A DNA stretch of 64,000 bases from Amphiplicatus metriothermophilus (GTDB lineage: Bacteria; Pseudomonadota; Alphaproteobacteria; Caulobacterales; Parvularculaceae): assembly GCF_900199215.1 (NCBI RefSeq), contig NZ_FZQA01000003.1:186001-250000 (forward strand), in the 5' to 3' direction. Both the position numbers and the translations under genes were made by a program. Positions 1-64,000 of the stretch are shown piece after piece (the stretch's first letter is position 1; every line of letters starts with the position of its first letter). The notes beneath the pieces are model-generated. The model was given only the letters and a program-made list of their open reading frames with translations. It was not told the origin of the DNA and searched no databases.

Positions 1-1
1 G

Positions 2-271
2 GGTCTGGCCCGCGGCGGCTCGCTCGACAACGCGGTCGTGGTCGACGGCGCGCGCGTGCTGAACGCCGAGGGGCTGCGCGACCCGGCGGAGTTCGTGCTG
101 CACAAGGCGCTCGACCTCGTCGGCGACCTCGCTCTCGCCGGCGCGCCGGTGCGCGGCCGGATCGTCGCGCACAAGCCGGGCCACGACCTCAACACCCGCC
201 TCGCCCGGCGCATTCTCGAGCAGTTCGCGCCTGACCGGCCGAGCGCCGCGCCGGCGCGTCTGACGGCCTGA
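2..271 (+). CDS. lpxC: LpxC, UDP-3-O-acyl-GlcNAc deacetylase (3' end only)
   Basis: This is the C-terminal 89 residues of the zinc deacetylase that makes the first committed step of lipid A synthesis in the cytoplasm. The start lies left of the window. The fragment has the family's GGSLDNAVV stretch, the HKxLDxxGDL motif whose His and Asp bind zinc, and the KPGHDLN motif with the catalytic His. The stop is followed about 90 nt later by bamD, the usual alphaproteobacterial order after ftsZ. The last 12 or so residues ([10 protein letters not shown]) form a low-complexity tail with no obvious role. Identification is firm despite the truncation. Confidence 0.95.
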
Positions 272-290
272 CCGGACGGCGACGCTTCGT

Positions 291-319
291 TTGACCGCCG
301 CCGCGCCGCCCCCTAAAAG
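291..319 (+). promoter_or_regulatory. Candidate sigma-70 promoter of bamD
   Basis: A TTGACC -35 (291-296) and a TAAAAG -10 (314-319) are separated by exactly 17 nt in the short lpxC-bamD gap, about 40 nt before the bamD start. Read from sequence only; readthrough from lpxC is also possible. Confidence 0.4.
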
Positions 320-361
320 ACGAGGACAGGGGCGGGGGTAGAGGCGAGAGGCGTTTTGCCC

Positions 362-1309
362 ATGACGCGTTTCCATCGGTCGGCGGTTCTCGTCGGCGCA
401 GTGTTCGCCGCGGCGTTGCTCGCGGCCTGCTCGTCTTCGGGCGGCAAGAAGAAGTTCGCCTATGTGGAGCGCCCGGTGGAGGTGCTCTACCAGCAGGCGA
501 CTGATCGGCTCGAACGCAAGCGCTATGAGGAGGCGGTCGCGCTGTTCGAGGAGGTCGAACGCCAGCACCCCTATTCCTCCTGGGCGCGGCGCGCCATGCT
601 GATGCGCGCTTTCGCCTATTATCAGAACAACGATTACGAGGAAGCGCTCGGCGCGCTCGATCAGTTCATCACGCTCCATCCCGGCAACAAGGACGCGCCC
701 TACGCCTATTATCTGAAGGCCATGTGCTATTACGAGCGCATCACCGATGTCGGGCGCGATCAGGAACACACCAACAACGCGGTCGCCGCGCTCAATGACG
801 TCATCCGACGCTATCCGAACACGGAATATGCGCGCGACGCGCGCCTCAAGCTTGATCTCACCTATGATCACCTTGCCGGCAAGGAGATGTATGTCGGCCG
901 CTTCTATCTGAAGCAGAACAAGCACATCGCCGCCATCAATCGCTTCAGGACCGTCATCGAGAACTATCAGACGACCAGTCACGTGCCCGAAGCGCTGCAT
1001 CGCCTGGTCGAGGCCTATCTGGAGCTCGGGATCGTCGACGAGGCGATGTCGGCCGCCGCCGTGCTTGGCCATAACTATCCGGGCACGAAGTGGTACGAAG
1101 ATTCCTATCGGCTGTTCGCCCGTCACGGACTGATCGATGGAAGCGGCCGGCTCGCCATGCGCCGCCTGCCACGCGACGATTCGAAAAAGCGCAAGGGCAG
1201 GGACGAAAACGCGCCGGCCCTCACTGACGCCGGTCCGGCCGCCGAGCCGTCGCCGGTGGCGGAGGCGCTTCCCGTCGATCCGCTCGAAAGGCCGGAAGGC
1301 GGCGTGTAG
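362..1309 (+). CDS. bamD: BamD, outer membrane protein assembly lipoprotein
   Basis: BamD is an essential lipoprotein of the BAM complex that folds beta-barrel proteins into the outer membrane; it sits on the periplasmic face and contacts BamA. The N-terminus is a lipoprotein signal with lipobox LAAC (lipidated Cys about residue 23), followed by tetratricopeptide-like helices over roughly residues 40-245 (for example the ALYxxA-like 'EVLYQQATDRLERKRYEEA'). The C-terminal 45 residues are charged and proline-rich, as often in alphaproteobacteria. I chose ATG 362 over an in-frame TTG at 356 because the purine-rich GAGGCGAGAG sits at better spacing. Genes lpxC before and recN after fit the family context. 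Confidence 0.93.
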   Translation: MTRFHRSAVLVGAVFAAALLAACSSSGGKKKFAYVERPVEVLYQQATDRLERKRYEEAVALFEEVERQHPYSSWARRAMLMRAFAYYQNNDYEEALGALDQFITLHPGNKDAPYAYYLKAMCYYERITDVGRDQEHTNNAVAALNDVIRRYPNTEYARDARLKLDLTYDHLAGKEMYVGRFYLKQNKHIAAINRFRTVIENYQTTSHVPEALHRLVEAYLELGIVDEAMSAAAVLGHNYPGTKWYEDSYRLFARHGLIDGSGRLAMRRLPRDDSKKRKGRDENAPALTDAGPAAEPSPVAEALPVDPLERPEGGV

Positions 1310-1336
1310 GGCGCGCAAGCGTCGGTTCCGCTTCCG

Positions 1337-2188
1337 TTACGGCGCGTTTCGCTTGCTTTCGCGAGGCGATCGGGATAAAGGGCGCGCCGCTTCGAAACGG
1401 GCCCCGCTCAGCAATGCGCGGGTGGCGTCGTCCGCGGGAAAAAAGGATTCGATGGCGAGCTCCGACAAGGTGACGTCCGTCGGCGAGCCGAACACCGTCG
1501 TCGCGGAGAAGAGCGACAGAACGCTCTCGCCCGCGCGCAGCGTCAGCGGCGTGAAGACGCCGTTGAATTCCTCCGCTTCGGCGCGCTCGGGCGCAGGAAA
1601 GCCTGAAAGCTCTGCATACAGTGTTTCTAGGTCGCGGTCGCCCGTCGCCTCGATCTGCCGCCTCAGTCGGGCCAGGACATGGACGCGCCACTGCGAGAGG
1701 TTGAGGATATGCGGAGCAAGTCCGTTGGGATGCAGCGACAGTCTGAGCACGTTGGCCGGCGGATCGAGCAGGGACGGGTCGGCCGCGCCCTGGGCGAGGG
1801 CGAGCGCCGCGTCGTTCGCTGCGAGCATGTTCCAGCCGCGATCGACTGCAAGCGCTGGATAGGGCATGTGCCCGTCGAGCAGCAGGCGAACAGCCTCGAC
1901 GGCTGGGCGCAGCGAGGGATCGTCGAGCGGGCGCGCGCGGTATAACGGCGCGTAGCCGGCCGCGGCCAGCATGGCGTTGCGCTCGCGCAAGGGGATGTCG
2001 AGGCTCGCGCAGAGCAGGACCACCATCTCGCGGCTGGGCAGGGCGCGCCCCGTCTCGACGAAGCTCAAATGCTTCTGCGAGATCCCGGCCTCGAGGGCGA
2101 GATCGAGCTGGGTCTTGCGCCGGCGCGCGCGCCACGCTTTCAGCCTGGCGCCGAACAGGTCGCGCGGCGTTGCGTTCGGATCGGACAT
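1337..2188 (-). CDS. MmyB-type XRE-family transcriptional regulator
   Basis: A 283-residue DNA-binding regulator with an N-terminal Cro/C1-type helix-turn-helix (about residues 10-65, 'KTQLDLALEAGISQKHLS') and a C-terminal MmyB-like sensor domain (about residues 100-270), the architecture of MmyB/MrfA-type regulators thought to bind lipid-like ligands. ATG 2188 is preceded by GGAGAC at good spacing and begins exactly at the HTH; an in-frame extension to 2314 would cross the divergent promoter region. It is divergent from a small membrane protein gene, its likely target. It interrupts the bamD-recN order and is probably an insertion in this lineage. Ligand unknown. Confidence 0.85.
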   Translation of the reverse strand: MSDPNATPRDLFGARLKAWRARRRKTQLDLALEAGISQKHLSFVETGRALPSREMVVLLCASLDIPLRERNAMLAAAGYAPLYRARPLDDPSLRPAVEAVRLLLDGHMPYPALAVDRGWNMLAANDAALALAQGAADPSLLDPPANVLRLSLHPNGLAPHILNLSQWRVHVLARLRRQIEATGDRDLETLYAELSGFPAPERAEAEEFNGVFTPLTLRAGESVLSLFSATTVFGSPTDVTLSELAIESFFPADDATRALLSGARFEAARPLSRSPRESKRNAP

Positions 2189-2249
2189 GGATGTCTCCCT
2201 GAGGCGTCTGCGCAGCCGGCGCAGCATAAGGGCGACCGGCGGACGCTCA

Positions 2250-2266
2250 ATTACCTGCGAGGAAAT
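2250..2266. promoter_or_regulatory. Imperfect dyad, candidate operator of the MmyB-type regulator
   Basis: ATTACCT (2250-2256), spacer GCG, AGGAAAT (2260-2266): arms match at 6 of 7 positions. It lies in the 137-nt divergent region between the regulator and the membrane protein gene. Short and imperfect, so weak evidence. Confidence 0.3.
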
Positions 2267-2325
2267 CGACTTCATTCCCATAAGCGGCGATCGTTCGGCG
2301 CAGCGACGCTGCAACGGAGACGATC

Positions 2326-2718
2326 ATGACGCAACGCACCCTGCTGAAATACGCCCTGCTGGCCGATGCGGCCGCGAGCGGCGCGACCGGTCTGTTCATG
2401 GCCGGCGGCGCCGGCCTTCTCGCGCCGCTGCTCGGGCTGCCGAAGCCGCTCCTGCTTTACGCCGGCCTGTTTCTCATTCCTTACGCCGTAATCGTCGCGC
2501 TGGTCGGCGTCGCCTCGCCGGTCAGGACCGGGGCGGTGTGCGGGATCGTGCTGGCCAATCTCGTCTGGACAGCCGCGAGCTTCGGGCTTTTCGCGCTGCC
2601 TCAGATTGCGCCGACCCTGCTGGGCTACGCCTTCGTCGCCGCGCAGGCGCTCGCGGTGCTGGCTTTCGCTCTCGTCCAGCGGGCGGGCCTGGCGCGCCTG
2701 CGCGCGCAGGGCGCGTGA
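2326..2718 (+). CDS. Small four-helix integral membrane protein, unknown function
   Basis: A 130-residue hydrophobic protein with about four transmembrane helices (approximately residues 8-33, 40-62, 68-90 and 98-118) and short loops. It starts MTQRTLLKYALL, ends in a basic tail, and is preceded by an AACGGAGACG ribosome-binding site. I do not recognise a named family with certainty; the pattern resembles small DoxX/SPW-type membrane proteins. It is transcribed divergently from the MmyB-type regulator, so it is probably the regulated gene, but its substrate or role cannot be read from the sequence. Confidence 0.7.
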   Translation: MTQRTLLKYALLADAAASGATGLFMAGGAGLLAPLLGLPKPLLLYAGLFLIPYAVIVALVGVASPVRTGAVCGIVLANLVWTAASFGLFALPQIAPTLLGYAFVAAQALAVLAFALVQRAGLARLRAQGA

Positions 2719-2837
2719 CAAGTCGGCGCCGCGAAAGGGTTCCTTCCGGGGGCCGGGCGAATCCTGCTAGAGACAATCTGCGGCCGGCGCGCCTGCGCGC
2801 GTCGGCCCTTTTCCGCTTCCGCGCGCCATCGGCATTC

Positions 2838-6927
<4,090 letters not shown>

Positions 6928-6928
6928 A

Positions 6929-7035
6929 GCGCGTGGTGCGTAGAGAGCAGGAAGTGAAGTGAAAGCAGAATCTGTAACGCCGACTTAGTGGGGATATCGC
7001 ATTGGCCGCCGCTCTACGCGCTACGCACTACGCGC
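6929..7035. repeat. Inverted repeat with CTACGC direct repeats between ligA and the aminopeptidase gene
   Basis: Arm 6929-6943 (GCGCGTGGTGCGTAG) pairs with 7021-7035 (CTACGCACTACGCGC) at 14 of 15 positions, and CTACGC-type hexamers recur across 7013-7047. It sits between convergent genes, so it may act as a terminator or be a REP-like element. Confidence 0.55.
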
Positions 7036-7048
7036 CATGCGCTACGTA

Positions 7049-8866
7049 CTAGATCGCCCGCGTCTTTCGCGTCAGCCAGTCGGCGACGTCCTTCGGCAGG
7101 CGCGGGGCCAGCGTCTGGCGCACCCGCGCATGATATCTGTTGAGCCAGTGCCGTTCGTATTCGGACAGAAGCGAGGGGACGACGAGATCGAGCTCGATCG
7201 GCGCGAGGGTGAGCGTTTCGAAGCCCATCATCGCCCGCTCGCCGCCTTCGACCGGCTCGGGCGGCGTGACGACGACGAGATTTTCGATCCGTATGCCGAA
7301 GGCGCCGGCCTTGTAGTAGCCGGGCTCGTTGGAGACGATCATGCCGGGCTTCAAGGGCTGGCTGTTCGCGGTCTTGGCGATGCGCTGCGGGCCCTCATGC
7401 ACGCCGAGAAAGCTCCCCACCCCGTGGCCGGTGCCGTGGTCGTAGTCGAGCCCCGCCTCCCACAGCGGCCGGCGGGCGAACGCGTCGAGCTGATGGCCCG
7501 TCGTTCCTTCCGGAAAGCGGGCGGTCGCGAGCGCGATATGGCCCTTGAGCACGCGGGTGAAGCGGTCGCGCATCTCCGCGGTCGGCTTTCCGACGGCGAC
7601 GGTGCGGGTGATGTCGGTCGTTCCGTCCCGGTACTGAGCGCCGGAGTCGATGAGGAACAGCTCGCCCGGCTGGAGCCTGCGGTTGGTGCGGGTGTTGACG
7701 CGGTAATGCACGATCGCGCCGTTGGGCCCGGCGCCCGAGATCGTGTCGAAGCTGATGTCGACGAGCTCGCCGGTCTCGCGGCGCAGCGCTTCGAGCTTCT
7801 TCGCGGCGGTTATTTCATCGACGCTTCCGTCCTGGGCCTCGCTTGCGAGCCAATAGAGGAAGCGCGTCACGGCCGCTCCGTCGCGCTCATGGGCGGCGCG
7901 CGCGCCGGCGAGCTCGGCGTCGTTCTTGCACGCGCGCGGCAGCGCGCAGGGGTCGGGAATTTCGATTACGCGCGCGCCGGACTCTTTCAGCAGACGGACG
8001 AATTGCGCCGGCGCGAGCGCGGGGTCGACCGCGACCTTCGCGCCCTTGCCGCCGAGGGCGCGAATCGCCTCGGCCGCGGCTTCTTCGGGGCGGATGTCGA
8101 CGCCGTCGCCGAGATGGCCCGCAAGCGCGTTGTCGACCTTTTCCGGCGCGACGAAGAGGCTCGCCGCGCCGTCTGCGGAAAGTATCGCGCGCCCCAGCGG
8201 CAGGGGGGTGCGCGAAACGTCGCCGCCGCGGATGTTGAACAGCCACGCAATCGAGGGCGGCGCCGTGACGAGCAGCGCGTCGGCGCCGGCCGCCTTCACG
8301 GCGGCGGCGATCTCGCGGCGCTTTTCGGTCGACGATTTGCCGGCGAATTCCAAGGGGTGAGGCCGGATTTTCGCGGACGGGCGCGGCGGCTGGTCCGCCC
8401 AGGCCGCGTCGACGGGATTGTCCTCGACCGGAACGATCTCGAAGCCCGCGCGCTTCGCCGCCGCTTCAAGGCGGGCGAGGCCGGCCGTCGTATGCAGCAT
8501 CGGGTCGTAGCCGATGCGCCAGCCCTTGCGCGCGTTCTTCGCGAGCCATTCCTCCGGGGAGGCGTCGGGAATGCTTTCATACTCGAAAAAAGCGTCGTCG
8601 ACCTCGCCGCGCGCCTGAAGCGTATAGCGGCCGTCGACGAAGATCGCGGCGCGATCCATCAGCACGATGGCCGCCCCGGCAGAGCCCGAAAAGCCCGAAA
8701 CCCACATCAGCCGCTCGGCGTAGGCGGGGATGTATTCGTTCTGGTATTCGTCGTCATGCGGAACGATGAAGCCGTCGAGCCCGCGCTTCTTCATCTCGGC
8801 GCGCAGAAGCGGCAGATGCTTCGCGGCGTAGGAACGGTCGGAGACGGGATCGAAGGACTGGAACAT
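7049..8866 (-). CDS. Aminopeptidase P family protein (M24 Xaa-Pro aminopeptidase)
   Basis: A 605-residue cytoplasmic metallopeptidase that removes N-terminal residues before proline. It has the three-domain layout of long (eukaryote-like) aminopeptidase P: two creatinase-like N-terminal domains (about 1-150 and 160-310) and a C-terminal pita-bread catalytic domain. The five metal ligands are visible: Asp in FLIDSGAQY, Asp in GTTDITR, His in GTGHGVG, Glu in SNEPGYY and Glu in GFETLTLAP. A C-terminal helical extension ('YHARVRQTLAPRL') matches the ~600-residue family. It is tail-to-tail with ligA and precedes no obvious operon partner; prmA lies upstream on the same strand after an 87-nt repeat-bearing gap. 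Confidence 0.93.
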   Translation of the reverse strand: MFQSFDPVSDRSYAAKHLPLLRAEMKKRGLDGFIVPHDDEYQNEYIPAYAERLMWVSGFSGSAGAAIVLMDRAAIFVDGRYTLQARGEVDDAFFEYESIPDASPEEWLAKNARKGWRIGYDPMLHTTAGLARLEAAAKRAGFEIVPVEDNPVDAAWADQPPRPSAKIRPHPLEFAGKSSTEKRREIAAAVKAAGADALLVTAPPSIAWLFNIRGGDVSRTPLPLGRAILSADGAASLFVAPEKVDNALAGHLGDGVDIRPEEAAAEAIRALGGKGAKVAVDPALAPAQFVRLLKESGARVIEIPDPCALPRACKNDAELAGARAAHERDGAAVTRFLYWLASEAQDGSVDEITAAKKLEALRRETGELVDISFDTISGAGPNGAIVHYRVNTRTNRRLQPGELFLIDSGAQYRDGTTDITRTVAVGKPTAEMRDRFTRVLKGHIALATARFPEGTTGHQLDAFARRPLWEAGLDYDHGTGHGVGSFLGVHEGPQRIAKTANSQPLKPGMIVSNEPGYYKAGAFGIRIENLVVVTPPEPVEGGERAMMGFETLTLAPIELDLVVPSLLSEYERHWLNRYHARVRQTLAPRLPKDVADWLTRKTRAI

Positions 8867-8880
8867 GATTCGCCTGGCGC

Positions 8881-8954
8881 AGGTTGCAGGTCGCAGATTG
8901 CGAAGATCAGCGCATCATATGCCCCTGCGGCCTGTCCGCTGCAACCTGCAACCT
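8881..8954. repeat. Inverted repeat between prmA and the aminopeptidase gene
   Basis: AGGTTGCAGGTCGCAG (8881-8896) is complementary to CTGCAACCTGCAACCT (8939-8954) at 15 of 16 positions; each arm itself holds a tandem GGTTGCA-type repeat. The pair would form a long stem in the 87-nt spacer. It looks like a mobile REP-type intergenic element. Confidence 0.6.
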
Positions 8955-9838
8955 CAAACCCGCGCGAACAGCAGCGCCGGCCACACCGGATGGTCGAGCC
9001 GGTTGAGCCGGCGGAAGCCGGCGGCCTCGTAGGCCTGCGTCACGGCCTCTTCCTGCGCCGCCGTCAGCCCGGCGAGCATCGCGCGCCCGGCCGGTTTCAC
9101 GTGAGCGGCCATCGCGGGGGCGAATTCGACAAGCGGGCCGGCGAGGATGTTGGCGAAGACGAAGTCGAAAGGCGCCGCTCGGGCGATCTCAGGGTGGTCG
9201 AAGCCGTCGGCCCGTACGACCGTCACCAGCTCCGCGACGCTGTTGAGCGCGGCGTTCTCGCGGGCGATCGCGACCGAGGTCTCGTCGATGTCGCTCGCGA
9301 TCGCCGGACGGCCCCAGAGTTTCGCCGCGGCGATGGCGAGCACGGCCGAGCCCGTTCCCAGATCGAGCACGCGCTCGGGCGGCAGGCCGGCGAGCCGGTC
9401 GAGCAGGGTCAGGCATCCGGACGTGGTCGGATGATGGCCAGTGCCGAACGCCTGATTGGCGTCGATGCGGATGGGGATGAGACCCGGCTCGTTCGGCAAT
9501 TTGTCCGCATCGTGAACGCCGTAAACGACGAAGCGCCCGCAGCGCACGATCCCGAGGCCCGAAAGCGAATGAGCGACCCAGTCGATGTCGGGCACGCTTT
9601 CGATCTGCGGCGCGCCCGCGCCGTCGATCCCGGCGAGAAGGGCGCCGAGCGCGTCGCCGTCCGGCGGCTCCTCGAAATAGGCGTCGAGCCGCCAGTCGGT
9701 CTCGTCGTCTTCGGCCGCGGGCTCCGCCTTGGTCAGGCTCACGGCGCGCGCCGGCGGCCAGAGAACCTCCGTCAGCGCCGTTTCAATCGCCTCAAGCCGC
9801 GCGCGCGGGCCGGTCCAGATGAGCTTGCAGGCGGTCAT
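8954..9838 (-). CDS. prmA: PrmA, ribosomal protein L11 methyltransferase
   Basis: PrmA is a SAM-dependent methyltransferase that methylates ribosomal protein L11 in the cytoplasm. The 294-residue protein has a divergent N-terminal substrate-recognition domain (about 1-100) and a Rossmann methyltransferase domain with the PrmA hallmark FGTGHHPTT (about residues 150-160), SAM motif I 'VLDLGTGSAVLAIAAAKLWG', and FDFVFANILAGPL, the NILA motif. ATG 9838 opens at the typical N-terminus. Its 3' end overlaps one arm of the spacer repeat. The neighbouring aminopeptidase is downstream on the same strand, but the gap argues against tight coupling. Confidence 0.95.
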   Translation of the reverse strand: MTACKLIWTGPRARLEAIETALTEVLWPPARAVSLTKAEPAAEDDETDWRLDAYFEEPPDGDALGALLAGIDGAGAPQIESVPDIDWVAHSLSGLGIVRCGRFVVYGVHDADKLPNEPGLIPIRIDANQAFGTGHHPTTSGCLTLLDRLAGLPPERVLDLGTGSAVLAIAAAKLWGRPAIASDIDETSVAIARENAALNSVAELVTVVRADGFDHPEIARAAPFDFVFANILAGPLVEFAPAMAAHVKPAGRAMLAGLTAAQEEAVTQAYEAAGFRRLNRLDHPVWPALLFARV

Positions 9839-9856
9839 GGATGCTTTCGGCGTCGA

Positions 9857-9982
9857 GGGAATGAGGATCGAAGATCGAAGAATGTCATGTCCTCCCGGAA
9901 GGCGCTGAAGCGCCGATTCGAAATCCGGAATAATCGCTCCGTCCGGCTCCCGGCTGTTCGCTGCGCTTCGGCCGGGATGACA
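9857..9982. repeat. REP-like repeat-rich spacer between uvrD and prmA
   Basis: The 169-nt gap holds a tandem GATCGAA repeat (9867-9880), a GGCGCTGAAGCGCC hairpin (9901-9914) and outer complementary arms: TGTCATG...CCCGG (9884-9898) with CCGGGATGACA (9972-9982). The CCGGGATGACA end is typical of dispersed repeats in GC-rich alphaproteobacteria. Confidence 0.45.
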
Positions 9983-10007
9983 GACGTCGTCTGGGCCGCG
10001 CGAGCCG

Positions 10008-12362
10008 TCACGCGCCCTCCAGGAAGGCGTCGATGACCTTTTTCGGGCCGGTATGGTCGAAATCGACGACGAGCTTCTGTCCGTCCGCGGCGGTCACCTT
10101 TCCGTAGCCGAACTTCTGATGGAACACCCGCTGGCCCACGGAGAATCTGGACTTTCCCGGCGCGCTGACGGAGACCGTCGCGGCGCGCCCTTCGATGAGG
10201 GGCGGGCGGGCGGCGCGCGCCTTGGCGGCGCGGGCCCGCCGCCAGCCGGGATTGTCGTAATAGGCGTCCTCGTCGATCCTCGCCCCGTCGAAGGCGGACC
10301 GCCTCGCGAAATTGCGCGCCGCGGCGCCGTAAAGTCCCGGCTCGGAGACGACGTCGACCGCGTCCTCGGGCAGCTCGTCGATGAAGCGCGAGGGGATGGC
10401 GTTCTGCCAGCGGCCGAAGATCTGGCGGTTGGCGGCGAAGGAGATGCGGCAGCTTTCCTTCGCCCGGGTCACGCCCACATAGGCGAGGCGGCGCTCCTCC
10501 TCGAGGGCGGCCTCGCCCTTTTCGTCGAGCGCGCGCTGGGAGGGAAAGATCCCTTCCTCCCAGCCGGGGAGAAACACCACGGGAAACTCAAGACCCTTGG
10601 CCGCGTGCAGGGTCATCAGCCAGACCTGTCCGTCAACGGAGGATTCATTGAGCTCCGAGACCAGCGCCACATGGTCGAGATAGCCTTCGAGCGCGTCGAA
10701 CTCCGAGGCCGCCTGCACCAGCTCCTTGAGGTTGTCGAGCTTGGAGTCCGCCTGCGCCGATTTCGACGTCTTCCACATGTCGATATAGCCGGACTCCTCG
10801 AGGACGAGCTCGGCGATGTCGGCCGGCGGCATGTCGCGCGCGTCGCGCGCCCAGCGGTCGAGGTCGTCGAGAAAGCGCGCGAGCGCCTTGCGCGCCGCGG
10901 CGGTCAGGTCGTCCGTCTCCAGCGCGAGCCGGCCGGCCGCGGCGAGGGAAACGCCCGCGTCGCGCGCGATTCTGTGCAGGGTCTGCAAAGCCTTCTCGCC
11001 GAGGCCGCGGCGCGGCTTGTTGACGACACGCTCGAAGGAAAGATCGTCGTCGGCGCTGCGGATGAGCCGCAGATAGGCGAGGGCGTCGCGCGTCTCCTCG
11101 CGTTCGTAAAAGCGCGGGCCGCCGACGACCTTGTAGGGAACGCCGATCGCGTTGAAGCGCTCTTCGAAGGCGCGCATCTGGAAGGAGGCGCGCACCAGCA
11201 CCGCCATGTCGGAAAGCGGGCGGCCCTTCATCTGCTCGGCCTCGATGTCGTCGGCGACGACGCGCGCTTCCTCCTCGCCGTCCCACACCCCGCGCAGGCG
11301 CACCGGCTCGCCGTCCTCGCGCTCGGTCCACAGCGTCTTGCCAAGGCGCGCCCTGTTGGCGGAAATGAGTCCCGACGCCGCGGCGAGGATCGCCGGCGTC
11401 GAGCGGTAATTGCGTTCGAGCCGGATCACCGTCGCGCCGGGAAAATCTTTCTCGAAACGGAGGATGTTCTCGACCTCCGCTCCGCGCCAGCCGTAGATCG
11501 ACTGATCGTCGTCGCCGACGCAGCAGATGTTGCGATGCTTCTGCGCGAGAAGGCGCAGCCACAGATACTGCGCGACGTTCGTGTCCTGATATTCGTCGAC
11601 CAGCATGTAGCGGAAGCGGTTCTGATAGTCGGCGAGAACGTCCGGGCGGTTCTGGAAGATCGTCAGGTTATGAACCAGAAGATCGCCGAAGTCGGCCGCG
11701 TTGAGCGTCTTCAGCCGCGCCTGATAGGCCGCATAAAGGGCGATCGCGCGCCCGTCGGCGAAATGATGCGCCTCGCTGGCGGGAACCTTGTCGGGGGTGA
11801 GGCCGCGGTTCTTCCAGCCGTCGATCATGGCCGCCAGGCCCCGCCCGGTCCAGCGCTTCTCGTCGAGGCCGGCCGCCTCGATCGCCTGCTTGGCGAGACG
11901 CGCCTGGTCGTCGGCGTCGATGATGGCGAAGCTCGGCCTGAGGCCGACGAGCTCGGCGTGCCGGCGCAGGATCTGCGCGCCAATGGAATGGAACGTGCCG
12001 AGCCACTGCATTCCTTCGACGCCGCCGCGCCCCTGGCCGATGAGCGCGCCGACGCGCTCCTTCATCTCGCGCGCGGCCTTGTTGGTGAAGGTGACCGCGA
12101 GGATCTGCCAGGGCCGCGCCTTGCCGGCGAAGAGAAGGTGGGCGAGCCGCGTCGTCAGCGCGCGCGTCTTGCCGGTGCCGGCGCCGGCCAGGACGAGCAC
12201 CGGGCCTTCGGTCGCGAGCACGGCGGCGCGCTGTTCGTCGTTGAGGCATTGGAGATAGGGCGCGTCGGCGAACGCCGCCGGCGCTTCGGAAAGGCCGGGC
12301 GGGCGCAGGCCGGCCTGCGCCAGTTCGGAAAGGGACGGTTTGGGGGCGGGGCGCGGACTCAT
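10008..12362 (-). CDS. uvrD: UvrD/PcrA-type superfamily 1 DNA helicase
   Basis: A 784-residue 3'-5' DNA helicase for nucleotide excision and mismatch repair and for clearing conflicts with RNA polymerase. SF1A motifs are in order: Q motif 'LNDEQRAAV', Walker A AGAGTGKT, motif Ia 'VTFTNKAA', DEYQDTN (motif II), 'VGDDDQSIYGWRGA' (III), 'RLERNYRS' (IV), 'MTLHAAKGLEFP' (V) and 'RRLAYVGVTRAK' (VI). The C-terminal 60 residues ('SVGQRVFHQKFGYGKV') form the Tudor-like RNA polymerase-binding domain of PcrA/UvrD. ATG 12362 precedes a proline-rich N-terminus common in alphaproteobacteria. Firm assignment. Confidence 0.95.
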   Translation of the reverse strand: MSPRPAPKPSLSELAQAGLRPPGLSEAPAAFADAPYLQCLNDEQRAAVLATEGPVLVLAGAGTGKTRALTTRLAHLLFAGKARPWQILAVTFTNKAAREMKERVGALIGQGRGGVEGMQWLGTFHSIGAQILRRHAELVGLRPSFAIIDADDQARLAKQAIEAAGLDEKRWTGRGLAAMIDGWKNRGLTPDKVPASEAHHFADGRAIALYAAYQARLKTLNAADFGDLLVHNLTIFQNRPDVLADYQNRFRYMLVDEYQDTNVAQYLWLRLLAQKHRNICCVGDDDQSIYGWRGAEVENILRFEKDFPGATVIRLERNYRSTPAILAAASGLISANRARLGKTLWTEREDGEPVRLRGVWDGEEEARVVADDIEAEQMKGRPLSDMAVLVRASFQMRAFEERFNAIGVPYKVVGGPRFYEREETRDALAYLRLIRSADDDLSFERVVNKPRRGLGEKALQTLHRIARDAGVSLAAAGRLALETDDLTAAARKALARFLDDLDRWARDARDMPPADIAELVLEESGYIDMWKTSKSAQADSKLDNLKELVQAASEFDALEGYLDHVALVSELNESSVDGQVWLMTLHAAKGLEFPVVFLPGWEEGIFPSQRALDEKGEAALEEERRLAYVGVTRAKESCRISFAANRQIFGRWQNAIPSRFIDELPEDAVDVVSEPGLYGAAARNFARRSAFDGARIDEDAYYDNPGWRRARAAKARAARPPLIEGRAATVSVSAPGKSRFSVGQRVFHQKFGYGKVTAADGQKLVVDFDHTGPKKVIDAFLEGA

Positions 12363-12440
12363 GGGCCCACCCTAGCCGAGGCGGAACGATTCTGGAACAT
12401 GCGCCGCCGCGACGCATCGCGCGCGCCCGCGCCCGCGCGC

Positions 12441-12761
12441 TCAGCCGAGGCTCACCGCCGTGCCGGAGGCCGAGACCATCATCATCGACCCCTTCTCGCC
12501 GATCACCTCGTAGTCGATGTCGACGCCGACCACCGCGTCGGCGCCGAGCCGGCGCGCCTCCTCGGCGAGCTCGTCGAGCGCGATCCGCCGCGCCTCGCGC
12601 AGGGATTTCTCGTAAGAGCCCGAGCGTCCGCCGACGATGTCGCGAATGCCGGCGAACAGGTCGCGGAACACATGCGCGCCGAGGATCGCCTCGCCGACGA
12701 CGACGCCCTTGTAGTCGCGAATGGTTCTGCCCTGGATGTCGTGAGTCGTGGTCAGGATCAT
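12441..12761 (-). CDS. YbjQ family (UPF0145) protein
   Basis: A 106-residue protein of the YbjQ family, putative heavy-metal-binding domain proteins of unknown function that assemble into pentamers. It aligns along its full length with E. coli YbjQ: '[20 protein letters not shown]', '[13 protein letters not shown]', '[16 protein letters not shown]' and '[11 protein letters not shown]'. Two adjacent ATGs exist; the second (12761) gives the E. coli length and sits 5 nt after GGAGA, so it is preferred over 12764. It lies 78 nt from the uvrD start on the same strand and is divergent from the YegP gene. Confidence 0.88.
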
Positions 12762-12951
12762 CATTGTCTCCGAAGGCTGAAGGATTTGCATCGAATTGAC
12801 GTCGAATGCGCGGACGACATGTGGGACGCGCGCCGCGCCTGCGCAACCGCGATCGGCCGGGCCGGTCGGTTCGCGCGCCGAAGGGTTGATCTTCGCGCGC
12901 GCTTCGCCGAACCTCTCGGCGGGTCCGTTTCAGCCCTGGAGGGAGAAAGAC

Positions 12952-13287
12952 ATGGCCGGGAAATTCGAAATCTACAACGACAAAGCCGGGGAGTTCCGTT
13001 TCCGGTTGAAAGCCGCGAACGGCCAGACCATCCTGGCGAGCGAAGGCTACAAGGCGAAATCGGGCGCGGAGAACGGCATCGAATCGGTGAAGAAGAACGC
13101 CGCCGATCCGGCGTGCTTCGAGAAGAAAACCTCGTCGAGCGGCAAACCCTATTTCGTGGTGAAGGCCGGCAATCGCGAAGTGATCGGCGCGTCCGAGATG
13201 TACGAGTCCGACGCCGCCTGCGAGAACGGAATCAAGTCCGTCATGACCAATGCGCCGGGCGCGTCGGTGGAGGATCAGACGGCGTAG
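12952..13287 (+). CDS. YegP family (DUF1508) protein
   Basis: A 111-residue protein made of two tandem DUF1508 units of about 50 residues. The first unit has 'FEIYNDKAGEFRFRLKAANGQTILASEGYKAKSGAENGIESVKKNA'-type content in two parts, and the second repeats it ('GKPYFVVKAGNREVIGASEMY'...'ENGIKSVMTNA'). Family members fold as paired beta-sheets and have no settled function. ATG 12952 follows a strong GGAGGGAGAAAG ribosome-binding site, whereas an upstream in-frame extension lacks homology. It is convergent with the SFPD-repeat gene 23 nt away, so the two messages meet there. Confidence 0.88.
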   Translation: MAGKFEIYNDKAGEFRFRLKAANGQTILASEGYKAKSGAENGIESVKKNAADPACFEKKTSSSGKPYFVVKAGNREVIGASEMYESDAACENGIKSVMTNAPGASVEDQTA

Positions 13288-13310
13288 GGGCGCGCGCCTG
13301 CGCGGCTTTG

Positions 13311-13628
13311 TTACGGAAGACCGGGAAAGCTTTCCACGAACCTGATTGTCAGGTCGGGGAAGCTGTCGACGTACTGGATTTTGAAATCCGGAAAGCTGTC
13401 GACGAAACGCCATTCGCCGCAGTCGTCGGGAAAGCTCTCGACCGCTTTCACTTTGAGATCGGGAAAGCTCTCGACGATCTGCACCTTGAGGTCGGGGAAG
13501 CTGTCGACGACCTGCACGTCGCCGCGGAGGGGCAAGCCCTTCAGCGTGCAGTCCGGACCGATTTTTTCAGCGTGCGCGGCGCCCGCCCACAGGGCGAGGG
13601 CCGTCGCGGCGATGGCGAAGCGCATCAT
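13311..13628 (-). CDS. Small secreted SFPD-repeat protein, possible 7(1) septoil-knot (Septknot) family
   Basis: A 105-residue exported protein. A signal peptide (about residues 1-20, cleavage after AHA) is followed by six near-identical units, each built around SFPD/SFPG with a preceding V-(D/E): SFP at residues 43, 54, 65, 78, 89 and 100. Spacing is 11 residues except 13 between units three and four, where DDCGE is inserted. Two cysteines (27 and 70) could form a disulfide. The repeat matches my recollection of the Septknot family of deeply knotted bacterial proteins; that is recall, not a search. Function unknown. It sits alone between yegP-like and ilvA genes. Confidence 0.72.
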   Translation of the reverse strand: MMRFAIAATALALWAGAAHAEKIGPDCTLKGLPLRGDVQVVDSFPDLKVQIVESFPDLKVKAVESFPDDCGEWRFVDSFPDFKIQYVDSFPDLTIRFVESFPGLP

Positions 13629-13688
13629 GCTGGCGTCTCCCCTGCGCCCATGATCGCGCGCCGTCGCGTTCTGCGCAAGGCGGTTCGG

Positions 13689-14942
13689 TCAGTACGCCGC
13701 CATTTCGACATTGAAGCCGCGCGCGCGCAAGGCAGCGATCACGCGCTCGAGATGCGGCCGGTCGAAAGTCTCGACCGAAATGTCGATATAGGTCTGTTTC
13801 GCCGGCAGGTCGGAGAAAATCTTGTGATAGGCGACGTCGATGACGTTGGCCTGCTCATGGGCGATGATCTCGGACACGCGCGTCAATTGTCCGGGCACGT
13901 CGAGCAGCTCGATTCTGAGCCGTGCGATGCGCCCCTGGCGCACGAGGTCGCGCATCAGGATGGAGGAAAGCAGCCGCGTGTCGATATTGCCGCCGCAGAT
14001 CACGGTCGCGACCTTCCTGCCGCGGAAGCGGTCGGGATGCTCGAGCACGGCCGCAAGCCCCGCCGCGCCGGCGCCTTCGGCGAGCACTTTCTGCACGTTG
14101 AGATAAAGGCTGAGCGCGCGCTCGAGAGCGCGTTCGTTGACGAGCACGATGTCGTCGACGAGCGCCTTGATGAGCGCGCGGGTGATCGCGCCCGGTTCGC
14201 GCACGGCGATGCCTTCGGCGAGCGTGACGCCGCCCACGGGACGCTGCTCGCCTTTGACGGCGTTGTACATGGACGGATAAAGCTCGGCCTGCGCGCCGAC
14301 GATCTGGCACCTCGCGCCGAGCCTGCGCGCCGCGGCGGCCATGCCGGCGAGCAGCCCGCCGCCGCCGATGGGCGCGACGATGACGTCGATGTCGGGAAGG
14401 TCGGCCAGCATCTCCGCCGCGACGGCGCCCTGGCCGGCGATCACGTACGGATCGTCGAAGGGATGGACGTAGACGCGTCCCTCGCGCGCGCAGATCTCCT
14501 GCGCATAGGCGTTGGCTTCGTCGAAACCGTCCCCATGCAGAACGACATGGGCGCCGAGCCGCTCGGTCTGCTCGACCTTCACGTAGGGCGTCGTCTCCGG
14601 CATGACGATCCTGGCGTCGACGCCGAGAAGCGCGGCGTGCCGCGCGAGGCCCTGCGCGTGATTGCCGGCCGAGGCTGCGACGACGCCGCGCGCGCGCGCC
14701 GCCGCATCCAGGCTCAGAAGCTTGGCGAGCGCCCCGCGCTCCTTGAAGGATCCCGTATGCTGAAGGTTCTCATATTTGATCCACAGCTCGCAGCCCGCCA
14801 GCGCCGAGAGCTTGTCCGAGCGCAGAAAAGGGGTCTTCAGCACCCCCTCCCAGGCGGGATGGGCGCGGCGCAGAATCGCGTCGAAAGCCCCGTCGTCGAG
14901 GCCGGGGATGAGCGATTTCTCGCGATTTAGTTGCGTCGCCAT
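13689..14942 (-). CDS. ilvA: Threonine ammonia-lyase with C-terminal ACT domain
   Basis: A PLP enzyme that deaminates threonine to 2-oxobutyrate, the first step to isoleucine. The 417-residue protein carries the PLP lysine (Lys67 in GSFKERG), the phosphate-binding 'GGGGLLAG' loop, and a single C-terminal ACT domain (about 325-405, 'RLRIELLDVPGQLTRVSEII'), the form of ~400-residue enzymes rather than the double-ACT E. coli IlvA. It could be the catabolic TdcB-like type; the ACT domain suggests feedback regulation. ATG 14942 (MATQLN) is chosen, with ATG 14948 possible; neither has a strong ribosome-binding site. It is divergent from yerC-hisG. Confidence 0.9.
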   Translation of the reverse strand: MATQLNREKSLIPGLDDGAFDAILRRAHPAWEGVLKTPFLRSDKLSALAGCELWIKYENLQHTGSFKERGALAKLLSLDAAARARGVVAASAGNHAQGLARHAALLGVDARIVMPETTPYVKVEQTERLGAHVVLHGDGFDEANAYAQEICAREGRVYVHPFDDPYVIAGQGAVAAEMLADLPDIDVIVAPIGGGGLLAGMAAAARRLGARCQIVGAQAELYPSMYNAVKGEQRPVGGVTLAEGIAVREPGAITRALIKALVDDIVLVNERALERALSLYLNVQKVLAEGAGAAGLAAVLEHPDRFRGRKVATVICGGNIDTRLLSSILMRDLVRQGRIARLRIELLDVPGQLTRVSEIIAHEQANVIDVAYHKIFSDLPAKQTYIDISVETFDRPHLERVIAALRARGFNVEMAAY

Positions 14943-15048
14943 GGTCATTTCAGCGACTAAAGCGGAATTGCGAGCACGTTTCCACCAGAAAATCGCCGCC
15001 GCGCCCGATCGCCGCGGCGGCGAAACCCGACGCGGCGCCGCCGGGGGC

Positions 15049-15088
15049 TTGCGGCGCGGGCGCGGCGCCTGTATTAGCATGCTAACAC
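15049..15088 (+). promoter_or_regulatory. yerC-hisG promoter with overlapping palindromic operator
   Basis: A TTGCGG -35 (15049-15054) and TATTAG -10 (15072-15077) have a 17-nt spacer. The 18-bp palindrome GTATTAGCATGCTAACAC (15071-15088, one mismatched pair, perfect TTAGCATGCTAA core) covers the -10 and likely start site, the position expected of a repressor operator. YerC, encoded directly downstream, is the natural candidate. Confidence 0.6.
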
Positions 15089-15106
15089 GATAGAACGACC
15101 GAGCCG

Positions 15107-15460
15107 ATGAGCGAACGAAGAAAACAGGCGCCCGCAGGCGGGGCGGCGGCCCGCGACGCGCGCGAAGAGGACGATCTTTTCGAGACCTTCGCCGCGCTGC
15201 GCGATGCGGACGAGGCCGGGCGCTTTCTGCGCGACATCGCCACGCCCGGCGAGATCGCGGCGTTCGCCGAGCGCTGGCGCATCGCGCGGCTGCTCGACGA
15301 AGGGGCGCTGTCCTATCGCGAGATCGCCGCCGCGACCGGCGCGTCGACGACGACCGTCGCGCGCGTCGCGCGGTTCCTCAAAGAGGAGCCCCACCGGGGC
15401 TACCGGCTGATGATCGACCGTATGCGGAAATCGGAGCGGAGAAAGGCGTCCCGGACATGA
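15107..15460 (+). CDS. YerC/YecD-type TrpR-family regulator
   Basis: A 117-residue DNA-binding protein of the TrpR superfamily, YerC/YecD branch. After a charged 20-residue leader it has the all-helical core (about 23-110) with 'FLRDIATPGEIAAFAERWRIARLL' in two stretches and a helix-turn-helix 'SYREIAAATGASTTTVARVARFL'. In Firmicutes, YerC-type proteins have been proposed by comparative genomics as histidine-biosynthesis regulators. Here the gene overlaps hisG by 4 nt (ATGA), placing regulator and first his enzyme in one operon, and an 18-bp palindrome overlaps the promoter. Autoregulation plus his control is therefore an inference with good context. Confidence 0.88.
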   Translation: MSERRKQAPAGGAAARDAREEDDLFETFAALRDADEAGRFLRDIATPGEIAAFAERWRIARLLDEGALSYREIAAATGASTTTVARVARFLKEEPHRGYRLMIDRMRKSERRKASRT

Positions 15461-16344
15461 GCGAGGAAAGACTGCGCATCGCCATCCAGAAATCCGGCAG
15501 GCTCGCGGAGGAAAGCGTCGAGCTTTTGAAAAACTGCGGGCTCACCATCTCGCGCGGGCGCGACACGCTTTATGGCCGCGTGCAGGAAATGCCGATCGAC
15601 GTGCTTCTGGTGCGCGACGACGACATTCCCGCTTTCGTCGCCGACGGCGCCTGCGACATCGGAGTCGTCGGGGAGAACGTCGCCGAGGAGGACCGCCTCG
15701 CCGGCGCGCGCGAGACGCCGGCGGAGCTGGTCGCGCGGCTCGGCTTCTCGCGCTGCCGGCTGATGCTCGCCGCGCCGAAGGAGTGGGCCTGGAACGGGCC
15801 TGCCTCGCTCGAGGGCAAGCGCATCGCCACTTCCTATCCGGGCCTCACGCGGCGGTTCCTCGCTGCGGCGAAGGTGAAGGCGACGCCGGTGATGATGAAG
15901 GGCTCGGTCGAGGTGGCGCCGCGCCTCAAGATCGCCGACGCGGTCTGCGACATCGTTTCGACCGGCGCGACGCTCGACGCCAACGGGCTGCGGCCCGTCG
16001 CCACGGTGTTCGAGTCGGAAGCGGTGCTCATCCGAAATCCCGCGTCGTTCGGTCCGGCCAAGCAGACGATCTTCGAGGCCTTCATGAAGCGGGTCGAGGG
16101 AGTCATGGCCTCGCGCGAGGCGAAATACGTCATGATGAACGCGCCGCGCAGCGCCGTTCCCGCCATCACCGAGGTGCTGCCGGGCGCGGAGGCGCCGACC
16201 GTGCTCGAACTCGCCGGCGGGGGCGATCGCGTCGCCATTCACGCGGTGTGCCGCGAAAGCGTCTTCTGGACGACGCTTGAGAAGCTCAAGCGCCTCGGCG
16301 CGAGCGCCATCCTCGTCCTGCCCATCGAAAAGATGATGGCTTGA
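15457..16344 (+). CDS. hisG: HisG, ATP phosphoribosyltransferase (long form)
   Basis: HisG joins ATP and PRPP in the first step of histidine synthesis. The 295-residue length and C-terminal regulatory ACT-like domain (about 220-295) mark the long, histidine-inhibited form that does not need HisZ. Visible motifs include 'LRIAIQKSGRLAEESVELL' at the N-terminus, 'DIGVVGENVAEE', 'IATSYPGLTRRF' and the PRPP-binding segment 'ADAVCDIVSTGATLDANGL'. It overlaps yerC by 4 nt and is therefore translationally coupled. HisD is 2.7 kb downstream in a different operon with murA, so his genes are scattered here. Confidence 0.95.
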   Translation: MSEERLRIAIQKSGRLAEESVELLKNCGLTISRGRDTLYGRVQEMPIDVLLVRDDDIPAFVADGACDIGVVGENVAEEDRLAGARETPAELVARLGFSRCRLMLAAPKEWAWNGPASLEGKRIATSYPGLTRRFLAAAKVKATPVMMKGSVEVAPRLKIADAVCDIVSTGATLDANGLRPVATVFESEAVLIRNPASFGPAKQTIFEAFMKRVEGVMASREAKYVMMNAPRSAVPAITEVLPGAEAPTVLELAGGGDRVAIHAVCRESVFWTTLEKLKRLGASAILVLPIEKMMA

Positions 16345-16462
16345 AAAGGCGCCGGCCGGTTAACGCATCCTTTGCGGGTCATGGTTTAGGCCGCAGGAAC
16401 GGGTTTGGCCGCCGCGGCGAAGCGGCCTAGCGTGGCGGCCCGCAATCGCACGGGAGGCGCTC

Positions 16463-16939
16463 ATGACCGTCCTCCGCAGGATCGTCGCCGCCGGCTTTTT
16501 CGGCGCGCTCGCTTTCGCCGTCGGTCTGATGGCGACCTTCGGTCCGGCCCAGCAGATTCTCGCCGATCCCGAGCTGCAGAGCGCGAAGTTCATCGCCGCC
16601 TTCGCCGGCGATCCGCCGCCGCGCATGAACGCCTCGCCCTTCGTGCTGCCGCTCGGCGTGCTCGTGGCGGGGCTCGCCCATGCGACCGCGTTCCAGCTCG
16701 TCTATCGCGGCCTGCCGCGCAACTGGTTCGCCGCCGGCCTCGTCTACGGGCTCGCCGCCTGGCTCATCGGCGCGCTGTGGTTCGAGTTCTATCTGCCCTG
16801 GAACGTGATGCTGGAGCCGTGGCCGCTGGCGGCGCTGGAGCTCGCCTGCTGGCTCGGCGTGTCGCTGCTCACCGGCCTCGCCATCGCCTGCGTCTTCCGC
16901 AAGGTGCTGCGCGCGCCGCCGCAGCCCCTCATCATGTGA
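16463..16939 (+). CDS. Conserved-looking four-helix membrane protein, unknown function
   Basis: A 158-residue inner-membrane protein with about four transmembrane helices (approximately 8-30, 58-80, 90-112 and 122-146). A 25-residue hydrophilic loop (ADPELQSAKFIAAF...) follows helix one. It starts with ATG after GGGAGGCGC, a clear ribosome-binding site. I do not recognise the family. It stands between hisG and tRNA-Thr on the plus strand, 118 nt after hisG, in a gap holding a GGCCGC/GCGGCC hairpin that may end the his message. A short direct repeat (CATGTGAT) overlaps its stop. Confidence 0.65.
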   Translation: MTVLRRIVAAGFFGALAFAVGLMATFGPAQQILADPELQSAKFIAAFAGDPPPRMNASPFVLPLGVLVAGLAHATAFQLVYRGLPRNWFAAGLVYGLAAWLIGALWFEFYLPWNVMLEPWPLAALELACWLGVSLLTGLAIACVFRKVLRAPPQPLIM

Positions 16940-16955
16940 TCATGTGATCGGACGC

Positions 16956-17030
16956 TGGTGCCGCAGGGGAGGATTGAACTCCCGACCTCACCCTTACCAA
17001 GGGTGCGCTCTACCACTGAGCTACTGCGGC
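16956..17030 (-). tRNA. tRNA-Thr (anticodon GGT)
   Basis: Reading the minus strand, a full cloverleaf is present: acceptor GCCGCAG pairing with CTGCGGC, D-arm GCTC...GAGC, anticodon stem CACCC/GGGTG with loop TTGGTAA (anticodon GGT, decoding ACC/ACU), variable AGGTC, T-arm with GTTCAATCC, discriminator A and an encoded CCA. No integrase or duplicated 3' end is nearby, so it is not an evident attachment site. Confidence 0.96.
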
Positions 17031-17128
17031 GCGCGCCGCCCTATAGCGCGCGGCGGCGGGGATGAAAAGCGCCGTATGGCCGCGCGCCTTGCTTGACGGG
17101 GCGGCCGGCCCGCGTATGGTCCGCGCCC

Positions 17129-17314
17129 ATGTCGCAGGATGAGGGCGCGAAGAACGGCCCCGAAGGGGCGGACGCGCGCCGGAAAAGCGCCGCAAATCCG
17201 CCGTCGGCGACGCCGAAGAAGCCCGCGCGCGAAGCGCGCGAGGCGCGCCTTGCGGCCGCGCTGCGCGCCAATCTGCGCCGGCGCAAAGAGGCCGCGCGCA
17301 AAGAGAAAGACTGA
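17129..17314 (+). CDS. Small basic protein upstream of murA
   Basis: A 61-residue very basic protein: an acidic/polar first third ([19 protein letters not shown]) and a Lys/Arg/Ala-rich helical rest ending '[21 protein letters not shown]'. No signal peptide or membrane segment. The stop is 13 nt before the murA start, so the two are probably co-transcribed. Short basic reading frames with a similar LRANLRRRK-type end occur before murA in other alphaproteobacteria as I recall them, which argues it is real. It has no known function; nucleic-acid or ribosome contact is only a guess from charge. Confidence 0.68.
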
Positions 17315-17327
17315 AGGAACGCGCTCG

Positions 17328-18599
17328 ATGGACAGTCTGGCGATCATCGGCGGCCGGCCGCTTTTCGGTGAGATCGCGATCAGCGGCGCCAAGAATTCGG
17401 CGCTCAAGGTTATGGCGGCCGCGCTTTTGAGCGATGAGCCGCTGGTCATGGCCAACGCGCCGCGGCTCGCCGACGTGGACATGATGCTGCGCCTGCTCGA
17501 ACAGCACGGCGTCGAGCATGCGTTCGAGAATTCGACGTTGAGACTGCGTGCCCGCGCGATCCGCTCGACGCTCGCGCCGTACGACCTTGTGCGCAAGATG
17601 CGCGCCTCGTTCAACGTGCTGGGCCCGCTTGTCGCGCGCGAGGGCGAGGCGAAAGTGTCGCTGCCGGGCGGCTGCGCTATCGGCGCGCGCCCGGTCGATC
17701 TGCATCTCAAAGCGCTCGCCGCGATGGGCGCCGCCATCGACCTCGACGAGGGCTATGTCATCGCCGCGGCGCCGGACGGGCTTCATGGCGCGCGCATCGA
17801 CTTTCCCTTCGTTTCCGTCGGGGCGACCGAGCACGCCATGCTTGCTGCGACGCTCGCTAAAGGCGAGACCGTGCTCGGCAACGCCGCCCGCGAGCCGGAG
17901 ATCGCCGATCTCGCGCAATGTCTTGTGGCAATGGGCGCGAAGATCGAAGGGGCGGGGACCTCCACCATCCGCATCGAGGGCGTGGAGCGTCTCAGCGGCG
18001 CGCGCCACGAAGTGCTGCCGGACCGTATTGAAACGGGCGCCTACGCCATGGCGGCGGGCGTCGCCGGCGGCGAGCTGTTTTTGCGCAATGCGCGCCTTGA
18101 GCTTCTCGGCGCGGCGGTGGGAACGCTGGAGGAAGCCGGCCTGTCCCTGACGGCGGAGGAAGGCGGCGTCAGGGTCCGCCGCACGGGCGATCGCTGCCGC
18201 GCGGTTGACGTGGTCACGCAGCCCTTTCCCGGCTTTCCGACCGACCTTCAGGCGCAGTTCATGGCCCTGATGGCGACCGCCGACGGCGTGTCCGCCATCA
18301 AGGAGACGATCTTCGAGAACCGCTTCATGCACGCCCCGGAGCTGATGCGCATGGGCGCGCATATCTCTATCGACGGGCAGACCGCGACGGTGCGCGGCGT
18401 GAAGCGCCTCAAGGGCGCGCCGGTGATGGCCACGGACCTGCGCGCCTCGATGAGCCTGGTGCTGGCCGCGCTCGGCGCGGAAGGCCAGACCATCGTCAAT
18501 CGCGTCTACCACCTTGACCGCGGCTTCGAGCGCTTGGAAGAAAAGCTTCAGGCCTGCGGCGCGCTCATCGAGCGCATCAAGGAGCAGAGGCCGGCATGA
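17328..18599 (+). CDS. murA: MurA, UDP-GlcNAc 1-carboxyvinyltransferase
   Basis: MurA transfers enolpyruvate from PEP to UDP-GlcNAc, the first committed step of peptidoglycan synthesis in the cytoplasm. The 423-residue protein has the substrate-binding Lys22-Asn23 (SGAKNSALK), the active-site loop cysteine Cys116 in [11 protein letters not shown] (the fosfomycin target), and '[15 protein letters not shown]' near residue 305, all family hallmarks. ATG 17328 yields the usual N-terminus MDSLAIIGG. It overlaps the DUF2948 gene by 4 nt, and hisD follows: a conserved alphaproteobacterial group. Confidence 0.97.
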
Positions 18600-19048
18600 G
18601 CGACATGCGCGAATACAAGCCGCTTCGGCTGCTGGCGGCGGACGAAGAGGATCTGAAGGTCTTCTCCGCCTGTCTGCAGGACGCGGTGGGCAAGATCGGC
18701 GATTTCGCCTGGCTGCCGAAGGAGCGGCGCTTCGCCTTCGTGATGAACCGTTTCGTCTGGGAATGCTGCGTCGACCGGGAGACCGGCCAATACGCGCGCG
18801 TGCGCGCGGGCGCGCATTTCGACGACGTGATGTCGGTGAAACGGCATAATTTGCGCGCCGACCTCAAGGATGCGGTGGTGGAGCTTCTCGCCATCCGTTA
18901 CGAGCCGGGCGAGGACGGGATGGGGACGATCATCCTCGATTTCGCGGGCGGCGGCGCGATCCGGCTGGAGGTCGAATCCGTCAACGGCCATCTGATGGAC
19001 ATGTCCGAGCCCTGGCGCACGCGCACGAAACCCGCCCACGACGTTTGA
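18596..19048 (+). CDS. DUF2948 family protein
   Basis: A 150-residue soluble protein of the DUF2948 family, found almost only in alphaproteobacteria next to murA and hisD, as here. Recognisable stretches are '[22 protein letters not shown]', '[21 protein letters not shown]' and '[10 protein letters not shown]' near the C-terminus. No signal or membrane segment, and no catalytic motif is evident. It starts within the murA stop (ATGA), so it is translationally coupled to murA. Function is unknown; the coupling suggests an envelope-related or housekeeping role but that is inference. Confidence 0.85.
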
Positions 19049-19088
19049 TTGATCGCGCCGAGGCGCGGCTGCAAGGCGAGCATCGCTC

Positions 19089-20378
19089 ATGGTCCGTAGA
19101 CTGAGCACGGCCGATGACGGTTTCGAGGCGACCTTCGCTGCGCTCGTTGAAGCCCCGCGCGCGGCAGCCGAGAATATCGCGGCGGCCGTCTCGGAGATCG
19201 TCGCGGCGGTGCGGACCGGCGGCATGACGGCGCTCGTCGATTACACGAAGCGTTTCGACCGGTTCGATCTGACAGCGGAGAATATCTGCGTCGGCGAGGA
19301 GGAGATCGCGCAGGCGGAAAGCCGCTGCGACTCCGAGACGCTCGCCGCGCTCGATTTCGCCGCGGCGCGCATCCGCGCCTATCACGAAAAGCAGAAGCCG
19401 GAAGGCCTTCGCTATACGGACGAAGCGGGCGTGACGCTGGGCTGGCGCTGGACGCCGGTGGATGCCGCGGGGCTTTACGCCCCGGGCGGGCGCGCGGCCT
19501 ATCCGTCGAGCGTGCTGATGAACGCGATCCCGGCCAAAGTCGCCGGCGTCGGCCGGCTCTGTCTGTGCGTTCCGGCGCCGGACGGGTCGATGAATCCGCT
19601 CGTCCTCGCCGCGGCGCGGCGGGCCGGGGTCGACGAGATATATCGGATCGGCGGGGCCCAGGCGATCGCCGCCATGGCATGGGGAGCGGGGCCGATCGGG
19701 CCCGTGGACGTCATCGTCGGACCCGGCAACGCCTATGTGGCCGAAGCGAAGCGACAGGTCTTCGGGCGCGTCGGCATCGATTCGATCGCGGGGCCTTCGG
19801 AGATTCTCGTCGTCGCCGACGGCGCGAACGTTCCTGACTGGATCGCGGCCGATCTCCTGAGCCAGTCCGAGCACGATCCTTCCTCGCAAAGCATTCTGAT
19901 GACGGACGACGCAGGCTTCGCCGATCAGGTCGCGGCGGCCGTCGAAGTCCAGCTAGCCGCCTCGCCGCGTCGGGAGATCGCCGCGGCCGCCTGGCGCGAT
20001 AACGGCGCGATCATTCTCGTGCGGTCTTTCGACGAGGCGCCGGCGCTGGTCGACCGGCTCGCGCCGGAGCATCTCGAGTTGGCCGTAGCCGATCCCGAGG
20101 CGCTGCTTGAGAAGATCCGTCACGCCGGCGCGATCTTTCTCGGCCGGCATGCGCCGGAAGCAGTGGGCGATTATGTCGCCGGCCCCGATCACGTGCTGCC
20201 GACAGCCCGTGCGGCGCGCTACGCCTCAGGGCTCTCTGTTCTCGACTTCATGAAGCGCTCGTCGATCATCGGCTGCGATCCCGAAGGGCTCGCCGCCATA
20301 GGCCCGGCGGCGGCGCGGCTCGCAGACGCCGAAGGCTTGCCGAGTCACGCCCAGTCGATCCGCCTGCGTCTCAAATAG
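19089..20378 (+). CDS. hisD: HisD, histidinol dehydrogenase
   Basis: HisD is the zinc- and NAD-dependent enzyme that oxidises histidinol to histidine in two steps, ending the pathway. The 429-residue protein shows family motifs: 'AGLYAPGGRAAYPSSVLMN' (about 131-150), 'IGGAQAIAAMAWG', 'VIVGPGNAYVAEAKR', 'GPSEILVVADG', zinc/substrate region 'LLSQSEHDPSSQSILM' and 'LAPEHLEL', and 'DYVAGPDHVLPT'. ATG 19089 starts at the normal N-terminus. It follows the DUF2948 gene by 40 nt. The 3' end lies 15 nt from a convergent DUF481 gene that separates hisD from UPF0262. Confidence 0.96.
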   Translation: MVRRLSTADDGFEATFAALVEAPRAAAENIAAAVSEIVAAVRTGGMTALVDYTKRFDRFDLTAENICVGEEEIAQAESRCDSETLAALDFAAARIRAYHEKQKPEGLRYTDEAGVTLGWRWTPVDAAGLYAPGGRAAYPSSVLMNAIPAKVAGVGRLCLCVPAPDGSMNPLVLAAARRAGVDEIYRIGGAQAIAAMAWGAGPIGPVDVIVGPGNAYVAEAKRQVFGRVGIDSIAGPSEILVVADGANVPDWIAADLLSQSEHDPSSQSILMTDDAGFADQVAAAVEVQLAASPRREIAAAAWRDNGAIILVRSFDEAPALVDRLAPEHLELAVADPEALLEKIRHAGAIFLGRHAPEAVGDYVAGPDHVLPTARAARYASGLSVLDFMKRSSIIGCDPEGLAAIGPAAARLADAEGLPSHAQSIRLRLK

Positions 20379-20393
20379 TCGACCGGCGCGCCG

Positions 20394-21395
20394 TCAGAAT
20401 CCGTAAGTCAGGTTGACCCGAAAGGTCGTATCAGCGTTCACGCGGCCGGCCGGCGGGTTCGTTTCATAGCGATAGAGGAATGACAAGCCTGTCGAGAGCG
20501 TGTCGGTAAGCGAACTCGTCAGCGCCGTTTTCGAGACGAGGGTGCTGGTCTGCTCGGTCCAGGTGGCGTTGAGATCCTGTTCGAACAGAAATCCGTCGCG
20601 GATCAGCCAGTCCGTTTCGCTCGCCGCATAGACGGCCGCGTGCTGGTCGATCGTCCTGTCGTCGTCAATCGGGGCGTATTGATAGCCGGGGCCGCCTTCG
20701 AGCTTCCAGGAGAAGCCTTCATCCTTGAAGAGAAAATGGCCGACGCCGAGACCGCCGAACAGCTTGTAATCGAATCCTGAAAACTCGTCCTCATCGTAGG
20801 AGAAGCGCGCAAAGCCGTATGTGCGGTCGCCGAGGAGATAGTCAAGCTTGTAGGACAGGCCCCAGCGCTGCTGGTTCTTCTTTCCATTCGACCTTCCGTA
20901 ATCGAAGTATGTCCGGATATTGTGCGTGAAATAGCTGAACTCGCGGACTGCTTCGAAGTGGATTCCGCCTGCGGCGTTTTCCGAATTGCCGGAGGAGATG
21001 ACGCCGGAAGCCGTCGCCTTGCCTTCCCAGGGACCGAGCTTCAGCCATTCCGGCGCCTTGCCGGGCTTGAGCTCAACGGATTTCGCTCTGCTGTCGACGG
21101 CGTCGGGGGCCTTTTTCTCCTCCTCCGGCGGGGCGACCACTACGACGACGTCCTCGGCCGCGCCGAGCCTGCCTTCGGCGATGGCGGTTGCGAGCGCGTC
21201 CGCATAGGCGTGGATGGCTTCGGCGTCCTCCGGGAAGACCTGCGCGGCGGCGGCGGCGACCACGGCGACCTGATCGGCCTCGCCGGTCGCAGCGGCCGCG
21301 TCGAGCATGGCGCGGGCGACGTCGGGCATGGCCGCCGCGGCCGGCGCGACGGCGAGAACGAAAAGCAGGGCGGCGGCGAAAGCCTGTCGAATCAC
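20394..21395 (-). CDS. DUF481 family outer membrane beta-barrel protein
   Basis: A 333-residue exported protein. The signal peptide (about 1-22, ending AAAAM) precedes a periplasmic helical segment (about 25-80) and a charged linker rich in E and K. A DUF481 beta-barrel follows (about 115-333) with alternating aromatic strands such as 'WEGKATASGVISSGNSENA', 'GLSYKLDYLL', 'YGFARFSYDED' and a terminal Phe (LTYGF), the C-terminal signature for BAM insertion. DUF481 (YdiY-like) proteins are salt- or acid-induced outer membrane proteins of unknown substrate. It is convergent with hisD and interrupts an otherwise common hisD-UPF0262 order. Confidence 0.85.
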   Translation of the reverse strand: MIRQAFAAALLFVLAVAPAAAAMPDVARAMLDAAAATGEADQVAVVAAAAAQVFPEDAEAIHAYADALATAIAEGRLGAAEDVVVVVAPPEEEKKAPDAVDSRAKSVELKPGKAPEWLKLGPWEGKATASGVISSGNSENAAGGIHFEAVREFSYFTHNIRTYFDYGRSNGKKNQQRWGLSYKLDYLLGDRTYGFARFSYDEDEFSGFDYKLFGGLGVGHFLFKDEGFSWKLEGGPGYQYAPIDDDRTIDQHAAVYAASETDWLIRDGFLFEQDLNATWTEQTSTLVSKTALTSSLTDTLSTGLSFLYRYETNPPAGRVNADTTFRVNLTYGF

Positions 21396-21551
21396 GGACC
21401 GGGCTCCGGGATGGCTGTGGCGAAGAAGGGAATAATGGGCGGAAATGATGAAATACAGCTTATCTCGCGTCGTCTGGCGGCGCCAAGATGACGCGCGCGG
21501 CGAGGGCGGCTAGAAAGGCGCTTCGGCGGCGGACGGTCACAGGAACAGACG

Positions 21552-22040
21552 GTGAGCGGCGAAGGCGACAGCGCGGACGACATGCGAATCGTCAGGATTT
21601 CCCTCGACGAGCGCAGTCTCGCGCGCGCGCCCGCCGACATCGAGCATGAGCGCAAGGTGGCGATCTACGACCTCATCGAAGAGAACCGCTTCGCGCCCGC
21701 CGGCGCCGAGCGCGGGCCGTTCGAGCTGCATCTGTCGATCGTCGAGCGCCGGCTCGTCTTCGACGTGCGCCGCGACGGCGGCGAGGCCGTCGGCCAGGTG
21801 CATCTGTCGCTCACGCCCTTTCGCAAGATCATCAAGGACTACTTCATGCTCTGCGAGAGCTATTACGACGCGATCCGCAACGCCGCGCCGGCCCAGATCG
21901 AGACCGTCGACATGGCGCGCCGGGCCATGCACGACGAAGGCTCGCAAATTCTCATCGAGCGCCTGAAAGACAAGATCGCCATCGACCGCAACACCGCGCG
22001 CCGGCTGTTCACCCTGATCTGCAGCTTCCATTTGCGATGA
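21552..22040 (+). CDS. UPF0262 family protein
   Basis: A 162-residue soluble protein of UPF0262, an alphaproteobacterial family of unknown function. It contains 'RIVRISLDERSLARAPADIEHERKVAIYDLIEEN' in separate recognisable parts and 'LSLTPFRKIIKDYFMLCESYY', the family core. GTG 21552 is preceded by AGGAACAGAC; ATG 21582 (MRIVRISLDE) is an alternative start at the conserved edge. It overlaps the LMW phosphatase gene by 4 nt (ATGA) and precedes infA and maf, the conserved context. No catalytic motif can be read. Confidence 0.88.
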   Translation: MSGEGDSADDMRIVRISLDERSLARAPADIEHERKVAIYDLIEENRFAPAGAERGPFELHLSIVERRLVFDVRRDGGEAVGQVHLSLTPFRKIIKDYFMLCESYYDAIRNAAPAQIETVDMARRAMHDEGSQILIERLKDKIAIDRNTARRLFTLICSFHLR

Positions 22041-22471
22041 AATCCATGGTCAAGACCGTCCTCTTCGCCTGCAACATGAACGCCGTGCGCTCGCCCATGG
22101 CGGCGGCTCTCTTGCGCGCGCAGGCGGGACCCGATCTCAGGGTCGATTCCGCCGGGGTGTATGAGGGCGGCCTCGATCCCTTCGTGGAGATCGTTCTCGC
22201 CGAGATTGGAGTTTCGCTCGCCGGCCATGAGCCGAAATCGATGCGCGGCCTCGATGTCGAGGCTTTCGATCTCGCCATCGCCTTGACGCCGGAAGCCGCC
22301 GCGGAGGCGCGCCGGGCCCTGCCGCGCGAGAAGATCGAATACTGGCCCATCGATAATCCGTCGGAGGCCCGCGGCGGGCGAGAAGAGATCCTCGCCGCCT
22401 ATCGCGAGGTTCGCGACGAGCTGCGCCGCCGGCTCGCCGAGCGCTTCCCGCAGTTCCATCAAAAACCTTGA
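22037..22471 (+). CDS. Low-molecular-weight protein tyrosine phosphatase family protein
   Basis: A 144-residue LMW-PTP/arsenate-reductase-fold protein. The P-loop C-X5-R-S is present as CNMNAVRS (Cys12, Arg18, Ser19), and a candidate general-acid Asp106 sits in WPIDNP near the C-terminus, so a phosphatase activity is plausible. The P-loop differs from the classic CxGNICRS, as is usual for this alphaproteobacterial branch linked to UPF0262 and infA. It is translationally coupled to UPF0262 (4-nt overlap). Substrate unknown; arsenate reduction is possible by fold but has no supporting neighbours. Confidence 0.85.
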   Translation: MKSMVKTVLFACNMNAVRSPMAAALLRAQAGPDLRVDSAGVYEGGLDPFVEIVLAEIGVSLAGHEPKSMRGLDVEAFDLAIALTPEAAAEARRALPREKIEYWPIDNPSEARGGREEILAAYREVRDELRRRLAERFPQFHQKP

Positions 22472-22558
22472 TTTTGGCGCGCCGCGCGCTCATTTTCCGC
22501 CCGCTGGTCCGCCCGCGCCCGGCCGGGGGCCTGGGGCGGCGTCGGAACTGAGGAGCGA

Positions 22559-22777
22559 ATGGCGAAGGAAGAACTGCTCGAATTCGAAGGCACCGTCGAG
22601 GAGCTGCTCCCCAACGCGAATTTCCGCGTGCGGCTCGAAAACGGCCACGAAATCATCGCCCACACCGCCGGCAAGATGCGCAAGAATCGCATCCGCGTGC
22701 TCGCCGGCGACCGGGTTCTGGTCGAAATGTCGCCCTATGACCTCAGCAAAGGGCGCGTCACCTATCGTTTCAAATAG
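22559..22777 (+). CDS. infA: Translation initiation factor IF-1
   Basis: IF-1 is the 72-residue S1/OB-fold factor that binds the 30S A site during initiation. Near-identity to family is clear: '[19 protein letters not shown]', '[20 protein letters not shown]' (the RNA-binding face), and '[20 protein letters not shown]' at the C-terminus. The start follows GAGGAGCG, a good ribosome-binding site. An 87-nt GC-rich gap precedes it, enough for its own promoter. Maf follows after 16 nt. Confidence 0.98.
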
Positions 22778-22793
22778 CCCCGGCGCGGCGATC

Positions 22794-23369
22794 GTGCGCG
22801 CACCGCTCATCCTCGCCAGCGCCAGCCCGCGCCGGCGGGCCCTGCTCGAACAGATCGGCGTCAGGCCGGCGCGCATCATCGCGCCGGAAATCGACGAAAC
22901 CGTGCCGGCCGGCGAGCTCCCGCGCGACCACGCCGGCAGACTTGCGCGCGAGAAGGCCGTCGCCGTAGCCGGCGAAAATCCGGACGCATATGTTCTCGCC
23001 GCCGATACGGTTGTAGCCTGCGGACGGCGCATCCTGCCCAAGGCCGAGGACCCGGAGACCGCCCGGCGCTGCCTTGAGCTGATCTCAGGGCGAGCGCACC
23101 GCGTCTATACGGGAGTCGCGCTCGCAGGACCGGACGAGCGGATGCGCGTGCGGATCGTCGAAACGCGCGTCCGCGTGAAACGTCTGTCAGCGGAGGAGAT
23201 CGCCGCCTGTCTCGCGAGCGGCGAATGGCGGGGAAAGGCCGGCGGCTACGCCATCCAGGGGCTCTTCGCCGCGCATGTGATCGCTTTAATCGGTTCTTAT
23301 ACGAACGTCGTCGGCTTGCCGCTTTACGAAACGGCGAACCTGCTGAAAGGCGCCGGATGGCGGCTGTGA
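22794..23369 (+). CDS. maf: Maf family nucleoside triphosphate pyrophosphatase
   Basis: A Maf/HAM1-fold enzyme of about 191 residues that hydrolyses non-canonical or UTP/dTTP nucleotides and is linked to septum inhibition. Motifs: 'LILASASPRRRALLEQIG' at the start, 'LAADTVVACGRRILPK' with the catalytic Asp, and 'GKAGGYAIQGLFA'. I chose GTG 22794 because it places SASPRR near residue 9 as in the family; an earlier start would sit inside infA. It overlaps the RNase E/G gene by 13 nt. The infA-maf-RNase E/G-yacG order is conserved. Confidence 0.92.
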   Translation: MRAPLILASASPRRRALLEQIGVRPARIIAPEIDETVPAGELPRDHAGRLAREKAVAVAGENPDAYVLAADTVVACGRRILPKAEDPETARRCLELISGRAHRVYTGVALAGPDERMRVRIVETRVRVKRLSAEEIAACLASGEWRGKAGGYAIQGLFAAHVIALIGSYTNVVGLPLYETANLLKGAGWRL

Positions 23370-24574
23370 AAAGGCGCATCCTGATCGAATGCGGCGCGGG
23401 GGAGACTCGCGCCGCGCTGGTTTTCGACGATGAGCCGGTTCGTTTCTGGTTCGGGCCGGCGCGCGGCGACGAGGCCTTGCCGCGCCCGGCGCAGACCGGA
23501 GACATCATTCTCGGACGGGTGCGGACGATCTCGAAGCCGCTTCGGGCGGCGTTCGTCGACATCGGCGAAGCGCAGGAGGGGTTCTTGCCTCTTGGCGCCG
23601 CCGAGGAGGCGGTCGAGGGCGCGCCTGTCATCGTGCGCGTGAAGCGCCCGGCCGTCGGCGCCAAAGGCGCGGCGCTCTCCGCCGACTGGGCGCGCGATCT
23701 CGGCCGCGGGGCGGCGAAAGCTCTTGAGGAAAAGTCCGCAGACGCGAGCGCGCCCGCCCGGCTGGGCGCCTTGCGCGACGCTTCCATGCAGGCGTTCATG
23801 CAGATCCGGCCCCCCGGCTTCGAGGGGCAGGTCTTCGTCAACGATGTCGCGGCGGCGCAGATTCTGCACGCGCAGGGCGTCGAAATCCTGGCGGACGACG
23901 ACCGGCTTTTCGAGCGTTGCGGCGTCGATGAGACGATCGATGCGGCGCTTGAACGGACCGCGGCGTTGCCGGGGGGCGCGCATCTCGTCATTGACGAGAC
24001 GGAAGGGCTGACCGTCGTCGATGTCGACGCCGGGGCGGCGGCCGACTCCGCGACCGGTCACCTCAATGACAAGGTGAACATGGCGGCGGCGAAAGCGCTA
24101 TTTGGGGAGCTTTCCCGGCGCGGGATCGGCGGGCGGATCGTCGTTGATTTTCTTCCTCCCTCCGGGCCAGCCGCGCGCAAGGCGCTGCTCGGCGCGCTCG
24201 AACGGGCGCGAGAAGGTCTCTTTTCGGCGCGATTCGGGCGACTGTCCGCAGACGGCCTGTTCGACATGACCGCGCCGCGCGCGGCGCTGTCGCTGCTCGA
24301 ACTGGCGACGGAGCCTGTCGGCGCCGGCCTCGCGCGCACCGGCCGGCGCTTTACGCTCGATTGGGCGGGCAAGACGGCGATTCGCGCCCTTGAGCGCGCG
24401 CTCGCAGTTCGGCCGCAGGCGCGCCCGCGTCTGCTTGTCGGCGCGGCCCTTGAAGACTACCTCTGCGAAGCGCGCCCGCAATGGCGGGAGAGGCTGGCGG
24501 CGCGGCATGGCGCGCGCTTCGAGATTCGCGCCGACGACCGCCTTGAGGAGAGATCGTTTGAACTCGTCGAATGA
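23357..24574 (+). CDS. Ribonuclease E/G family protein (short form)
   Basis: A 405-residue endoribonuclease of the RNase E/G family, shorter than E. coli RNase G (489). It has an S1-like segment (about 45-100, 'GDIILGRVRTISKPLRAAFVDIG'), the DNase I-like catalytic core with metal-binding aspartates in 'TVVDVDAG' and 'GGRIVVDFLP', and a small C-terminal domain. The CPxCxG zinc-link of RNase E/G is absent, and the core is less conserved than true RNase E. YacG, a separate four-Cys zinc protein, overlaps the 3' end. ATG 23357 lies inside maf (13-nt overlap), so expression is coupled. Confidence 0.85.
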   Translation: MAAVKRRILIECGAGETRAALVFDDEPVRFWFGPARGDEALPRPAQTGDIILGRVRTISKPLRAAFVDIGEAQEGFLPLGAAEEAVEGAPVIVRVKRPAVGAKGAALSADWARDLGRGAAKALEEKSADASAPARLGALRDASMQAFMQIRPPGFEGQVFVNDVAAAQILHAQGVEILADDDRLFERCGVDETIDAALERTAALPGGAHLVIDETEGLTVVDVDAGAAADSATGHLNDKVNMAAAKALFGELSRRGIGGRIVVDFLPPSGPAARKALLGALERAREGLFSARFGRLSADGLFDMTAPRAALSLLELATEPVGAGLARTGRRFTLDWAGKTAIRALERALAVRPQARPRLLVGAALEDYLCEARPQWRERLAARHGARFEIRADDRLEERSFELVE

Positions 24575-24758
24575 AGATCGCCCGCCGCCCGGCTTGCGCT
24601 GCCCGATCTGCGCGAAGGCGGCGACGGTCGACTATGCGCCGTTCTGCTCCAAACGCTGCGCCGATATCGATCTCCACCGATGGTTCGCCGGCGCTTATGC
24701 GATTCCCGCTAATGAGGATGAAAGCGCCTCTCCGGACGACGACGACGAAGAGTCTTGA
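24558..24758 (+). CDS. yacG: YacG, small zinc protein (gyrase inhibitor family)
   Basis: A 66-residue zinc-finger protein. Four cysteines, CPIC (15, 18) and CSKRC (30, 34), form the YacG-type zinc site, followed by 'ADIDLHRWFAGAYAIP' and an acidic tail. E. coli YacG binds and inhibits DNA gyrase; whether this one does is inference. The start is a TTG at 24558, chosen because GAGGAG lies 7 nt before it and no ATG or GTG exists at the right place; it gives a 17-nt overlap with the RNase gene. The pairing of a zinc-link-less RNase E/G with YacG is typical of alphaproteobacteria. Confidence 0.9.
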   Translation: MNSSNEDRPPPGLRCPICAKAATVDYAPFCSKRCADIDLHRWFAGAYAIPANEDESASPDDDDEES

Positions 24759-24771
24759 GCTTCTGGCGCGA

Positions 24772-24795
24772 GCATGAATGTGATATCATTCACGC
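24772..24795. promoter_or_regulatory. Candidate Zur-box dyad
   Basis: GCATGAATG (24772-24780), 6-nt spacer TGATAT, CATTCACGC (24787-24795): arms match at 8 of 9 positions. It lies 16 nt before the GTG of the small membrane protein that precedes zur, is AT-rich within GC-rich surroundings, and has the size of a Fur-family operator. Confidence 0.6.
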
Positions 24796-24811
24796 TCGGA
24801 ACGGAGCGCTC

Positions 24812-25141
24812 GTGAAAGTCGACGCACATAAAGGCGAAGTCCGATTGGGAGGCGAGGCCCGATTAGCCGCTGTGCTGGCGCTGGCGGTGGTCTTCGCTGC
24901 GGCGCTTTACGCCGTCGCGGGGCATCGCGCCATCGCCTTCGCCGACGCAGAGCATGAAGAAGCGTCCTGCGTCGAGTGTCTTATCGTACGCGGCAAGCAT
25001 CAATCCGTTCTTCCTGCGATCACGCCGGATGTCGCGCCGCCGGCGCTCCCTGCGCCGCTTATGCCGGCGCCGCGCCTTGATCCGCGCATAACGGATGCTC
25101 CGGCGCGTCCCGTCAGCCGCAGCCCTCCGCTACTCCGCTGA
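24812..25141 (+). CDS. Small single-pass membrane protein in the zur operon
   Basis: A 109-residue protein starting at GTG 24812 with ACGGAG 6 nt upstream; an in-frame TTG at 24755 has no ribosome-binding site. One hydrophobic helix (about residues 17-36) is preceded by a charged N-terminus and followed by an EHEEASCVEC segment with two cysteines and acidic/His residues that could bind metal, then a proline-rich C-terminus. It faintly resembles DUF2946-type metal-linked small proteins. Position behind a Zur-like dyad and 50 nt before zur suggests a zinc-responsive role, perhaps in zinc binding at the membrane. Function unproven. Confidence 0.6.
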   Translation: MKVDAHKGEVRLGGEARLAAVLALAVVFAAALYAVAGHRAIAFADAEHEEASCVECLIVRGKHQSVLPAITPDVAPPALPAPLMPAPRLDPRITDAPARPVSRSPPLLR

Positions 25142-25191
25142 TCCCGGATTCAGCGTAATCGCGCGAAAACGCGTGAGAAGGAGGGTGCTTC

Positions 25192-25620
25192 ATGCCTAGG
25201 AACGGCGCGCGCCGTCAGGCGGTCGCGCAGGCGGCGTTCAAGCGCAATGAACGCATCGTGCTGGATATCCTGCAGGCCGTCGGAAGGCCGATGAAGGCTT
25301 ATGAAATTCTGGAACAAGCGTACACGGAAGGGGTGACCGCGCCGATGACGATCTATCGCGCGCTCGCCGCGCTGATCGAGGCGGGCCATGCCGCCAAGAT
25401 CGCGGGGATCAACGCTTTCGTGGCGCGGGTCGCAGGCGAACGGAAAGGCCCGGCGGCTTATTTCATCTGTCGGCGATGCGGCGAGGCGTTGGAGCGGCCG
25501 CTGGGCGATGCGATGCTGAACGCGCTTTTCGGCGAAGCCGCCGACAGGCTCGATACAGTGATCGTGGAGGCGTATGGCGCCTGCGGCAGATGCGCCCCGG
25601 CCGCGAAATCGCGCGCCTGA
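25192..25620 (+). CDS. zur: Zur, Fur-family zinc-uptake repressor
   Basis: A 142-residue Fur-family regulator. The N-terminal winged helix includes 'ILQAVGRPMKAYEILEQA' and 'APMTIYRALAALIEAG'. The C-terminal dimer domain has the structural-zinc cysteine pairs CRRC (93, 96) and CGRC (131, 134). The Fur-defining HHDH regulatory motif is absent, while the pattern ('AGHAAKI', 'INAFVA') fits Zur. With zinc bound, Zur represses uptake genes. A dyad and a membrane-protein gene lie directly upstream, implying autoregulation of a two-gene operon. A hairpin terminator follows at 25644. Confidence 0.88.
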   Translation: MPRNGARRQAVAQAAFKRNERIVLDILQAVGRPMKAYEILEQAYTEGVTAPMTIYRALAALIEAGHAAKIAGINAFVARVAGERKGPAAYFICRRCGEALERPLGDAMLNALFGEAADRLDTVIVEAYGACGRCAPAAKSRA

Positions 25621-25643
25621 GCGATTTCGCGGCGCAAAATAGG

Positions 25644-25670
25644 AAGAGCCCGCCTTGACGGCGGGCTCTT
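25644..25670. terminator. Bidirectional hairpin between zur and the EF-hand gene
   Basis: AAGAGCCCGCC (25644-25654) pairs perfectly with GGCGGGCTCTT (25660-25670) around loop TTGAC. A-rich and T-rich ends on each side make it usable on both strands between these convergent genes. Confidence 0.85.
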
Positions 25671-25689
25671 GCGCATCTCGAAATGGCGA

Positions 25690-26193
25690 TCAAAGTACAG
25701 GGCCGGGCTTCACAAGCGCGGCGAAGGCTTCTTTCTCTTCCCCGTCGAGCGCGCCGTTCTGGTCGGCGTCCGCCTGCGCGAAATCTGCAAGGCGCGCCTC
25801 GATAAGCTCTTCGATGGCGAGCACGCCGTCGCCCTTGCTAAGGCCGACGAATTGCTGCTCGGCGGTCTCCACCGTGTCGCCTTCGGCGATGACGGTCGCT
25901 TCGGCGGCAGGGGCGGCTTCCGCGGTGTCGTTCAGCGCTTGCGCGGCGGCATGAGCGGCTTCGGCGAAGGCGAGGAATTCCGCCTTTTCGACTTTCTTGT
26001 CGCCATTGGCATCGGCTTTGGCGAACTCGGCCTTGGCGTAGGCCTTCGCATCATCCGGGGTCGTCACCATTTCTGCCTTGATGGCGGTCTCGGCGGCCGC
26101 CTGCTTGTCGACTTTCTGCTTTTCGCCGGCCTGCGCCGCCGCGGCGGCGAACATCGCCAGCGCCGAAGCGCCGAAGAGAATAGCACGGTTCAT
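25690..26193 (-). CDS. Secreted EF-hand protein
   Basis: A 167-residue exported calcium-binding protein. A signal peptide (about 1-23, MNRAILFGASALAMFAAAAA, cleaved after AQA) is followed by two EF-hands: loop DANGDKKVEKAE in the first and DADQNGALDGEE near the C-terminus, each with Asp/Asn at positions 1, 3, 5 and Glu at 12. A third, degenerate unit ('LSKGDGVLAIEEL') lies between. ATG 26193 is used because AAGGAG sits 9 nt upstream; an ATG nine nucleotides earlier would overlap it. Convergent with zur across a shared terminator. Target unknown. Confidence 0.82.
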   Translation of the reverse strand: MNRAILFGASALAMFAAAAAQAGEKQKVDKQAAAETAIKAEMVTTPDDAKAYAKAEFAKADANGDKKVEKAEFLAFAEAAHAAAQALNDTAEAAPAAEATVIAEGDTVETAEQQFVGLSKGDGVLAIEELIEARLADFAQADADQNGALDGEEKEAFAALVKPGPVL

Positions 26194-26361
26194 GGGAAAC
26201 ATCTCCTTTTTCACCCCTTGGCGCCGCATCCGCGCGGCGCCAGCTTGCGCGACTCTTCTATAAAGATCGGCGTGCGGATTGTAGTTAACCATTCGTCATG
26301 ACGCGCGCGTAAGGCTTGTCGCGCGCCACATGACAAATGCGTAAGAAGCGATTCCGCCAAT

Positions 26362-27414
26362 TCAGCGGGCAGACGGGCCGCCGTCGAACATGGCGCGGAT
26401 GTCGACAGAGGAGCGCGCGCCGACAAGGTCGAAATTTTCTTCAAGCCATGCCTCGGCGATGCGGCGTCCGCGCTCTTTCAACTCCGTAAGGAAAGCCCAT
26501 TCGACATTGAACTTGCTGGCGACCGAAAGATCGCTCACGGATCTGTCGCAGCGCACCGAATGAATGCGGATATCGCGCAGGCGATCGCGATACTCATCCT
26601 TGATCCAGCCGTCGTCGAGCAGCCTGTGCACGAAGTTGATCGCCCGAAGCTCGCGCAGTAGCGAGGAGTTGAAGCTGATTTCGTTGATCCGGTTGAGAAT
26701 TTCCGGCGCGGTCATGGGCGGGCCCTCCCGCTCCAGCGGATTGACGTGCACGATGATGATGTCGCTGGTCCCGGCCTCATAAAAAAACGGGAACAGCGCC
26801 GGATTGCCCATATAGCCGCCGTCCCAGTAATGCTCGCCGTCGATTTCAACCGCCTTGAATAGGAACGGCAGGCAGGCCGAAGCGAGCACGACATCAAGCG
26901 AGATCTCTTCCGTGCGAAAAATGCGGATTTTGCCTGTTCGCACGTTGGTCGCGGCGAGAAAAAGCTTTGCGCGCCGGCATTCGCGCAAGGATTCGAAGTC
27001 GATCGTTTCCGCCAGAACGTCCTTGAGCGGATTGAACCCGAACGGATTGAACTGATAGGGCGAAAATATCCGGGTGAAGATGTCGAACAGCCGGTAAGAG
27101 AGGGAATTGTCGAGATTGTAGGCGCCCGTCGCCGTTTCCCACGGCGTCCGGCGCACGGGACTGAAGACGCGGCCCTTGTCGCTGATCGCGCGCCACAGGG
27201 CGCCCAGCGTCTCGCGCGCGCCGTCGCGGCCGCCGCGGTGATAACCGTAAGCGAGCGCGACGGCGTTCACCGCGCCGGCGCTGGAGCCGGAGATCGAGTC
27301 GATTTCAAGTCGCCCGTCCTCAAGGAGCCGGTCGAGGACGCCCCACGCGATGGCTCCGTGCGCGCCGCCGCCCTGAAGCGCAAGGTTGACAGGCTTGGCC
27401 GGGTCTTCCGCCAT
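26362..27414 (-). CDS. Patatin-like phospholipase family protein
   Basis: A 350-residue serine hydrolase of the patatin family. The oxyanion hole GGGAHG (about 16-21), the nucleophile elbow GSSAG (Ser about 45), and the catalytic Asp in DGGYMGN (about 200) are all present; a 25-residue hydrophilic C-terminus follows. Such enzymes cleave acyl groups from lipids. Three nucleotides separate it from the upstream 3-hydroxybutyrate dehydrogenase gene. That pair recurs in polyhydroxybutyrate-metabolising alphaproteobacteria, so a role in PHB or lipid turnover is a reasonable inference. Cytosolic or peripheral; no signal peptide. Confidence 0.9.
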   Translation of the reverse strand: MAEDPAKPVNLALQGGGAHGAIAWGVLDRLLEDGRLEIDSISGSSAGAVNAVALAYGYHRGGRDGARETLGALWRAISDKGRVFSPVRRTPWETATGAYNLDNSLSYRLFDIFTRIFSPYQFNPFGFNPLKDVLAETIDFESLRECRRAKLFLAATNVRTGKIRIFRTEEISLDVVLASACLPFLFKAVEIDGEHYWDGGYMGNPALFPFFYEAGTSDIIIVHVNPLEREGPPMTAPEILNRINEISFNSSLLRELRAINFVHRLLDDGWIKDEYRDRLRDIRIHSVRCDRSVSDLSVASKFNVEWAFLTELKERGRRIAEAWLEENFDLVGARSSVDIRAMFDGGPSAR

Positions 27415-27417
27415 CGG

Positions 27418-28200
27418 CTATTTTGCGACCCAGCCGCCGTCGATCTGATAGGCCGCGCCGGTGATCGAGCCCGCCTGACGGGAGGCGAGAAAGACGGCGA
27501 GCGCGCCCACTTCCTCTACCGTCACGAATTTTTTGGTCGGCTGCGCTTCGAGGATGACCTTCTGGACGACTTCCTCCTCGCTCATGCCGCGGGCTTTCGC
27601 CGTGTCCGGAATTTGCGCCTCGACGAGGGGAGTCTTCACATAGCCGGGGCAAATGGCGTTGCAGGTGACGCCGAACTCGGCGCCTTCGAGCGCGACCGTC
27701 TTGGTGAGGCCCACGATTCCATGCTTGGCCGCCACATAGGCGGACTTGAAGGGCGAGGCGACGAGGCCGTGCGCCGAGGCGACATTGACGATGCGGCCGA
27801 AGCCGCGCTCTTTCATGCCCTTGAAAACGGCCTTCGTCGTGTGGAACGCGGCGGTCAGATTGATCGCGATGATCGCGTCCCATTTCTCTTCGGGAAAATC
27901 CTCGATCGGCGAGACATGCTGAATCCCGGCGTTGTTGACGAGCACGTCGACGGGGCCGAGCACGTCCTCGGCCTCTTCGATCAGGGCGCGGATCTCCGCC
28001 GGTTTGGTCATGTCGGCGCCGTTATACATGACCTTGACGCCGTATTTGTCGGCGAGGCCGGCGCGGGTCTCTTCGATCCGGTCCCTGTCGCCGAAACCGT
28101 TGAGACAGACGTTCATGCCTTCCGCGGCGAAGGCCGTCGCGACGCCGAGACCGATTCCGCTCGTCGATCCCGTGATGACGGCGTTGAAGCGTTTGGACAT
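27418..28200 (-). CDS. bdhA: 3-hydroxybutyrate dehydrogenase (SDR family)
   Basis: A 260-residue short-chain dehydrogenase that interconverts 3-hydroxybutyrate and acetoacetate with NAD, ending PHB degradation. It has the NAD motif TGSTSGIG (about 10-17), NNAG (about 90), catalytic Ser, the YxxxK pair in 'SAYVAAKHGIVGLTK', and the ending 'GAAYQIDGGW' characteristic of 3-hydroxybutyrate dehydrogenases. ATG 28200 begins MSKRFNAVITG. It is the first gene of a two-gene unit with the patatin. Substrate assignment rests on family resemblance and context. Confidence 0.85.
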   Translation of the reverse strand: MSKRFNAVITGSTSGIGLGVATAFAAEGMNVCLNGFGDRDRIEETRAGLADKYGVKVMYNGADMTKPAEIRALIEEAEDVLGPVDVLVNNAGIQHVSPIEDFPEEKWDAIIAINLTAAFHTTKAVFKGMKERGFGRIVNVASAHGLVASPFKSAYVAAKHGIVGLTKTVALEGAEFGVTCNAICPGYVKTPLVEAQIPDTAKARGMSEEEVVQKVILEAQPTKKFVTVEEVGALAVFLASRQAGSITGAAYQIDGGWVAK

Positions 28201-28337
28201 GGGGCGACCTTTCTCGACTGCTGCTTCTTCGCGGGCGCAGCATAGGCCTCCGCAGCCCGGCGTGCAAACGCCCGCAGGGCTGTGGCGAGCCGCCGCGCTT
28301 GGGAGTACCATTCGGTCTCTCCAAGGAGGACGCCGCC

Positions 28338-28880
28338 ATGCGACTTTTCGCGATTATCGCGGCGGGCGCGGGGTTCGTTCTTGCGCCTTGCGGGGCGACG
28401 GCGCAGATGGCCGTCACCACTTTCGGGCAAACAGACGCCGCCGCCTGCTATCAGAACGCCAACAACGACTTGTCTCGCGACGCCGGTCCTTGCGACGCGG
28501 CGCTGCGCGGCGATCTCACTCGCGAGGACCGCAAGAAGACGCTGGTCAATCGCGGCATCATTCACAATCGCAACGGCGCGTTGCAGGCGGCGCTCGACGA
28601 TTTCAACGCCGCGCTCAAGATCGACGACAGCCTGGCCGAGGCCTATCTCAATCGCGGGAACGCCTTTTACCTGGCCGGGGACAACGACAGCGCTATCGCC
28701 GATTACGAAAAGGCGCTCGCGCTCGAGGTGAACCGGCCCTGGGCGGCCTGGTACAATATCGGTCTTGCTTATGAGGCGAAAAAGGACAAGGCGAAAGCCC
28801 GCGAAGCGTATGAAAAGGCGTTGTCGCTTAACCCGGACTTCTCGATGGCGCAGGCGAAGCTCGCGACGCTCGAAGACTGA
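28338..28880 (+). CDS. Secreted tetratricopeptide-repeat protein
   Basis: A 180-residue periplasmic protein. The signal peptide (about 1-22, MRLFAIIAAGAGFVLAPCGATAQ) could also be read as carrying a cysteine, but no lipobox is evident. Two cysteines (CYQ... and PCD) precede three TPRs (about 65-175): 'LVNRGIIHNRNGALQAALDDF', 'AYLNRGNAFYLAGDNDSAIADY' and 'AWYNIGLAYEAKKDKAKAREAY'. ATG 28338 follows AAGGAGG. TPRs mediate protein contact; partner unknown. It stands alone before thrC. Confidence 0.82.
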   Translation: MRLFAIIAAGAGFVLAPCGATAQMAVTTFGQTDAAACYQNANNDLSRDAGPCDAALRGDLTREDRKKTLVNRGIIHNRNGALQAALDDFNAALKIDDSLAEAYLNRGNAFYLAGDNDSAIADYEKALALEVNRPWAAWYNIGLAYEAKKDKAKAREAYEKALSLNPDFSMAQAKLATLED

Positions 28881-28971
28881 GAACGCCGTCGGCGCGGTCT
28901 TGCCCCGGCGCGCCTTGCGCGGGTAAGCACGTTCTGCGCAACCTTCCGCGCGCAGTCAGGCCGTCGCCCGC

Positions 28972-30189
28972 ATGAGCGAAACCTTCGTCTCCCACCTCGA
29001 ATGTTCGTTGACCGGCAAGCGCTACGAGGCGGGCCGCGTCCACGGGCTGTCCGAGACCGGGCGGCCCCTGCTCGTCCGCTACGATCTGTCGGCGCTCGCC
29101 CGCGCCGTCTCGAAGGAGGCGCTGGCGCGCCGTCCGGAGGGATTCTGGCGTTATGCGGAATTCCTGCCGGTCGGGAAGCCGGAGAACCGCATCACGCTCG
29201 GCGAGGTGACGACTCCGCTCATCCGTACGCCGCGTATAAAGGCGAAGCTCGGCGGCGGCGAGATTCTGGTGAAGGACGAAGGCCGCCTGCCGACGGGCTC
29301 CTTCAAGGCGAGGGGGCTCGCGCTCGCCGTCAGCATGGCGAAAGAGCTGGGGCTTTCCCATCTCGCCATGCCGACCAACGGCAACGCCGGCGCTGCGCTC
29401 GCCGCCTACGCCTCGCGCGCGGGCCTCAAATCCACCGTATTCTGTCCGGACGACACGCCGCGCGCCAATGTCGAGGAAATCGCGCTGCAGGGCGGCGATG
29501 TTTATCTCGTCAACGGCCTTATCAACGATTGCGGCAGGATCGTCGCCGAAGGAAAAGACAAGACGGGCTGGTTCGACGTCTCGACCCTGAAGGAGCCTTA
29601 TCGCATCGAAGGCAAGAAGACGATGGGGCTGGAGCTGGCTGAGCAGCTCGGCTGGGAGCTGCCCGACGTCGTCTTCTATCCGACCGGCGGGGGCACCGGG
29701 CTCATCGGCATGTGGAAATCCTTCGCCGAGCTCGAGGCGATCGGCTGGATCGGCGCCAGGCGCCCCCGCATGGTCGCCGTGCAGGCCTCGGGCTGCGCCC
29801 CGATCGTGCGCGCCTGGGAGAAGGGGGAGGAGCACGCGCCCTTATGGGAGAATGCGCACACGATCGCGTCAGGCATCCGCGTGCCGGTCGCGGTCGGCGA
29901 CTTTCTCATTATCCGCGCCGTGCGCGAGTCCGGCGGCTTCGCCATCGCCGTCGACGACTTCGACATTCTCGACGCCCAGAAGGAAATGGCTCGCGAGGAG
30001 GGGCTGCTTCTGTGCCCGGAGGGCGCGGCTACATACGCCGCTTACAGACAGTCTCTCGCAGACGGACGAGTCTCGCGCGAGGACCGCGTCGTGCTGTTCA
30101 ACTGCGCCACGGGGCTCAAATATCCAATGCCGCAGGCGGGCCGCCGGGTCGACCGCGCCAAGCCGGTCGACTATGCGCAGTTTCTATGA
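28972..30189 (+). CDS. thrC: ThrC, threonine synthase
   Basis: Threonine synthase converts phosphohomoserine to threonine using PLP. The 405-residue protein begins with the short Cys-containing leader 'HLECSLTGKRYEAG', then a PLP fold with Lys112 in GSFKARG, the phosphate-binding 'YPTGGGTGLIGMW', and 'PEGAATYAAYRQSL'. It is the plant/archaeal-like ~400-residue class rather than the longer E. coli ThrC. With ilvA in the same window, the threonine to isoleucine route has both ends encoded. Start ATG 28972; it ends 46 nt before a GNAT gene on the same strand. Confidence 0.93.
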   Translation: MSETFVSHLECSLTGKRYEAGRVHGLSETGRPLLVRYDLSALARAVSKEALARRPEGFWRYAEFLPVGKPENRITLGEVTTPLIRTPRIKAKLGGGEILVKDEGRLPTGSFKARGLALAVSMAKELGLSHLAMPTNGNAGAALAAYASRAGLKSTVFCPDDTPRANVEEIALQGGDVYLVNGLINDCGRIVAEGKDKTGWFDVSTLKEPYRIEGKKTMGLELAEQLGWELPDVVFYPTGGGTGLIGMWKSFAELEAIGWIGARRPRMVAVQASGCAPIVRAWEKGEEHAPLWENAHTIASGIRVPVAVGDFLIIRAVRESGGFAIAVDDFDILDAQKEMAREEGLLLCPEGAATYAAYRQSLADGRVSREDRVVLFNCATGLKYPMPQAGRRVDRAKPVDYAQFL

Positions 30190-30235
30190 CAATCCTGCTC
30201 GGCCGAGAGCGGGCGAAGACGGAATAAAAGGCGCG

Positions 30236-30724
30236 ATGAAGGACGACGTCAGCATCCGGAAGGAGCTCAGGCCAGGCGATCTCGGCCGAATTCTGCTCCT
30301 GCACGGACAGTGGTATGAGGAAGAAAGCGGTCATTTCGGCCTGCCGTTCGAGGCCTATGTGGCCAAGACCCTCGCCGAGTTCGTGCTGGAGAACGGCGCA
30401 AAGGGAACCGTCTTTCTCGCCGAGCGGGGCGATGAGCCCGTCGGCTGTGCGGCCTTGGTCGATCGCGGCGAAGCGGGCCAGCTTCGCTGGGTGCTGGTCG
30501 CGCCGCCTGCGCGCGGCGCCGCCCTCGGCCGGCGGCTTGTCGAAGCGGCGCTCGAGCAGGCGCGCGCCGACGGCAAGAAGCGCGTTTTCCTTGAGACCAC
30601 GACCGGCCTCGACGCCTCGATGGCGATCTACAGGAGCCTCGGTTTTAAAATCGTCCGCGAAGAGACCGTTCCGCTCTGGTCCGGCCCGCAGACGATGATC
30701 GTCATGGAGAAGATGCTCGGCTGA
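30236..30724 (+). CDS. GNAT family N-acetyltransferase
   Basis: A 162-residue acetyltransferase. The acetyl-CoA motif A 'LRWVLVAPPARGAALGRRLVEAALEQA' carries an R/G-x-x-G/A pyrophosphate-binding loop (ARGAALG), and the C-terminal beta/helix unit 'MAIYRSLGFKIVREE' is typical. The N-terminus 'LRPGDLGRILLLHGQWY' resembles GNATs fused to or linked with MarR regulators. It lies 46 nt after thrC; the GGAATAAAAGGCGCG leader gives only a modest ribosome-binding site. Substrate unknown. Confidence 0.85.
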   Translation: MKDDVSIRKELRPGDLGRILLLHGQWYEEESGHFGLPFEAYVAKTLAEFVLENGAKGTVFLAERGDEPVGCAALVDRGEAGQLRWVLVAPPARGAALGRRLVEAALEQARADGKKRVFLETTTGLDASMAIYRSLGFKIVREETVPLWSGPQTMIVMEKMLG

Positions 30725-30730
30725 GAAGTC

Positions 30731-31450
30731 TCACCCGAAGCATTCCTTCAGGAATGTCTGGAACGAAGTCCACGCCCGGTCGGCGGCGGTCTTGTTGTAG
30801 ACCGTGCCGAAATCGGGATCGTTCGCCTCCGGATTGGTGAAGGCGTGCATGGTCCCGCCATAGGCGTGAATCTGCCAGTCGGCGCCGGCTTCGGTGAGCT
30901 CCTTGCCGAGCGCCACGACGTCCTCGGGAGGAACCATCGGGTCGTCCCAGCCGTGGAAAGCGATCACCTTGGCTTTGATCTTCTTGCCTTGCGTGTCGCC
31001 CGGCGGATTGAAGAGGCCGTGAAAGCTCGCCGCGCCGCGAATCTCCGCTCCCGTGCGCGCAAGATCAAGGGCGCACAATCCGCCGAAACAGAAGCCCATG
31101 ATCGCGATCTTCTTCGAGTCGACTTCGGGTTGATCCTTCACCACGTCGACGATGCGCTGAAGGCGCGACTGCAACATGCCGCGGTCTTCGAGGAAGGGCG
31201 ACATGAGCTTCTGATTTTCTTCCTTGCTCGCGCCCACGATCCCCTTGCCGTACAGATCGAGCGCGAAGCCGGCGTAACCGAGTCCGGCGATCCTTTTTGC
31301 AAACTCGACTTCGTTCTCGGTGCGTCCCGCCCAGGCGTGCGCGATCAGCACCGCCGGCAGCGCGCCGGTCTGCACGTCGTCCCAGGCGAGCACGCCTTCG
31401 AAGGTCTTGCCCAGATGTTCGTATTCGATCGCGCGCGTGGTGACCGTCAT
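30731..31450 (-). CDS. Dienelactone hydrolase family protein
   Basis: A 239-residue alpha/beta hydrolase. The catalytic triad is visible: Cys in GFCFGG (about 121), Asp in 'WDDPMVPPED', and His in GTMHAFTNP. The Cys nucleophile is the dienelactone hydrolase hallmark. The enzyme may hydrolyse lactones or esters; no aromatic-degradation genes are nearby, so the true substrate is unknown. ATG 31450 has GGAGGCGAAGC upstream. It is convergent with the GNAT gene (6 nt apart) and downstream of pyruvate kinase on the same strand. Confidence 0.88.
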   Translation of the reverse strand: MTVTTRAIEYEHLGKTFEGVLAWDDVQTGALPAVLIAHAWAGRTENEVEFAKRIAGLGYAGFALDLYGKGIVGASKEENQKLMSPFLEDRGMLQSRLQRIVDVVKDQPEVDSKKIAIMGFCFGGLCALDLARTGAEIRGAASFHGLFNPPGDTQGKKIKAKVIAFHGWDDPMVPPEDVVALGKELTEAGADWQIHAYGGTMHAFTNPEANDPDFGTVYNKTAADRAWTSFQTFLKECFG

Positions 31451-31522
31451 GCTTCGCCTCCTTAATCCGTTGCCGGCCTGAGTCTTATTGGCTCGCCGGC
31501 GGGCGGGCAAGGCGCGGAGGGT

Positions 31523-32944
31523 TCACTCGCCATGCGCGCCGACCCGGCTGATTTTAAGCGTGTTGGTCTTGCCCGGCCGCCCGAACGGATAGCCGGCGAG
31601 GATGACGATGCGTTCGCCGTCGCGCGCGCCGTTCTCGCGCGCCAATCGGTCGGCCTTCTCAAGCATCTCGTTGAAGTCGGAGATGTCCTCGGTGATGACC
31701 GGCGCAAGCCCCCAGTGGAGCGCAAGCCGGCGGCCTACATCTGCGTTCGGCGTTGCGGCGATGACCGTGCAGCGCGGCCGGTCCCGCGACAGGCGCTTCG
31801 CCGTCGAGCCGGTCTTGGTGTAGGCGACCGCGAAGCGGCATTCGAGCACTTCCGCGATTCGCCGGGCCGATAGGGTGATCGCGTCGGCGGTCGTATATTC
31901 CGCGTCCGGATCGAGAGCGATCTTGAAGCCGGCGGATTCCTCGTCGGCTTCTGTGGCGACGATGATGCGGTCCATAATGGCCACGGCCGTCGGGGGATGG
32001 CGGCCGACGGCCGTCTCGGCCGAGAGCATGACCGCGTCCGCGCCCTGATAAACGGCGGTCGAAACGTCCGAGGCCTCCGCGCGGGTCGGCGAGATCGACT
32101 CCACCATCGATTCCAGCATGTGCGTGGCGACGATCACCGGCTTGCCGGCGGCCCGGCAGGCGCGGACGATCCGCCGCTGAATTCCCGGCACCTGTTCGGG
32201 CGGCAGCTCCACCCCCAGATCGCCGCGCGCGACCATGATCGCGTCGGACAGGGCGAGGATCTCGTCGAGATGCTCAACCGCCGTGGGCTTTTCAATTTTC
32301 GCGATGATCCCGGCGCGATCGCCGATCAGGTCGCGCGCCTCGGCTATATCATCCGGGCGCTGAACAAAGGACAGCGCCACGTAATCGACGGCCATGTCGA
32401 GGGCGTGGGCGAGGTCGGCGCGGTCCTTGTCGGTCAGCGCCGAGATCGGCAGGGCCCGGCCCGGCAGGTTGACCCCCTTGCGGTTGGTGAGCCGGCCCGG
32501 GGCGTCGGCCTGGGCGATCACGGCCTCGCCCTCGCGGGACTTCACGGTGAGCTGCAGCTTGCCGTCGTCGAGCTTCAAGATATCGCCCGGCCCCAGCACG
32601 TCGAGCACCTCCGGATGGGGAATAGGGATGACGTCTTCCTCGTCCGTCTCCTTGAGCAGCATCAGGCGATACTTCGCGCCGAATTTCAGGTCGACGCCGC
32701 CGCCCTTGAGGACGCCCGTGCGGATCTTCGGTCCCTGAAGATCTGCGAAGACGGCGATGGGCGCGCCGGATTCCGCTTCCGCCTCGCGGATCGCGCGCAT
32801 GACGCCGGCGGTTTTGGCGTGATCGCCGTGGCTGAAGTTGAGGCGGAAGACGTCGACGCCGGCCTGATGCAGCAGCCGCAGCATGGAGGGCGACGAGCTG
32901 GCCGGGCCGACGGTCGCGACGATCTTGCAATAGCGGTTGCGCAT
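31523..32944 (-). CDS. pyk: Pyruvate kinase
   Basis: Pyruvate kinase makes pyruvate and ATP from PEP and ADP in lower glycolysis. The 473-residue protein has 'KIVATVGPASSS' and 'VFRLNFSHGD' at the N-terminus, an inserted B domain (about 70-165), and the active-site stretch 'DAIMVARGDLGVELPPEQVP' with 'KPVIVATHMLESM' following. The C-terminal domain (about 340-470) has the GSTAKRLSR binding loop for allosteric ligands. Start ATG 32944. It precedes the dienelactone hydrolase gene by 72 nt on the same strand. Confidence 0.97.
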   Translation of the reverse strand: MRNRYCKIVATVGPASSSPSMLRLLHQAGVDVFRLNFSHGDHAKTAGVMRAIREAEAESGAPIAVFADLQGPKIRTGVLKGGGVDLKFGAKYRLMLLKETDEEDVIPIPHPEVLDVLGPGDILKLDDGKLQLTVKSREGEAVIAQADAPGRLTNRKGVNLPGRALPISALTDKDRADLAHALDMAVDYVALSFVQRPDDIAEARDLIGDRAGIIAKIEKPTAVEHLDEILALSDAIMVARGDLGVELPPEQVPGIQRRIVRACRAAGKPVIVATHMLESMVESISPTRAEASDVSTAVYQGADAVMLSAETAVGRHPPTAVAIMDRIIVATEADEESAGFKIALDPDAEYTTADAITLSARRIAEVLECRFAVAYTKTGSTAKRLSRDRPRCTVIAATPNADVGRRLALHWGLAPVITEDISDFNEMLEKADRLARENGARDGERIVILAGYPFGRPGKTNTLKISRVGAHGE

Positions 32945-33026
32945 GGGCTTCCTTCGGATCGCTGTCGATCCGGCAGCTTTACCGCGCTTCTGCGAAAGAG
33001 TGAAACAGCGGGCAGGGCAAGGCGGG

Positions 33027-34007
33027 TCACGCTCCGGCGCACAGGCGCGCGCGGGCGGCCTGATACTCCGCGGCGAGTCGGTCGACGAGCGCGCCCGCGC
33101 CGGTCACCGCCTTCACCGCGCCGATCCCCTGGCCGGAGCCCCAGATGTCCTTCCAGGCTTTTTTCGCTGCGTTTCCGCCGGATCCGAAATTCATTTTCGA
33201 GGGATCGCTCTCCGGCAGATTGTCGGGATCGAGGCCGGCCGCGACGATGGAGGATCTCAGATAGTTCCCGTGCACGCCGGTGAAGAGGTTCGTGTAGACG
33301 ATGTCCTCCGCCGCGCCCTCGACGATGGCTTGCTTGTAGGCGTCGACGGCGTTCGCTTCGTGGGTGGCGATGAAGGCCGAACCGATATAGGCGAAATCCG
33401 CCCCCATCGCTTCGGCCGCCAGCACGCCGCCGCCCGTCGCGATGGCGCCGGAAAGGGCGATGGGGCCGTCGAACCACGCGCGAATCTCCTGAACGAGCGC
33501 GAAGGGCGATATCACGCCGGCATGACCGCCGGCGCCCGCCGCGACCGGAATGAGACCGTCGGCCCCCTTGGCGATCGCCTTCTTCGCAAAGGCGTTGTTG
33601 ATGACGTCGTGCAGCACGATCCCGCCGTAGGAATGGACCGCCTCATAGACCTCCTCGCGCGCGCCGAGCGAGCAGATGACGATCGGAACCTCATGCTTCA
33701 CGCAGACCTCGAGGTCTTGAATCAGGCGGTCGTTGGAGCGATGGACGATCTGGTTCACGGCGAAGGGCGCCGCCGGCCGATCCGGATTGGCGTCGTCATG
33801 GCGGGCGAGCGCCTCCTTGATTTCGATGATCCAGTCGGCGAGCTTTTCCTGCGGGCGCGCATTGAGCGCCGGAAAGGAGCCGACGATCCCCGAAACGCAC
33901 TGCGCGATCACCAGTTGCGGATTCGACACGATGAACATCGGCGCGGCGATCACGGGAATGCGCAGCCGCTTCTTGATTTTTGCGATGACTTGCGAGGGGG
34001 TAGTCAT
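33027..34007 (-). CDS. Nitronate monooxygenase-type FMN oxidoreductase
   Basis: A 326-residue TIM-barrel flavoenzyme of the nitronate monooxygenase/2-nitropropane dioxygenase family. FMN-binding parts 'VIAAPMFIVSN' (about 20-30), the AGGHAG motif with the putative catalytic His, 'LSGAIATGGGVLAAEAMGADFAYIGSAF' in successive strands, and a C-terminal 'GSGQGIGAVKAV' are present. Likely oxidises alkyl nitronates or serves as an NADH:quinone reductase. Start ATG 34007; divergent from the alcohol dehydrogenase across 121 nt. No obvious partner. Confidence 0.88.
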   Translation of the reverse strand: MTTPSQVIAKIKKRLRIPVIAAPMFIVSNPQLVIAQCVSGIVGSFPALNARPQEKLADWIIEIKEALARHDDANPDRPAAPFAVNQIVHRSNDRLIQDLEVCVKHEVPIVICSLGAREEVYEAVHSYGGIVLHDVINNAFAKKAIAKGADGLIPVAAGAGGHAGVISPFALVQEIRAWFDGPIALSGAIATGGGVLAAEAMGADFAYIGSAFIATHEANAVDAYKQAIVEGAAEDIVYTNLFTGVHGNYLRSSIVAAGLDPDNLPESDPSKMNFGSGGNAAKKAWKDIWGSGQGIGAVKAVTGAGALVDRLAAEYQAARARLCAGA

Positions 34008-34128
34008 GGGGCGGGGGGCTCCTTCGTCGCGCCCGGGAGGCTATGGGCGCGACGGCCGGGGCGCAACGCCGCGATGCAGCGGTCATGCTGCGCGGCCGCC
34101 ATAGCGGGAGGAGTTTGGAGGCGCTTGC

Positions 34129-35115
34129 ATGCGGGCGATGATGCTGGAGCAAGTCGGCAAGCCGCTTGCGTTGCGTATGGCGGCGCGTCCCTCGCCGGGC
34201 GCGGGCGAAATTCTCGTCAAGGTCGCCGCCTGCGCCGTGTGCCGCACCGATCTTCATATCGTGGACGGCGATCTGCCGACGCGGCGGCTGCCGCTCGTCC
34301 CGGGCCATGAAATCGTCGGCCGCGTCGTCGCGGCCGGCGCGGGGGTCGAAGGATTCGCGCCGGGCGACCGCGTCGGGATTCCCTGGCTCGCCGGGACCTG
34401 CGGGGCGTGCCGCTATTGCCGGTCGGGGCGGGAGAATCTGTGCGAGAGCGCCCGCTTCACCGGCTATACGGTCGATGGCGGCTATGCGGACTTCGCCGTC
34501 GCCGACGCGCGCTTCTGCTTTCCGGTCCCTGAGGCGTATGCGGATGAAGAAGCGGCGCCGCTGATGTGCGCCGGCCTTATCGGCTTTCGCGCTTACCGCA
34601 AGGCGCGCGGCGCGCGCCGGCTCGGTCTTTACGGATTCGGCGCGGCGGCGCATCTGATCGCGCAGGTCGCGATCCATGAAGGCTGCGAGGTCTACGCCTT
34701 CGCCAAACCCGGCGACGAGAAGGGCCAGTCCTTCGCGCGCTCGCTCGGCGCCGTTTGGGCGGGCGGCTCCGACGAGCCGCCGCCCGATCCGCTGGATGCG
34801 GCGATCATCTTCGCGCCCGTCGGCGCGCTGGTTCCGGCCGCGCTCGCCGCCGTCGAGCCTGGGGGGACGGTCGTGTGCGCCGGCATCCATATGAGCGACG
34901 TCCCGTCATTTCCCTACGCGCTGTTATGGCGGGAGCGGACCATCACGTCGGTCGCCAATCTCACGCGCGAAGACGGGATCGAGTTCCTCAAGATCGCTCC
35001 GCAGGTTCCTGTGAAAACCGCCGTCCATCCTTACCCGCTCGAACGGGCCAATGATGCGCTCGACGATTTGAGGCGCGGCCGTTTCGAGGGCGCGGCCGTC
35101 CTGACCATGCGGTGA
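34129..35115 (+). CDS. Zinc-dependent alcohol dehydrogenase (MDR family)
   Basis: A 328-residue medium-chain dehydrogenase. Catalytic zinc ligands Cys38 (CAVCRTDLH) and His60 (GHEIVG) and structural-zinc cysteines in CGACRYCRSGRENLC are present. The coenzyme fold starts at LYGFGAAAH, where the expected third Gly of the GxGxxG loop is replaced by Ala, as in the TIGR02822-type 'zinc-binding alcohol dehydrogenase' group. ATG 34129 follows GGAGG. It precedes the AbgT transporter by 84 nt, possibly the same transcript. Substrate unknown. Confidence 0.88.
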   Translation: MRAMMLEQVGKPLALRMAARPSPGAGEILVKVAACAVCRTDLHIVDGDLPTRRLPLVPGHEIVGRVVAAGAGVEGFAPGDRVGIPWLAGTCGACRYCRSGRENLCESARFTGYTVDGGYADFAVADARFCFPVPEAYADEEAAPLMCAGLIGFRAYRKARGARRLGLYGFGAAAHLIAQVAIHEGCEVYAFAKPGDEKGQSFARSLGAVWAGGSDEPPPDPLDAAIIFAPVGALVPAALAAVEPGGTVVCAGIHMSDVPSFPYALLWRERTITSVANLTREDGIEFLKIAPQVPVKTAVHPYPLERANDALDDLRRGRFEGAAVLTMR

Positions 35116-35199
35116 GCCCTGCAACCCACCGGGCGGACCGATTTGCAATCTTCGACCGATATTCGCAATCTGCCCGCGGGCGGAAGAAGGAGAAACGGC

Positions 35200-36771
35200 A
35201 TGGCGGAAGCCGTCGCGCAGGCAAATGCGAACAAGGGCGTGCTCGGGTGGATCGAACGGACCGGGAACAAACTGCCGGATCCGGTCTTTATATTTTTCTA
35301 CCTCATCGGCGCGCTGATCGTCGTCAGCCTCGTCGCGGCGGCGAGCGGCTATTCGGCGCTGCATCCGACTGAGAAAATGGCGGAGGGGGCGCCCGTGCTG
35401 CTTCAGGCGACGAGCCTGCTTTCGGCGGAGAATATCCGGCGGCTGTGGGTCGAGATGCCCCAGACCTTCACCCATTTCCATCCGCTCGGCTACGTGCTGG
35501 TGGTGATGCTGGGGGCGGGCGTGGCCGAGCGCACCGGCCTGTTCGCCGCGGCGATGCGCGGCGCGGTGCGCAACGCGCCGAAATTCCTCCTAACGCCGAT
35601 GGTCGCGCTCGTGGCGATGATCGGCAATCTCGCGGCCGACGCGGCTTACGTGGTGTTGATTCCGCTGGCCGCGGTGCTTTACGCCGCTGCAGGGCGTCAT
35701 CCCATCGCCGGCATCGGCGCGTCTTTCGCCGGCGTTTCGGGCGGCTTCTCGGCGAACCTTTTTCCCGGTCAGCTGGATGCGCTTCTGTTCGGCATCACCG
35801 AGGCGGCGGCGGAGGCGCTGGCGCCGGAATGGGACGCCAATCTCGTCGGCAACTGGTATTTCATCGCCGGCATGACGCTCATCTATCTGCCGGTGATCTG
35901 GTTCGTCACCGACAGGATCATCGAGCCGCGGCTCGGCGTGTTCAAGCCGGAGACCGAAGCGGCGAAAACCGCGACGGACGGCGACAAGCCGCTGACGGCC
36001 GGGCAGAAGAAGGGTCTCGTCTGGGCCGGGCTCGCCGGCGCGGCGGTAATGCTCGCCTGGGCGTTCTTCGCAATCGGCCCCGGCACGCCGCTGATCGACG
36101 AGACGGCCGAAGGCCCGGCGCGCATGTCGCCCTTCTTCCGCTCGCTGGTCGCCGGCTTTTTCGTCCTGTTTCTCGCGGCGGGCTGGGCCTACGGCGCGGC
36201 GGCCGGCACGGTGAAGACCCATCGCGACATCGTCCGCATGATGACGGAGTCGATGGCCGATCTCGCCTATTACCTGGTGCTCGCTTTCGCCGCGGCGCAC
36301 TTCGTGGCGATGTTCAACTGGTCCAATCTCGGACTGATCTTCGCCATTCACGGCGCGGCGGCGATCGAGGCCTCGAACCTGCCGTTGCCGCTTTTGCTCG
36401 GCTTCATCGTGCTGATGACGGGGCTGGTCAATCTGTTCGTCGGCTCGGCCTCGGCGAAATGGGCGCTGCTCGCGCCGGTGATGGTGCCCATGATGATGAT
36501 CCTCGGCGTCAGTCCGGAGGCGACCACCGCGGCCTATCGCGTCGGCGACAGCGCCACCAACATCATCACGCCCCTCATGGTGTATTTCCCGCTGATCCTC
36601 ACCTTCTGTCAGCGCTGGCGGAAGGATTTCGGGCTCGGCAGCCTGATGGCGATGATGATTCCCTATTCGATCTGGCTCCTGCTGACCGGCCTCGTCATGA
36701 CCATCGTCTGGGTGGCCTTGGGCGCGCCGCTGGGTCCGGCCGCGCCGGTGGACTATGCGCTGCCGGGCTAG
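35200..36771 (+). CDS. AbgT family transporter
   Basis: A 523-residue inner-membrane transporter with about 12-13 helices. AbgT proteins import p-aminobenzoyl-glutamate or, in some species, export sulfonamides by proton motive force. Family landmarks are 'WIERTGNKLPDPVFIFFYL' (start), 'GVAERTGLFAAAMRG', 'GNLAADAAYVVLIPLA', 'ANLFPGQLDALLFGITE' and 'SASAKWALLAPVMVPMMM' with 'RVGDSATNIITPLM' after it. ATG 35200 has AAGGAG upstream. No peptidase (abgAB) neighbours are present, so the physiological substrate is open. Confidence 0.93.
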   Translation: MAEAVAQANANKGVLGWIERTGNKLPDPVFIFFYLIGALIVVSLVAAASGYSALHPTEKMAEGAPVLLQATSLLSAENIRRLWVEMPQTFTHFHPLGYVLVVMLGAGVAERTGLFAAAMRGAVRNAPKFLLTPMVALVAMIGNLAADAAYVVLIPLAAVLYAAAGRHPIAGIGASFAGVSGGFSANLFPGQLDALLFGITEAAAEALAPEWDANLVGNWYFIAGMTLIYLPVIWFVTDRIIEPRLGVFKPETEAAKTATDGDKPLTAGQKKGLVWAGLAGAAVMLAWAFFAIGPGTPLIDETAEGPARMSPFFRSLVAGFFVLFLAAGWAYGAAAGTVKTHRDIVRMMTESMADLAYYLVLAFAAAHFVAMFNWSNLGLIFAIHGAAAIEASNLPLPLLLGFIVLMTGLVNLFVGSASAKWALLAPVMVPMMMILGVSPEATTAAYRVGDSATNIITPLMVYFPLILTFCQRWRKDFGLGSLMAMMIPYSIWLLLTGLVMTIVWVALGAPLGPAAPVDYALPG

Positions 36772-36870
36772 GGACGGGGCTGAGGCCGCGCCGCCGCGCT
36801 CGCCAGGCGAGGCGGAATCGTCCTTGAGTGCGCGCAGGGCGGATCAGGAGCGCGCCCAGCATGTGATCGG

Positions 36871-37374
36871 ATGACAGCCTCGCAGGAGAAACCGACGCCG
36901 GCCCGCTTGCGCGTGCGCGCGGCGGCGCCCGAGGATCTCGACGCCATCGACGCGATCGAGGCGGCCAGCTTCGCGGCCGACCGCTTTGCGCGCCGCAATC
37001 TCGCGCGGCTCCTGCGCCGGCCGACGGCGGCCTTTCTGTTGGCCGAGGAAAAAAACGGCGCGCCGGTCGGATACGCCTTGCTTCTGTTCCGAAAGGGCGC
37101 CAAAGCGGCGCGGCTCTACTCGCTGGCCGTCGCGCCGGCCGCGCGCGGACGGGGCGCGGCCCGCCGGCTCGTGGACGCGGCCGCCGCCCTGGCGCTAAAA
37201 AGAGGTTGCGGCGTCTTGCGCCTTGAGGTTCGCGAGTCGAACCGCGCCGCGCGCGCGATGTATGAGAGCGCAGGGTTTCGCGCGCGCGGGCGAAAGCCTA
37301 ACTATTACGTAGACGGAGAAACTGCTTTTTTTATGGAACTGCGCCTCGATGAGCGCATGCGAGCGACGCGATGA
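36871..37374 (+). CDS. GNAT N-acetyltransferase coupled to RLAN-RimK ligase
   Basis: A 167-residue RimI-like acetyltransferase: N-terminal 'RVRAAAPEDLDAIDAIEAASF', acetyl-CoA loop 'LAVAPAARGRGAARRLVDAA', and the ending 'AMYESAGFRARGRKPNYY'. It overlaps the next gene by 4 nt (ATGA) and is thus coupled to the RimK-family ligase. In other bacteria the matching protein often has a fused C39-like peptidase; that domain is missing here. The likely role is acetylation of a peptide or amine that the ligase also handles, which is inference from gene pairing. Confidence 0.82.
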   Translation: MTASQEKPTPARLRVRAAAPEDLDAIDAIEAASFAADRFARRNLARLLRRPTAAFLLAEEKNGAPVGYALLLFRKGAKAARLYSLAVAPAARGRGAARRLVDAAAALALKRGCGVLRLEVRESNRAARAMYESAGFRARGRKPNYYVDGETAFFMELRLDERMRATR

Positions 37375-38876
37375 GCGACTGGCTTATTCTGGTCGAGAAC
37401 CAGGCCGACCTCGCGCAGTATGAAACGCCCCACAAGGTGATGCGGGCGCGCGATTATCTTAACAATCCGAGCCTGTTCGCAGGGCGGCGCCCCAATATCA
37501 TCAATCTGGCGCGCAGCTACGCCTATCAGAGCGAGGGCTATTACGCTTCGCTGCTGGCCGAGGCGCGCCGGCACAGGGTGGCGCCGACGGTTCAGTCCAT
37601 GGTCGAGCTCAGCCGCAAGTCGCTGTACGCCCACGCGCTGCCTGAACTCGATGCGGCGCTTCAGAAAGACATCGAAGCGGGCGCGCGGTCCGTGGAGCGC
37701 CTGCTTGTCTGCTTCACCCGGTCGAACGCGTCGGGTTACGACCGCTTCGCCAAGCTCCTTTTCGACTGGTTCCGCACGCCTGTCGTCGAGGTCGCGATTT
37801 CGAACGGCGCGCGCGCGACCATTCAGGCCCTGCGCATCGCGCCCCCGCACAAGCTCAAGGGCGAGGAGCGACGGTTTTTCCTCGACGCCCTCGAAAGCCA
37901 CACGAGCCGACGCTGGACCGCGCCCAGGACGCGGGCGGCGGCCAAGTGGTCGCTCGCCGTGCTTATCGATCCGAAGGAGGCCATGCCTCCCTCAGAGGCC
38001 GCCTCGCTCAAGAAATTCGCCGCTGTAGCCGAACGGATGGGCGTGGAGGTCGAACCGCTCTATCCCAACGACCTCGCCTCGCTCGCCGAGTTCGACGCCC
38101 TGTTCATCCGCGCGACGACGGCGATCGACAATTTCACCTACCGCTTCGCCAGACGCGCCGAGCAGGAAGGCATGCCGGTCATCGACGACACCGGCTCGAT
38201 GATCCGTTGCACCAACAAGGTCTATCTGAAGGAGCTCCTGGAGAACGATCGCATTCCCGCGCCGCGTACGGAGATTCTCGACGAGAAGGCCGTGCTGAAG
38301 GAAACGCTCGAACGCCTCGGCGCGCCTCTGGTTCTAAAGGCGCCGGACGGCTCGTTCAGCCGTTCCGTGCACAAGGTCGCGAGCCTCGCCGAGTTCGAGG
38401 AAAAAGCGAAGCTGCTCTTCAAGGACACGGCGCTTATCCTCGCGCAGGAATTCATGCCGACCGACTTCGACTGGCGCGTCGGCGTGCTCGGCGGCGAGCC
38501 GCTCTACGCCTGCCAGTACCGTATGGCGCGCGGCCACTGGCAAATCATGAAGCACGGACCGGACGGAGCGATCAGCTCCGGCGGCACGAAAACCGTGGCG
38601 GTCGAAGCAGCCCCGCCCTTGGTGATCGAAACCGCCGTCAAGGCCGCGCGTCTTATCGGCGACGGGCTTTACGGCATCGATCTCAAGGAGAACGAGCGCG
38701 GCGTCTTCGTCATCGAGATCAACGACAACCCCAATCTCGACAGCGATTACGAGGGCGCCGTGCTGAAAGACGAGCTGTGGCGGCGGATTATCGACTGGTT
38801 CGCCGCGCGCCTGGAAAGGCGCATGGGCGTCTCGACGAAGGCGGCTGCGGGGGAGATGAAGGCGGCGAGCAGATAG
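37371..38876 (+). CDS. RimK family ATP-grasp ligase with RLAN domain
   Basis: A 501-residue protein. The N-terminal region (about 3-170: 'LILVENQADLAQYETPHKVM', 'NIINLARSYAYQSEGYY') is the RLAN domain found only before RimK-type ATP-grasp enzymes. The ATP-grasp fold (about 280-475) shows 'PLVLKAPDGSFSRSVHKV', 'LAQEFMPTDFDWRVGVLGG' and the metal/ATP site 'VFVIEINDNPNLDSDYEG'. Such enzymes add amino acids to a carboxylate, as RimK adds glutamate to ribosomal protein S6. The acceptor here is unknown. It is translationally coupled to a GNAT and followed by a DUF418 membrane protein. Confidence 0.88.
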   Translation: MSDWLILVENQADLAQYETPHKVMRARDYLNNPSLFAGRRPNIINLARSYAYQSEGYYASLLAEARRHRVAPTVQSMVELSRKSLYAHALPELDAALQKDIEAGARSVERLLVCFTRSNASGYDRFAKLLFDWFRTPVVEVAISNGARATIQALRIAPPHKLKGEERRFFLDALESHTSRRWTAPRTRAAAKWSLAVLIDPKEAMPPSEAASLKKFAAVAERMGVEVEPLYPNDLASLAEFDALFIRATTAIDNFTYRFARRAEQEGMPVIDDTGSMIRCTNKVYLKELLENDRIPAPRTEILDEKAVLKETLERLGAPLVLKAPDGSFSRSVHKVASLAEFEEKAKLLFKDTALILAQEFMPTDFDWRVGVLGGEPLYACQYRMARGHWQIMKHGPDGAISSGGTKTVAVEAAPPLVIETAVKAARLIGDGLYGIDLKENERGVFVIEINDNPNLDSDYEGAVLKDELWRRIIDWFAARLERRMGVSTKAAAGEMKAASR

Positions 38877-38987
38877 GGGAAGACGGCGCTATTCGACGCG
38901 CGCGATATCGTCAGCCTGCGTGGATCCGGTTTTTTCTTGTCGCGTTATGGCGGGAGGATATGATCGCCGCAGCCTCATCGCAGTTTC

Positions 38988-38998
38988 GGGGGGGGGGG
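38988..38998 (+). repeat. Homopolymer of 11 G at the DUF418 start region
   Basis: Eleven consecutive G lie 6 nt before ATG 39005 and 26 nt after an in-frame ATG at 38960. The tract acts either as the ribosome-binding region of the later start or as codons (Gly-Gly-Gly) of the longer form. Tracts this long are prone to slippage. Confidence 0.7.
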
Positions 38999-39004
38999 AA
39001 GCGC

Positions 39005-40198
39005 ATGACATACCAAAGCGAAAGCGCGGCCGCGGGCCGGCATATTTTTCCTGATCTCGCACGCGCCTTCGCGCTGTTCGGCATCGCTCTCGTCAATGTC
39101 GGCGTTTTCGCCTATCCGATGATGAGCGGTTATCACGCCGGCGGTTTGCGTACAGGCTTCGACCACGCCGCATGGTTCCTCGTTTGCGCCCTCTTTCTGT
39201 TCAAGTCCTACAGCATCTTTTCGTTCATGTTCGGCGTCGGCTTCGCCTACCAGATCGACGCCGCCGAACGGCGCGGCGTCGGTTTTCCAGGGCGCTACGC
39301 GCGGCGCATACTGGGGCTGCTGTTTTTCGGCGCGCTCAATATCTCGCTGCTTTTCTTTGGCGACATTCTGGTCATATACGCCGTGCTCGGAACGATCCTG
39401 TTTTTCTTCCGCAAGGCGGGCGTGAAAGCCCTCGTCCGCTGGGCGGTCGCGCTGTATGTGGTTCAGATCATCTTTTCAATATTTTTCACGGGCTCCTTCT
39501 GGCTCTGGGGCATTTACGCGCCAGAAGAGATGGCGAAGGAAATGGCGACCCTCGCCGAAACCGACGCCCGCGCTGCGGCCGTGTTCAGCGCCGGCGGCTT
39601 CATGGATGCGGCGGCCTTTCGGGTCGAAGTCTGGTTAGAGAACATCGCCTTCATGTTCATGATGCAGGGGTTCGGCGCTTTTTCTTTCTTTCTGTTCGGC
39701 CTGGCGGCGGTGCGCAGCGGCCTTATCGCCCGGCCGGAAGCGGCCTTCTGGTCCCGCGCCCGGCGTGTCTATTTGCCCGTCGGCGTGGCGCTCGGTCTGG
39801 TCGGCGCCGGCCTCATCGTCCGCGCCGAGACCTTCATGGACCCGATGGCGATGGCCGGCATGACAGTGACCACTCTTGCGAGCCCCTTCGCGAGCGCCGG
39901 CTATCTCGGCCTCATCGCGAAATGGGCGGCCGGGCGCGAGGGGCCGGCGAGAACCTTCTTCGCCCGCGGCGGCACGGCGACGCTGACGGCCTATCTTCTG
40001 CAGGGCCTGTTGTTCTCCCTCATTTTCAGCGCCTACGGCCTTGGGCTGTATGCGAGGCCTGGGGCGGCCGCCTGCACCGTGATCGCGGTCGCGGTCGCGC
40101 TGTTCTCGCTCGCCTTTTCGAGCCTGTGGCGGACGCGCTTCGCGCGCGGACCGCTGGAGATCGTCCTGCGCGGCTGGACCTATCTCGGCGCGAGATGA
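39005..40198 (+). CDS. DUF418 family membrane protein
   Basis: A 397-residue integral membrane protein with about ten helices. It has an N-terminal 'HIFPDLARAFALFGIALVNV' (the DUF418 proteins start with such an RI..D..RG..L.GI.L.N segment), a middle set of hydrophobic helices, and the C-terminal DUF418 core 'TLTAYLLQGLLFSLIFSAYG'. The family resembles acyltransferase-3-like membrane proteins (YeiB type) of unknown substrate. I use ATG 39005; ATG 38960 would add 15 residues across the poly-G tract but GGGAGG is only 2 nt from it. It follows the RimK gene by 128 nt. Confidence 0.85.
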   Translation: MTYQSESAAAGRHIFPDLARAFALFGIALVNVGVFAYPMMSGYHAGGLRTGFDHAAWFLVCALFLFKSYSIFSFMFGVGFAYQIDAAERRGVGFPGRYARRILGLLFFGALNISLLFFGDILVIYAVLGTILFFFRKAGVKALVRWAVALYVVQIIFSIFFTGSFWLWGIYAPEEMAKEMATLAETDARAAAVFSAGGFMDAAAFRVEVWLENIAFMFMMQGFGAFSFFLFGLAAVRSGLIARPEAAFWSRARRVYLPVGVALGLVGAGLIVRAETFMDPMAMAGMTVTTLASPFASAGYLGLIAKWAAGREGPARTFFARGGTATLTAYLLQGLLFSLIFSAYGLGLYARPGAAACTVIAVAVALFSLAFSSLWRTRFARGPLEIVLRGWTYLGAR

Positions 40199-40219
40199 CC
40201 TTGTGGGGCGCCGTGGGTC

Positions 40220-40555
40220 TCAAGCCGGCTTTTTTCGCTTCTTCTTCCCGCGCGCGATTTCAGTGGCGAGCGCGTCGAGTTTCGGCTCCCAGAAATGACG
40301 GAAGCGGTCGAGCCAGGCGTCGATATCGCGCAGCGGCGCTGTTTCGACGCCGTAGAGGCGGCGCGCGCCCTCCCGTCGGACGCGCGCGAAACCATAGTCT
40401 CGCAACACTTTCAGATGCTGCGAGACAGCCGCTTGGCTGATCGCGAATTCGCGCTGGATGATCTCGGCGATCGCGCCGGCGGCGCGTTCGTCGTCCGCCA
40501 AAAGTTCGAGGATCCGCCGTCTGACGGGATCGCCGAGAACATCGAATGCGTGCAT
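40220..40555 (-). CDS. ArsR-family metalloregulator-type repressor
   Basis: A 111-residue winged-helix protein. 'MHAFDVLGDPVRRRILELLADDERAAGAIAEII' leads into recognition helix 'ISQAAVSQHLKVLRDYGFARVRREG' and a C-terminal 'YGVETAPLRDIDAWLDRFRHFWEPKLDALA' segment typical of ArsR proteins paired with SRPBCC (AHSA1) genes; no metal-binding cysteines are visible. It overlaps the SRPBCC stop by one nucleotide and is the second gene of the operon. A dyad upstream of the operon is its probable operator. A Lys/Arg-rich tail ends it. Confidence 0.88.
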   Translation of the reverse strand: MHAFDVLGDPVRRRILELLADDERAAGAIAEIIQREFAISQAAVSQHLKVLRDYGFARVRREGARRLYGVETAPLRDIDAWLDRFRHFWEPKLDALATEIARGKKKRKKPA

Positions 40556-41196
40556 CAGGAAGTTCCGCCGGTTTCTCCTGTGTAGAATGCCGCCGTGCGC
40601 CGCGCTGCGGCAAGCGCCCTCTCCGCGTCCTCTCCGCTGACGATGGCCGCTTCGCCCCATCTCTTGCAGCCGTCGGCGATGAACGCCTTTCCGTCAGGCG
40701 ATGCGGCGAAAGATTCTTCGTCCGGTTTCGGCGCCGTCGGATCGGCGAGATGGAGGGCGAGACCGAGCAACGCCAGCTCCCAACCGACGCCTGCCGCGCC
40801 AGGACCGTACTCTTGCCAATGGGGCGATAAGTGCGCCGTATGGGTCAGCCTGAGCCGCGCGCGTTCGGGGCCTTCCGCTGACAGACGAAGATCGACCCAG
40901 CTCACATCGCCGCCATATTCCCAGGTCAGCGCCAGAAGCTTTGGCGGGGCGCAGGCGGTGATTTCGCCGCCGGCGTTGCCTTCGATCTGGTAGCGGCCGC
41001 CGAGCCGGAAATCGCCACGGACCGGCGCGAACCAGCGCGGCAGCCGCTCGGGATTGGTCGTGGCGTCCCAGAGATCCTCGACGGTCGTATCGTAGCTGCG
41101 AGCCAGCGTGACCGCGCGCGCGGGCTTGCCGTCCCGCTCCAGCGCGACCACCGAGCGCTCCACCGCCCCAAGATGACGTTCGACGTCAAATTTCAT
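40555..41196 (-). CDS. SRPBCC (AHSA1-type) domain protein
   Basis: A 213-residue START-like ligand-binding protein. The core (about 25-150) has 'AVTLARSYDTTVEDLWDATTNPERLPRWFAPV' in parts and 'LGGRYQIEGNAGGEITACAPPKLLALTWEYGG', the AHSA1 pattern; the C-terminal ~60 residues form a helical extension. ATG 41196 is chosen because GGAGG lies 5 nt upstream, over an ATG at 41208 that overlaps this site. It is the first gene of the SRPBCC-arsR unit, a common pairing in which the ArsR protein controls the operon. Ligand unknown. Confidence 0.87.
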   Translation of the reverse strand: MKFDVERHLGAVERSVVALERDGKPARAVTLARSYDTTVEDLWDATTNPERLPRWFAPVRGDFRLGGRYQIEGNAGGEITACAPPKLLALTWEYGGDVSWVDLRLSAEGPERARLRLTHTAHLSPHWQEYGPGAAGVGWELALLGLALHLADPTAPKPDEESFAASPDGKAFIADGCKRWGEAAIVSGEDAERALAAARRTAAFYTGETGGTS

Positions 41197-41220
41197 GCCG
41201 CCCTCCATTTTAGTGGAGAC

Positions 41221-41252
41221 TTATATAAGCATATACTTAAATAATGCGTCAA
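41221..41252 (-). promoter_or_regulatory. SRPBCC-arsR promoter with ArsR-type dyad
   Basis: TTATATAAG (41221-41229), spacer CATATA, CTTAAATAA (41236-41244): arms match at 8 of 9 positions. On the minus strand a TTGACG -35 (41247-41252) and CTTATA/TTATAT -10 lie within or beside it with 17-18 nt spacing, so binding would block the promoter. Confidence 0.65.
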
Positions 41253-41425
41253 TGGGGGTATTTCTGCTTCACATCACGTCATGCCCTTCACACTCTCCCA
41301 GCCGCGAGACCGATCTCGGAGCGCACGCAAAGCGGGTATCCTAGGGGGCGAGATCGGAGGCGCGCCCAGCCTTCGTGATGCGCGTCGAACAAGGCGCATA
41401 ATCAACTGAACGCCGGTCAACGCTG

Positions 41426-42265
41426 TCAGGCGACGTGGGCTCCCGCGCCGCCGAAGGGGACGACCTTGTTGTCGGCGTCGTGCCCGATGTCGGCGCGGCC
41501 CAGATAGGCGATCCCGGCGCGCGCGCACCAATGACGGCAGATTTCTTCTTCCGTCCTGCCGAAATCGACGTCGTTTTCCGGAATGTCGCTGCAGCGGCCG
41601 AGCATGATCCCGGCGGCGCGGCGCACATGCGCGCTCGACGTAACGTGAAACAGCGCCCGGTCGATGCGGTACATGTATTCCGAGACTTCCTCGAGCATGA
41701 GGACATGGCCGCAGAAGTCCGGCTCATGGGCGGTTCCCAGAATGCTCGACAATACGGCGATGTTGAAGGCGAGAACCTTCTTCCCGTCGCGCGCGGCAGG
41801 CTCGAGCGTTTCGGCATCGTTCTCGACGAGGAACTTGAGCGCGCGTGCGAGCGCGGCTTCCCCGCCCGGGCGATTGACGTCGGACGGCATCGGTCCGTGG
41901 ACCGGTCGGCCGATTCCCTCCCGGTAAAGCCGGGCGAGCACGACGCCGAGATCGCTGTAGCCGAGATAAACCTTCTTGCGCGCGGAGCCGTTGAGCGCGC
42001 CATACAGCGCCGCGTCCAGCCGACAGGAGCCGTAGCCGCCGCGTCCGAACCAGACTGCGTCGAAGGCGGGATCGTTGGCGGCTTCCAGAAACGCCGCGCT
42101 GCGCGCCGCATCCGAACCGGCGAAATGCCCATCCGAGAGAAAGCATTGCGGGTGGAAATGGATCTCCGGCGCCGCCGCGCCATAGAGCCGCGCAGCGAGC
42201 GCGCGCGTTTTCTCCGCCGTCTCCGGCGCGACCCGGGAAGCGGGCGCCACGACTGCGATTTTCAT
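41426..42265 (-). CDS. LD-carboxypeptidase family protein (S66, MccF/LdcA-like)
   Basis: A 279-residue serine peptidase. The S66 signature is visible: 'GRGGYGSCRL', nucleophile Ser104 in GYSDLG, Glu in 'MLEEVSEYMYRIDRALFH', and His in IGHDADN near the C-terminus. Members cleave the terminal D-Ala from murein tetrapeptides during recycling or inactivate microcin C. Cytoplasmic (no signal). It is divergent from mpl across 74 nt; both enzymes act on recycled muropeptides, which favours the LdcA-like role. ATG 42265 gives the normal MKIAVVAPAS start. Confidence 0.85.
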   Translation of the reverse strand: MKIAVVAPASRVAPETAEKTRALAARLYGAAAPEIHFHPQCFLSDGHFAGSDAARSAAFLEAANDPAFDAVWFGRGGYGSCRLDAALYGALNGSARKKVYLGYSDLGVVLARLYREGIGRPVHGPMPSDVNRPGGEAALARALKFLVENDAETLEPAARDGKKVLAFNIAVLSSILGTAHEPDFCGHVLMLEEVSEYMYRIDRALFHVTSSAHVRRAAGIMLGRCSDIPENDVDFGRTEEEICRHWCARAGIAYLGRADIGHDADNKVVPFGGAGAHVA

Positions 42266-42302
42266 ACGGGCGGCCACTTTCGCCGTCTCCTCGCCGCGAT
42301 TA

Positions 42303-42316
42303 CCGGATATTTCCGG
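42303..42316. promoter_or_regulatory. CCGGA-type inverted repeat between the LD-carboxypeptidase gene and mpl
   Basis: CCGGATATTTCCGG forms 5-bp arms CCGGA/TCCGG around a 4-nt centre, 24 nt before the mpl start and within the divergent promoter region. It could be an operator shared by the two peptidoglycan-recycling genes; unsupported beyond symmetry. Confidence 0.25.
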
Positions 42317-42339
42317 ATTCGCGATATAGCAGCGCCTGA

Positions 42340-43737
42340 ATGAACAAAGCTCAAAATTACTTCCTGTGCGGGATCGGCGGCAGCGGGATGCTGCCGCTGG
42401 CGCTCATCCTCAAGGCCGCCGGCCATCATGTCGAGGGCTCCGACCGGGCGCTCGATCAGGGCCGGACTGCGCCGAAATTCGACTATCTGCGCGCGCAGGG
42501 CGTGCGGCTCCATCCGCAGGACGGCGGCGGCCTCGTCAACTCCGGCCAAATCCTGGTGACGTCGGCGGCGGTGGAGGAGACCGTGCCCGACGTGGTCGCC
42601 GCGCGCCGGCTCGGCGCAAGGCGCATGACCCGCGCCGCGCTTCTGGCCGAGCTGTTCAACGACGCGCCGCGCCCTGTCGGCGTCGCGGGCACCAGCGGCA
42701 AGTCCACCACGACCGCGATGATCGCCTGGATCCTGCATGAGACAGGACGCGATCCCACAGTGATGAACGGCGCGGTGATGAAGAACTTCGCCGCGCCCGA
42801 CGCGCCCTTCGCCAGCGCGCGCATAGGGCTCAGCGGAATCTTCGTCAGCGAGGTCGATGAAAGCGACGGCTCGATCGCCCTGTTCCGCCCGCGCGTGGCG
42901 GTTCTCAACAACATCGCGCTCGATCATAAGACGATGGACGAGCTGCGCCGGCTTTTCGGGGATTTCGTCGCCAAGGCCGAAACGGCAGTGCTTAATCTCG
43001 ACAATGCGGAAACGGCGCGTCTCGCCGCCGCGCGCGAGGGAGCGACGATAACCTATAGCCTGAACGGGGAGCGCGCGCAGCTTTTCGCCTCGGACATCCG
43101 GCTTGCGCCTTATGGCGCGGTTTTCACGGCCCATGATCACGAAAGCGGCGGCGAAGCCCGCGTGACGCTCAAAATGCCGGGCCGGCACAATGTCTCGAAC
43201 GCGCTCGCCGCCGTCGGCGCGAGCCTCGCTTGCGGCGTTTCGTTCGAAGAGGCGGCGCGCGCCCTTGATTCCTTCGCCGGCGTGAAGCGCAGGCTGGAAG
43301 TCGTCGGCGAGAAAAACGGCGTCACCGTAATCGACGATTTCGCGCACAATCCGGACAAGATCGCTGCGAGCCTCGCCGCGCTGCATGAGTTTCCGGGCCG
43401 GCTTGTCGTGATGTTCCAGCCGCATGGCTACGGCCCGTTGAAGAAGATGAAAGAAGAGTTCATCCGATGCTGGGCGGACAATCTTCGCCCGGAAGATGTG
43501 CTGGTCATGCCGGAGCCGGCCTATTTCGGCGGTACGGTCGATCGCTCGGTGACGAGCCGCGACATCGCCCTGGGCGTGGCGGCGGCGGGCCGCCGCGCGT
43601 TGGCGCTGCCCGATCGGGACGCCTGCAAGGCGCTGATTTTGCGCGATGCGCGCGAGGACGACCGAATCGTGATCATGGGCGCTCGCGACGATACGTTAAC
43701 GCTGTTCGCCGCTGAGCTTCTTGACGAATTCGCGTGA
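42340..43737 (+). CDS. mpl: Mpl, UDP-MurNAc:L-Ala-D-Glu-meso-DAP ligase (MurC-like)
   Basis: A 465-residue Mur ligase that re-attaches recycled murein tripeptide to UDP-MurNAc. The N-terminus 'YFLCGIGGSGMLPLALIL' is the MurC/Mpl UDP-binding motif, the ATP loop is GTSGKSTTT, and central 'VSEVDESDGSIALFRP' and 'IDDFAHNPDKIAASL' match Mpl and related ligases. MurC itself is usually in the dcw cluster, so a second MurC-like enzyme beside an LD-carboxypeptidase is most likely Mpl; the alternative is another Mur ligase family member. Start ATG 42340. Confidence 0.8.
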   Translation: MNKAQNYFLCGIGGSGMLPLALILKAAGHHVEGSDRALDQGRTAPKFDYLRAQGVRLHPQDGGGLVNSGQILVTSAAVEETVPDVVAARRLGARRMTRAALLAELFNDAPRPVGVAGTSGKSTTTAMIAWILHETGRDPTVMNGAVMKNFAAPDAPFASARIGLSGIFVSEVDESDGSIALFRPRVAVLNNIALDHKTMDELRRLFGDFVAKAETAVLNLDNAETARLAAAREGATITYSLNGERAQLFASDIRLAPYGAVFTAHDHESGGEARVTLKMPGRHNVSNALAAVGASLACGVSFEEAARALDSFAGVKRRLEVVGEKNGVTVIDDFAHNPDKIAASLAALHEFPGRLVVMFQPHGYGPLKKMKEEFIRCWADNLRPEDVLVMPEPAYFGGTVDRSVTSRDIALGVAAAGRRALALPDRDACKALILRDAREDDRIVIMGARDDTLTLFAAELLDEFA

Positions 43738-43870
43738 GCGCCGCCCCCGCGGTTAGGGCGTTTCCTCAAAAGCGATCCGTTGCGTTACGCCTTCGGCAGC
43801 CCTTCCGGGGGAAGCTCGGCCTGCGCTTCGCCGCGCATTCGCGGCGGCGAGGCGCGGGGGAGAGCATGGC

Positions 43871-44188
43871 GTGACGATCTTTTATGACATTTACGCCGTT
43901 GGGCTGCTGACGATGTCGATCGGCCTGTTTCTGGCGCGCTACGGGCGCAGCGATCCGCCGATCTCTCCTTATCTCACCATCATCTGCGCCTGCGCCGTCG
44001 CGCGCTGGGTCGGCGCGCAAGAAATGCATCTGGCCGCGCTCGTTCTGCTGACCGCAGCCGGCTTTCTCTATGTGGCTTGTCTGGCGAAGCCCGATCGCGC
44101 GCAATGGCGCGAAGAAGCGCGGGCGTTCAGGCGGCTGCGCCCGCCCGCCCGGCCCGTTCGCGGCGCGCAGGCTCCTGAGGCGCAGTAA
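43871..44188 (+). CDS. Small membrane protein, possible exosortase-V accessory type
   Basis: A 105-residue protein with about three hydrophobic helices (approximately 3-24, 32-50, 52-72) and a basic proline-rich C-terminal tail. It starts at GTG 43871 after GGGGGAG; the only nearby ATG gives an immediate stop. The pattern 'YDIYAVGLLTMSIGLFLARYG...YLTIICACAVARWVGAQ' vaguely resembles the small accessory proteins of the XrtV exosortase system as I recall them; no exosortase is in the window. Convergent with the lysozyme gene (21 nt apart), so it could instead be a holin-like partner. Function unknown. Confidence 0.5.
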   Translation: MTIFYDIYAVGLLTMSIGLFLARYGRSDPPISPYLTIICACAVARWVGAQEMHLAALVLLTAAGFLYVACLAKPDRAQWREEARAFRRLRPPARPVRGAQAPEAQ

Positions 44189-44209
44189 AGCGGCGCGGCC
44201 TTGTAATGT

Positions 44210-45064
44210 TCAGCGCCGATAGCGCAGCCAGTCGTCGATCCGCGCAAAGACGACGTACAGCACGGCCAGGACGATGAGTATCATCAGCGCGAGCTGAATT
44301 TGCGCTTCCTCGATCGGCGGCTTGCGCGGCGTCGGCGGTTCGGCGGGAACCTCCGTCGTCTCTGTCGGGGCGCCTTCGCCGGCTTCGGCCGTTTCGCCGG
44401 GTTGAGCCGGCGCGGGCGCCTCGACGCCGGCTTCCTTGCTCTCGAGCTCCTGGGCCGTGTTGCGCCCCAGCGTGGAGGCGGCGACCCCGGCCCCGCCGGC
44501 CACCGTCGCGCCCTGAACCGACCGGCTCTCGGCGAGATTGGGCCGACGCGGGGCGTCCTCGATCGGCGTCACCCGGGAGTTTTCGGCGACTTCCTCCTCG
44601 CCCTTGACGATGGGCGGATTGACCGGTTCGAGAAACAGCGCGCGCTCGGCCGCGCGCCGGCGCGTCAGTCCCGCCACCTCGCGCAGCACGCCGCCCACGG
44701 TCGCCTTGTTCCACCAGGTAAGCGCTTCAGCCGCGCCGATGCGGTCGCCCTTGTTGAGGCGCCTCAGCGCCGTCGACTTGCGGAAAGCTTCGATCCCGAC
44801 ATTATAGACGAAGGAAACGAGCGCATCGAATTCGTTCTGATTGAGGGGGACCTTGACCAGCCGCTCCACGGCCTCCTCGCGCGGCTTCAGATCCCTCTTG
44901 AGCAGCGCCTCGGCTTCGGCCTCGGTGATTTTCATGCCCGGTTTCACATCCGGACCGGTATGCCCATAGCCGATCGTCCAGATCCCGGCGATGTCCTGAT
45001 AGGCCTCGAGTTCCAGCCCCTCGAAGCGCTTGATCAGCGCGACCCCGTTCGGCGACGTTTTCAT
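44210..45064 (-). CDS. GH24 phage-type lysozyme with C-terminal membrane anchor
   Basis: A 284-residue muramidase. Residues 1-150 form a T4-type lysozyme; the triad E15 (FEG), D24 (YQDIAG) and T30 (WTIGYGH) keeps the T4 spacing. A long Pro/Glu/Ala-rich linker (about 155-250) leads to one hydrophobic helix (about 256-275, 'LALMILIVLAVLYVVFA') and a basic end. There is no N-terminal signal, so the orientation and export route are unclear; the enzyme may be inserted by its tail helix. No other phage gene is nearby. A domesticated lysozyme for wall remodelling or self-lysis is possible. Confidence 0.82.
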   Translation of the reverse strand: MKTSPNGVALIKRFEGLELEAYQDIAGIWTIGYGHTGPDVKPGMKITEAEAEALLKRDLKPREEAVERLVKVPLNQNEFDALVSFVYNVGIEAFRKSTALRRLNKGDRIGAAEALTWWNKATVGGVLREVAGLTRRRAAERALFLEPVNPPIVKGEEEVAENSRVTPIEDAPRRPNLAESRSVQGATVAGGAGVAASTLGRNTAQELESKEAGVEAPAPAQPGETAEAGEGAPTETTEVPAEPPTPRKPPIEEAQIQLALMILIVLAVLYVVFARIDDWLRYRR

Positions 45065-45206
45065 AACCCGACCATCCCCGCTTGAAGTCGGACTGTATCG
45101 TTAAAAGCGGAGCGGGGGTAGGGTCGGGTCGGCGCCGGGCGGCTTTTCCGAACAGGGTTCCGTGCTAGGCTGGCGCCAGCGACAGCTCTTGGGGTATGAG
45201 GGGAAA

Positions 45207-45896
45207 ATGAACAACATACTGAAAAAATTGATAATTTTCGCCAGCCTTGCGGCCGCGGCCGGTCTCGCGCGCGCCCAGACCGCCAATGAGCCGCTCGCCG
45301 CGCCCATTCTCAATTCCGTGAGCGCGAGCGATGTGGCCGCCATGATGCAGGAGATGGGCGTGGCCTCCGAACTCATCCGCATCGAGGGGCTGGAAGGGCC
45401 GGTGCTGGTGGCGCAGACTCCGGGCGGCGGGGTGTTCGCCTTCAATTTCAACGGTTGCGAGAATCCGGCCGAAGCCGTCGGCTGCAAGAGCGTCGTCGTC
45501 TCCACAGGGCTCGCGGCGGCGGGCGCGACCTATGAGGATCTGAATGATTTCAACGGCAAGGCGACGGTGACGACGGCGGTGGGCGTCACGGGCCGGAACA
45601 TCGTCGTGCTGTCGCGCAACATCATCGTGGCGGGCGGCCACTCGCGCAGACTCTTTCAGGGTACGGTGTATCTGTTTCTGAACGACATTGTGAAATACGT
45701 CTCGGCCCGCGCAGGCGTAGCCAGCGTGGCTTTCAGACCGGAGCGGGCGGCTGCAGGAGCGAAGATCGACTCCGCCGGCGCAGCGCCGGCGCAGCCAGGC
45801 TTCGCGCGGGACGATGCTTACGCTGCCGAGGTCTCCCTGGCGATCCGCAACACGGGCGCGGCGGATTTTTCGCTCGAAGACCCGTTCGCCCGATGA
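45207..45896 (+). CDS. Secreted YbjN-domain protein
   Basis: A 229-residue exported protein. A signal peptide (about 1-23, MNNILKKLIIFASLAAAAGLA, cleaved after ARA) precedes a YbjN-like domain (about 35-165: 'SASDVAAMMQEMGVASELIRIEG', 'FAFNFNGCENPAEAVGCKSVVV', 'NDIVKYV'), the fold of the putative sensory-transduction family. Two cysteines in the FNGC...VGCKS stretch may form a disulfide. The last 60 residues are Ala-rich and low in structure. ATG 45207 follows GAGGGGAAA. Divergent from the lysozyme across 142 nt. Function unknown. Confidence 0.82.
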   Translation: MNNILKKLIIFASLAAAAGLARAQTANEPLAAPILNSVSASDVAAMMQEMGVASELIRIEGLEGPVLVAQTPGGGVFAFNFNGCENPAEAVGCKSVVVSTGLAAAGATYEDLNDFNGKATVTTAVGVTGRNIVVLSRNIIVAGGHSRRLFQGTVYLFLNDIVKYVSARAGVASVAFRPERAAAGAKIDSAGAAPAQPGFARDDAYAAEVSLAIRNTGAADFSLEDPFAR

Positions 45897-46102
45897 CCTG
45901 CGCGCGGGCCGTCCGTTCCCCGGCGGCCTGCCGCGCAAGCGATCTCGCAATTGCAACATCGCCGCGGCCGCAGCGCATCCGCCGCCAAGAGAGGGGCGCG
46001 CGCAATTTCGCGCGCCCGCGGGACGCGCAAACCCTTCATCAACTAGTTGAAACGTATTGAAATTTGATGACAGGCGCTGGGAGGGGGGCCGTCAAAGTTC
46101 GC

Positions 46103-46131
46103 TTGAGCGGACGCAGCCGCATGGCTATACA
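46103..46131 (+). promoter_or_regulatory. Strong sigma-70 promoter upstream of dksA
   Basis: A TTGAGC -35 (46103-46108) and TATACA -10 (46126-46131) with a 17-nt spacer and GC before the -10, in the 307-nt region before dksA, predict a start near 46138 and a 65-nt leader. The rest of this gap (45897-46102) has only the palindrome TCAACTAGTTGA at 46039-46050. Confidence 0.65.
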
Positions 46132-46203
46132 GGCCGCGCTTCCGCCCCAGGCGAAGCGGAGCGGCGTCGTCTGACGGCGCGAGGTTGATGGGAGTGACAG
46201 AGC

Positions 46204-46620
46204 ATGTCCGCGACCGATCTTGAAGAATATCGTCCGAGTGAAGACGAACCCTTCATGAACGACCGCCAGAAAGAGTACTTCAGACGCAAGCTGCTCGAGT
46301 GGAAACAGGAAATTTTACGTGAGAGCAAAGGGACGCTGGAGCATCTTCAGGAAGACAATCAGCACCTTCCCGATCTGACGGATCGCGCCTCCAGCGAGAC
46401 CGACAAGGCGCTGGAGCTCAGAACGAGGGACCGCCAACGCAAGCTGATCGCCAAGATCGACGAGGCGCTGCGCCGGATCGAAACCGGCGAATACGGATAT
46501 TGCGAGGAGACCGGCGAGCCCATCGGCATCCGCCGTCTCGAAGCGCGCCCGATTGCGACGCTTTCGCTCGAAGCTCAGGAGCGCCATGAGCGTCAGGAGA
46601 AGGTGCACCGCGACGAATAG
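46204..46620 (+). CDS. dksA: DksA, RNA polymerase-binding transcription factor
   Basis: DksA enters the RNA polymerase secondary channel and, with ppGpp, redirects transcription in starvation. The 138-residue protein has a coiled coil (about 24-95) with tip aspartates D57 and D60 (HLPDLTDRAS), and a globular C-terminus 'YGYCEETGEPIGIRRLEARP'. Of the four zinc cysteines in E. coli DksA, only C100 remains (positions equivalent to the others are Thr, Ser and Ala), so it probably does not bind structural zinc, as in many alphaproteobacteria. A strong promoter lies upstream. Confidence 0.95.
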   Translation: MSATDLEEYRPSEDEPFMNDRQKEYFRRKLLEWKQEILRESKGTLEHLQEDNQHLPDLTDRASSETDKALELRTRDRQRKLIAKIDEALRRIETGEYGYCEETGEPIGIRRLEARPIATLSLEAQERHERQEKVHRDE

Positions 46621-46665
46621 GATCGCCTCTCTGCGAGACTTCGGTCGACTCTCGGGGACGGCGCG

Positions 46666-47043
46666 TCAGGCGGGCTTTTCGGCCATGATCTGCGCGTAAT
46701 TGCCGTCCGGATCCTGAAAGCCTGCCATCCACAGCGCGCCCGCTTCGGTCTTGTGGATGAGGCGGGGCGGCGAGAAAAAGTTGAGGCCGCGAGCTTGCAG
46801 CGTTTCGTAGGCCGCTTCGATATCGTCGACGCGGTAATATAAAAACGAATTGGCGCGATATTTCGGGTCGGATGGAACGCCGAGGTAAAGGCGCACGCCG
46901 CCGCAATCGAAGAAGGCCATAGGCTGGCTCGGCGGGCGGAAGAGAAACCTCAGGCCCAGAATGTCGCGATAAAAAGAAATGGCGCGATCGATATCCGACA
47001 CGCTGACGTGGATTTGGCCGATGCCGGTGATGGCTGGTTGCAT
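46666..47043 (-). CDS. VOC family (glyoxalase/dioxygenase-fold) protein
   Basis: A 125-residue vicinal-oxygen-chelate protein with two beta-alpha-beta-beta-beta modules: 'GQIHVSVSDIDRAISFYRDILGLRFLF' and 'YYRVDDIEAAYETLQARG' followed by 'AGFQDPDGNYAQIM'. His12 and the C-terminal motif could supply metal ligands of a lyase or bleomycin-resistance-type fold. It is divergent from a MarR-family gene with a dyad in the shared promoter, so it is likely a MarR-controlled detoxification enzyme. Substrate unknown. Confidence 0.88.
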   Translation of the reverse strand: MQPAITGIGQIHVSVSDIDRAISFYRDILGLRFLFRPPSQPMAFFDCGGVRLYLGVPSDPKYRANSFLYYRVDDIEAAYETLQARGLNFFSPPRLIHKTEAGALWMAGFQDPDGNYAQIMAEKPA

Positions 47044-47079
47044 GGGCGCGCCTTTCCGGTTAGATGCGGAGCGGGATTA

Positions 47080-47108
47080 ATATTTAACAAGGTTAAATAT
47101 ATTGTCAA
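47080..47108. promoter_or_regulatory. MarR-type operator over the divergent VOC/MarR promoter
   Basis: ATATTTAAC (47080-47088) and GTTAAATAT (47092-47100) are perfect 9-bp arms around AAG. On the minus strand a consensus TTGACA (47103-47108) and an AAATAT-type -10 at 17 nt form the VOC promoter, with the dyad in its spacer. The same dyad overlaps the AAGG before the MarR start. Confidence 0.75.
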
Positions 47109-47608
47109 TTCCGCCGCTTCCCGGGGCGTTGGAGAAGATCGCCGTTTATGAGACGGCCAACGCTCTCCATTCGCTGGCGATCCATCTTCTGCGGCGCGCG
47201 CGCGCCGCTGATCGCGAGTCGGGCTTAAGTCCCGAACGTTTGTCCGTACTTTCCGTTTTGACATTCGCCGGGCCGCGTACGGTCAGCGCGCTCGCCGAAC
47301 TCGAGGGCGTATCGGCGCCTGCGATTTCGCGCATCGTCAGCGGGCTTGAAAAAGAAGGACTGGTCAAACGCGAACGTTCGACGCAAGACGCGCGGCAGGT
47401 TCGCGTCGCCATTACGAATAAGGGGAAAAGCCTCGTGGAGGCGGCGCGTCGCCGGCGCATAGAGCGCATCGCCGAAGAGTTGATCCGATTGCGGCCGGGC
47501 GAACTCGGGAAGTTGCGCGAGGCGGCGCGCGTTCTGGCTCGTCTCGAAGGGGAGGAGAAAGGCGCCCCTCGGCGCCTGCGTCAGCGCAAGAGAAACGCCG
47601 GCACGTGA
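47102..47608 (+). CDS. MarR-family transcriptional regulator
   Basis: A 168-residue winged-helix repressor: 'LSVLTFAGPRTVSALAELEGVSAPAISRIVSGLEKEGLVKRERS' in successive helix and wing pieces and 'DARQVRVAITNKGKSLVE' at the wing end are MarR hallmarks. The start is a TTG at 47102, since no ATG exists before the conserved part and AAGG precedes it by 9 nt. It lies beside a perfect dyad and opposite a VOC enzyme, suggesting autoregulation and VOC repression. Its last 28 nt overlap rhlE tail to tail. Confidence 0.88.
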   Translation: MSIPPLPGALEKIAVYETANALHSLAIHLLRRARAADRESGLSPERLSVLSVLTFAGPRTVSALAELEGVSAPAISRIVSGLEKEGLVKRERSTQDARQVRVAITNKGKSLVEAARRRRIERIAEELIRLRPGELGKLREAARVLARLEGEEKGAPRRLRQRKRNAGT

Positions 47609-48990
47609 TCGCCGAGGCCGACGACGGCCTCTTTCGCCTGGCCGCTCCTGCGCGCGGCGCCGTTTCGGCGGGCTTCGTCGCGACGGCGCGGCTCTGCGGC
47701 GCGCGCCTCTTGCTCCGACTCCTGGCGGATGGGCTCAGGACGCGCGCGCTCGCTCCGGCGGTTCTGGGCCCGGCCGCTTTTTTCGCCGCGATCCGGGCGG
47801 TCGCGACGACGACGCCCTACGCCGCGGGCGAGGCGGCCTTCGCGCTCGCGCGGCTCGACGTCGACCTCGATATCCAACGCTTCTATCGCGTCGACCCGAA
47901 TGGTCTTTAGGATGGCGTCGTAATACTTCGCGTCCGCCGGGGTTACGATCATGAACGTCGCGCCCTGACGGCCGGCGCGGCCTGTGCGGCCGATGCGGTG
48001 GACATAGTCCTCGGCGTGGATCGGCACGTCGAAATTGAACACGTGGCTCACGTCTGGAATGTCGAGGCCGCGCGCGGCGACGTCCGAGGCCACCAGAAAC
48101 TTCAGCTCGCCCGACCGGAACTTGTCGAGCGTCTCGGTGCGGAAGGCCTGAGCAAGGTCGCCGTGGATGGGGCGGGCGTTGTATCCATGCTTCTGCAGCG
48201 ACTTGGCGACGACGTCGACGGTCGCCTTGCGGTTGCAGAAGATGATGCCGTTCTTCACATCCTCGCGGTCGAGAAGCTTGCGCAGGGCGGCGCGTTTGAC
48301 GTTGTCCGCTTTGGTCTCCAGACGGACGATCCGCTGGGCGATGGTCGATGCGGCGGTCGCCGGCTTCGCGACTTCAATGCGGGCCGGCCTGTGCAGGAAC
48401 ATGTCGGTGATGCGCTGGATCTCGGGCGGCATGGTGGCCGAGAAGAAAAGCGTCTGCCGGGTGATGGGCGTGAGCTTGAAGATGCGCTCGATGTCCGGAA
48501 TGAAGCCCATGTCGAGCATCCGGTCCGCCTCGTCGACCACCATCACCTCGATGCCGGTGAGCAGCAACCGTCCGCGTTCGAAGTGATCGAGCAGCCGGCC
48601 GGGCGTGGCGATGAGAACGTCGACGCCGCGGGTGAGCTTGGCGTCCTGATCGGCGAACGATACGCCCCCGATCAGCAGCGCCATGGAGAGTTTGTGATGC
48701 TTGCCGTATTTTTCGAAATTGTCGGCGACCTGCGCGGCGAGCTCGCGGGTCGGGGCGAGCACCAGCGAGCGCGGCATGCGCGCCCGCGCGCGCCCCTTCG
48801 ACAGGCGCTGGATCATCGGCAATGTGAAGGAGGCGGTTTTTCCCGTGCCGGTCTGGGCGATGCCGAGCACGTCGCGCCCGGCGAGGGCTTCGGGGATCGC
48901 CGCTTTCTGGATGGGGGTGGGGGTTTCGTAGCCTGCTTCGGCGATCGCTTTGAGCAGGGTGGGCTCTAGGCCAAGGTCTTCAAACGACAT
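47581..48990 (-). CDS. rhlE: DEAD-box RNA helicase (RhlE type)
   Basis: A 469-residue ATP-dependent RNA helicase. DEAD-box motifs in order: Q motif 'GYETPTPIQKAAIP', AQTGTGKT (I), 'PTRELA' (Ia), 'TPGRLLD' (Ib), DEAD (II), SAT (III), 'HIHGDL'-like region as 'RPIHGDLAQ', 'VASDVAARGLDIPDV' (V) and 'HRIGRTGRAG' (VI). A ~110-residue Arg/Glu-rich C-terminal tail suggests RNA binding. Roles in RNA turnover and cold response are typical. ATG 48990 starts at MSFEDLGLEP; an open frame upstream has no homology. The 450 nt before it belong to a long gap. Confidence 0.92.
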   Translation of the reverse strand: MSFEDLGLEPTLLKAIAEAGYETPTPIQKAAIPEALAGRDVLGIAQTGTGKTASFTLPMIQRLSKGRARARMPRSLVLAPTRELAAQVADNFEKYGKHHKLSMALLIGGVSFADQDAKLTRGVDVLIATPGRLLDHFERGRLLLTGIEVMVVDEADRMLDMGFIPDIERIFKLTPITRQTLFFSATMPPEIQRITDMFLHRPARIEVAKPATAASTIAQRIVRLETKADNVKRAALRKLLDREDVKNGIIFCNRKATVDVVAKSLQKHGYNARPIHGDLAQAFRTETLDKFRSGELKFLVASDVAARGLDIPDVSHVFNFDVPIHAEDYVHRIGRTGRAGRQGATFMIVTPADAKYYDAILKTIRVDAIEALDIEVDVEPREREGRLARGVGRRRRDRPDRGEKSGRAQNRRSERARPEPIRQESEQEARAAEPRRRDEARRNGAARRSGQAKEAVVGLGDHVPAFLLR

Positions 48991-49441
48991 GCTTTCTTTC
49001 GTTTCTGTGCGACGGCCGCGATGCGCGGTCGGAGACGTTCGGCGGTCTGGGTTTCTCAACGCCCCGCCGTTCCGCCAGAGACGAGCGATGCGTCGTTCGG
49101 TTTCCGCTGCGGCGCGTCCAGGCTGCGTCGACTTATCGTAGGGTGGGCGAACGGCCCGCCGGTAGCGCGCGCTGCGCTGCAGCATCCATGGCGGAGGTAG
49201 GGATTATCGCCCGCGGAGTCAATGCGCGGCGCAGGCTTCGCCGGGCGAGACGGCTTTTGAGACAAGGTGTTGCCGTTCTGCCGCAGGTCGACGGTTTTTT
49301 ATCGGTCGCCGGCGTCCTGATATTGAGAATGACTTGCAGAGGGCGGGCCCGCCTGATAGGTCGCGGCGTGATAGTGAAAATCGCTCGCAAATAGCCCGGC
49401 GCGATCGCCGCGCCGGGCGTCTGACAACAGGACAGGACGCC
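48991..49441. other. Gene-free 451-nt divergent region between rhlE and the siderophore receptor
   Basis: This region must hold the rhlE leader (minus) and the receptor promoter (plus). Apart from a Fur-like box at 49319-49337 and a TTGACT-like element reading toward rhlE near 49214-49219, I see no gene. Open frames crossing it show GC-driven bias without homology. Confidence 0.6.
49319..49337. promoter_or_regulatory. Fur-box-like sequence upstream of the TonB-dependent receptor
   Basis: GATATTGAGAATGACTTGC matches the 19-bp Fur consensus at 13 of 19 positions, about 105 nt before the receptor start. Iron-dependent repression is the expected mode for such receptors. Confidence 0.5.
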
Positions 49442-51538
49442 ATGAAGCACGCATATCTCAGCGCGGCCGTTTCGGCCGCGGCGCTGATCGCGGCCGGCGC
49501 GCCCGCCGGCGCTTCCGCTCAGGAAGATTCGGACGGGGCGACGCCTTTCGCCTATTTCGAGGATACGATCACCGTCATCGGCAAACGCTCGAATTACGGG
49601 CTCGACGCGGTCGCGAGCGCGACCAAGACGGATACGCCGCTCGTCGACATTCCCCAGTCCCTGACGGTCATCAGCCGCGATCTGATCGACGATCAGGATA
49701 TGCGCTCGCTCGCCGATGTCGTGCGGTACACGCCGGGCGTGACGATGGGCCAGGGCGAAGGCCATCGCGACGCGCCGACCCTGCGCGGCAATTCGACGAC
49801 CGCGGACTTTTACGTCGACGGCGTGCGCGACGACGTTCAGTATTTCCGCGAGCTCTATAATCTTGAGCGCGTCGAAGTCATCAAAGGCCCGAACGCCTTG
49901 ATCTTCGGGCGCGGGGGCGGCGGCGGCGTCATCAATCGCGTCACGAAGAAAGCCGAGTTCGAGCCGGTCCGTTCGGTTACCCTGTCAGGCGGCCAGTTCG
50001 GCTCCGGACGCGTCGCCGGCGATATCGGCGCCGGCGTGAGCGATACGCTCGCCCTGCGGCTCAACGCCTTTTATGAGAACTCTGACAGCTATCGCGATTT
50101 TGTGGGACTCGAACGTTTCGGAATCAATCCGACCGGAACCGTCGCCCTCGGCGAGAACTCGGCCCTGCGCCTGTCTTACGAGTATTTCAGCGACGAGCGC
50201 ACGGTCGACCGCGGGGTTCCTTCGCAAAACGGCCGGCCGTTCGCTGGCGACCGCAAGGCCTTTTTCGGCAATCCCGATCTCAGCTTCGCCGAAGCTGACG
50301 TTCACCGCGCGACGGCGGCGATCGAACACGAATTCGCGCCGAACGTGACGCTGCGCAACAATGCGGTTTTCGCCTATTACGACAAATTCTATCAGAATGT
50401 GCACGCGCGCAGCCCCGTCGACGCGAACGGCGACGTGCAGCTCCAGGCCTATTTCAGCTCCACGGAACGGAAAAACTTCTTCAATCAGACGGATCTCGTC
50501 TGGAAGACCGAAACGGCCGGAATCGGCCATACGCTGCTTCTCGGAGCCGAGTTCGGCGTTCAGGATACGGATAACTTTCGTACCGAGAACAACAACAACG
50601 CCGGCGTCGTCAACATCGCGGATCCGACGACATTCGACCCGGCGACTTTCGAGCCGGCCAGGAACGACAATAATGTCGATCTCACGGTCGCGTCCGTCTA
50701 TCTGCAGGACCAGATCGCGTTGACTGATCGTATCCTGCTCATCGGCGGGGTGCGTTTCGACCACTTCGATCTGGAGTTCGACGACAACCGACCGGACCGG
50801 GATGACTTCAGCCGCACCGACGACGTCGTCTCGCCGCGCGGGGGAATCATCTACAAGCCGCTCGATAACGCCTCTGTTTATTTCAGCTATTCGAAATCAT
50901 TCCTGCCGCAGTCGGGCGACCAGTTCGGCTCCTTGAGCGCCACGACGGCGGCGCTGAAGCCGGAGGAGTTCGAGAATCTCGAGATCGGGGTCAAATGGGA
51001 CATCACCCCTGAGCTTGCTTTCACGGCGGCCGTCTACAGGCTCGACCGAGAGAACACCCGCGCCATCGATCCGGACACCAATCAGACAGTGCTGACCGGC
51101 GCGCAGCGCAGCAAGGGCGTCGAGATCGGGCTTGCAGGCGCGCTCACCGAACGCTGGGAAGTGATGGCCGGCTATGCGTGGCAGGATGCGGAGATCCGGC
51201 GCGATACGGCGGCCGCGCCCGCCGGCCGCGAGGCTCCTCTCGTCCCGGAGCACGCTTTCTCCCTGTGGAACAAATATCAGTTCACGCCGCGTTTCGCAGT
51301 CGGTTTGGGCGTGGTTCATCAATCAGACATGTTCGCCTCGATCAGCAACGCCGTGACGCTGCCCGGGTTCACGCGGCTTGACGCGGCGCTCTTCTACAGC
51401 CTGAATGATCGCCTTTCGCTGCAGGTGAATGTCGAGAACATCACCGACAAGCTCTATTTCCCGACAGCCCATAACGACAACAACATCACGCCGGGGGCGC
51501 CGGTCTCGGCGCGGGCTACGCTCAAGGCGCGCTTCTGA
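49442..51538 (+). CDS. TonB-dependent siderophore receptor
   Basis: A 698-residue outer-membrane receptor. A signal peptide (about 1-27, ending GASAQ) is followed by a plug domain with 'DTPLVDIPQSLTVISRDLIDDQDMRSLADVVRYTPGV' in parts and 'YNLERVEVIKGPNALIFGRGGGGGVIN', the ferrichrome/catecholate receptor pattern, then a beta-barrel with a terminal aromatic strand 'VSARATLKARF' ending in Phe. No TonB box is certain; 'DTITVIGKR' near residue 41 is a candidate. A Fur-like box precedes it and a hairpin terminator follows. Siderophore type is not readable. Confidence 0.93.
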   Translation: MKHAYLSAAVSAAALIAAGAPAGASAQEDSDGATPFAYFEDTITVIGKRSNYGLDAVASATKTDTPLVDIPQSLTVISRDLIDDQDMRSLADVVRYTPGVTMGQGEGHRDAPTLRGNSTTADFYVDGVRDDVQYFRELYNLERVEVIKGPNALIFGRGGGGGVINRVTKKAEFEPVRSVTLSGGQFGSGRVAGDIGAGVSDTLALRLNAFYENSDSYRDFVGLERFGINPTGTVALGENSALRLSYEYFSDERTVDRGVPSQNGRPFAGDRKAFFGNPDLSFAEADVHRATAAIEHEFAPNVTLRNNAVFAYYDKFYQNVHARSPVDANGDVQLQAYFSSTERKNFFNQTDLVWKTETAGIGHTLLLGAEFGVQDTDNFRTENNNNAGVVNIADPTTFDPATFEPARNDNNVDLTVASVYLQDQIALTDRILLIGGVRFDHFDLEFDDNRPDRDDFSRTDDVVSPRGGIIYKPLDNASVYFSYSKSFLPQSGDQFGSLSATTAALKPEEFENLEIGVKWDITPELAFTAAVYRLDRENTRAIDPDTNQTVLTGAQRSKGVEIGLAGALTERWEVMAGYAWQDAEIRRDTAAAPAGREAPLVPEHAFSLWNKYQFTPRFAVGLGVVHQSDMFASISNAVTLPGFTRLDAALFYSLNDRLSLQVNVENITDKLYFPTAHNDNNITPGAPVSARATLKARF

Positions 51539-51564
51539 AACAGCGCGCCTTTCAGGTCCGGGAA

Positions 51565-51591
51565 GGGCGGCCCGACGGGCCGCTCTTTTTT
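51565..51591 (+). terminator. Rho-independent terminator of the siderophore receptor gene
   Basis: GCGGCCC (51567-51573) and GGGCCGC (51577-51583) form a 7-bp GC hairpin with loop GAC, followed by TCTTTTTT, 27-53 nt after the stop. Confidence 0.9.
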
Positions 51592-51775
51592 CGTCGGAAG
51601 CGTTCTGCGTCGGCGCCGCGCCGGCATTGCGCGCCCGTCCTGCGCGCGCTGCGTTTGGGGTTTCGCGCGGTTTTGCGATTCGCGTCCCCCGCGCGCAAAG
51701 GCCGCCTTTCGCCGCCGGGTCCGGCCGGTATACTCCTGTCGCGGGAAAAAGACGCCCCTCGGCCTTGATGAAAGC

Positions 51776-53767
51776 ATGATCCCTGAAATCGGCCATTTCG
51801 CGCTCGCCCTGGCGTTCGCCGCCGCCCTGGCGCAGGGCCCGGCGCTCTATGCGGCCGCGCGCGCCGATGACGAACGCCTCGCCGCTTTCGGGCGGCGCTG
51901 CGCCTATCTCGCCTTGGGCGCGGTCGGGCTCGCTTTCGCGAGCCTTGCGGCGGCTTACGTCGCCTCGGACTTTTCGGTCCTCAATGTCTACGAGAACTCC
52001 CATTCGCAAAAGCCGCTGATCTACAAATTCACCGGCACCTGGGGAAATCATGAAGGCTCGATGCTGCTGTGGGCGCTCATCCTGGCGCTCTATGGCGGCG
52101 CGCTTGCGCGGCAGGCGCGCGCGATTCCGGCGGATCTCCACCGGTTGGCGCTGGGAACGCAGGGGCTGATCGCGGCGGCGTTCCTCGCCTTCATGCTGTT
52201 CACGTCCAATCCGTTCGAGCGGCTGCTCCCCGCGCCGCCGGACGGCGCCGATCTCAACCCGCTCTTGCAGGACATCGGCCTGGCGCTGCATCCGCCTTTT
52301 CTCTATCTCGGCTATGTCGGTTTTTCGGTTCCGTTCTCTTTCGCCGTGGCGGCGCTCATTCGCGGGCGCGCCGACAGCGTGTGGGCGCGGCTCGTGCGGC
52401 CCTGGGCGCTTGCGGCCTGGAGCTTCCTGACCGTCGGCATCGCACTGGGCTCCTGGTGGGCCTATTACGAGCTCGGCTGGGGCGGCTGGTGGGCGTGGGA
52501 CCCGGTGGAGAACGCCTCCTTCATGCCCTGGCTCGCCGGGACGGCGCTCATCCACTCGATCCGGGTGGTTGAGCGGCGCGACGCGCTCAAGGGCTGGGCC
52601 ACGCTCCTGGCCATCGCCGCCTTCTCGCTCAGCCTCATCGGCACGTTTCTGGTGCGTTCGGGCGTGCTGACCTCGATTCACGCTTTCGCGGTGGATCCGG
52701 AGCGCGGCGTATTCATTCTGGCGATTCTGTTCGCGGCCGTTGGCGGATCGCTCACGGTTTACGCCCTGCGCGCGGGCTCGCTGGCGCCGACGGGCGCATT
52801 CGCTCCGGCGAGCCGGGAGACCGCGCTCATCGCCAACAACGTGCTCCTCGCGGCGGCCTGCGCGACCGTCTTTATCGGGACGTTCTATCCGCTGTTCGTC
52901 GACGTGGCGACGGGCGAGCGGATTTCCGTCGGTCCGCCCTATTTCAACATGGTTTTCACGCCGATCGCCGCCCTCGCCATGGCGCTCGCCGCCGCCGGCG
53001 CACTGATGGCGTGGAAGCGGGCCGATCTTCGCGCCTTGGCGCGCCGGCTCGCTCCGGCGGGCGCGGCCGCGCTTGTCGCCGCGCTCATCGTCGCGGTCGT
53101 CGCCGAGCGCGAGAAGGCCGCCGGCGCCGGCTGGGTCGCGCTATGCGTCTGGCTGGCTGGCGGGGCGCTCGCCGATCTCGCCGGGCGCGTGAAGCTCTTC
53201 GGCGCCGCGCCAGGTGCGGCCGCGCGCCGGCTGGCCGGCCTGCCGCGCGCTGCCGTCGGCGCCGCGCTCGCCCATTTCGGCCTGGCGGTCTTCGCGCTCG
53301 GCGCGGCGGGCGTCGGCCTGTGGCGAACGGAGGAAGTCCGGCTGATGAAAGAGGGCGACGCCGCACACGTCGCCGGCTATGCAGTCATGCTTGCTTCGGT
53401 GGAGAATACGACAGGTCCGAATTATCTCGCCGAGCGCGCCCGGTTCGAAGCCCGCAAGGGCGCGCGCGAGACGACGCTGATATCGGAGCGGCGGTATTAT
53501 CCGGTGCGCGGCATGCAGACGACCGAAGCCGGCATCCGTTCGCAGGGCGGGGGCGATCTTTACGTCTCGCTCGGCGAGAATGCGACGGGCGAGGGCTGGG
53601 CGGTGCGGCTTTATTTCAACCCCTTCGTCGGCTGCCTGTGGTGGGGCGCAGGGCTCGCCGCGCTCGGCGGCGCGCTGGCGCTGAGCGACCGCGGGCGCGC
53701 GCCCGCCCGGGCGGCCCGGGGAGCGGCGGCGTCGCCTCGCGCCGCCGCCGCGGAGGCGCCGGCATGA
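51776..53767 (+). CDS. ccmF: CcmF, heme lyase subunit for c-type cytochrome maturation
   Basis: A 663-residue polytopic inner-membrane protein of System I cytochrome c biogenesis; with CcmH and CcmI it attaches heme from CcmE to apocytochrome c in the periplasm. The WWD heme-handling motif 'WWAWDPVENASFMPW' (about 240-254) is intact, preceded by 'NHEGSMLLW' and followed by 'ALIHSIRVVERRDALKGW'; about 15 helices and a periplasmic loop near 545-620. A TATACT -10 lies at 51729. Start ATG 51776. ccmE does not precede it, so ccmABCDE must be elsewhere. Confidence 0.95.
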   Translation: MIPEIGHFALALAFAAALAQGPALYAAARADDERLAAFGRRCAYLALGAVGLAFASLAAAYVASDFSVLNVYENSHSQKPLIYKFTGTWGNHEGSMLLWALILALYGGALARQARAIPADLHRLALGTQGLIAAAFLAFMLFTSNPFERLLPAPPDGADLNPLLQDIGLALHPPFLYLGYVGFSVPFSFAVAALIRGRADSVWARLVRPWALAAWSFLTVGIALGSWWAYYELGWGGWWAWDPVENASFMPWLAGTALIHSIRVVERRDALKGWATLLAIAAFSLSLIGTFLVRSGVLTSIHAFAVDPERGVFILAILFAAVGGSLTVYALRAGSLAPTGAFAPASRETALIANNVLLAAACATVFIGTFYPLFVDVATGERISVGPPYFNMVFTPIAALAMALAAAGALMAWKRADLRALARRLAPAGAAALVAALIVAVVAEREKAAGAGWVALCVWLAGGALADLAGRVKLFGAAPGAAARRLAGLPRAAVGAALAHFGLAVFALGAAGVGLWRTEEVRLMKEGDAAHVAGYAVMLASVENTTGPNYLAERARFEARKGARETTLISERRYYPVRGMQTTEAGIRSQGGGDLYVSLGENATGEGWAVRLYFNPFVGCLWWGAGLAALGGALALSDRGRAPARAARGAAASPRAAAAEAPA

Positions 53768-54297
53768 GGCGGTTCGCGCTTTTTGCGCCGCTCCTCGCCT
53801 TCGCGCTGATCGGGGCGGTCTTCGCCATCGGCCTCACCCGCGATCCGGCGCGCATTCCCTCCGCGCTCATCGACAGGCCGCTGCCGGATTTCGCGCTGCC
53901 GCCGATAGAAGGGCGTACGGAAGGTTTGTCATCGGAAGATTTGAAAGGCGAAGTCTCGCTGCTTAATGTCTTCGGCTCCTGGTGCGCGAGCTGCCTCATC
54001 GAGCATCCGACCCTCATGGAGATCGCGCGATCGGGCGATGTTGCCGTATACGGATTGAACTGGAAAGACAGGCCAGGCGACGGCGCGGCGTGGCTCGCGC
54101 GTCACGGCGATCCTTACGCCAGGATCGGTGATGATCCGCGCGGGCATGTCGTTGTCGCGCTGGGCGTGACCGGCGCGCCGGAGACCTTCGTGATCGATAA
54201 GGAAGGGCGGGTGCGCTACAAGCATGTCGGGCCGATCACGCCGGAAGTCTGGCGGCGCACGCTTGCCCCGCTGATCGAGGAGCTGAAGCGGACATGA
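53764..54297 (+). CDS. ccmG: CcmG/DsbE, periplasmic thiol-disulfide oxidoreductase
   Basis: A 177-residue membrane-anchored thioredoxin-like protein (N-terminal helix about 5-23) that reduces the apocytochrome heme-binding cysteines. The active site is WCASC (Cys74, Cys77), where WCVPC or WCPTC is common; 'GVTGAPETFVIDKEG' carries the cis-Pro-type loop and is characteristic of CcmG. It overlaps ccmF by 4 nt and ccmH by 4 nt, showing translational coupling in ccmFGHI. Confidence 0.93.
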   Translation: MRRFALFAPLLAFALIGAVFAIGLTRDPARIPSALIDRPLPDFALPPIEGRTEGLSSEDLKGEVSLLNVFGSWCASCLIEHPTLMEIARSGDVAVYGLNWKDRPGDGAAWLARHGDPYARIGDDPRGHVVVALGVTGAPETFVIDKEGRVRYKHVGPITPEVWRRTLAPLIEELKRT

Positions 54298-54755
54298 TCC
54301 GGATACGCCCCATTCTTGCGGCGGCCGCGCTTGTCCTGGCCGCGCCCGCCGCCGGCGTCGAGCCGGACGAGATCCTCGATGACCCGGCGCTCGAATCGCG
54401 CGCGCGCGCCCTGGAAGAAACTTTGCGCTGCGTGGTCTGCCAGAGCCAGAGCCTTGCGGAATCGAACGCGCCGCTCGCCAAGGACATGCGCCTCATTCTG
54501 CGCGAGCGCCTCGTCGCGGGCGATACGGATGAAGAGGTCGTCGCCTATCTGGTCGACCGTTACGGCGAATACGTGCTGCTCAAACCGCGGGTGAAGCCGG
54601 CCACGCTCGCGCTGTGGGCCGCGCCTTTTCTGGCGCTTCTCGCCGGCGCGGCGGCGGCGTTTTTATACGTGCGCCGTCGCAAGCCCGCGCCGCCCGCGCC
54701 GCTCAAGCCGGAAGAGGAAGAGGCCGTGCGCGCGCTTCTTGAGGGGCGCGAGTGA
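54294..54755 (+). CDS. ccmH: CcmH, cytochrome c-type biogenesis protein (CcmH N-domain type)
   Basis: A 153-residue protein with a signal peptide (about 1-20), periplasmic three-helix domain with the redox motif LRCVVCQ (Cys46, Cys49), and a C-terminal membrane helix (about 100-125) with 'RYGEYVLLKP' before it. It presents apocytochrome to the CcmF heme lyase. It corresponds to the N-terminal part of E. coli CcmH; the rest is encoded separately as ccmI. Overlaps both neighbours by 4 nt. Confidence 0.93.
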   Translation: MIRIRPILAAAALVLAAPAAGVEPDEILDDPALESRARALEETLRCVVCQSQSLAESNAPLAKDMRLILRERLVAGDTDEEVVAYLVDRYGEYVLLKPRVKPATLALWAAPFLALLAGAAAAFLYVRRRKPAPPAPLKPEEEEAVRALLEGRE

Positions 54756-55624
54756 TGCTCTGGATCGTCATCGCCCTGACAACCGCGGCGGCGTGCGCCT
54801 TTCTCGCCTGGCCGCTCCTGCGGCGCGCGCCGGGGGACGAAGGCGCGCCCGACGAGCGCGACTATCTCGTCGCGCAGCTTCGCGAGATCGAGCGCGATCG
54901 CGCGGCGGGCGCCCTCGGCGCAGCCGAAGCCGAAGCCGCCGCGCTCGAAGCGCGCCGCCGGCTGCTGGCGGTCTCCCGCGCGCAAGACAGGGCGCAGAAG
55001 GCGGCGTCGGAGCGCGCGCGAAGAGAAGCGCCGGTTCGTCCGATGCTGGCTCTCGCCGCGGCGATCCCGCTGGCGGGGGCGGCGTTTTATCTGGCGCTCG
55101 GCGAGCCGGCGCGCGGGCCGGCCGCATTCAAGCCCCCCGCGCCGTCGTCCGCCGCGCAGGCGCGGCTTGACGCGATGAGCGCCGAAGAGCGCGCCGCGAT
55201 GATCGAGAGCATGGTCGCCGGGCTCGCCGCGCGCCTCGCCGAGCAGCCGGACGATCTCGAAGGCTGGATCATGCTCGGCCGGTCCTATGCGGTGCTGGGC
55301 GATGCGGCGAAAAGCGCCGAGGCCTACGAGCGCGCAGCGGCCCTCGATCCGGACGACGCGATGCTGAGGGTCGCGCAGGGGCGCGCGCTGCTCGCGCTGG
55401 GCGCAGAGGAAGGGCGTGAGTTCGATCCGGCCGCCCGCGAGGCTTTCGAGGCGGCGCTGCGGATCGATCCCGATCAGCCCTTCGCGCTTTACTTTCTCGG
55501 CCTCGCCGCGCGCGCGGCGGGCGACGTCGATACGGCGCGCGCCCATTGGGAGAAGCTGCTCGCGCAAATGCCGCCGGACTCGGAAGAAGCCGCCAGCCTG
55601 CGCGCCCTTATCGAGGCCCTTTGA
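54752..55624 (+). CDS. ccmI: CcmI, c-type cytochrome biogenesis TPR protein
   Basis: A 290-residue membrane-anchored protein: two N-terminal helices (about 2-22 and 95-115) with a charged cytoplasmic loop between ('RDYLVAQLREIERDRAAGALGAAEAEAAALEARRRLL' in parts), then periplasmic TPRs (about 160-285, 'GWIMLGRSYAVLGDAAKSAEAYERA'), which bind the C-terminal helix of apocytochromes. GTG 54752 gives the 4-nt overlap seen in this operon; ATG 54755 is equally possible. It ends the ccmFGHI set and is convergent with a thioredoxin gene. Confidence 0.9.
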   Translation: MMLWIVIALTTAAACAFLAWPLLRRAPGDEGAPDERDYLVAQLREIERDRAAGALGAAEAEAAALEARRRLLAVSRAQDRAQKAASERARREAPVRPMLALAAAIPLAGAAFYLALGEPARGPAAFKPPAPSSAAQARLDAMSAEERAAMIESMVAGLAARLAEQPDDLEGWIMLGRSYAVLGDAAKSAEAYERAAALDPDDAMLRVAQGRALLALGAEEGREFDPAAREAFEAALRIDPDQPFALYFLGLAARAAGDVDTARAHWEKLLAQMPPDSEEAASLRALIEAL

Positions 55625-55651
55625 GACGCGCCGCGCGGCGGCGGCGCTTCC

Positions 55652-56206
55652 TTACGCCGCCCGCCATTTGATCGAGCAGCCCATGCTGGGCGTCTGCGCG
55701 CGCGGGCCCTGGCCCGTCTCGGCGATCATGGTCATCGCCTCGACGAGTTCGGGCCGGGCGTCGGGAACGAGCGTCGTTTTCGATTCGTCGAGGCGGCCGC
55801 GATACTGCAGCTCGTCCTTCGCGTTGAAGCCGAAGAAATCGGGCGTGCAGATCGCGTCATAGGCCCGCGCGACCTCCTGCGTGCGGTCGATCACATAGGG
55901 GAACGTAAAGCGGTGCTCTTCGGCGAAGCGTTTCATGTTCTCGAAAGAGTCTTCCGGATAGTTCTCCGTATCGTTGGGCATGATCGCGATCGCGCCGATC
56001 CCGATCTTCTGCAGATCAGCCACCTGCTCGACGAGGCGGTCGATAATGGCGCGCACATAGGGACAATGGTTGCAGATGAACATGACCAGCGTTCCTTTGG
56101 GCCCGCGCGCGTCCTCGAAGGTCCATGTCCGTCCTTCCACGCCTTCGAGCGCGAAGTCGCGCGCTTTCCAGCCGAAATCGCAGATCGGCGTTTGCTTGAG
56201 CGCCAT
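55652..56206 (-). CDS. Thioredoxin family (redoxin-domain) protein
   Basis: A 184-residue cytoplasmic thioredoxin-fold protein. The active site is CNHC (Cys45, Cys48) in 'LVMFICNHCPYVRAII', typical of AhpC/TSA-redoxin family proteins of unknown target, with 'AYDAICTPDFFGFNAKDEL' carrying the cis-Pro loop. No signal peptide. It lies 28 nt from the end of ccmI but on the other strand, so it is not part of that operon. A role in redox maintenance is family-level inference. Confidence 0.87.
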   Translation of the reverse strand: MALKQTPICDFGWKARDFALEGVEGRTWTFEDARGPKGTLVMFICNHCPYVRAIIDRLVEQVADLQKIGIGAIAIMPNDTENYPEDSFENMKRFAEEHRFTFPYVIDRTQEVARAYDAICTPDFFGFNAKDELQYRGRLDESKTTLVPDARPELVEAMTMIAETGQGPRAQTPSMGCSIKWRAA

Positions 56207-56253
56207 GGGATCCTCCTGTCTTGCGGATCGACGCGGCCGCGCGCCTGCGACTC

Positions 56254-56877
56254 CTATAACAGATGCTTCGCCGCCCTTTCGAGATCGTCCGGCGTGTTGA
56301 CGTTGAGGAAAAAGCCTTCCTCCGGCCAGACGACCGCGCGCGCGCCGCAGGTCGCGGCGAGCGCTTTAAGCGAGAGCGACGGCGCATCCTTCGCCGCCGG
56401 CCATGCTTGTGCGAGCGCGGCGCAGGTCCAGTATGCGAAGACAGGATGCGAGCCTTGCGGGTCTGCGGCGATCGCCGGGCCGCCGGCTTCGGCCAGCCGG
56501 GCGACGAGATCGGGCGGCGCGAACGGTCCGTCCACCGGCGCCGTGAAAAAACCCCGAGCCTCGGCCGCATTGGCCTCAACCCAGCGCCATAAGGAGAAGA
56601 TCCCGGCGACCGGCCCGCGAGGCCCCTCTGCGCTGTCGGGGACGCAGGGCAGGCCGGTTCCATAGTCATGCGGGCCGGAAATGACGAGCCGGTCCGCCTG
56701 CGGACCGAGCCGCGCCAGCGCATGGTCGACCAGCCGCGCGCCGGCGAGGCGCGCCAGCGCCTTGTCGCGCCCTCCCATGCGCGACGACGCGCCGCCGGCG
56801 AGGAGCGCGACGACGCGCGCGGGGGCTTGTCGCGCGGGCCGGTTCGCGGAAGGGTCGTTCATCGCTTCGTTCGCCAT
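56254..56877 (-). CDS. mobA: MobA, molybdenum cofactor guanylyltransferase
   Basis: A ~207-residue enzyme that adds GMP to Mo-molybdopterin to make the MGD cofactor. The nucleotidyltransferase motif LAGGASSRMGGRDK is intact, followed by 'GRLVISGPHDYGTGLP'-like segments and 'FTAPVDGPFAPPDLVARL' with the metal-binding Asp, and 'FFLNVNTPDDLERA' at the C-terminus. ATG 56877 (MANEAMNDPS) is preferred; ATG 56862 possible. It is divergent from the TauE/moa genes (24 nt), completing the Mo-cofactor locus. Confidence 0.9.
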   Translation of the reverse strand: MANEAMNDPSANRPARQAPARVVALLAGGASSRMGGRDKALARLAGARLVDHALARLGPQADRLVISGPHDYGTGLPCVPDSAEGPRGPVAGIFSLWRWVEANAAEARGFFTAPVDGPFAPPDLVARLAEAGGPAIAADPQGSHPVFAYWTCAALAQAWPAAKDAPSLSLKALAATCGARAVVWPEEGFFLNVNTPDDLERAAKHLL

Positions 56878-56901
56878 CCCGTTCCCGCCGGATCTTCGCT
56901 C

Positions 56902-57666
56902 ATGCCGTCGCTCGCCGCCGCCTTCTTCGTCACGGCCCTTCTTTACGCCTCCGTGGGATTCGGCGGCGGGTCCACCTATAACGCGCTGCTCGTCATGGCG
57001 GGGGCGGACTATCGCATCCTTCCGGCCGCGGCGCTCTGCTGCAACATCATCGTGGTCGCAGGCGGGGTCTGGCGGTTTCATCGCGAAGGCCTCTCACCCT
57101 GGCGCCGGCTTGCGCCGTGGCTGGCGGCGTCGGTTCCGGCGGCCTGGATCGGCGGGCGCGTTCCGGTCTCGGAGACCGTGTTCGTCGGCCTTCTGGGCGG
57201 GGCGCTCGCCTTCGCCGGCGCAAGGCTCCTTCTAGGCGGGGCGCCTCGCGATGCGCCCGCGCCGGGCCGCCCGACGCCGCCATGGATCGCCTTCGCCGGC
57301 GGCGGGGGCATCGGGCTTCTGTCGGGCCTCGTCGGCGTCGGCGGCGGGATTTTCCTCGCGCCGATCCTGTATTTCGTCCGCTGGGGCCCGCCGCGCCTCA
57401 TCGCCGCAGCCGCCTCGGCATTCATCCTCGTCAATTCGCTCGCCGGGCTCGCCGGCCAGCTTGCAAAGCTCGGCGATCTGGCGCTTCTGGGCGAGTTCGC
57501 CGCCTATTGGCCGCTTTTCCCGGCCGTGCTGGCGGGCGGTCAGATCGGCTCGTTTCTCGGCGCGCGCGGGCTCAGCGAAGGACTGCTGCGACGTTTGACG
57601 GCGGCGCTCATCCTTTATGCGGCCGCGCGTTTGCTGCTACGCTGGGGCCGATTGGCGTTCGGCTGA
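56902..57666 (+). CDS. TauE/SafE family sulfite exporter-like permease
   Basis: A 254-residue integral membrane protein with about eight helices in two DUF81 repeats: 'ALLYASVGFGGGSTYNALLVM' and 'GLLSGLVGVGGGIFLAPIL', each with the GGG motif of the family. Members export sulfite, sulfoacetate or related anions. It lies 9 nt before moaA on the same strand and probably shares its transcript; in this setting it might move a sulfur oxyanion for a molybdoenzyme or the sulfur step of cofactor synthesis. Substrate unproven. Confidence 0.88.
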   Translation: MPSLAAAFFVTALLYASVGFGGGSTYNALLVMAGADYRILPAAALCCNIIVVAGGVWRFHREGLSPWRRLAPWLAASVPAAWIGGRVPVSETVFVGLLGGALAFAGARLLLGGAPRDAPAPGRPTPPWIAFAGGGGIGLLSGLVGVGGGIFLAPILYFVRWGPPRLIAAAASAFILVNSLAGLAGQLAKLGDLALLGEFAAYWPLFPAVLAGGQIGSFLGARGLSEGLLRRLTAALILYAAARLLLRWGRLAFG

Positions 57667-57675
57667 GGGCTGCGC

Positions 57676-58722
57676 GTGACGACTCTTTCATCTATCGACG
57701 CCGCGCGCGAAGCCGGCGCGCCGGCGCGGCCGCTGGTCGACCCGTTCGGTCGGACGATCGCGTATCTGCGGGTCTCGGTGACGGACCGCTGCAATCTGCG
57801 CTGCGCCTACTGCATGCCGGAGCGGATGCGGTTTCTTCCGAAGACTGATCTTCTGACGCTCGAAGAGATGGCGCGCATCGTGCGCGCCTTCATCCGCCGC
57901 GGCGTGCGCAAGGTGCGCCTGACCGGCGGCGAGCCGCTGGCGCGCCGGGGCGTCGAGGCGCTGATCGCCGATCTCGGCGAGGAAGTCCGGCGCGGCGCGC
58001 TCGATGAGCTGACATTGACCACCAACGGCGCGCTGCTCGCGCGCCATGCGGCGGGTCTCGCGGCGGCCGGCGTGCGCCGGATCAACGTTTCGCTCGACAC
58101 GCTCGACCGCGCGCGCTTCGCGCGGATCGCCCGGCGCGACGCGCTCGCCGACGTGCTCGACGGGATCGAGGCTGCGCGCGCGGCGGGCCTTGCGGTCAAG
58201 ATCAACACGGTCGCGCTCAAAGACGACAACGCCGACGAAATTCCCGACATCATCGTCTGGGCGCACGGGCGGGGGATGGACGTCTCGCTTATCGAGGTCA
58301 TGCCCCTCGGCGAGGTGGACGAGGACCGCTTCGATCAATATCTGCCGCTCTGCGAAGTGCGCGCCGCGCTCGAAAAGCGCTGGACCCTGACGGACGTCGC
58401 ATATCGCACCGGCGGACCGTCGCGCTATGCGCGCGTGGAGCAGACGGGCGGGCGCGTCGGCTTCATCACGCCATTGACGAAGAACTTCTGCGAGGGGTGC
58501 AACCGCGTGCGCCTGACCTGCACAGGCAGACTTTACATGTGTCTGGGGCGCGACGACGACGCCGACTTTCGCGCGCTTCTGCGCGCCGGCGCCGACGATG
58601 CGACGCTTGACGCCGCGCTCGACGCCGCGATCGCGCGAAAGCCCTGGGGACACGACTTCCGCATCGACCGGCCTGGCGCGGCGCCGGCGGTGGCGCGCGC
58701 CATGTCGATGACCGGAGGCTGA
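57676..58722 (+). CDS. moaA: MoaA, GTP 3',8-cyclase
   Basis: A 348-residue radical SAM enzyme that starts molybdopterin synthesis. The radical SAM cluster cysteines are C39, C43, C46 (CNLRCAYC), the second 4Fe-4S site is [11 protein letters not shown] with a later Cys, and the C-terminal GG needed for substrate turnover is present (MSMTGG). Start is GTG 57676. It is followed by moaD 2 nt later and acts with MoaC to make cyclic pyranopterin. Confidence 0.96.
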
Positions 58723-58724
58723 CG

Positions 58725-58979
58725 GTGGCGATCCGGGTTCTGTTCTTCGGCCGCCTGCATGAAGTCGTCGGCGCGCGCGAACGCGAGATCGAGCCGCCCG
58801 ACTGGGTGGACACGCCCGCCGCGCTGATCGACTGGCTGGCCGCCGGCGACGCGCGCATCGGCGCGGCGCTCTCGGCGCCCTCGGTGCGCGTCGCCGTCGA
58901 TCAGGCGATCGTCGAACGCGACAGCCCGCTCGCCGGCGCGCGCGAGGTCGCTTTCATGCCGCCTTTCAGCGGAGGCTGA
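58725..58979 (+). CDS. moaD: MoaD, molybdopterin synthase small (sulfur carrier) subunit
   Basis: An 84-residue ubiquitin-fold protein ending in the required Gly-Gly (PPFSGG), the site of thiocarboxylation. 'IRVLFFGRLHEVVGARE' is the family N-terminus and 'EVAFMPPFSGG' the family C-terminus. Starts at GTG 58725 and is separated by 2-3 nt from moaA and moaE. The activating enzyme MoeB is not in the window. Confidence 0.94.
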   Translation: MAIRVLFFGRLHEVVGAREREIEPPDWVDTPAALIDWLAAGDARIGAALSAPSVRVAVDQAIVERDSPLAGAREVAFMPPFSGG

Positions 58980-58982
58980 GCG

Positions 58983-59486
58983 GTGGACGCCGAAAAAGTC
59001 AGCATACGAATTTCATGGACGCCCTTCGACCCTGAGGCGGAAGCCGCGCATTTCCGCCGTCGCTGCGCGCGCGCGGGCGCGATCGCGACGTTCCTCGGGC
59101 AGGTCCGCGGCGAGAACGGCGCGGTGGCGAGCCTCGCGCTCGAACATTATCCAGGCCTGACGGAGGCCGAAATAGGGCGCATCGCCGAACAGGCGTGCGC
59201 GCGCTGGCCGCTGGAGGCGGTCGCGATCGCGCATCGCGTCGGCGTCATGGCGCCGGGCGAGCCGATCGTCTTCGTCGCCGCGGCCGCCGCCCATCGCCGG
59301 CCGGCCTTCGAAGCGGTCGACTTCCTGATGGATTATCTCAAATCCGAAGCGCCCTTCTGGAAAAAGGAGACCGGCGCGGACGGAAGCGCGCGCTGGATCG
59401 AGCCGCGCGCCGAAGACAGCCGCGACAAGGCGCGCTGGGCGCCTGACGCGTCATCGCAAGGAGCGCAACGTGCATGGCGTAAATGA
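58983..59486 (+). CDS. moaE: MoaE, molybdopterin synthase catalytic subunit
   Basis: A 167-residue protein that transfers sulfur from MoaD to precursor Z. Motifs: 'GAIATFLGQVRGENG', 'LALEHYPGLTEAEI', 'IAHRVGVMAPGEPIVFVAAAAAHR' in parts, and catalytic Lys-rich 'DYLKSEAPFWKKE'. Start is GTG 58983. It overlaps moaB by 17 nt. The last ~20 residues (RDKARWAPDASSQGAQ) extend past the usual end. Confidence 0.95.
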   Translation: MDAEKVSIRISWTPFDPEAEAAHFRRRCARAGAIATFLGQVRGENGAVASLALEHYPGLTEAEIGRIAEQACARWPLEAVAIAHRVGVMAPGEPIVFVAAAAAHRRPAFEAVDFLMDYLKSEAPFWKKETGADGSARWIEPRAEDSRDKARWAPDASSQGAQRAWRK

Positions 59487-60000
59487 ATCCCTCGCCTTCG
59501 TGCCGGTCAGGATCGCGATTCTCACCGTATCGGACACGCGCACGCTTGAGACCGACACGTCGGGCGAGACGCTGAAGAACCGGCTCGAAGCCGCGGGACA
59601 CGTGCTCGCCGACCGCAAGCTGCTGCGCGACGACGCGGACGCAATCCGCGCGCAGGTCCGCGCATGGATCGACGATCCGTCCGTAGACGTCGTCATCACG
59701 ACGGGAGGCACCGGGCTCACCGGCCGCGACGTCACGGTGGAGGCGGTCAGGCCGCTCTTCGAGAAAGAGATCGAAGGCTTCTCCGTCATCTTCCATCAGG
59801 CAAGCTATCGCACGGTGGGGCTGTCGACCTTGCAGTCGCGGGCCTGCGCGGGGCTAGCGCGCGGCACGTTCATTTTCCTGCTGCCGGGCTCGACCGGCGC
59901 GGTGAAGGACGCCTGGGATGAGATCATCCGTTATGAGCTCGACGCGCGCTACCGGCCCTGCAACCTTGTCGAGCTGATGCCGCGGCTCATGGAGAAATAG
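59470..60000 (+). CDS. moaB: MoaB, molybdopterin adenylyltransferase-like protein
   Basis: A 176-residue MogA/MoaB-fold protein: '[21 protein letters not shown]' and '[16 protein letters not shown]' bind molybdopterin, and '[18 protein letters not shown]' follows. It likely adenylates molybdopterin before metal insertion by MoeA. The start is GTG 59470, inside moaE, the fourth GTG start in a row. It precedes moaC by 1 nt. Confidence 0.93.
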
Positions 60001-60001
60001 G

Positions 60002-60499
60002 ATGGGCAAGGAAGATTCGCCGCTCACCCATTTCGACGCCGCCGGCCGCCCGCGCATGGTCGACGTGACGCAAAAGGCCGAGACGGCGCGCGAAGCCGTC
60101 GCGTCCGGTTTCGTGCGCATGAGCGCCGAAGCGCTGGAGATCGTCCGCACGCGCCGCGGAAAGAAAGGCGACGCGGCCGCGACGGCCGAACTCGCGGGGG
60201 TGATGGGCGCAAAACGCGCGGCCGATCTCATCCCGCTGTGCCATCCGCTGCCGCTCTCCAGCGTCGCCGTGGAGGCCGCGCCCGACGAGGCCGCCGGCGG
60301 CGTGCGCGTGACGGCGCGGGTGAAGACGACGGCGCGCACCGGCGTCGAGATGGAAGCGCTCGCCGCCGTGTCGGTCGCGTGTCTGACGCTCTATGACATG
60401 CTGAAAGCGGCGGACCGGTCGATGTCCATCGAAACGGTGGCGCTCGTCGAGAAGACCGGCGGCGCGTCGGGCGATTACCGGCGGGACGGGGATTCATGA
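60002..60499 (+). CDS. moaC: MoaC, cyclic pyranopterin monophosphate synthase
   Basis: A 165-residue enzyme that acts with MoaA to form cyclic pyranopterin. Family pieces '[18 protein letters not shown]', '[24 protein letters not shown]', and '[21 protein letters not shown]' contain the active-site His and Lys residues. ATG 60002; its end overlaps moeA by 4 nt. Fully expected context. Confidence 0.96.
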
Positions 60500-61686
60500 T
60501 CTCCGTCGCCGAAGCCGTCGAGACGATCCGCCGCGCGCTTTCTCCGCTCGGCGCTGAGGAGGTCGCCGTCGAAGAGGCCGCGGGCCGCACGCTCGCCGCG
60601 CCTGTCGTCGCCGCGCTCAGCCAGCCGCCCTTCGCCGCCTCGGCCATGGACGGCTATGCGGTCCGTTTCGCCGAGGCGCAGGCGGAAGGCGCGCGGCTTT
60701 CGCTCGCCGGCGTCTCCTCCGCAGGCGAACGGTTCGCCGGGCCGCTGCCGGCGGGCGGCGCGGTGCGCATATTCACCGGCGCGCCCGTTCCCGAAGGCGC
60801 CGACCACGTGCTCGTTCAGGAAGAGGCGCGCGCCGAAGGCGGCGAGATCGTCGTCGCCAAGGCGCAGGCGAAGCCGGGCAACATTCGCGCGGCCGGAATC
60901 GACTTCCGCGAAGGCGAGCGCCTGCTCGAAAGGGGGACGCGGCTGACGGGCCCCGCGCTCGCGCTGGCGGCGGCCGCCGGCGCGGCGCGCCTTCCCGTCG
61001 TTCGCCGCCCGCGCGTCGCGCTCATCGCCAATGGCGACGAGCTGGTCCTCCCGGGAAAAGATCTGGAGCCGGATCAGATCGTCTGCTCGATCCCATACGG
61101 GCTCGGCCCCATGATCGAAGGCTGGGGCGCAGACGCGACGTTCCTCGGGATCGCGCCCGACGAAAGGAGCGCCATTCGGCGGCTGGTCGCGCAGGCGACG
61201 GACTGCGACCTCATCGTTCCCATCGGCGGCGCGTCCGTGGGCGAGCGCGACTTCATGCGCGCGGTCTTCGCCGATCTCGGTTTCCGGCCGCTTTTCGAGA
61301 AGGTCGCGGTCAAGCCGGGCAAGCCGACCTGGTTCGCGCCGGGGAAAAGCGCGGCCGCGCTGGGGCTGCCGGGCAATCCGGCCTCGGCGCTGGTCATGGC
61401 GATTTTGCTGCTCAAGCCGGCCGTCGCGCGCCTTCTCGGCCAGGCGGGAGAGGCGCGCCTCATCCGCGCCCGGACGGAAACGCCGCTGCCGGCGACCGGA
61501 CCGCGCGAGACGTATCTGCGCGCGCGCCTGATCGAAGGCGAGGACGGCGCGCGCCGCGTCGCAGCCTTCGGGAATCAGGACAGCTCGCTGTTGTCAGTCT
61601 TCGCGCGCGCCGACGTTCTCATCCGCCGGCCGGCCGGGGCGCCGCCCGCGTCCGCCGGCGCGCCGGTCGCGTGCGTGGCGATCTGA
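60496..61686 (+). CDS. moeA: MoeA, molybdopterin molybdotransferase
   Basis: A 396-residue enzyme that inserts molybdate into adenylated molybdopterin. Domains: I/II with '[15 protein letters not shown]' and '[19 protein letters not shown]', MogA-like domain III with '[13 protein letters not shown]'-type '[13 protein letters not shown]' and '[12 protein letters not shown]', and domain IV at the C-terminus. ATG 60496 overlaps moaC by 4 nt. It ends the cofactor operon; a convergent regulator gene begins 35 nt later. Confidence 0.95.
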
Positions 61687-61720
61687 TCGGGCAGGGCAGG
61701 GGAAGCCGCCGCCAGCGCCG

Positions 61721-62746
61721 TCAGACGACGGGTTGCGGTCCTTGGCCGCCGAACCGCTTTCTGTAATCGTTCGGGCACGTTCCCGTATGGCGCTTGAACA
61801 GAGCGCGAAAGAAAATGAGATCGGCGTAACCGACTTCCTGGGCCACCTCCTGAATCGTCAGACGGCCGTTTTCGAGAAGGCGCTTGGCCATCGCGATCCG
61901 GAGCGACTGAAGATAGCCCATTGGCGTTTCGCCGGTGGCCTGCTTGAAGCGTCGGATGAAGTTGCGCGCGCTCATGCCAAGCTCCGCCGCGAGCGTCTCT
62001 ATCCGTACGACTTGCGAATAGTTTTTCTGCAGCCACCCCTGCGCCCGGTGAATGCGCTCGTCGTCATGCGGCGGCCGCATGGAGAAATGGGTGAATGCGT
62101 TCTGCCATGTGCGCGGCATTTCGATCAGCAACGCTTTCGCGCATCGCGTCGCGGTTTCACGCCCGCAAAATTTCTCGACGAGATAAAGGGCGAGGTCGGC
62201 CGCGGAGTTGATTCCCCCGCCGCAATAGAAGCGGCCGGCGTCGGTCACCAGATATTCCGGCCGCCAATCGACGCGGGGAAAGCGTCGGGCATATTGCTCC
62301 ACCAGGCCCCAATGAGCCGTCGCAGGCTTTCCGTCGAGAAGGCCCGCTTCGGCGACCAGCGCGACGCCGGAGCATACGGCGGCGATCTGCGCGCCGTCTT
62401 CAGCCCAGCGTTTGAGCCAGCCGACCGTTTCGACGTTTCGGTCGATGACCGCATCAATGTCGTAGCCGTTCTGCGCGAGCGCCTCGAGCTCAAGGCCGCC
62501 GGCCGGCACGAAAACGAGATGCGGCGATGCGATGTCCCTGAAAGAGCGCTCCGGCCGCAGGCTGATCAGGCGATCGGTCCTCACGGGCTCGCCGTCGAGC
62601 GACGCCGTCGTCACGCGGAACCGCGGTCGCGGCGGCTCGCCGCTGACGAGATTCCAGAACACGCCGGCGTTGCAGAATATCTCTGTGGGCAACGTCGCCG
62701 TCGAGGCGCAGCCGCCGTTCAGAAAAAGGACGGCCACATTCATCAT
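61721..62746 (-). CDS. GlxA-type AraC family regulator with DJ-1/PfpI domain
   Basis: A 341-residue regulator. The N-terminal 180 residues form a DJ-1/PfpI-like domain with the elbow AAVCSGVALVAEAGLLDG (Cys conserved), and the C-terminal part is an AraC/XylS DNA-binding domain with two HTHs ('RIETLAAELGMSARNFIRRF', 'TIQEVAQEVGYADLIFFRALFKRHTG'). GlxA-type proteins sense small metabolites. It is convergent with moeA and divergent from a DUF4242 gene, its probable target. ATG 62746 or 62743 both possible. Confidence 0.9.
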   Translation of the reverse strand: MMNVAVLFLNGGCASTATLPTEIFCNAGVFWNLVSGEPPRPRFRVTTASLDGEPVRTDRLISLRPERSFRDIASPHLVFVPAGGLELEALAQNGYDIDAVIDRNVETVGWLKRWAEDGAQIAAVCSGVALVAEAGLLDGKPATAHWGLVEQYARRFPRVDWRPEYLVTDAGRFYCGGGINSAADLALYLVEKFCGRETATRCAKALLIEMPRTWQNAFTHFSMRPPHDDERIHRAQGWLQKNYSQVVRIETLAAELGMSARNFIRRFKQATGETPMGYLQSLRIAMAKRLLENGRLTIQEVAQEVGYADLIFFRALFKRHTGTCPNDYRKRFGGQGPQPVV

Positions 62747-62859
62747 GACGGCGCCCCTTTGGCGTTTTTCACTATCTACTATGTCATATTCGCCATCTGC
62801 CCGACAAGCGGCCCGTCCGCCATGTTGGCGCCGTCCAACAGATCGGAAGGGAGACGGAC

Positions 62860-63153
62860 ATGTTGAGGAAATACGTGATCGAACGAGATATCCCGGGCGT
62901 GGGCGATTTGGGTCCGACGCAGCTGGGCGAGGCTGCCAGCAAGTCGAATGCGGCGCTGGGCAAGCTCAGGGGAATTCAATGGCAGCACTCTTACGTGACG
63001 CGGGACAAGACATTCTGCATCTATCTTGCGGAGAGCGAGGAGGCGATCCGCGAACACTCTCTGCTGTCGGGCTTTCCCGTCGCCCGGATCACCGAAGTCT
63101 CCGGCGTCATCGACCCGAGCACCGAGCGGAAATGCGAACTGGTTTCGGCGTGA
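62860..63153 (+). CDS. DUF4242 family protein
   Basis: A 97-residue ferredoxin-like-fold protein: 'KYVIERDIPGVGDL', 'QWQHSYVTRDKTFCIYLAESEEAIREHS' in parts and 'FPVARITEVSGVIDPST' match DUF4242, related to nickel-binding SCO4226-type proteins; His and Cys in 'QHSYVT...TFC' could bind metal. No signal. ATG 62860 has GGAAGGGAGACGG upstream. Divergent from the GlxA-type regulator across 113 nt. Function unknown. Confidence 0.85.
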   Translation: MLRKYVIERDIPGVGDLGPTQLGEAASKSNAALGKLRGIQWQHSYVTRDKTFCIYLAESEEAIREHSLLSGFPVARITEVSGVIDPSTERKCELVSA

Positions 63154-63435
63154 GCCGATAACGTTTCAGCCGAATCAGCCAGGCGCGTTCGTCGGCGTTA
63201 AAGGCGAAGGCCGGAACCCTTTCACCGCCGGGCGGATCGCCATGTCTTGCGCCGGATTCCTTCCGGCGTGCTGATTGACCGGATCAAATGAGATCGGTCT
63301 TTCCTGGTCATCGCGGAAGACCTGCCCGCCGCCTTGAGGCGATCGCTGCGGCGCGTGGGGTCGAACGCGATGATCTTCAGGCTTTTGCGGGTCGCGCTCG
63401 GGACGGCCATGACTGCTTGCGGGACTGGCCGCCGA
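63154..63435. other. 282-nt gene-free stretch after the DUF4242 gene
   Basis: No gene with homology or a ribosome-binding site is visible here. It includes the region just downstream of tRNA-Ser (minus strand), where a short GATCAAATGAGATC dyad near 63283-63296 may help end transcription. Confidence 0.45.
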
Positions 63436-63528
63436 TGGCGGAGAGGAAGGGATTCGAACCCTCGAAGCGGCTTTTGACCGCTTACTCCCTTAGCAGGGGA
63501 GCGCCTTCGACCACTCGGCCACCTCTCC
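63436..63528 (-). tRNA. tRNA-Ser (anticodon GCT)
   Basis: On the minus strand: acceptor GGAGAGG pairs with CCTCTCC, long variable arm typical of class II serine tRNAs, anticodon loop CTGCTAA (anticodon GCT, decoding AGC/AGU), T-loop GTTCGAATCC, discriminator G and encoded CCA. 93 nt in total. No integrase is adjacent. Confidence 0.96.
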
Positions 63529-63708
63529 GCGGCGGAAAATGTCGGCATTTCGCCGGCATGGCAAGGCTGGCCGGCCGGCTCGGGGAAAAAATCCGCAAGC
63601 CCCGCGCAACGCCGGGCCTTTCAGGAAAAGCCGTTCGCAAGGGCCGATCGCCGGCGGGCGGCGATCGGGACAGCCTGGCGCTGCGGAAGAACCCGTCCCG
63701 CGCGCCTG

Positions 63709-63741
63709 AAAAAAAATCGCCGGTGCGCGCCGATTTTTTTT
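63709..63741. terminator. A8-T8 hairpin, candidate bidirectional terminator
   Basis: AAAAAAAATCG (63709-63719) and CGATTTTTTTT (63731-63741) are perfect 11-bp arms around an 11-nt GC-rich loop. It would end transcripts on either strand, yet no annotated gene ends nearby. Confidence 0.55.
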
Positions 63742-63853
63742 CGATCCGCGCCGTCCGGGCGCCATCGTATACGAAATTCTGGCGCGGGAGAACGGAACCA
63801 ACCTATTGATTTCATGAAGACTTTTCGCCCGCTGCGAGAGCGACTCCGCACTG

Positions 63854-63896
63854 GCGCGGATAGTTATCCCCGCCTTTCGCGCCGGCCTTAAACTGC
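63854..63896. repeat. Dispersed intergenic element, copy B
   Basis: GCGCGGATA/TATCCCCGC arms (8 of 9 pair) around GT, then a CTTTC...CCTTAAA tail. It matches copy A near 4598-4636 closely and lies about 50 nt before the start of the last gene, as copy A lies before ligA. Confidence 0.6.
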
Positions 63897-63945
63897 CTGT
63901 CGTCCCGCGCATGGGACGAGACTGAAGCAGGACGCGATAAAGGAC

Positions 63946-64000
63946 ATGCAGGCTTTTTCGACCCGGAACGCGGCGCCGCGCCGCCGGCGATCAGGCCGCT
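63946..64000 (+). CDS. Start of an unidentified gene (3' part outside the window)
   Basis: ATG 63946 has AAGGAC 2-3 nt upstream and opens a frame to the window end: MQAFSTRNAAPRRRRSGR, a basic leader. Only 18 residues are visible, so the family cannot be named. The start could belong to a protein with a basic N-terminus preceding a membrane segment. Its position behind the dispersed element gives some support. Confidence 0.35.
   Translation, partial: MQAFSTRNAAPRRRRSGR

Follow-up and report, generated by a model that had tools for sequence, protein, structure and literature searches.

A small, apparently exported repeat protein of Amphiplicatus metriothermophilus with homology to a knotted Ureaplasma protein and relatives in phage tail regions

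What is a small, repeat-rich protein doing among ordinary metabolic genes of Amphiplicatus metriothermophilus, and is its chain knotted? We addressed this question for one open reading frame, P0002, in a window that comprises the whole 64,000-nucleotide stretch of DNA analysed here (contig NZ_FZQA01000003.1, positions 186,001 to 250,000). A first-pass annotation, made from the sequence, had described a secreted protein of six SFPD repeats with two cysteines and had suggested membership in a deeply knotted "Septknot" family. We found the open reading frame at exactly the positions 13311-13628 given there and can add its strand, minus, which that annotation had left out. In window coordinates, the features are as follows.

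13311..13628, minus strand: open reading frame P0002, 105 aa, ATG start; repeat protein of the Q9PR55/phrog_6462 family
13569..13628, minus strand: signal peptide, residues 1-20, cleavage between AHA and E, read by eye from the sequence
13314..13568, minus strand: mature domain, 85 aa, with six strands predicted in the AF2 model (mature residues 16-20, 27-31, 38-42, 52-55, 62-66 and 73-77)
13548..13550, minus strand: codon of Cys27 (mature Cys7), kept or lost together with Cys70 in 78/78 ungapped relatives
13491..13502, minus strand: unit 1, SFPD, residues 43-46
13458..13469, minus strand: unit 2, SFPD, residues 54-57
13425..13436, minus strand: unit 3, SFPD, residues 65-68
13413..13427, minus strand: DDCGE, residues 68-72, between units 3 and 4; Gly71 is invariant in a 61-sequence alignment
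13419..13421, minus strand: codon of Cys70 (mature Cys50)
13386..13397, minus strand: unit 4, SFPD, residues 78-81
13353..13364, minus strand: unit 5, SFPD, residues 89-92
13320..13331, minus strand: unit 6, SFPG, residues 100-103; Gly103 is invariant in the 61-sequence alignment
13689..15080, minus strand: threonine ammonia-lyase, on the same strand as the open reading frame, with its end 60 bp upstream

Six repeat units are indeed present, but five of them carry SFPD and the last reads SFPG. Their serines stand at positions 43, 54, 65, 78, 89 and 100, spaced by 11, 11, 13, 11 and 11 residues. The tripeptide SFP occurs six times in P0002 and at most three times in any of 200,000 shuffled versions of the 85-residue mature chain, and a comparison of the protein with itself has its maxima at offsets of 11 (29 identities) and 35 (20 identities), the latter pairing units 1-3 with units 4-6. 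Both cysteines, Cys27 and Cys70, and the DDCGE insert at residues 68-72 are where the first-pass annotation had seen them, and its call of a small secreted protein agrees with the N-terminal signal peptide and cleavage site that we read by eye. Compared with nine relatives, P0002 shows dN values of 0.12-0.22 and dS values of 0.89-2.2; by this purifying selection and its presence in 37/62 genomes of the family, P0002 is a real gene. A plus-strand reading frame of 1625 aa (10053-14930), antisense to the P0002 gene and its neighbours, is probably an artefact of high GC content.

The surroundings are as ordinary as had been noted, with genes for threonine ammonia-lyase, a YbjQ-family protein and a DUF1508 protein next to the open reading frame and no recognised phage gene adjoining it in the window. 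We considered an operon with the threonine ammonia-lyase gene and dropped the idea because the enzyme is encoded in the flanks of 0/134 loci outside the own genome. The adjoining DUF1508 protein (12952-13287, plus strand) has two matched stretches, probably a tandem domain pair. A gene at 17340-18599 (plus strand), which we take to be murA, lies 3.7 kb away in the window, and a relative of it stands near the P0002 homologue in three genomes of the same genus. We read this proximity as residual synteny; an insertion of about 3.7 kb may have separated the two genes in the window, or a rearrangement may have occurred there. Among the 40 neighbour clusters shown, no neighbour of the chromosomal copies recurs at more than 9 loci, whose titles are all alphaproteobacterial. 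Two larger clusters, with 22 and 16 loci, were set aside; judged by example members, they probably consist of antisense frames of the P0002-family gene itself.

Sequence comparison points to a clear homology between P0002 and the Ureaplasma protein Q9PR55/UU089.1 over the region of its knotted core. With phmmer, P0002 matched PDB entry 8iwa at E 3.5e-11 (residues 38-93 on chain residues 27-84), and a profile of our 61-row alignment, A1, reached E 1.1e-15 (chain residues 26-85), while the next-best PDB sequences stood at E 0.82 and 0.46; 8iwa is also the top Foldseek match of the P0002 model. The 7_1 knot of Q9PR55 was predicted by AlphaFold and then confirmed by X-ray crystallography, according to the accessible parts of PMC11223836 and PMC13352647, and PDB entry 8jrm is titled as a 7_1-knotted solution structure. 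The accessible part of Brems et al. 2022 (PMC9278004) places the knotted core at residues 27-83, which correspond to about residues 38-92 of P0002 in the phmmer alignment, and describes a homologue, P73136, of 112 aa and 48% identity to Q9PR55, with a predicted 5_1 knot and a core at residues 45-94. This kind of torus knot and the homologue P73136 are thus already known, and P0002 joins them as a further family member. The Septknot suggestion was right as to kinship with a solved 7_1-knotted protein. As to the name, no profile called "Septknot" matched P0002 in Pfam-A or NCBIfam at E<=1, or ten relatives in Pfam-A, and the word did not occur among the 5.39 million papers searched. P0002 had no significant match of any kind in Pfam and NCBIfam.

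Within this family, P0002 differs from the solved protein in several respects. Like Q9PR55 (PDB 8iwa, 8iwb, 8iwc, 8jrm and 8w68), it has a VxSFPDxKVQ-type repeat unit, with 48% identity over Foldseek's 64-column alignment, and six strands are present in the models of both P0002 and the Q9PR55-type relative L053 (L-numbers designate homologous loci). Four features set P0002 apart from the Q9PR55 type: it begins with a signal peptide, contains the Cys pair and DDCGE, and has an SFPG cap at the C-terminus; where P0002 has DDCGE, the Q9PR55-type chains carry a stretch, the SNSSSF site, that is two residues longer. The Q9PR55-type cytosolic branch is represented here by L053 and L133-L136, was found in 5/297 genomes searched, and is without signal peptide, Cys pair and SFPG cap, its members having the longer SNSSSF-like stretch instead. 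P0002 departs from it in all four traits and, judged by sequence, is part of a separate, exported branch. The cyanobacterial members L031 and L034 are of the P0002 type, and P73136, a cyanobacterial protein, resembles the exported branch in its length of 112 aa. A further match links P0002 to the phage protein family phrog_6462 (E 4.7e-31, residues 20-105 on profile positions 18-103 of 103), which was also matched by 61/61 rows of A1; phrog_6462 is a phage family, whereas the P0002 gene is chromosomal with no recognised phage gene alongside.

We picture P0002 as a small exported beta-repeat protein, periplasmic or secreted, of the Q9PR55/P73136 torus-knot family, in which six 11-residue strand-turn units would lead the chain about twice round a ring, the second pass interlaced with the first. 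The first-pass annotation had proposed a structure prediction as a check. AF2 modelled mature P0002 with six short strands (pLDDT 95.7, pTM 0.83), and the only Foldseek matches at E<=0.001 were 8iwa (two chains), 8iwb and 8jrm, with E values of 5e-6 to 2e-4. The overlay with these entries was poor, however, with TM scores of 0.32-0.34 by query length (0.34 for 8iwa) at an rmsd of 10 A. VIA superposed 57 residues at 1.9 A (model residues 8-78 on 8iwa chain residues 16-89, Z 6.0). In a library of viral folds, the best match of the P0002 model had E 0.43. The control was L053, a relative of the Q9PR55 type under a Ruminococcus title, which matches 8iwa at E 2.9e-28 and was modelled from an alignment drawn mostly from the exported branch. 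Its model (pLDDT 86.0, pTM 0.68) was off as well, with a Foldseek TM score of 0.50, an rmsd of 9.3 A and 59% identity to 8iwa; VIA aligned 66 residues at 3.3 A (Z 8.9), and the end points of this alignment place the C-terminal end out of register by one unit. Since the control missed the crystal arrangement, the AF2 predictions speak neither for nor against a 7_1 knot in P0002, nor do they decide between 5_1 and 7_1.

Ring geometry offers a second view. Our ideal (2,N) ring has 11-residue units that each advance by 720/N degrees, after the designed torus-knot repeats in the accessible part of PMC10598012; these de novo proteins likewise lead a repeat chain twice round an axis, but they are helical, whereas P0002 is a natural beta repeat. 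At N=7, the open ideal chain reads as 5_1 in 18/24 closures at 66 aa and as 7_1 in 22/24 closures at 77 aa. Extended to the 82-88 aa of mature P0002, it collides with itself and gives no listed knot in 19/24 and 24/24 closures. Mature Cys7 and Cys50 are 3.74 units apart, which brings them close to each other at N=7 (25 degrees, 9th percentile of pairs) and also at N=8, and to opposite sides at N=5 (179 degrees, 76th percentile of pairs). If the disulfide is real, this closeness at N=7 favours a turn of 3.5 units, the turn of a 7_1 ring. A 5_1 knot that arises from short ends is also compatible with such a ring.

Knot type is not fixed by family membership, because the homologue P73136 is predicted to be 5_1. 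We think it likely that the P0002 chain itself is knotted, and put the chance that the knot is 7_1 at about even. The exported branch could instead tie a 5_1 knot with one winding fewer, as predicted for P73136 (48% identical to Q9PR55) in the accessible part of PMC9278004, and the failure of the P0002 model to overlay on the 7_1 crystal in Foldseek would fit such a knot. A small change at a terminus could suffice, as the ideal 3.5-unit ring reads 5_1 at 66 aa and 7_1 at 77 aa. However, the control homologue is off too, so that AF2 itself may have erred on repeats that are nearly identical, and the pair Cys27-Cys70 fits 3.5 units per turn rather than 2.5, yet short ends on a 3.5-unit ring would also give 5_1; we regard 5_1 as possible but the less likely knot. 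An unknotted fold that has the sequence repeats of Q9PR55 without its threading is improbable. The Foldseek TM score of only 0.34 to 8iwa speaks for it, and AF2 has been argued to ignore topological barriers, although the same source, PMC10672856, allows in its accessible part that predicted 5_1 and 7_1 knots could be genuine. Against a plain repeat fold, unit length and strand number are equal in the two proteins, the homology spans the knotted core of Q9PR55, and VIA superposed those 57 residues at 1.9 A.

The two cysteines of P0002 show a strict pattern of co-occurrence. We counted them among 101 unique relatives aligned through the A1 profile, 78 of which have residues at both columns; the other 23 of the 101, comprising truncated loci, members with shorter N-termini and divergent members, were set aside for gaps at one or both Cys columns. 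At the columns of Cys27 and Cys70, 72 of the 78 relatives have both cysteines, six have neither and none has a single one, an outcome with a chance of 4e-9 under independence if relatedness is ignored. The six pairless rows form two groups of look-alikes (L036, L120 and L121; L093, L129 and L130), which may reflect no more than a handful of losses of the pair. Single cysteines do occur outside this strict count: the gapped row L124 has one that is one residue off the column, and Q9PR55 has one within the aligned stretch. A looser count gave 9 apparent singles, which trace back to signal-peptide cysteines (L093, L094, L127 and L049), a truncated locus (L051), the shifted cysteine of L124, and N-terminal cysteines beyond the counted range in L054 (two) and L058.

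Export and the Cys pair largely go together. A crude hydrophobicity rule assigns an export-like N-terminus to 67 of the 72 relatives that carry the pair; among the remaining five, L131 has a hydrophobic stretch beyond the reach of the rule, the starts of L001 and L062 are uncertain, and L015 and L042 fall just below the threshold. Fourteen members are without an export-like N-terminus, 9 of which have neither cysteine, including the five of the Q9PR55 type, and seven export-like members have neither. A periplasmic disulfide fits this distribution, because the pair is seen in no plainly cytosolic member. The 27-70 disulfide expected in the first-pass annotation thus gains from the 72/6/0 pattern in 78 relatives, while the bond itself is a prediction from sequence. 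We consider it likely that Cys27 and Cys70 bond, although the small number of groups among the pairless sequences lowers the odds slightly. The disulfide would probably tie the N-terminal segment to the turn that opens the second pass.

A second regularity concerns the residue directly before FPD, which is S, A, H or N and tends to be the same across the units of one protein. The string is NNNNNN in the Bacteroidota L026 and L038, HHHHHH in the acidobacterium L032 and the spirochaete L042, and AAAAAA in L033 from Bacteroidia. Among 53 canonical members of less than 80% identity, pairwise identity within a protein is 0.839 at this position, compared with 0.576 in column shuffles (z 29), which leave relatedness in, equally for all positions. 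The same test gave z values of -1.4 at position -5, -1.3 at -3, 4.8 at -4, 9.1 at -1 and 19.0 at the aromatic +1. In the seven proteins inspected, the units use different codons, which rules out recent gene conversion. The simplest reading is that the six pre-FPD residues pack against one another. Agreement between units at the pre-FPD position (kappa 0.46-0.62) is too flat to separate 2.5 from 3.5 units per turn. In the all-His members L032 and L042, the pre-FPD residues could line a metal or anion site.

The gene is a single-copy gene in its own genome and is common among close relatives. It occurs in 37/62 genomes of the family (single-protein query; one genome with two matches), in 82/398 genomes of the order (alignment A1 as query), in 13/385 of the class (alignment A2) and in 6/398 of the phylum (alignment A1), so that its occurrence is patchy at the class and phylum levels. 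A scan of genome contigs returned 55 loci, one of which, L055, had no match on a second search; their titles name Alphaproteobacteria, Deltaproteobacteria, Bacteroidota, Leptospiraceae, a spirochaete, cyanobacteria, Acidobacteria and others. Relatives were also found on 17 distinct viral contigs, where L053 as query retrieved none, and on three plasmid records, two from Leptospira and one from Burkholderia, the latter in a stretch without annotation. Among INPHARED phage records, P0002 had no match at E<=1 and L128 none at 0.01, and P0002 had no match in PADLOC at E<=1. Transposase genes lie within 2 kb of the family gene at the viral loci L057 and L131, which may represent a further route of spread. 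Two unusual forms deserve mention: a two-domain member of 273 aa in a Paludibacteraceae genome (L049:3932-4750), with a weaker second domain, that adjoins a baseplate-hub gene, and a natural short form (L123:4938-5231) that stops directly after strand 6, without the SFPG cap.

Our comparisons also suggest that DUF6150 (PF19647) is a distant relative of the P0002 family. Proteins of the DUF6150 type, which lack SFPD unlike the P0002 family, are encoded in L058, L059 and L141 and in the genome loci L050 and L054, and 3/5 of the relatives scanned passed the Pfam cut-off (the two copies in L054 and the second one in L050). Aligned to A1 with hhalign, five of these proteins gave a probability of 97.0 and E 8e-11 over 68 columns, both profiles being of low diversity, and the motif CGEW and an N-terminal Cys are common to them and the P0002 family. 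P0002 itself had no match to DUF6150 at E<=1; a search of its own genome for DUF6150 found no match, and the control likewise gave no signal. In L054, two DUF6150-type copies stand in tandem (3827-4216 and 4302-4679), and in L050 one copy (5065-5427) lies near a main-family member with a degenerate motif.

In viruses and plasmids, the family gene is often found in tail regions. A tail or baseplate gene lies beside or near it at 9/17 viral loci, three of these nine being near-identical: a phrog_4930-type hub gene in L058, L059, L123, L124 and L141 (by profile; L123 also by PHROG), the minor tail gene phrog_1924 in the near-identical loci L127, L129 and L130 (L129 by PHROG, the others by tblastn), and the tail gene phrog_52 in L128. 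In L125, spanin and endolysin genes adjoin the family gene; in L122, terminase and portal genes are 1.5-4 kb off, and L126 carries the same gene copy as L122. For L119 and L120, no structural gene was present among the three neighbours scanned in each. Two prophage-like plasmids of one Leptospira weilii strain (L137:4947-5261 and L139:3947-4261, with the same protein accession) have the gene within a tail operon, flanked on its own strand by phrog_5564 and by baseplate J/gp47, the latter overlapped by 4 bp. Among the 55 genome loci, a hub gene was found only at L049 and, as a fragment, at L054, within flanks of up to 4 kb. At all seven hub loci (L049, L054, L058, L059, L123, L124 and L141), the family gene is antiparallel to the hub gene. 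A hub-gene search of the own genome found no match, and the control likewise gave no signal.

We know of no function for any relative of P0002, nor, to our knowledge, of one for Ureaplasma Q9PR55. An exported, non-enzymatic and probably highly stable protein whose gene is an odd one in a tail module resembles phage-encoded exclusion factors in position. By this analogy, P0002 might be a hyperstable factor of the envelope whose mode of action is binding and not catalysis; relatives in phage baseplate modules would block an envelope step that other phages use (superinfection exclusion), and the chromosomal copy would be the resident version of such a factor. As a statement of function this is tentative and held with low confidence; for the chromosomal copy we rate a host periplasmic binding or stress protein unlinked to phages higher, though somewhat short of even. 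The single copy and the frequency of the gene in its family (37/62) and order (82/398) agree with such a host role, as do purifying selection and housekeeping neighbours; on the other side, no common neighbour indicates a pathway, and the gene is patchy in the class (13/385) and phylum (6/398). It is unlikely that the protein is an accessory structural part of phage tails (baseplates) captured by chromosomes. The Leptospira weilii gene inside a tail operon, with its 4 bp overlap with baseplate J/gp47, and the phrog_4930-kind hub genes at the seven hub loci, a fragment in the case of L054, would suit a tail part, but signal-like starts, seen by eye in L058, L059, L123, L124, L137 and L141, are unusual for a component of the virion, and at all seven the gene and the hub gene run in opposite directions. 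The tail-linked L128, by contrast, has no signal-like start and is an exception to the export argument.

Taken as a whole, an exported protein of the torus-knot family, probably with a disulfide, is our best explanation of P0002, at a probability of roughly 60%; the role as envelope factor is its tentative part. In its boldest form, the exported torus-knot branch would be widespread and disulfide-locked, would serve as an exclusion factor at phage hub loci, would have become resident in Parvularculaceae-like Alphaproteobacteria (a grouping judged by the titles of the nearest named relatives), and would include DUF6150 as a diverged knotted branch; in this combination we hold it to be a long shot.

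Four points appear to be new: the Cys-pair rule, the homogenisation of the pre-FPD residues, the link to phage baseplates and the link to DUF6150. None was found in print, in searches made mostly by protein and knot names and largely outside the subscription literature. Among the PDB matches, the Ureaplasma protein is the only family member with solved structures. The exported branch is large, with a conserved Cys pair, and extends across Alphaproteobacteria, Bacteroidota, spirochaetes, cyanobacteria and viral contigs, so that the origin, folding and use of the knot are open to study in other hosts. With the predicted disulfide, the knot would be locked by a covalent bond, and the genes around the phage copies suggest a first function that can be tested. 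If the boldest form holds, P0002 and its relatives would represent a natural knotted protein that combines a covalent lock with a role in phage warfare.
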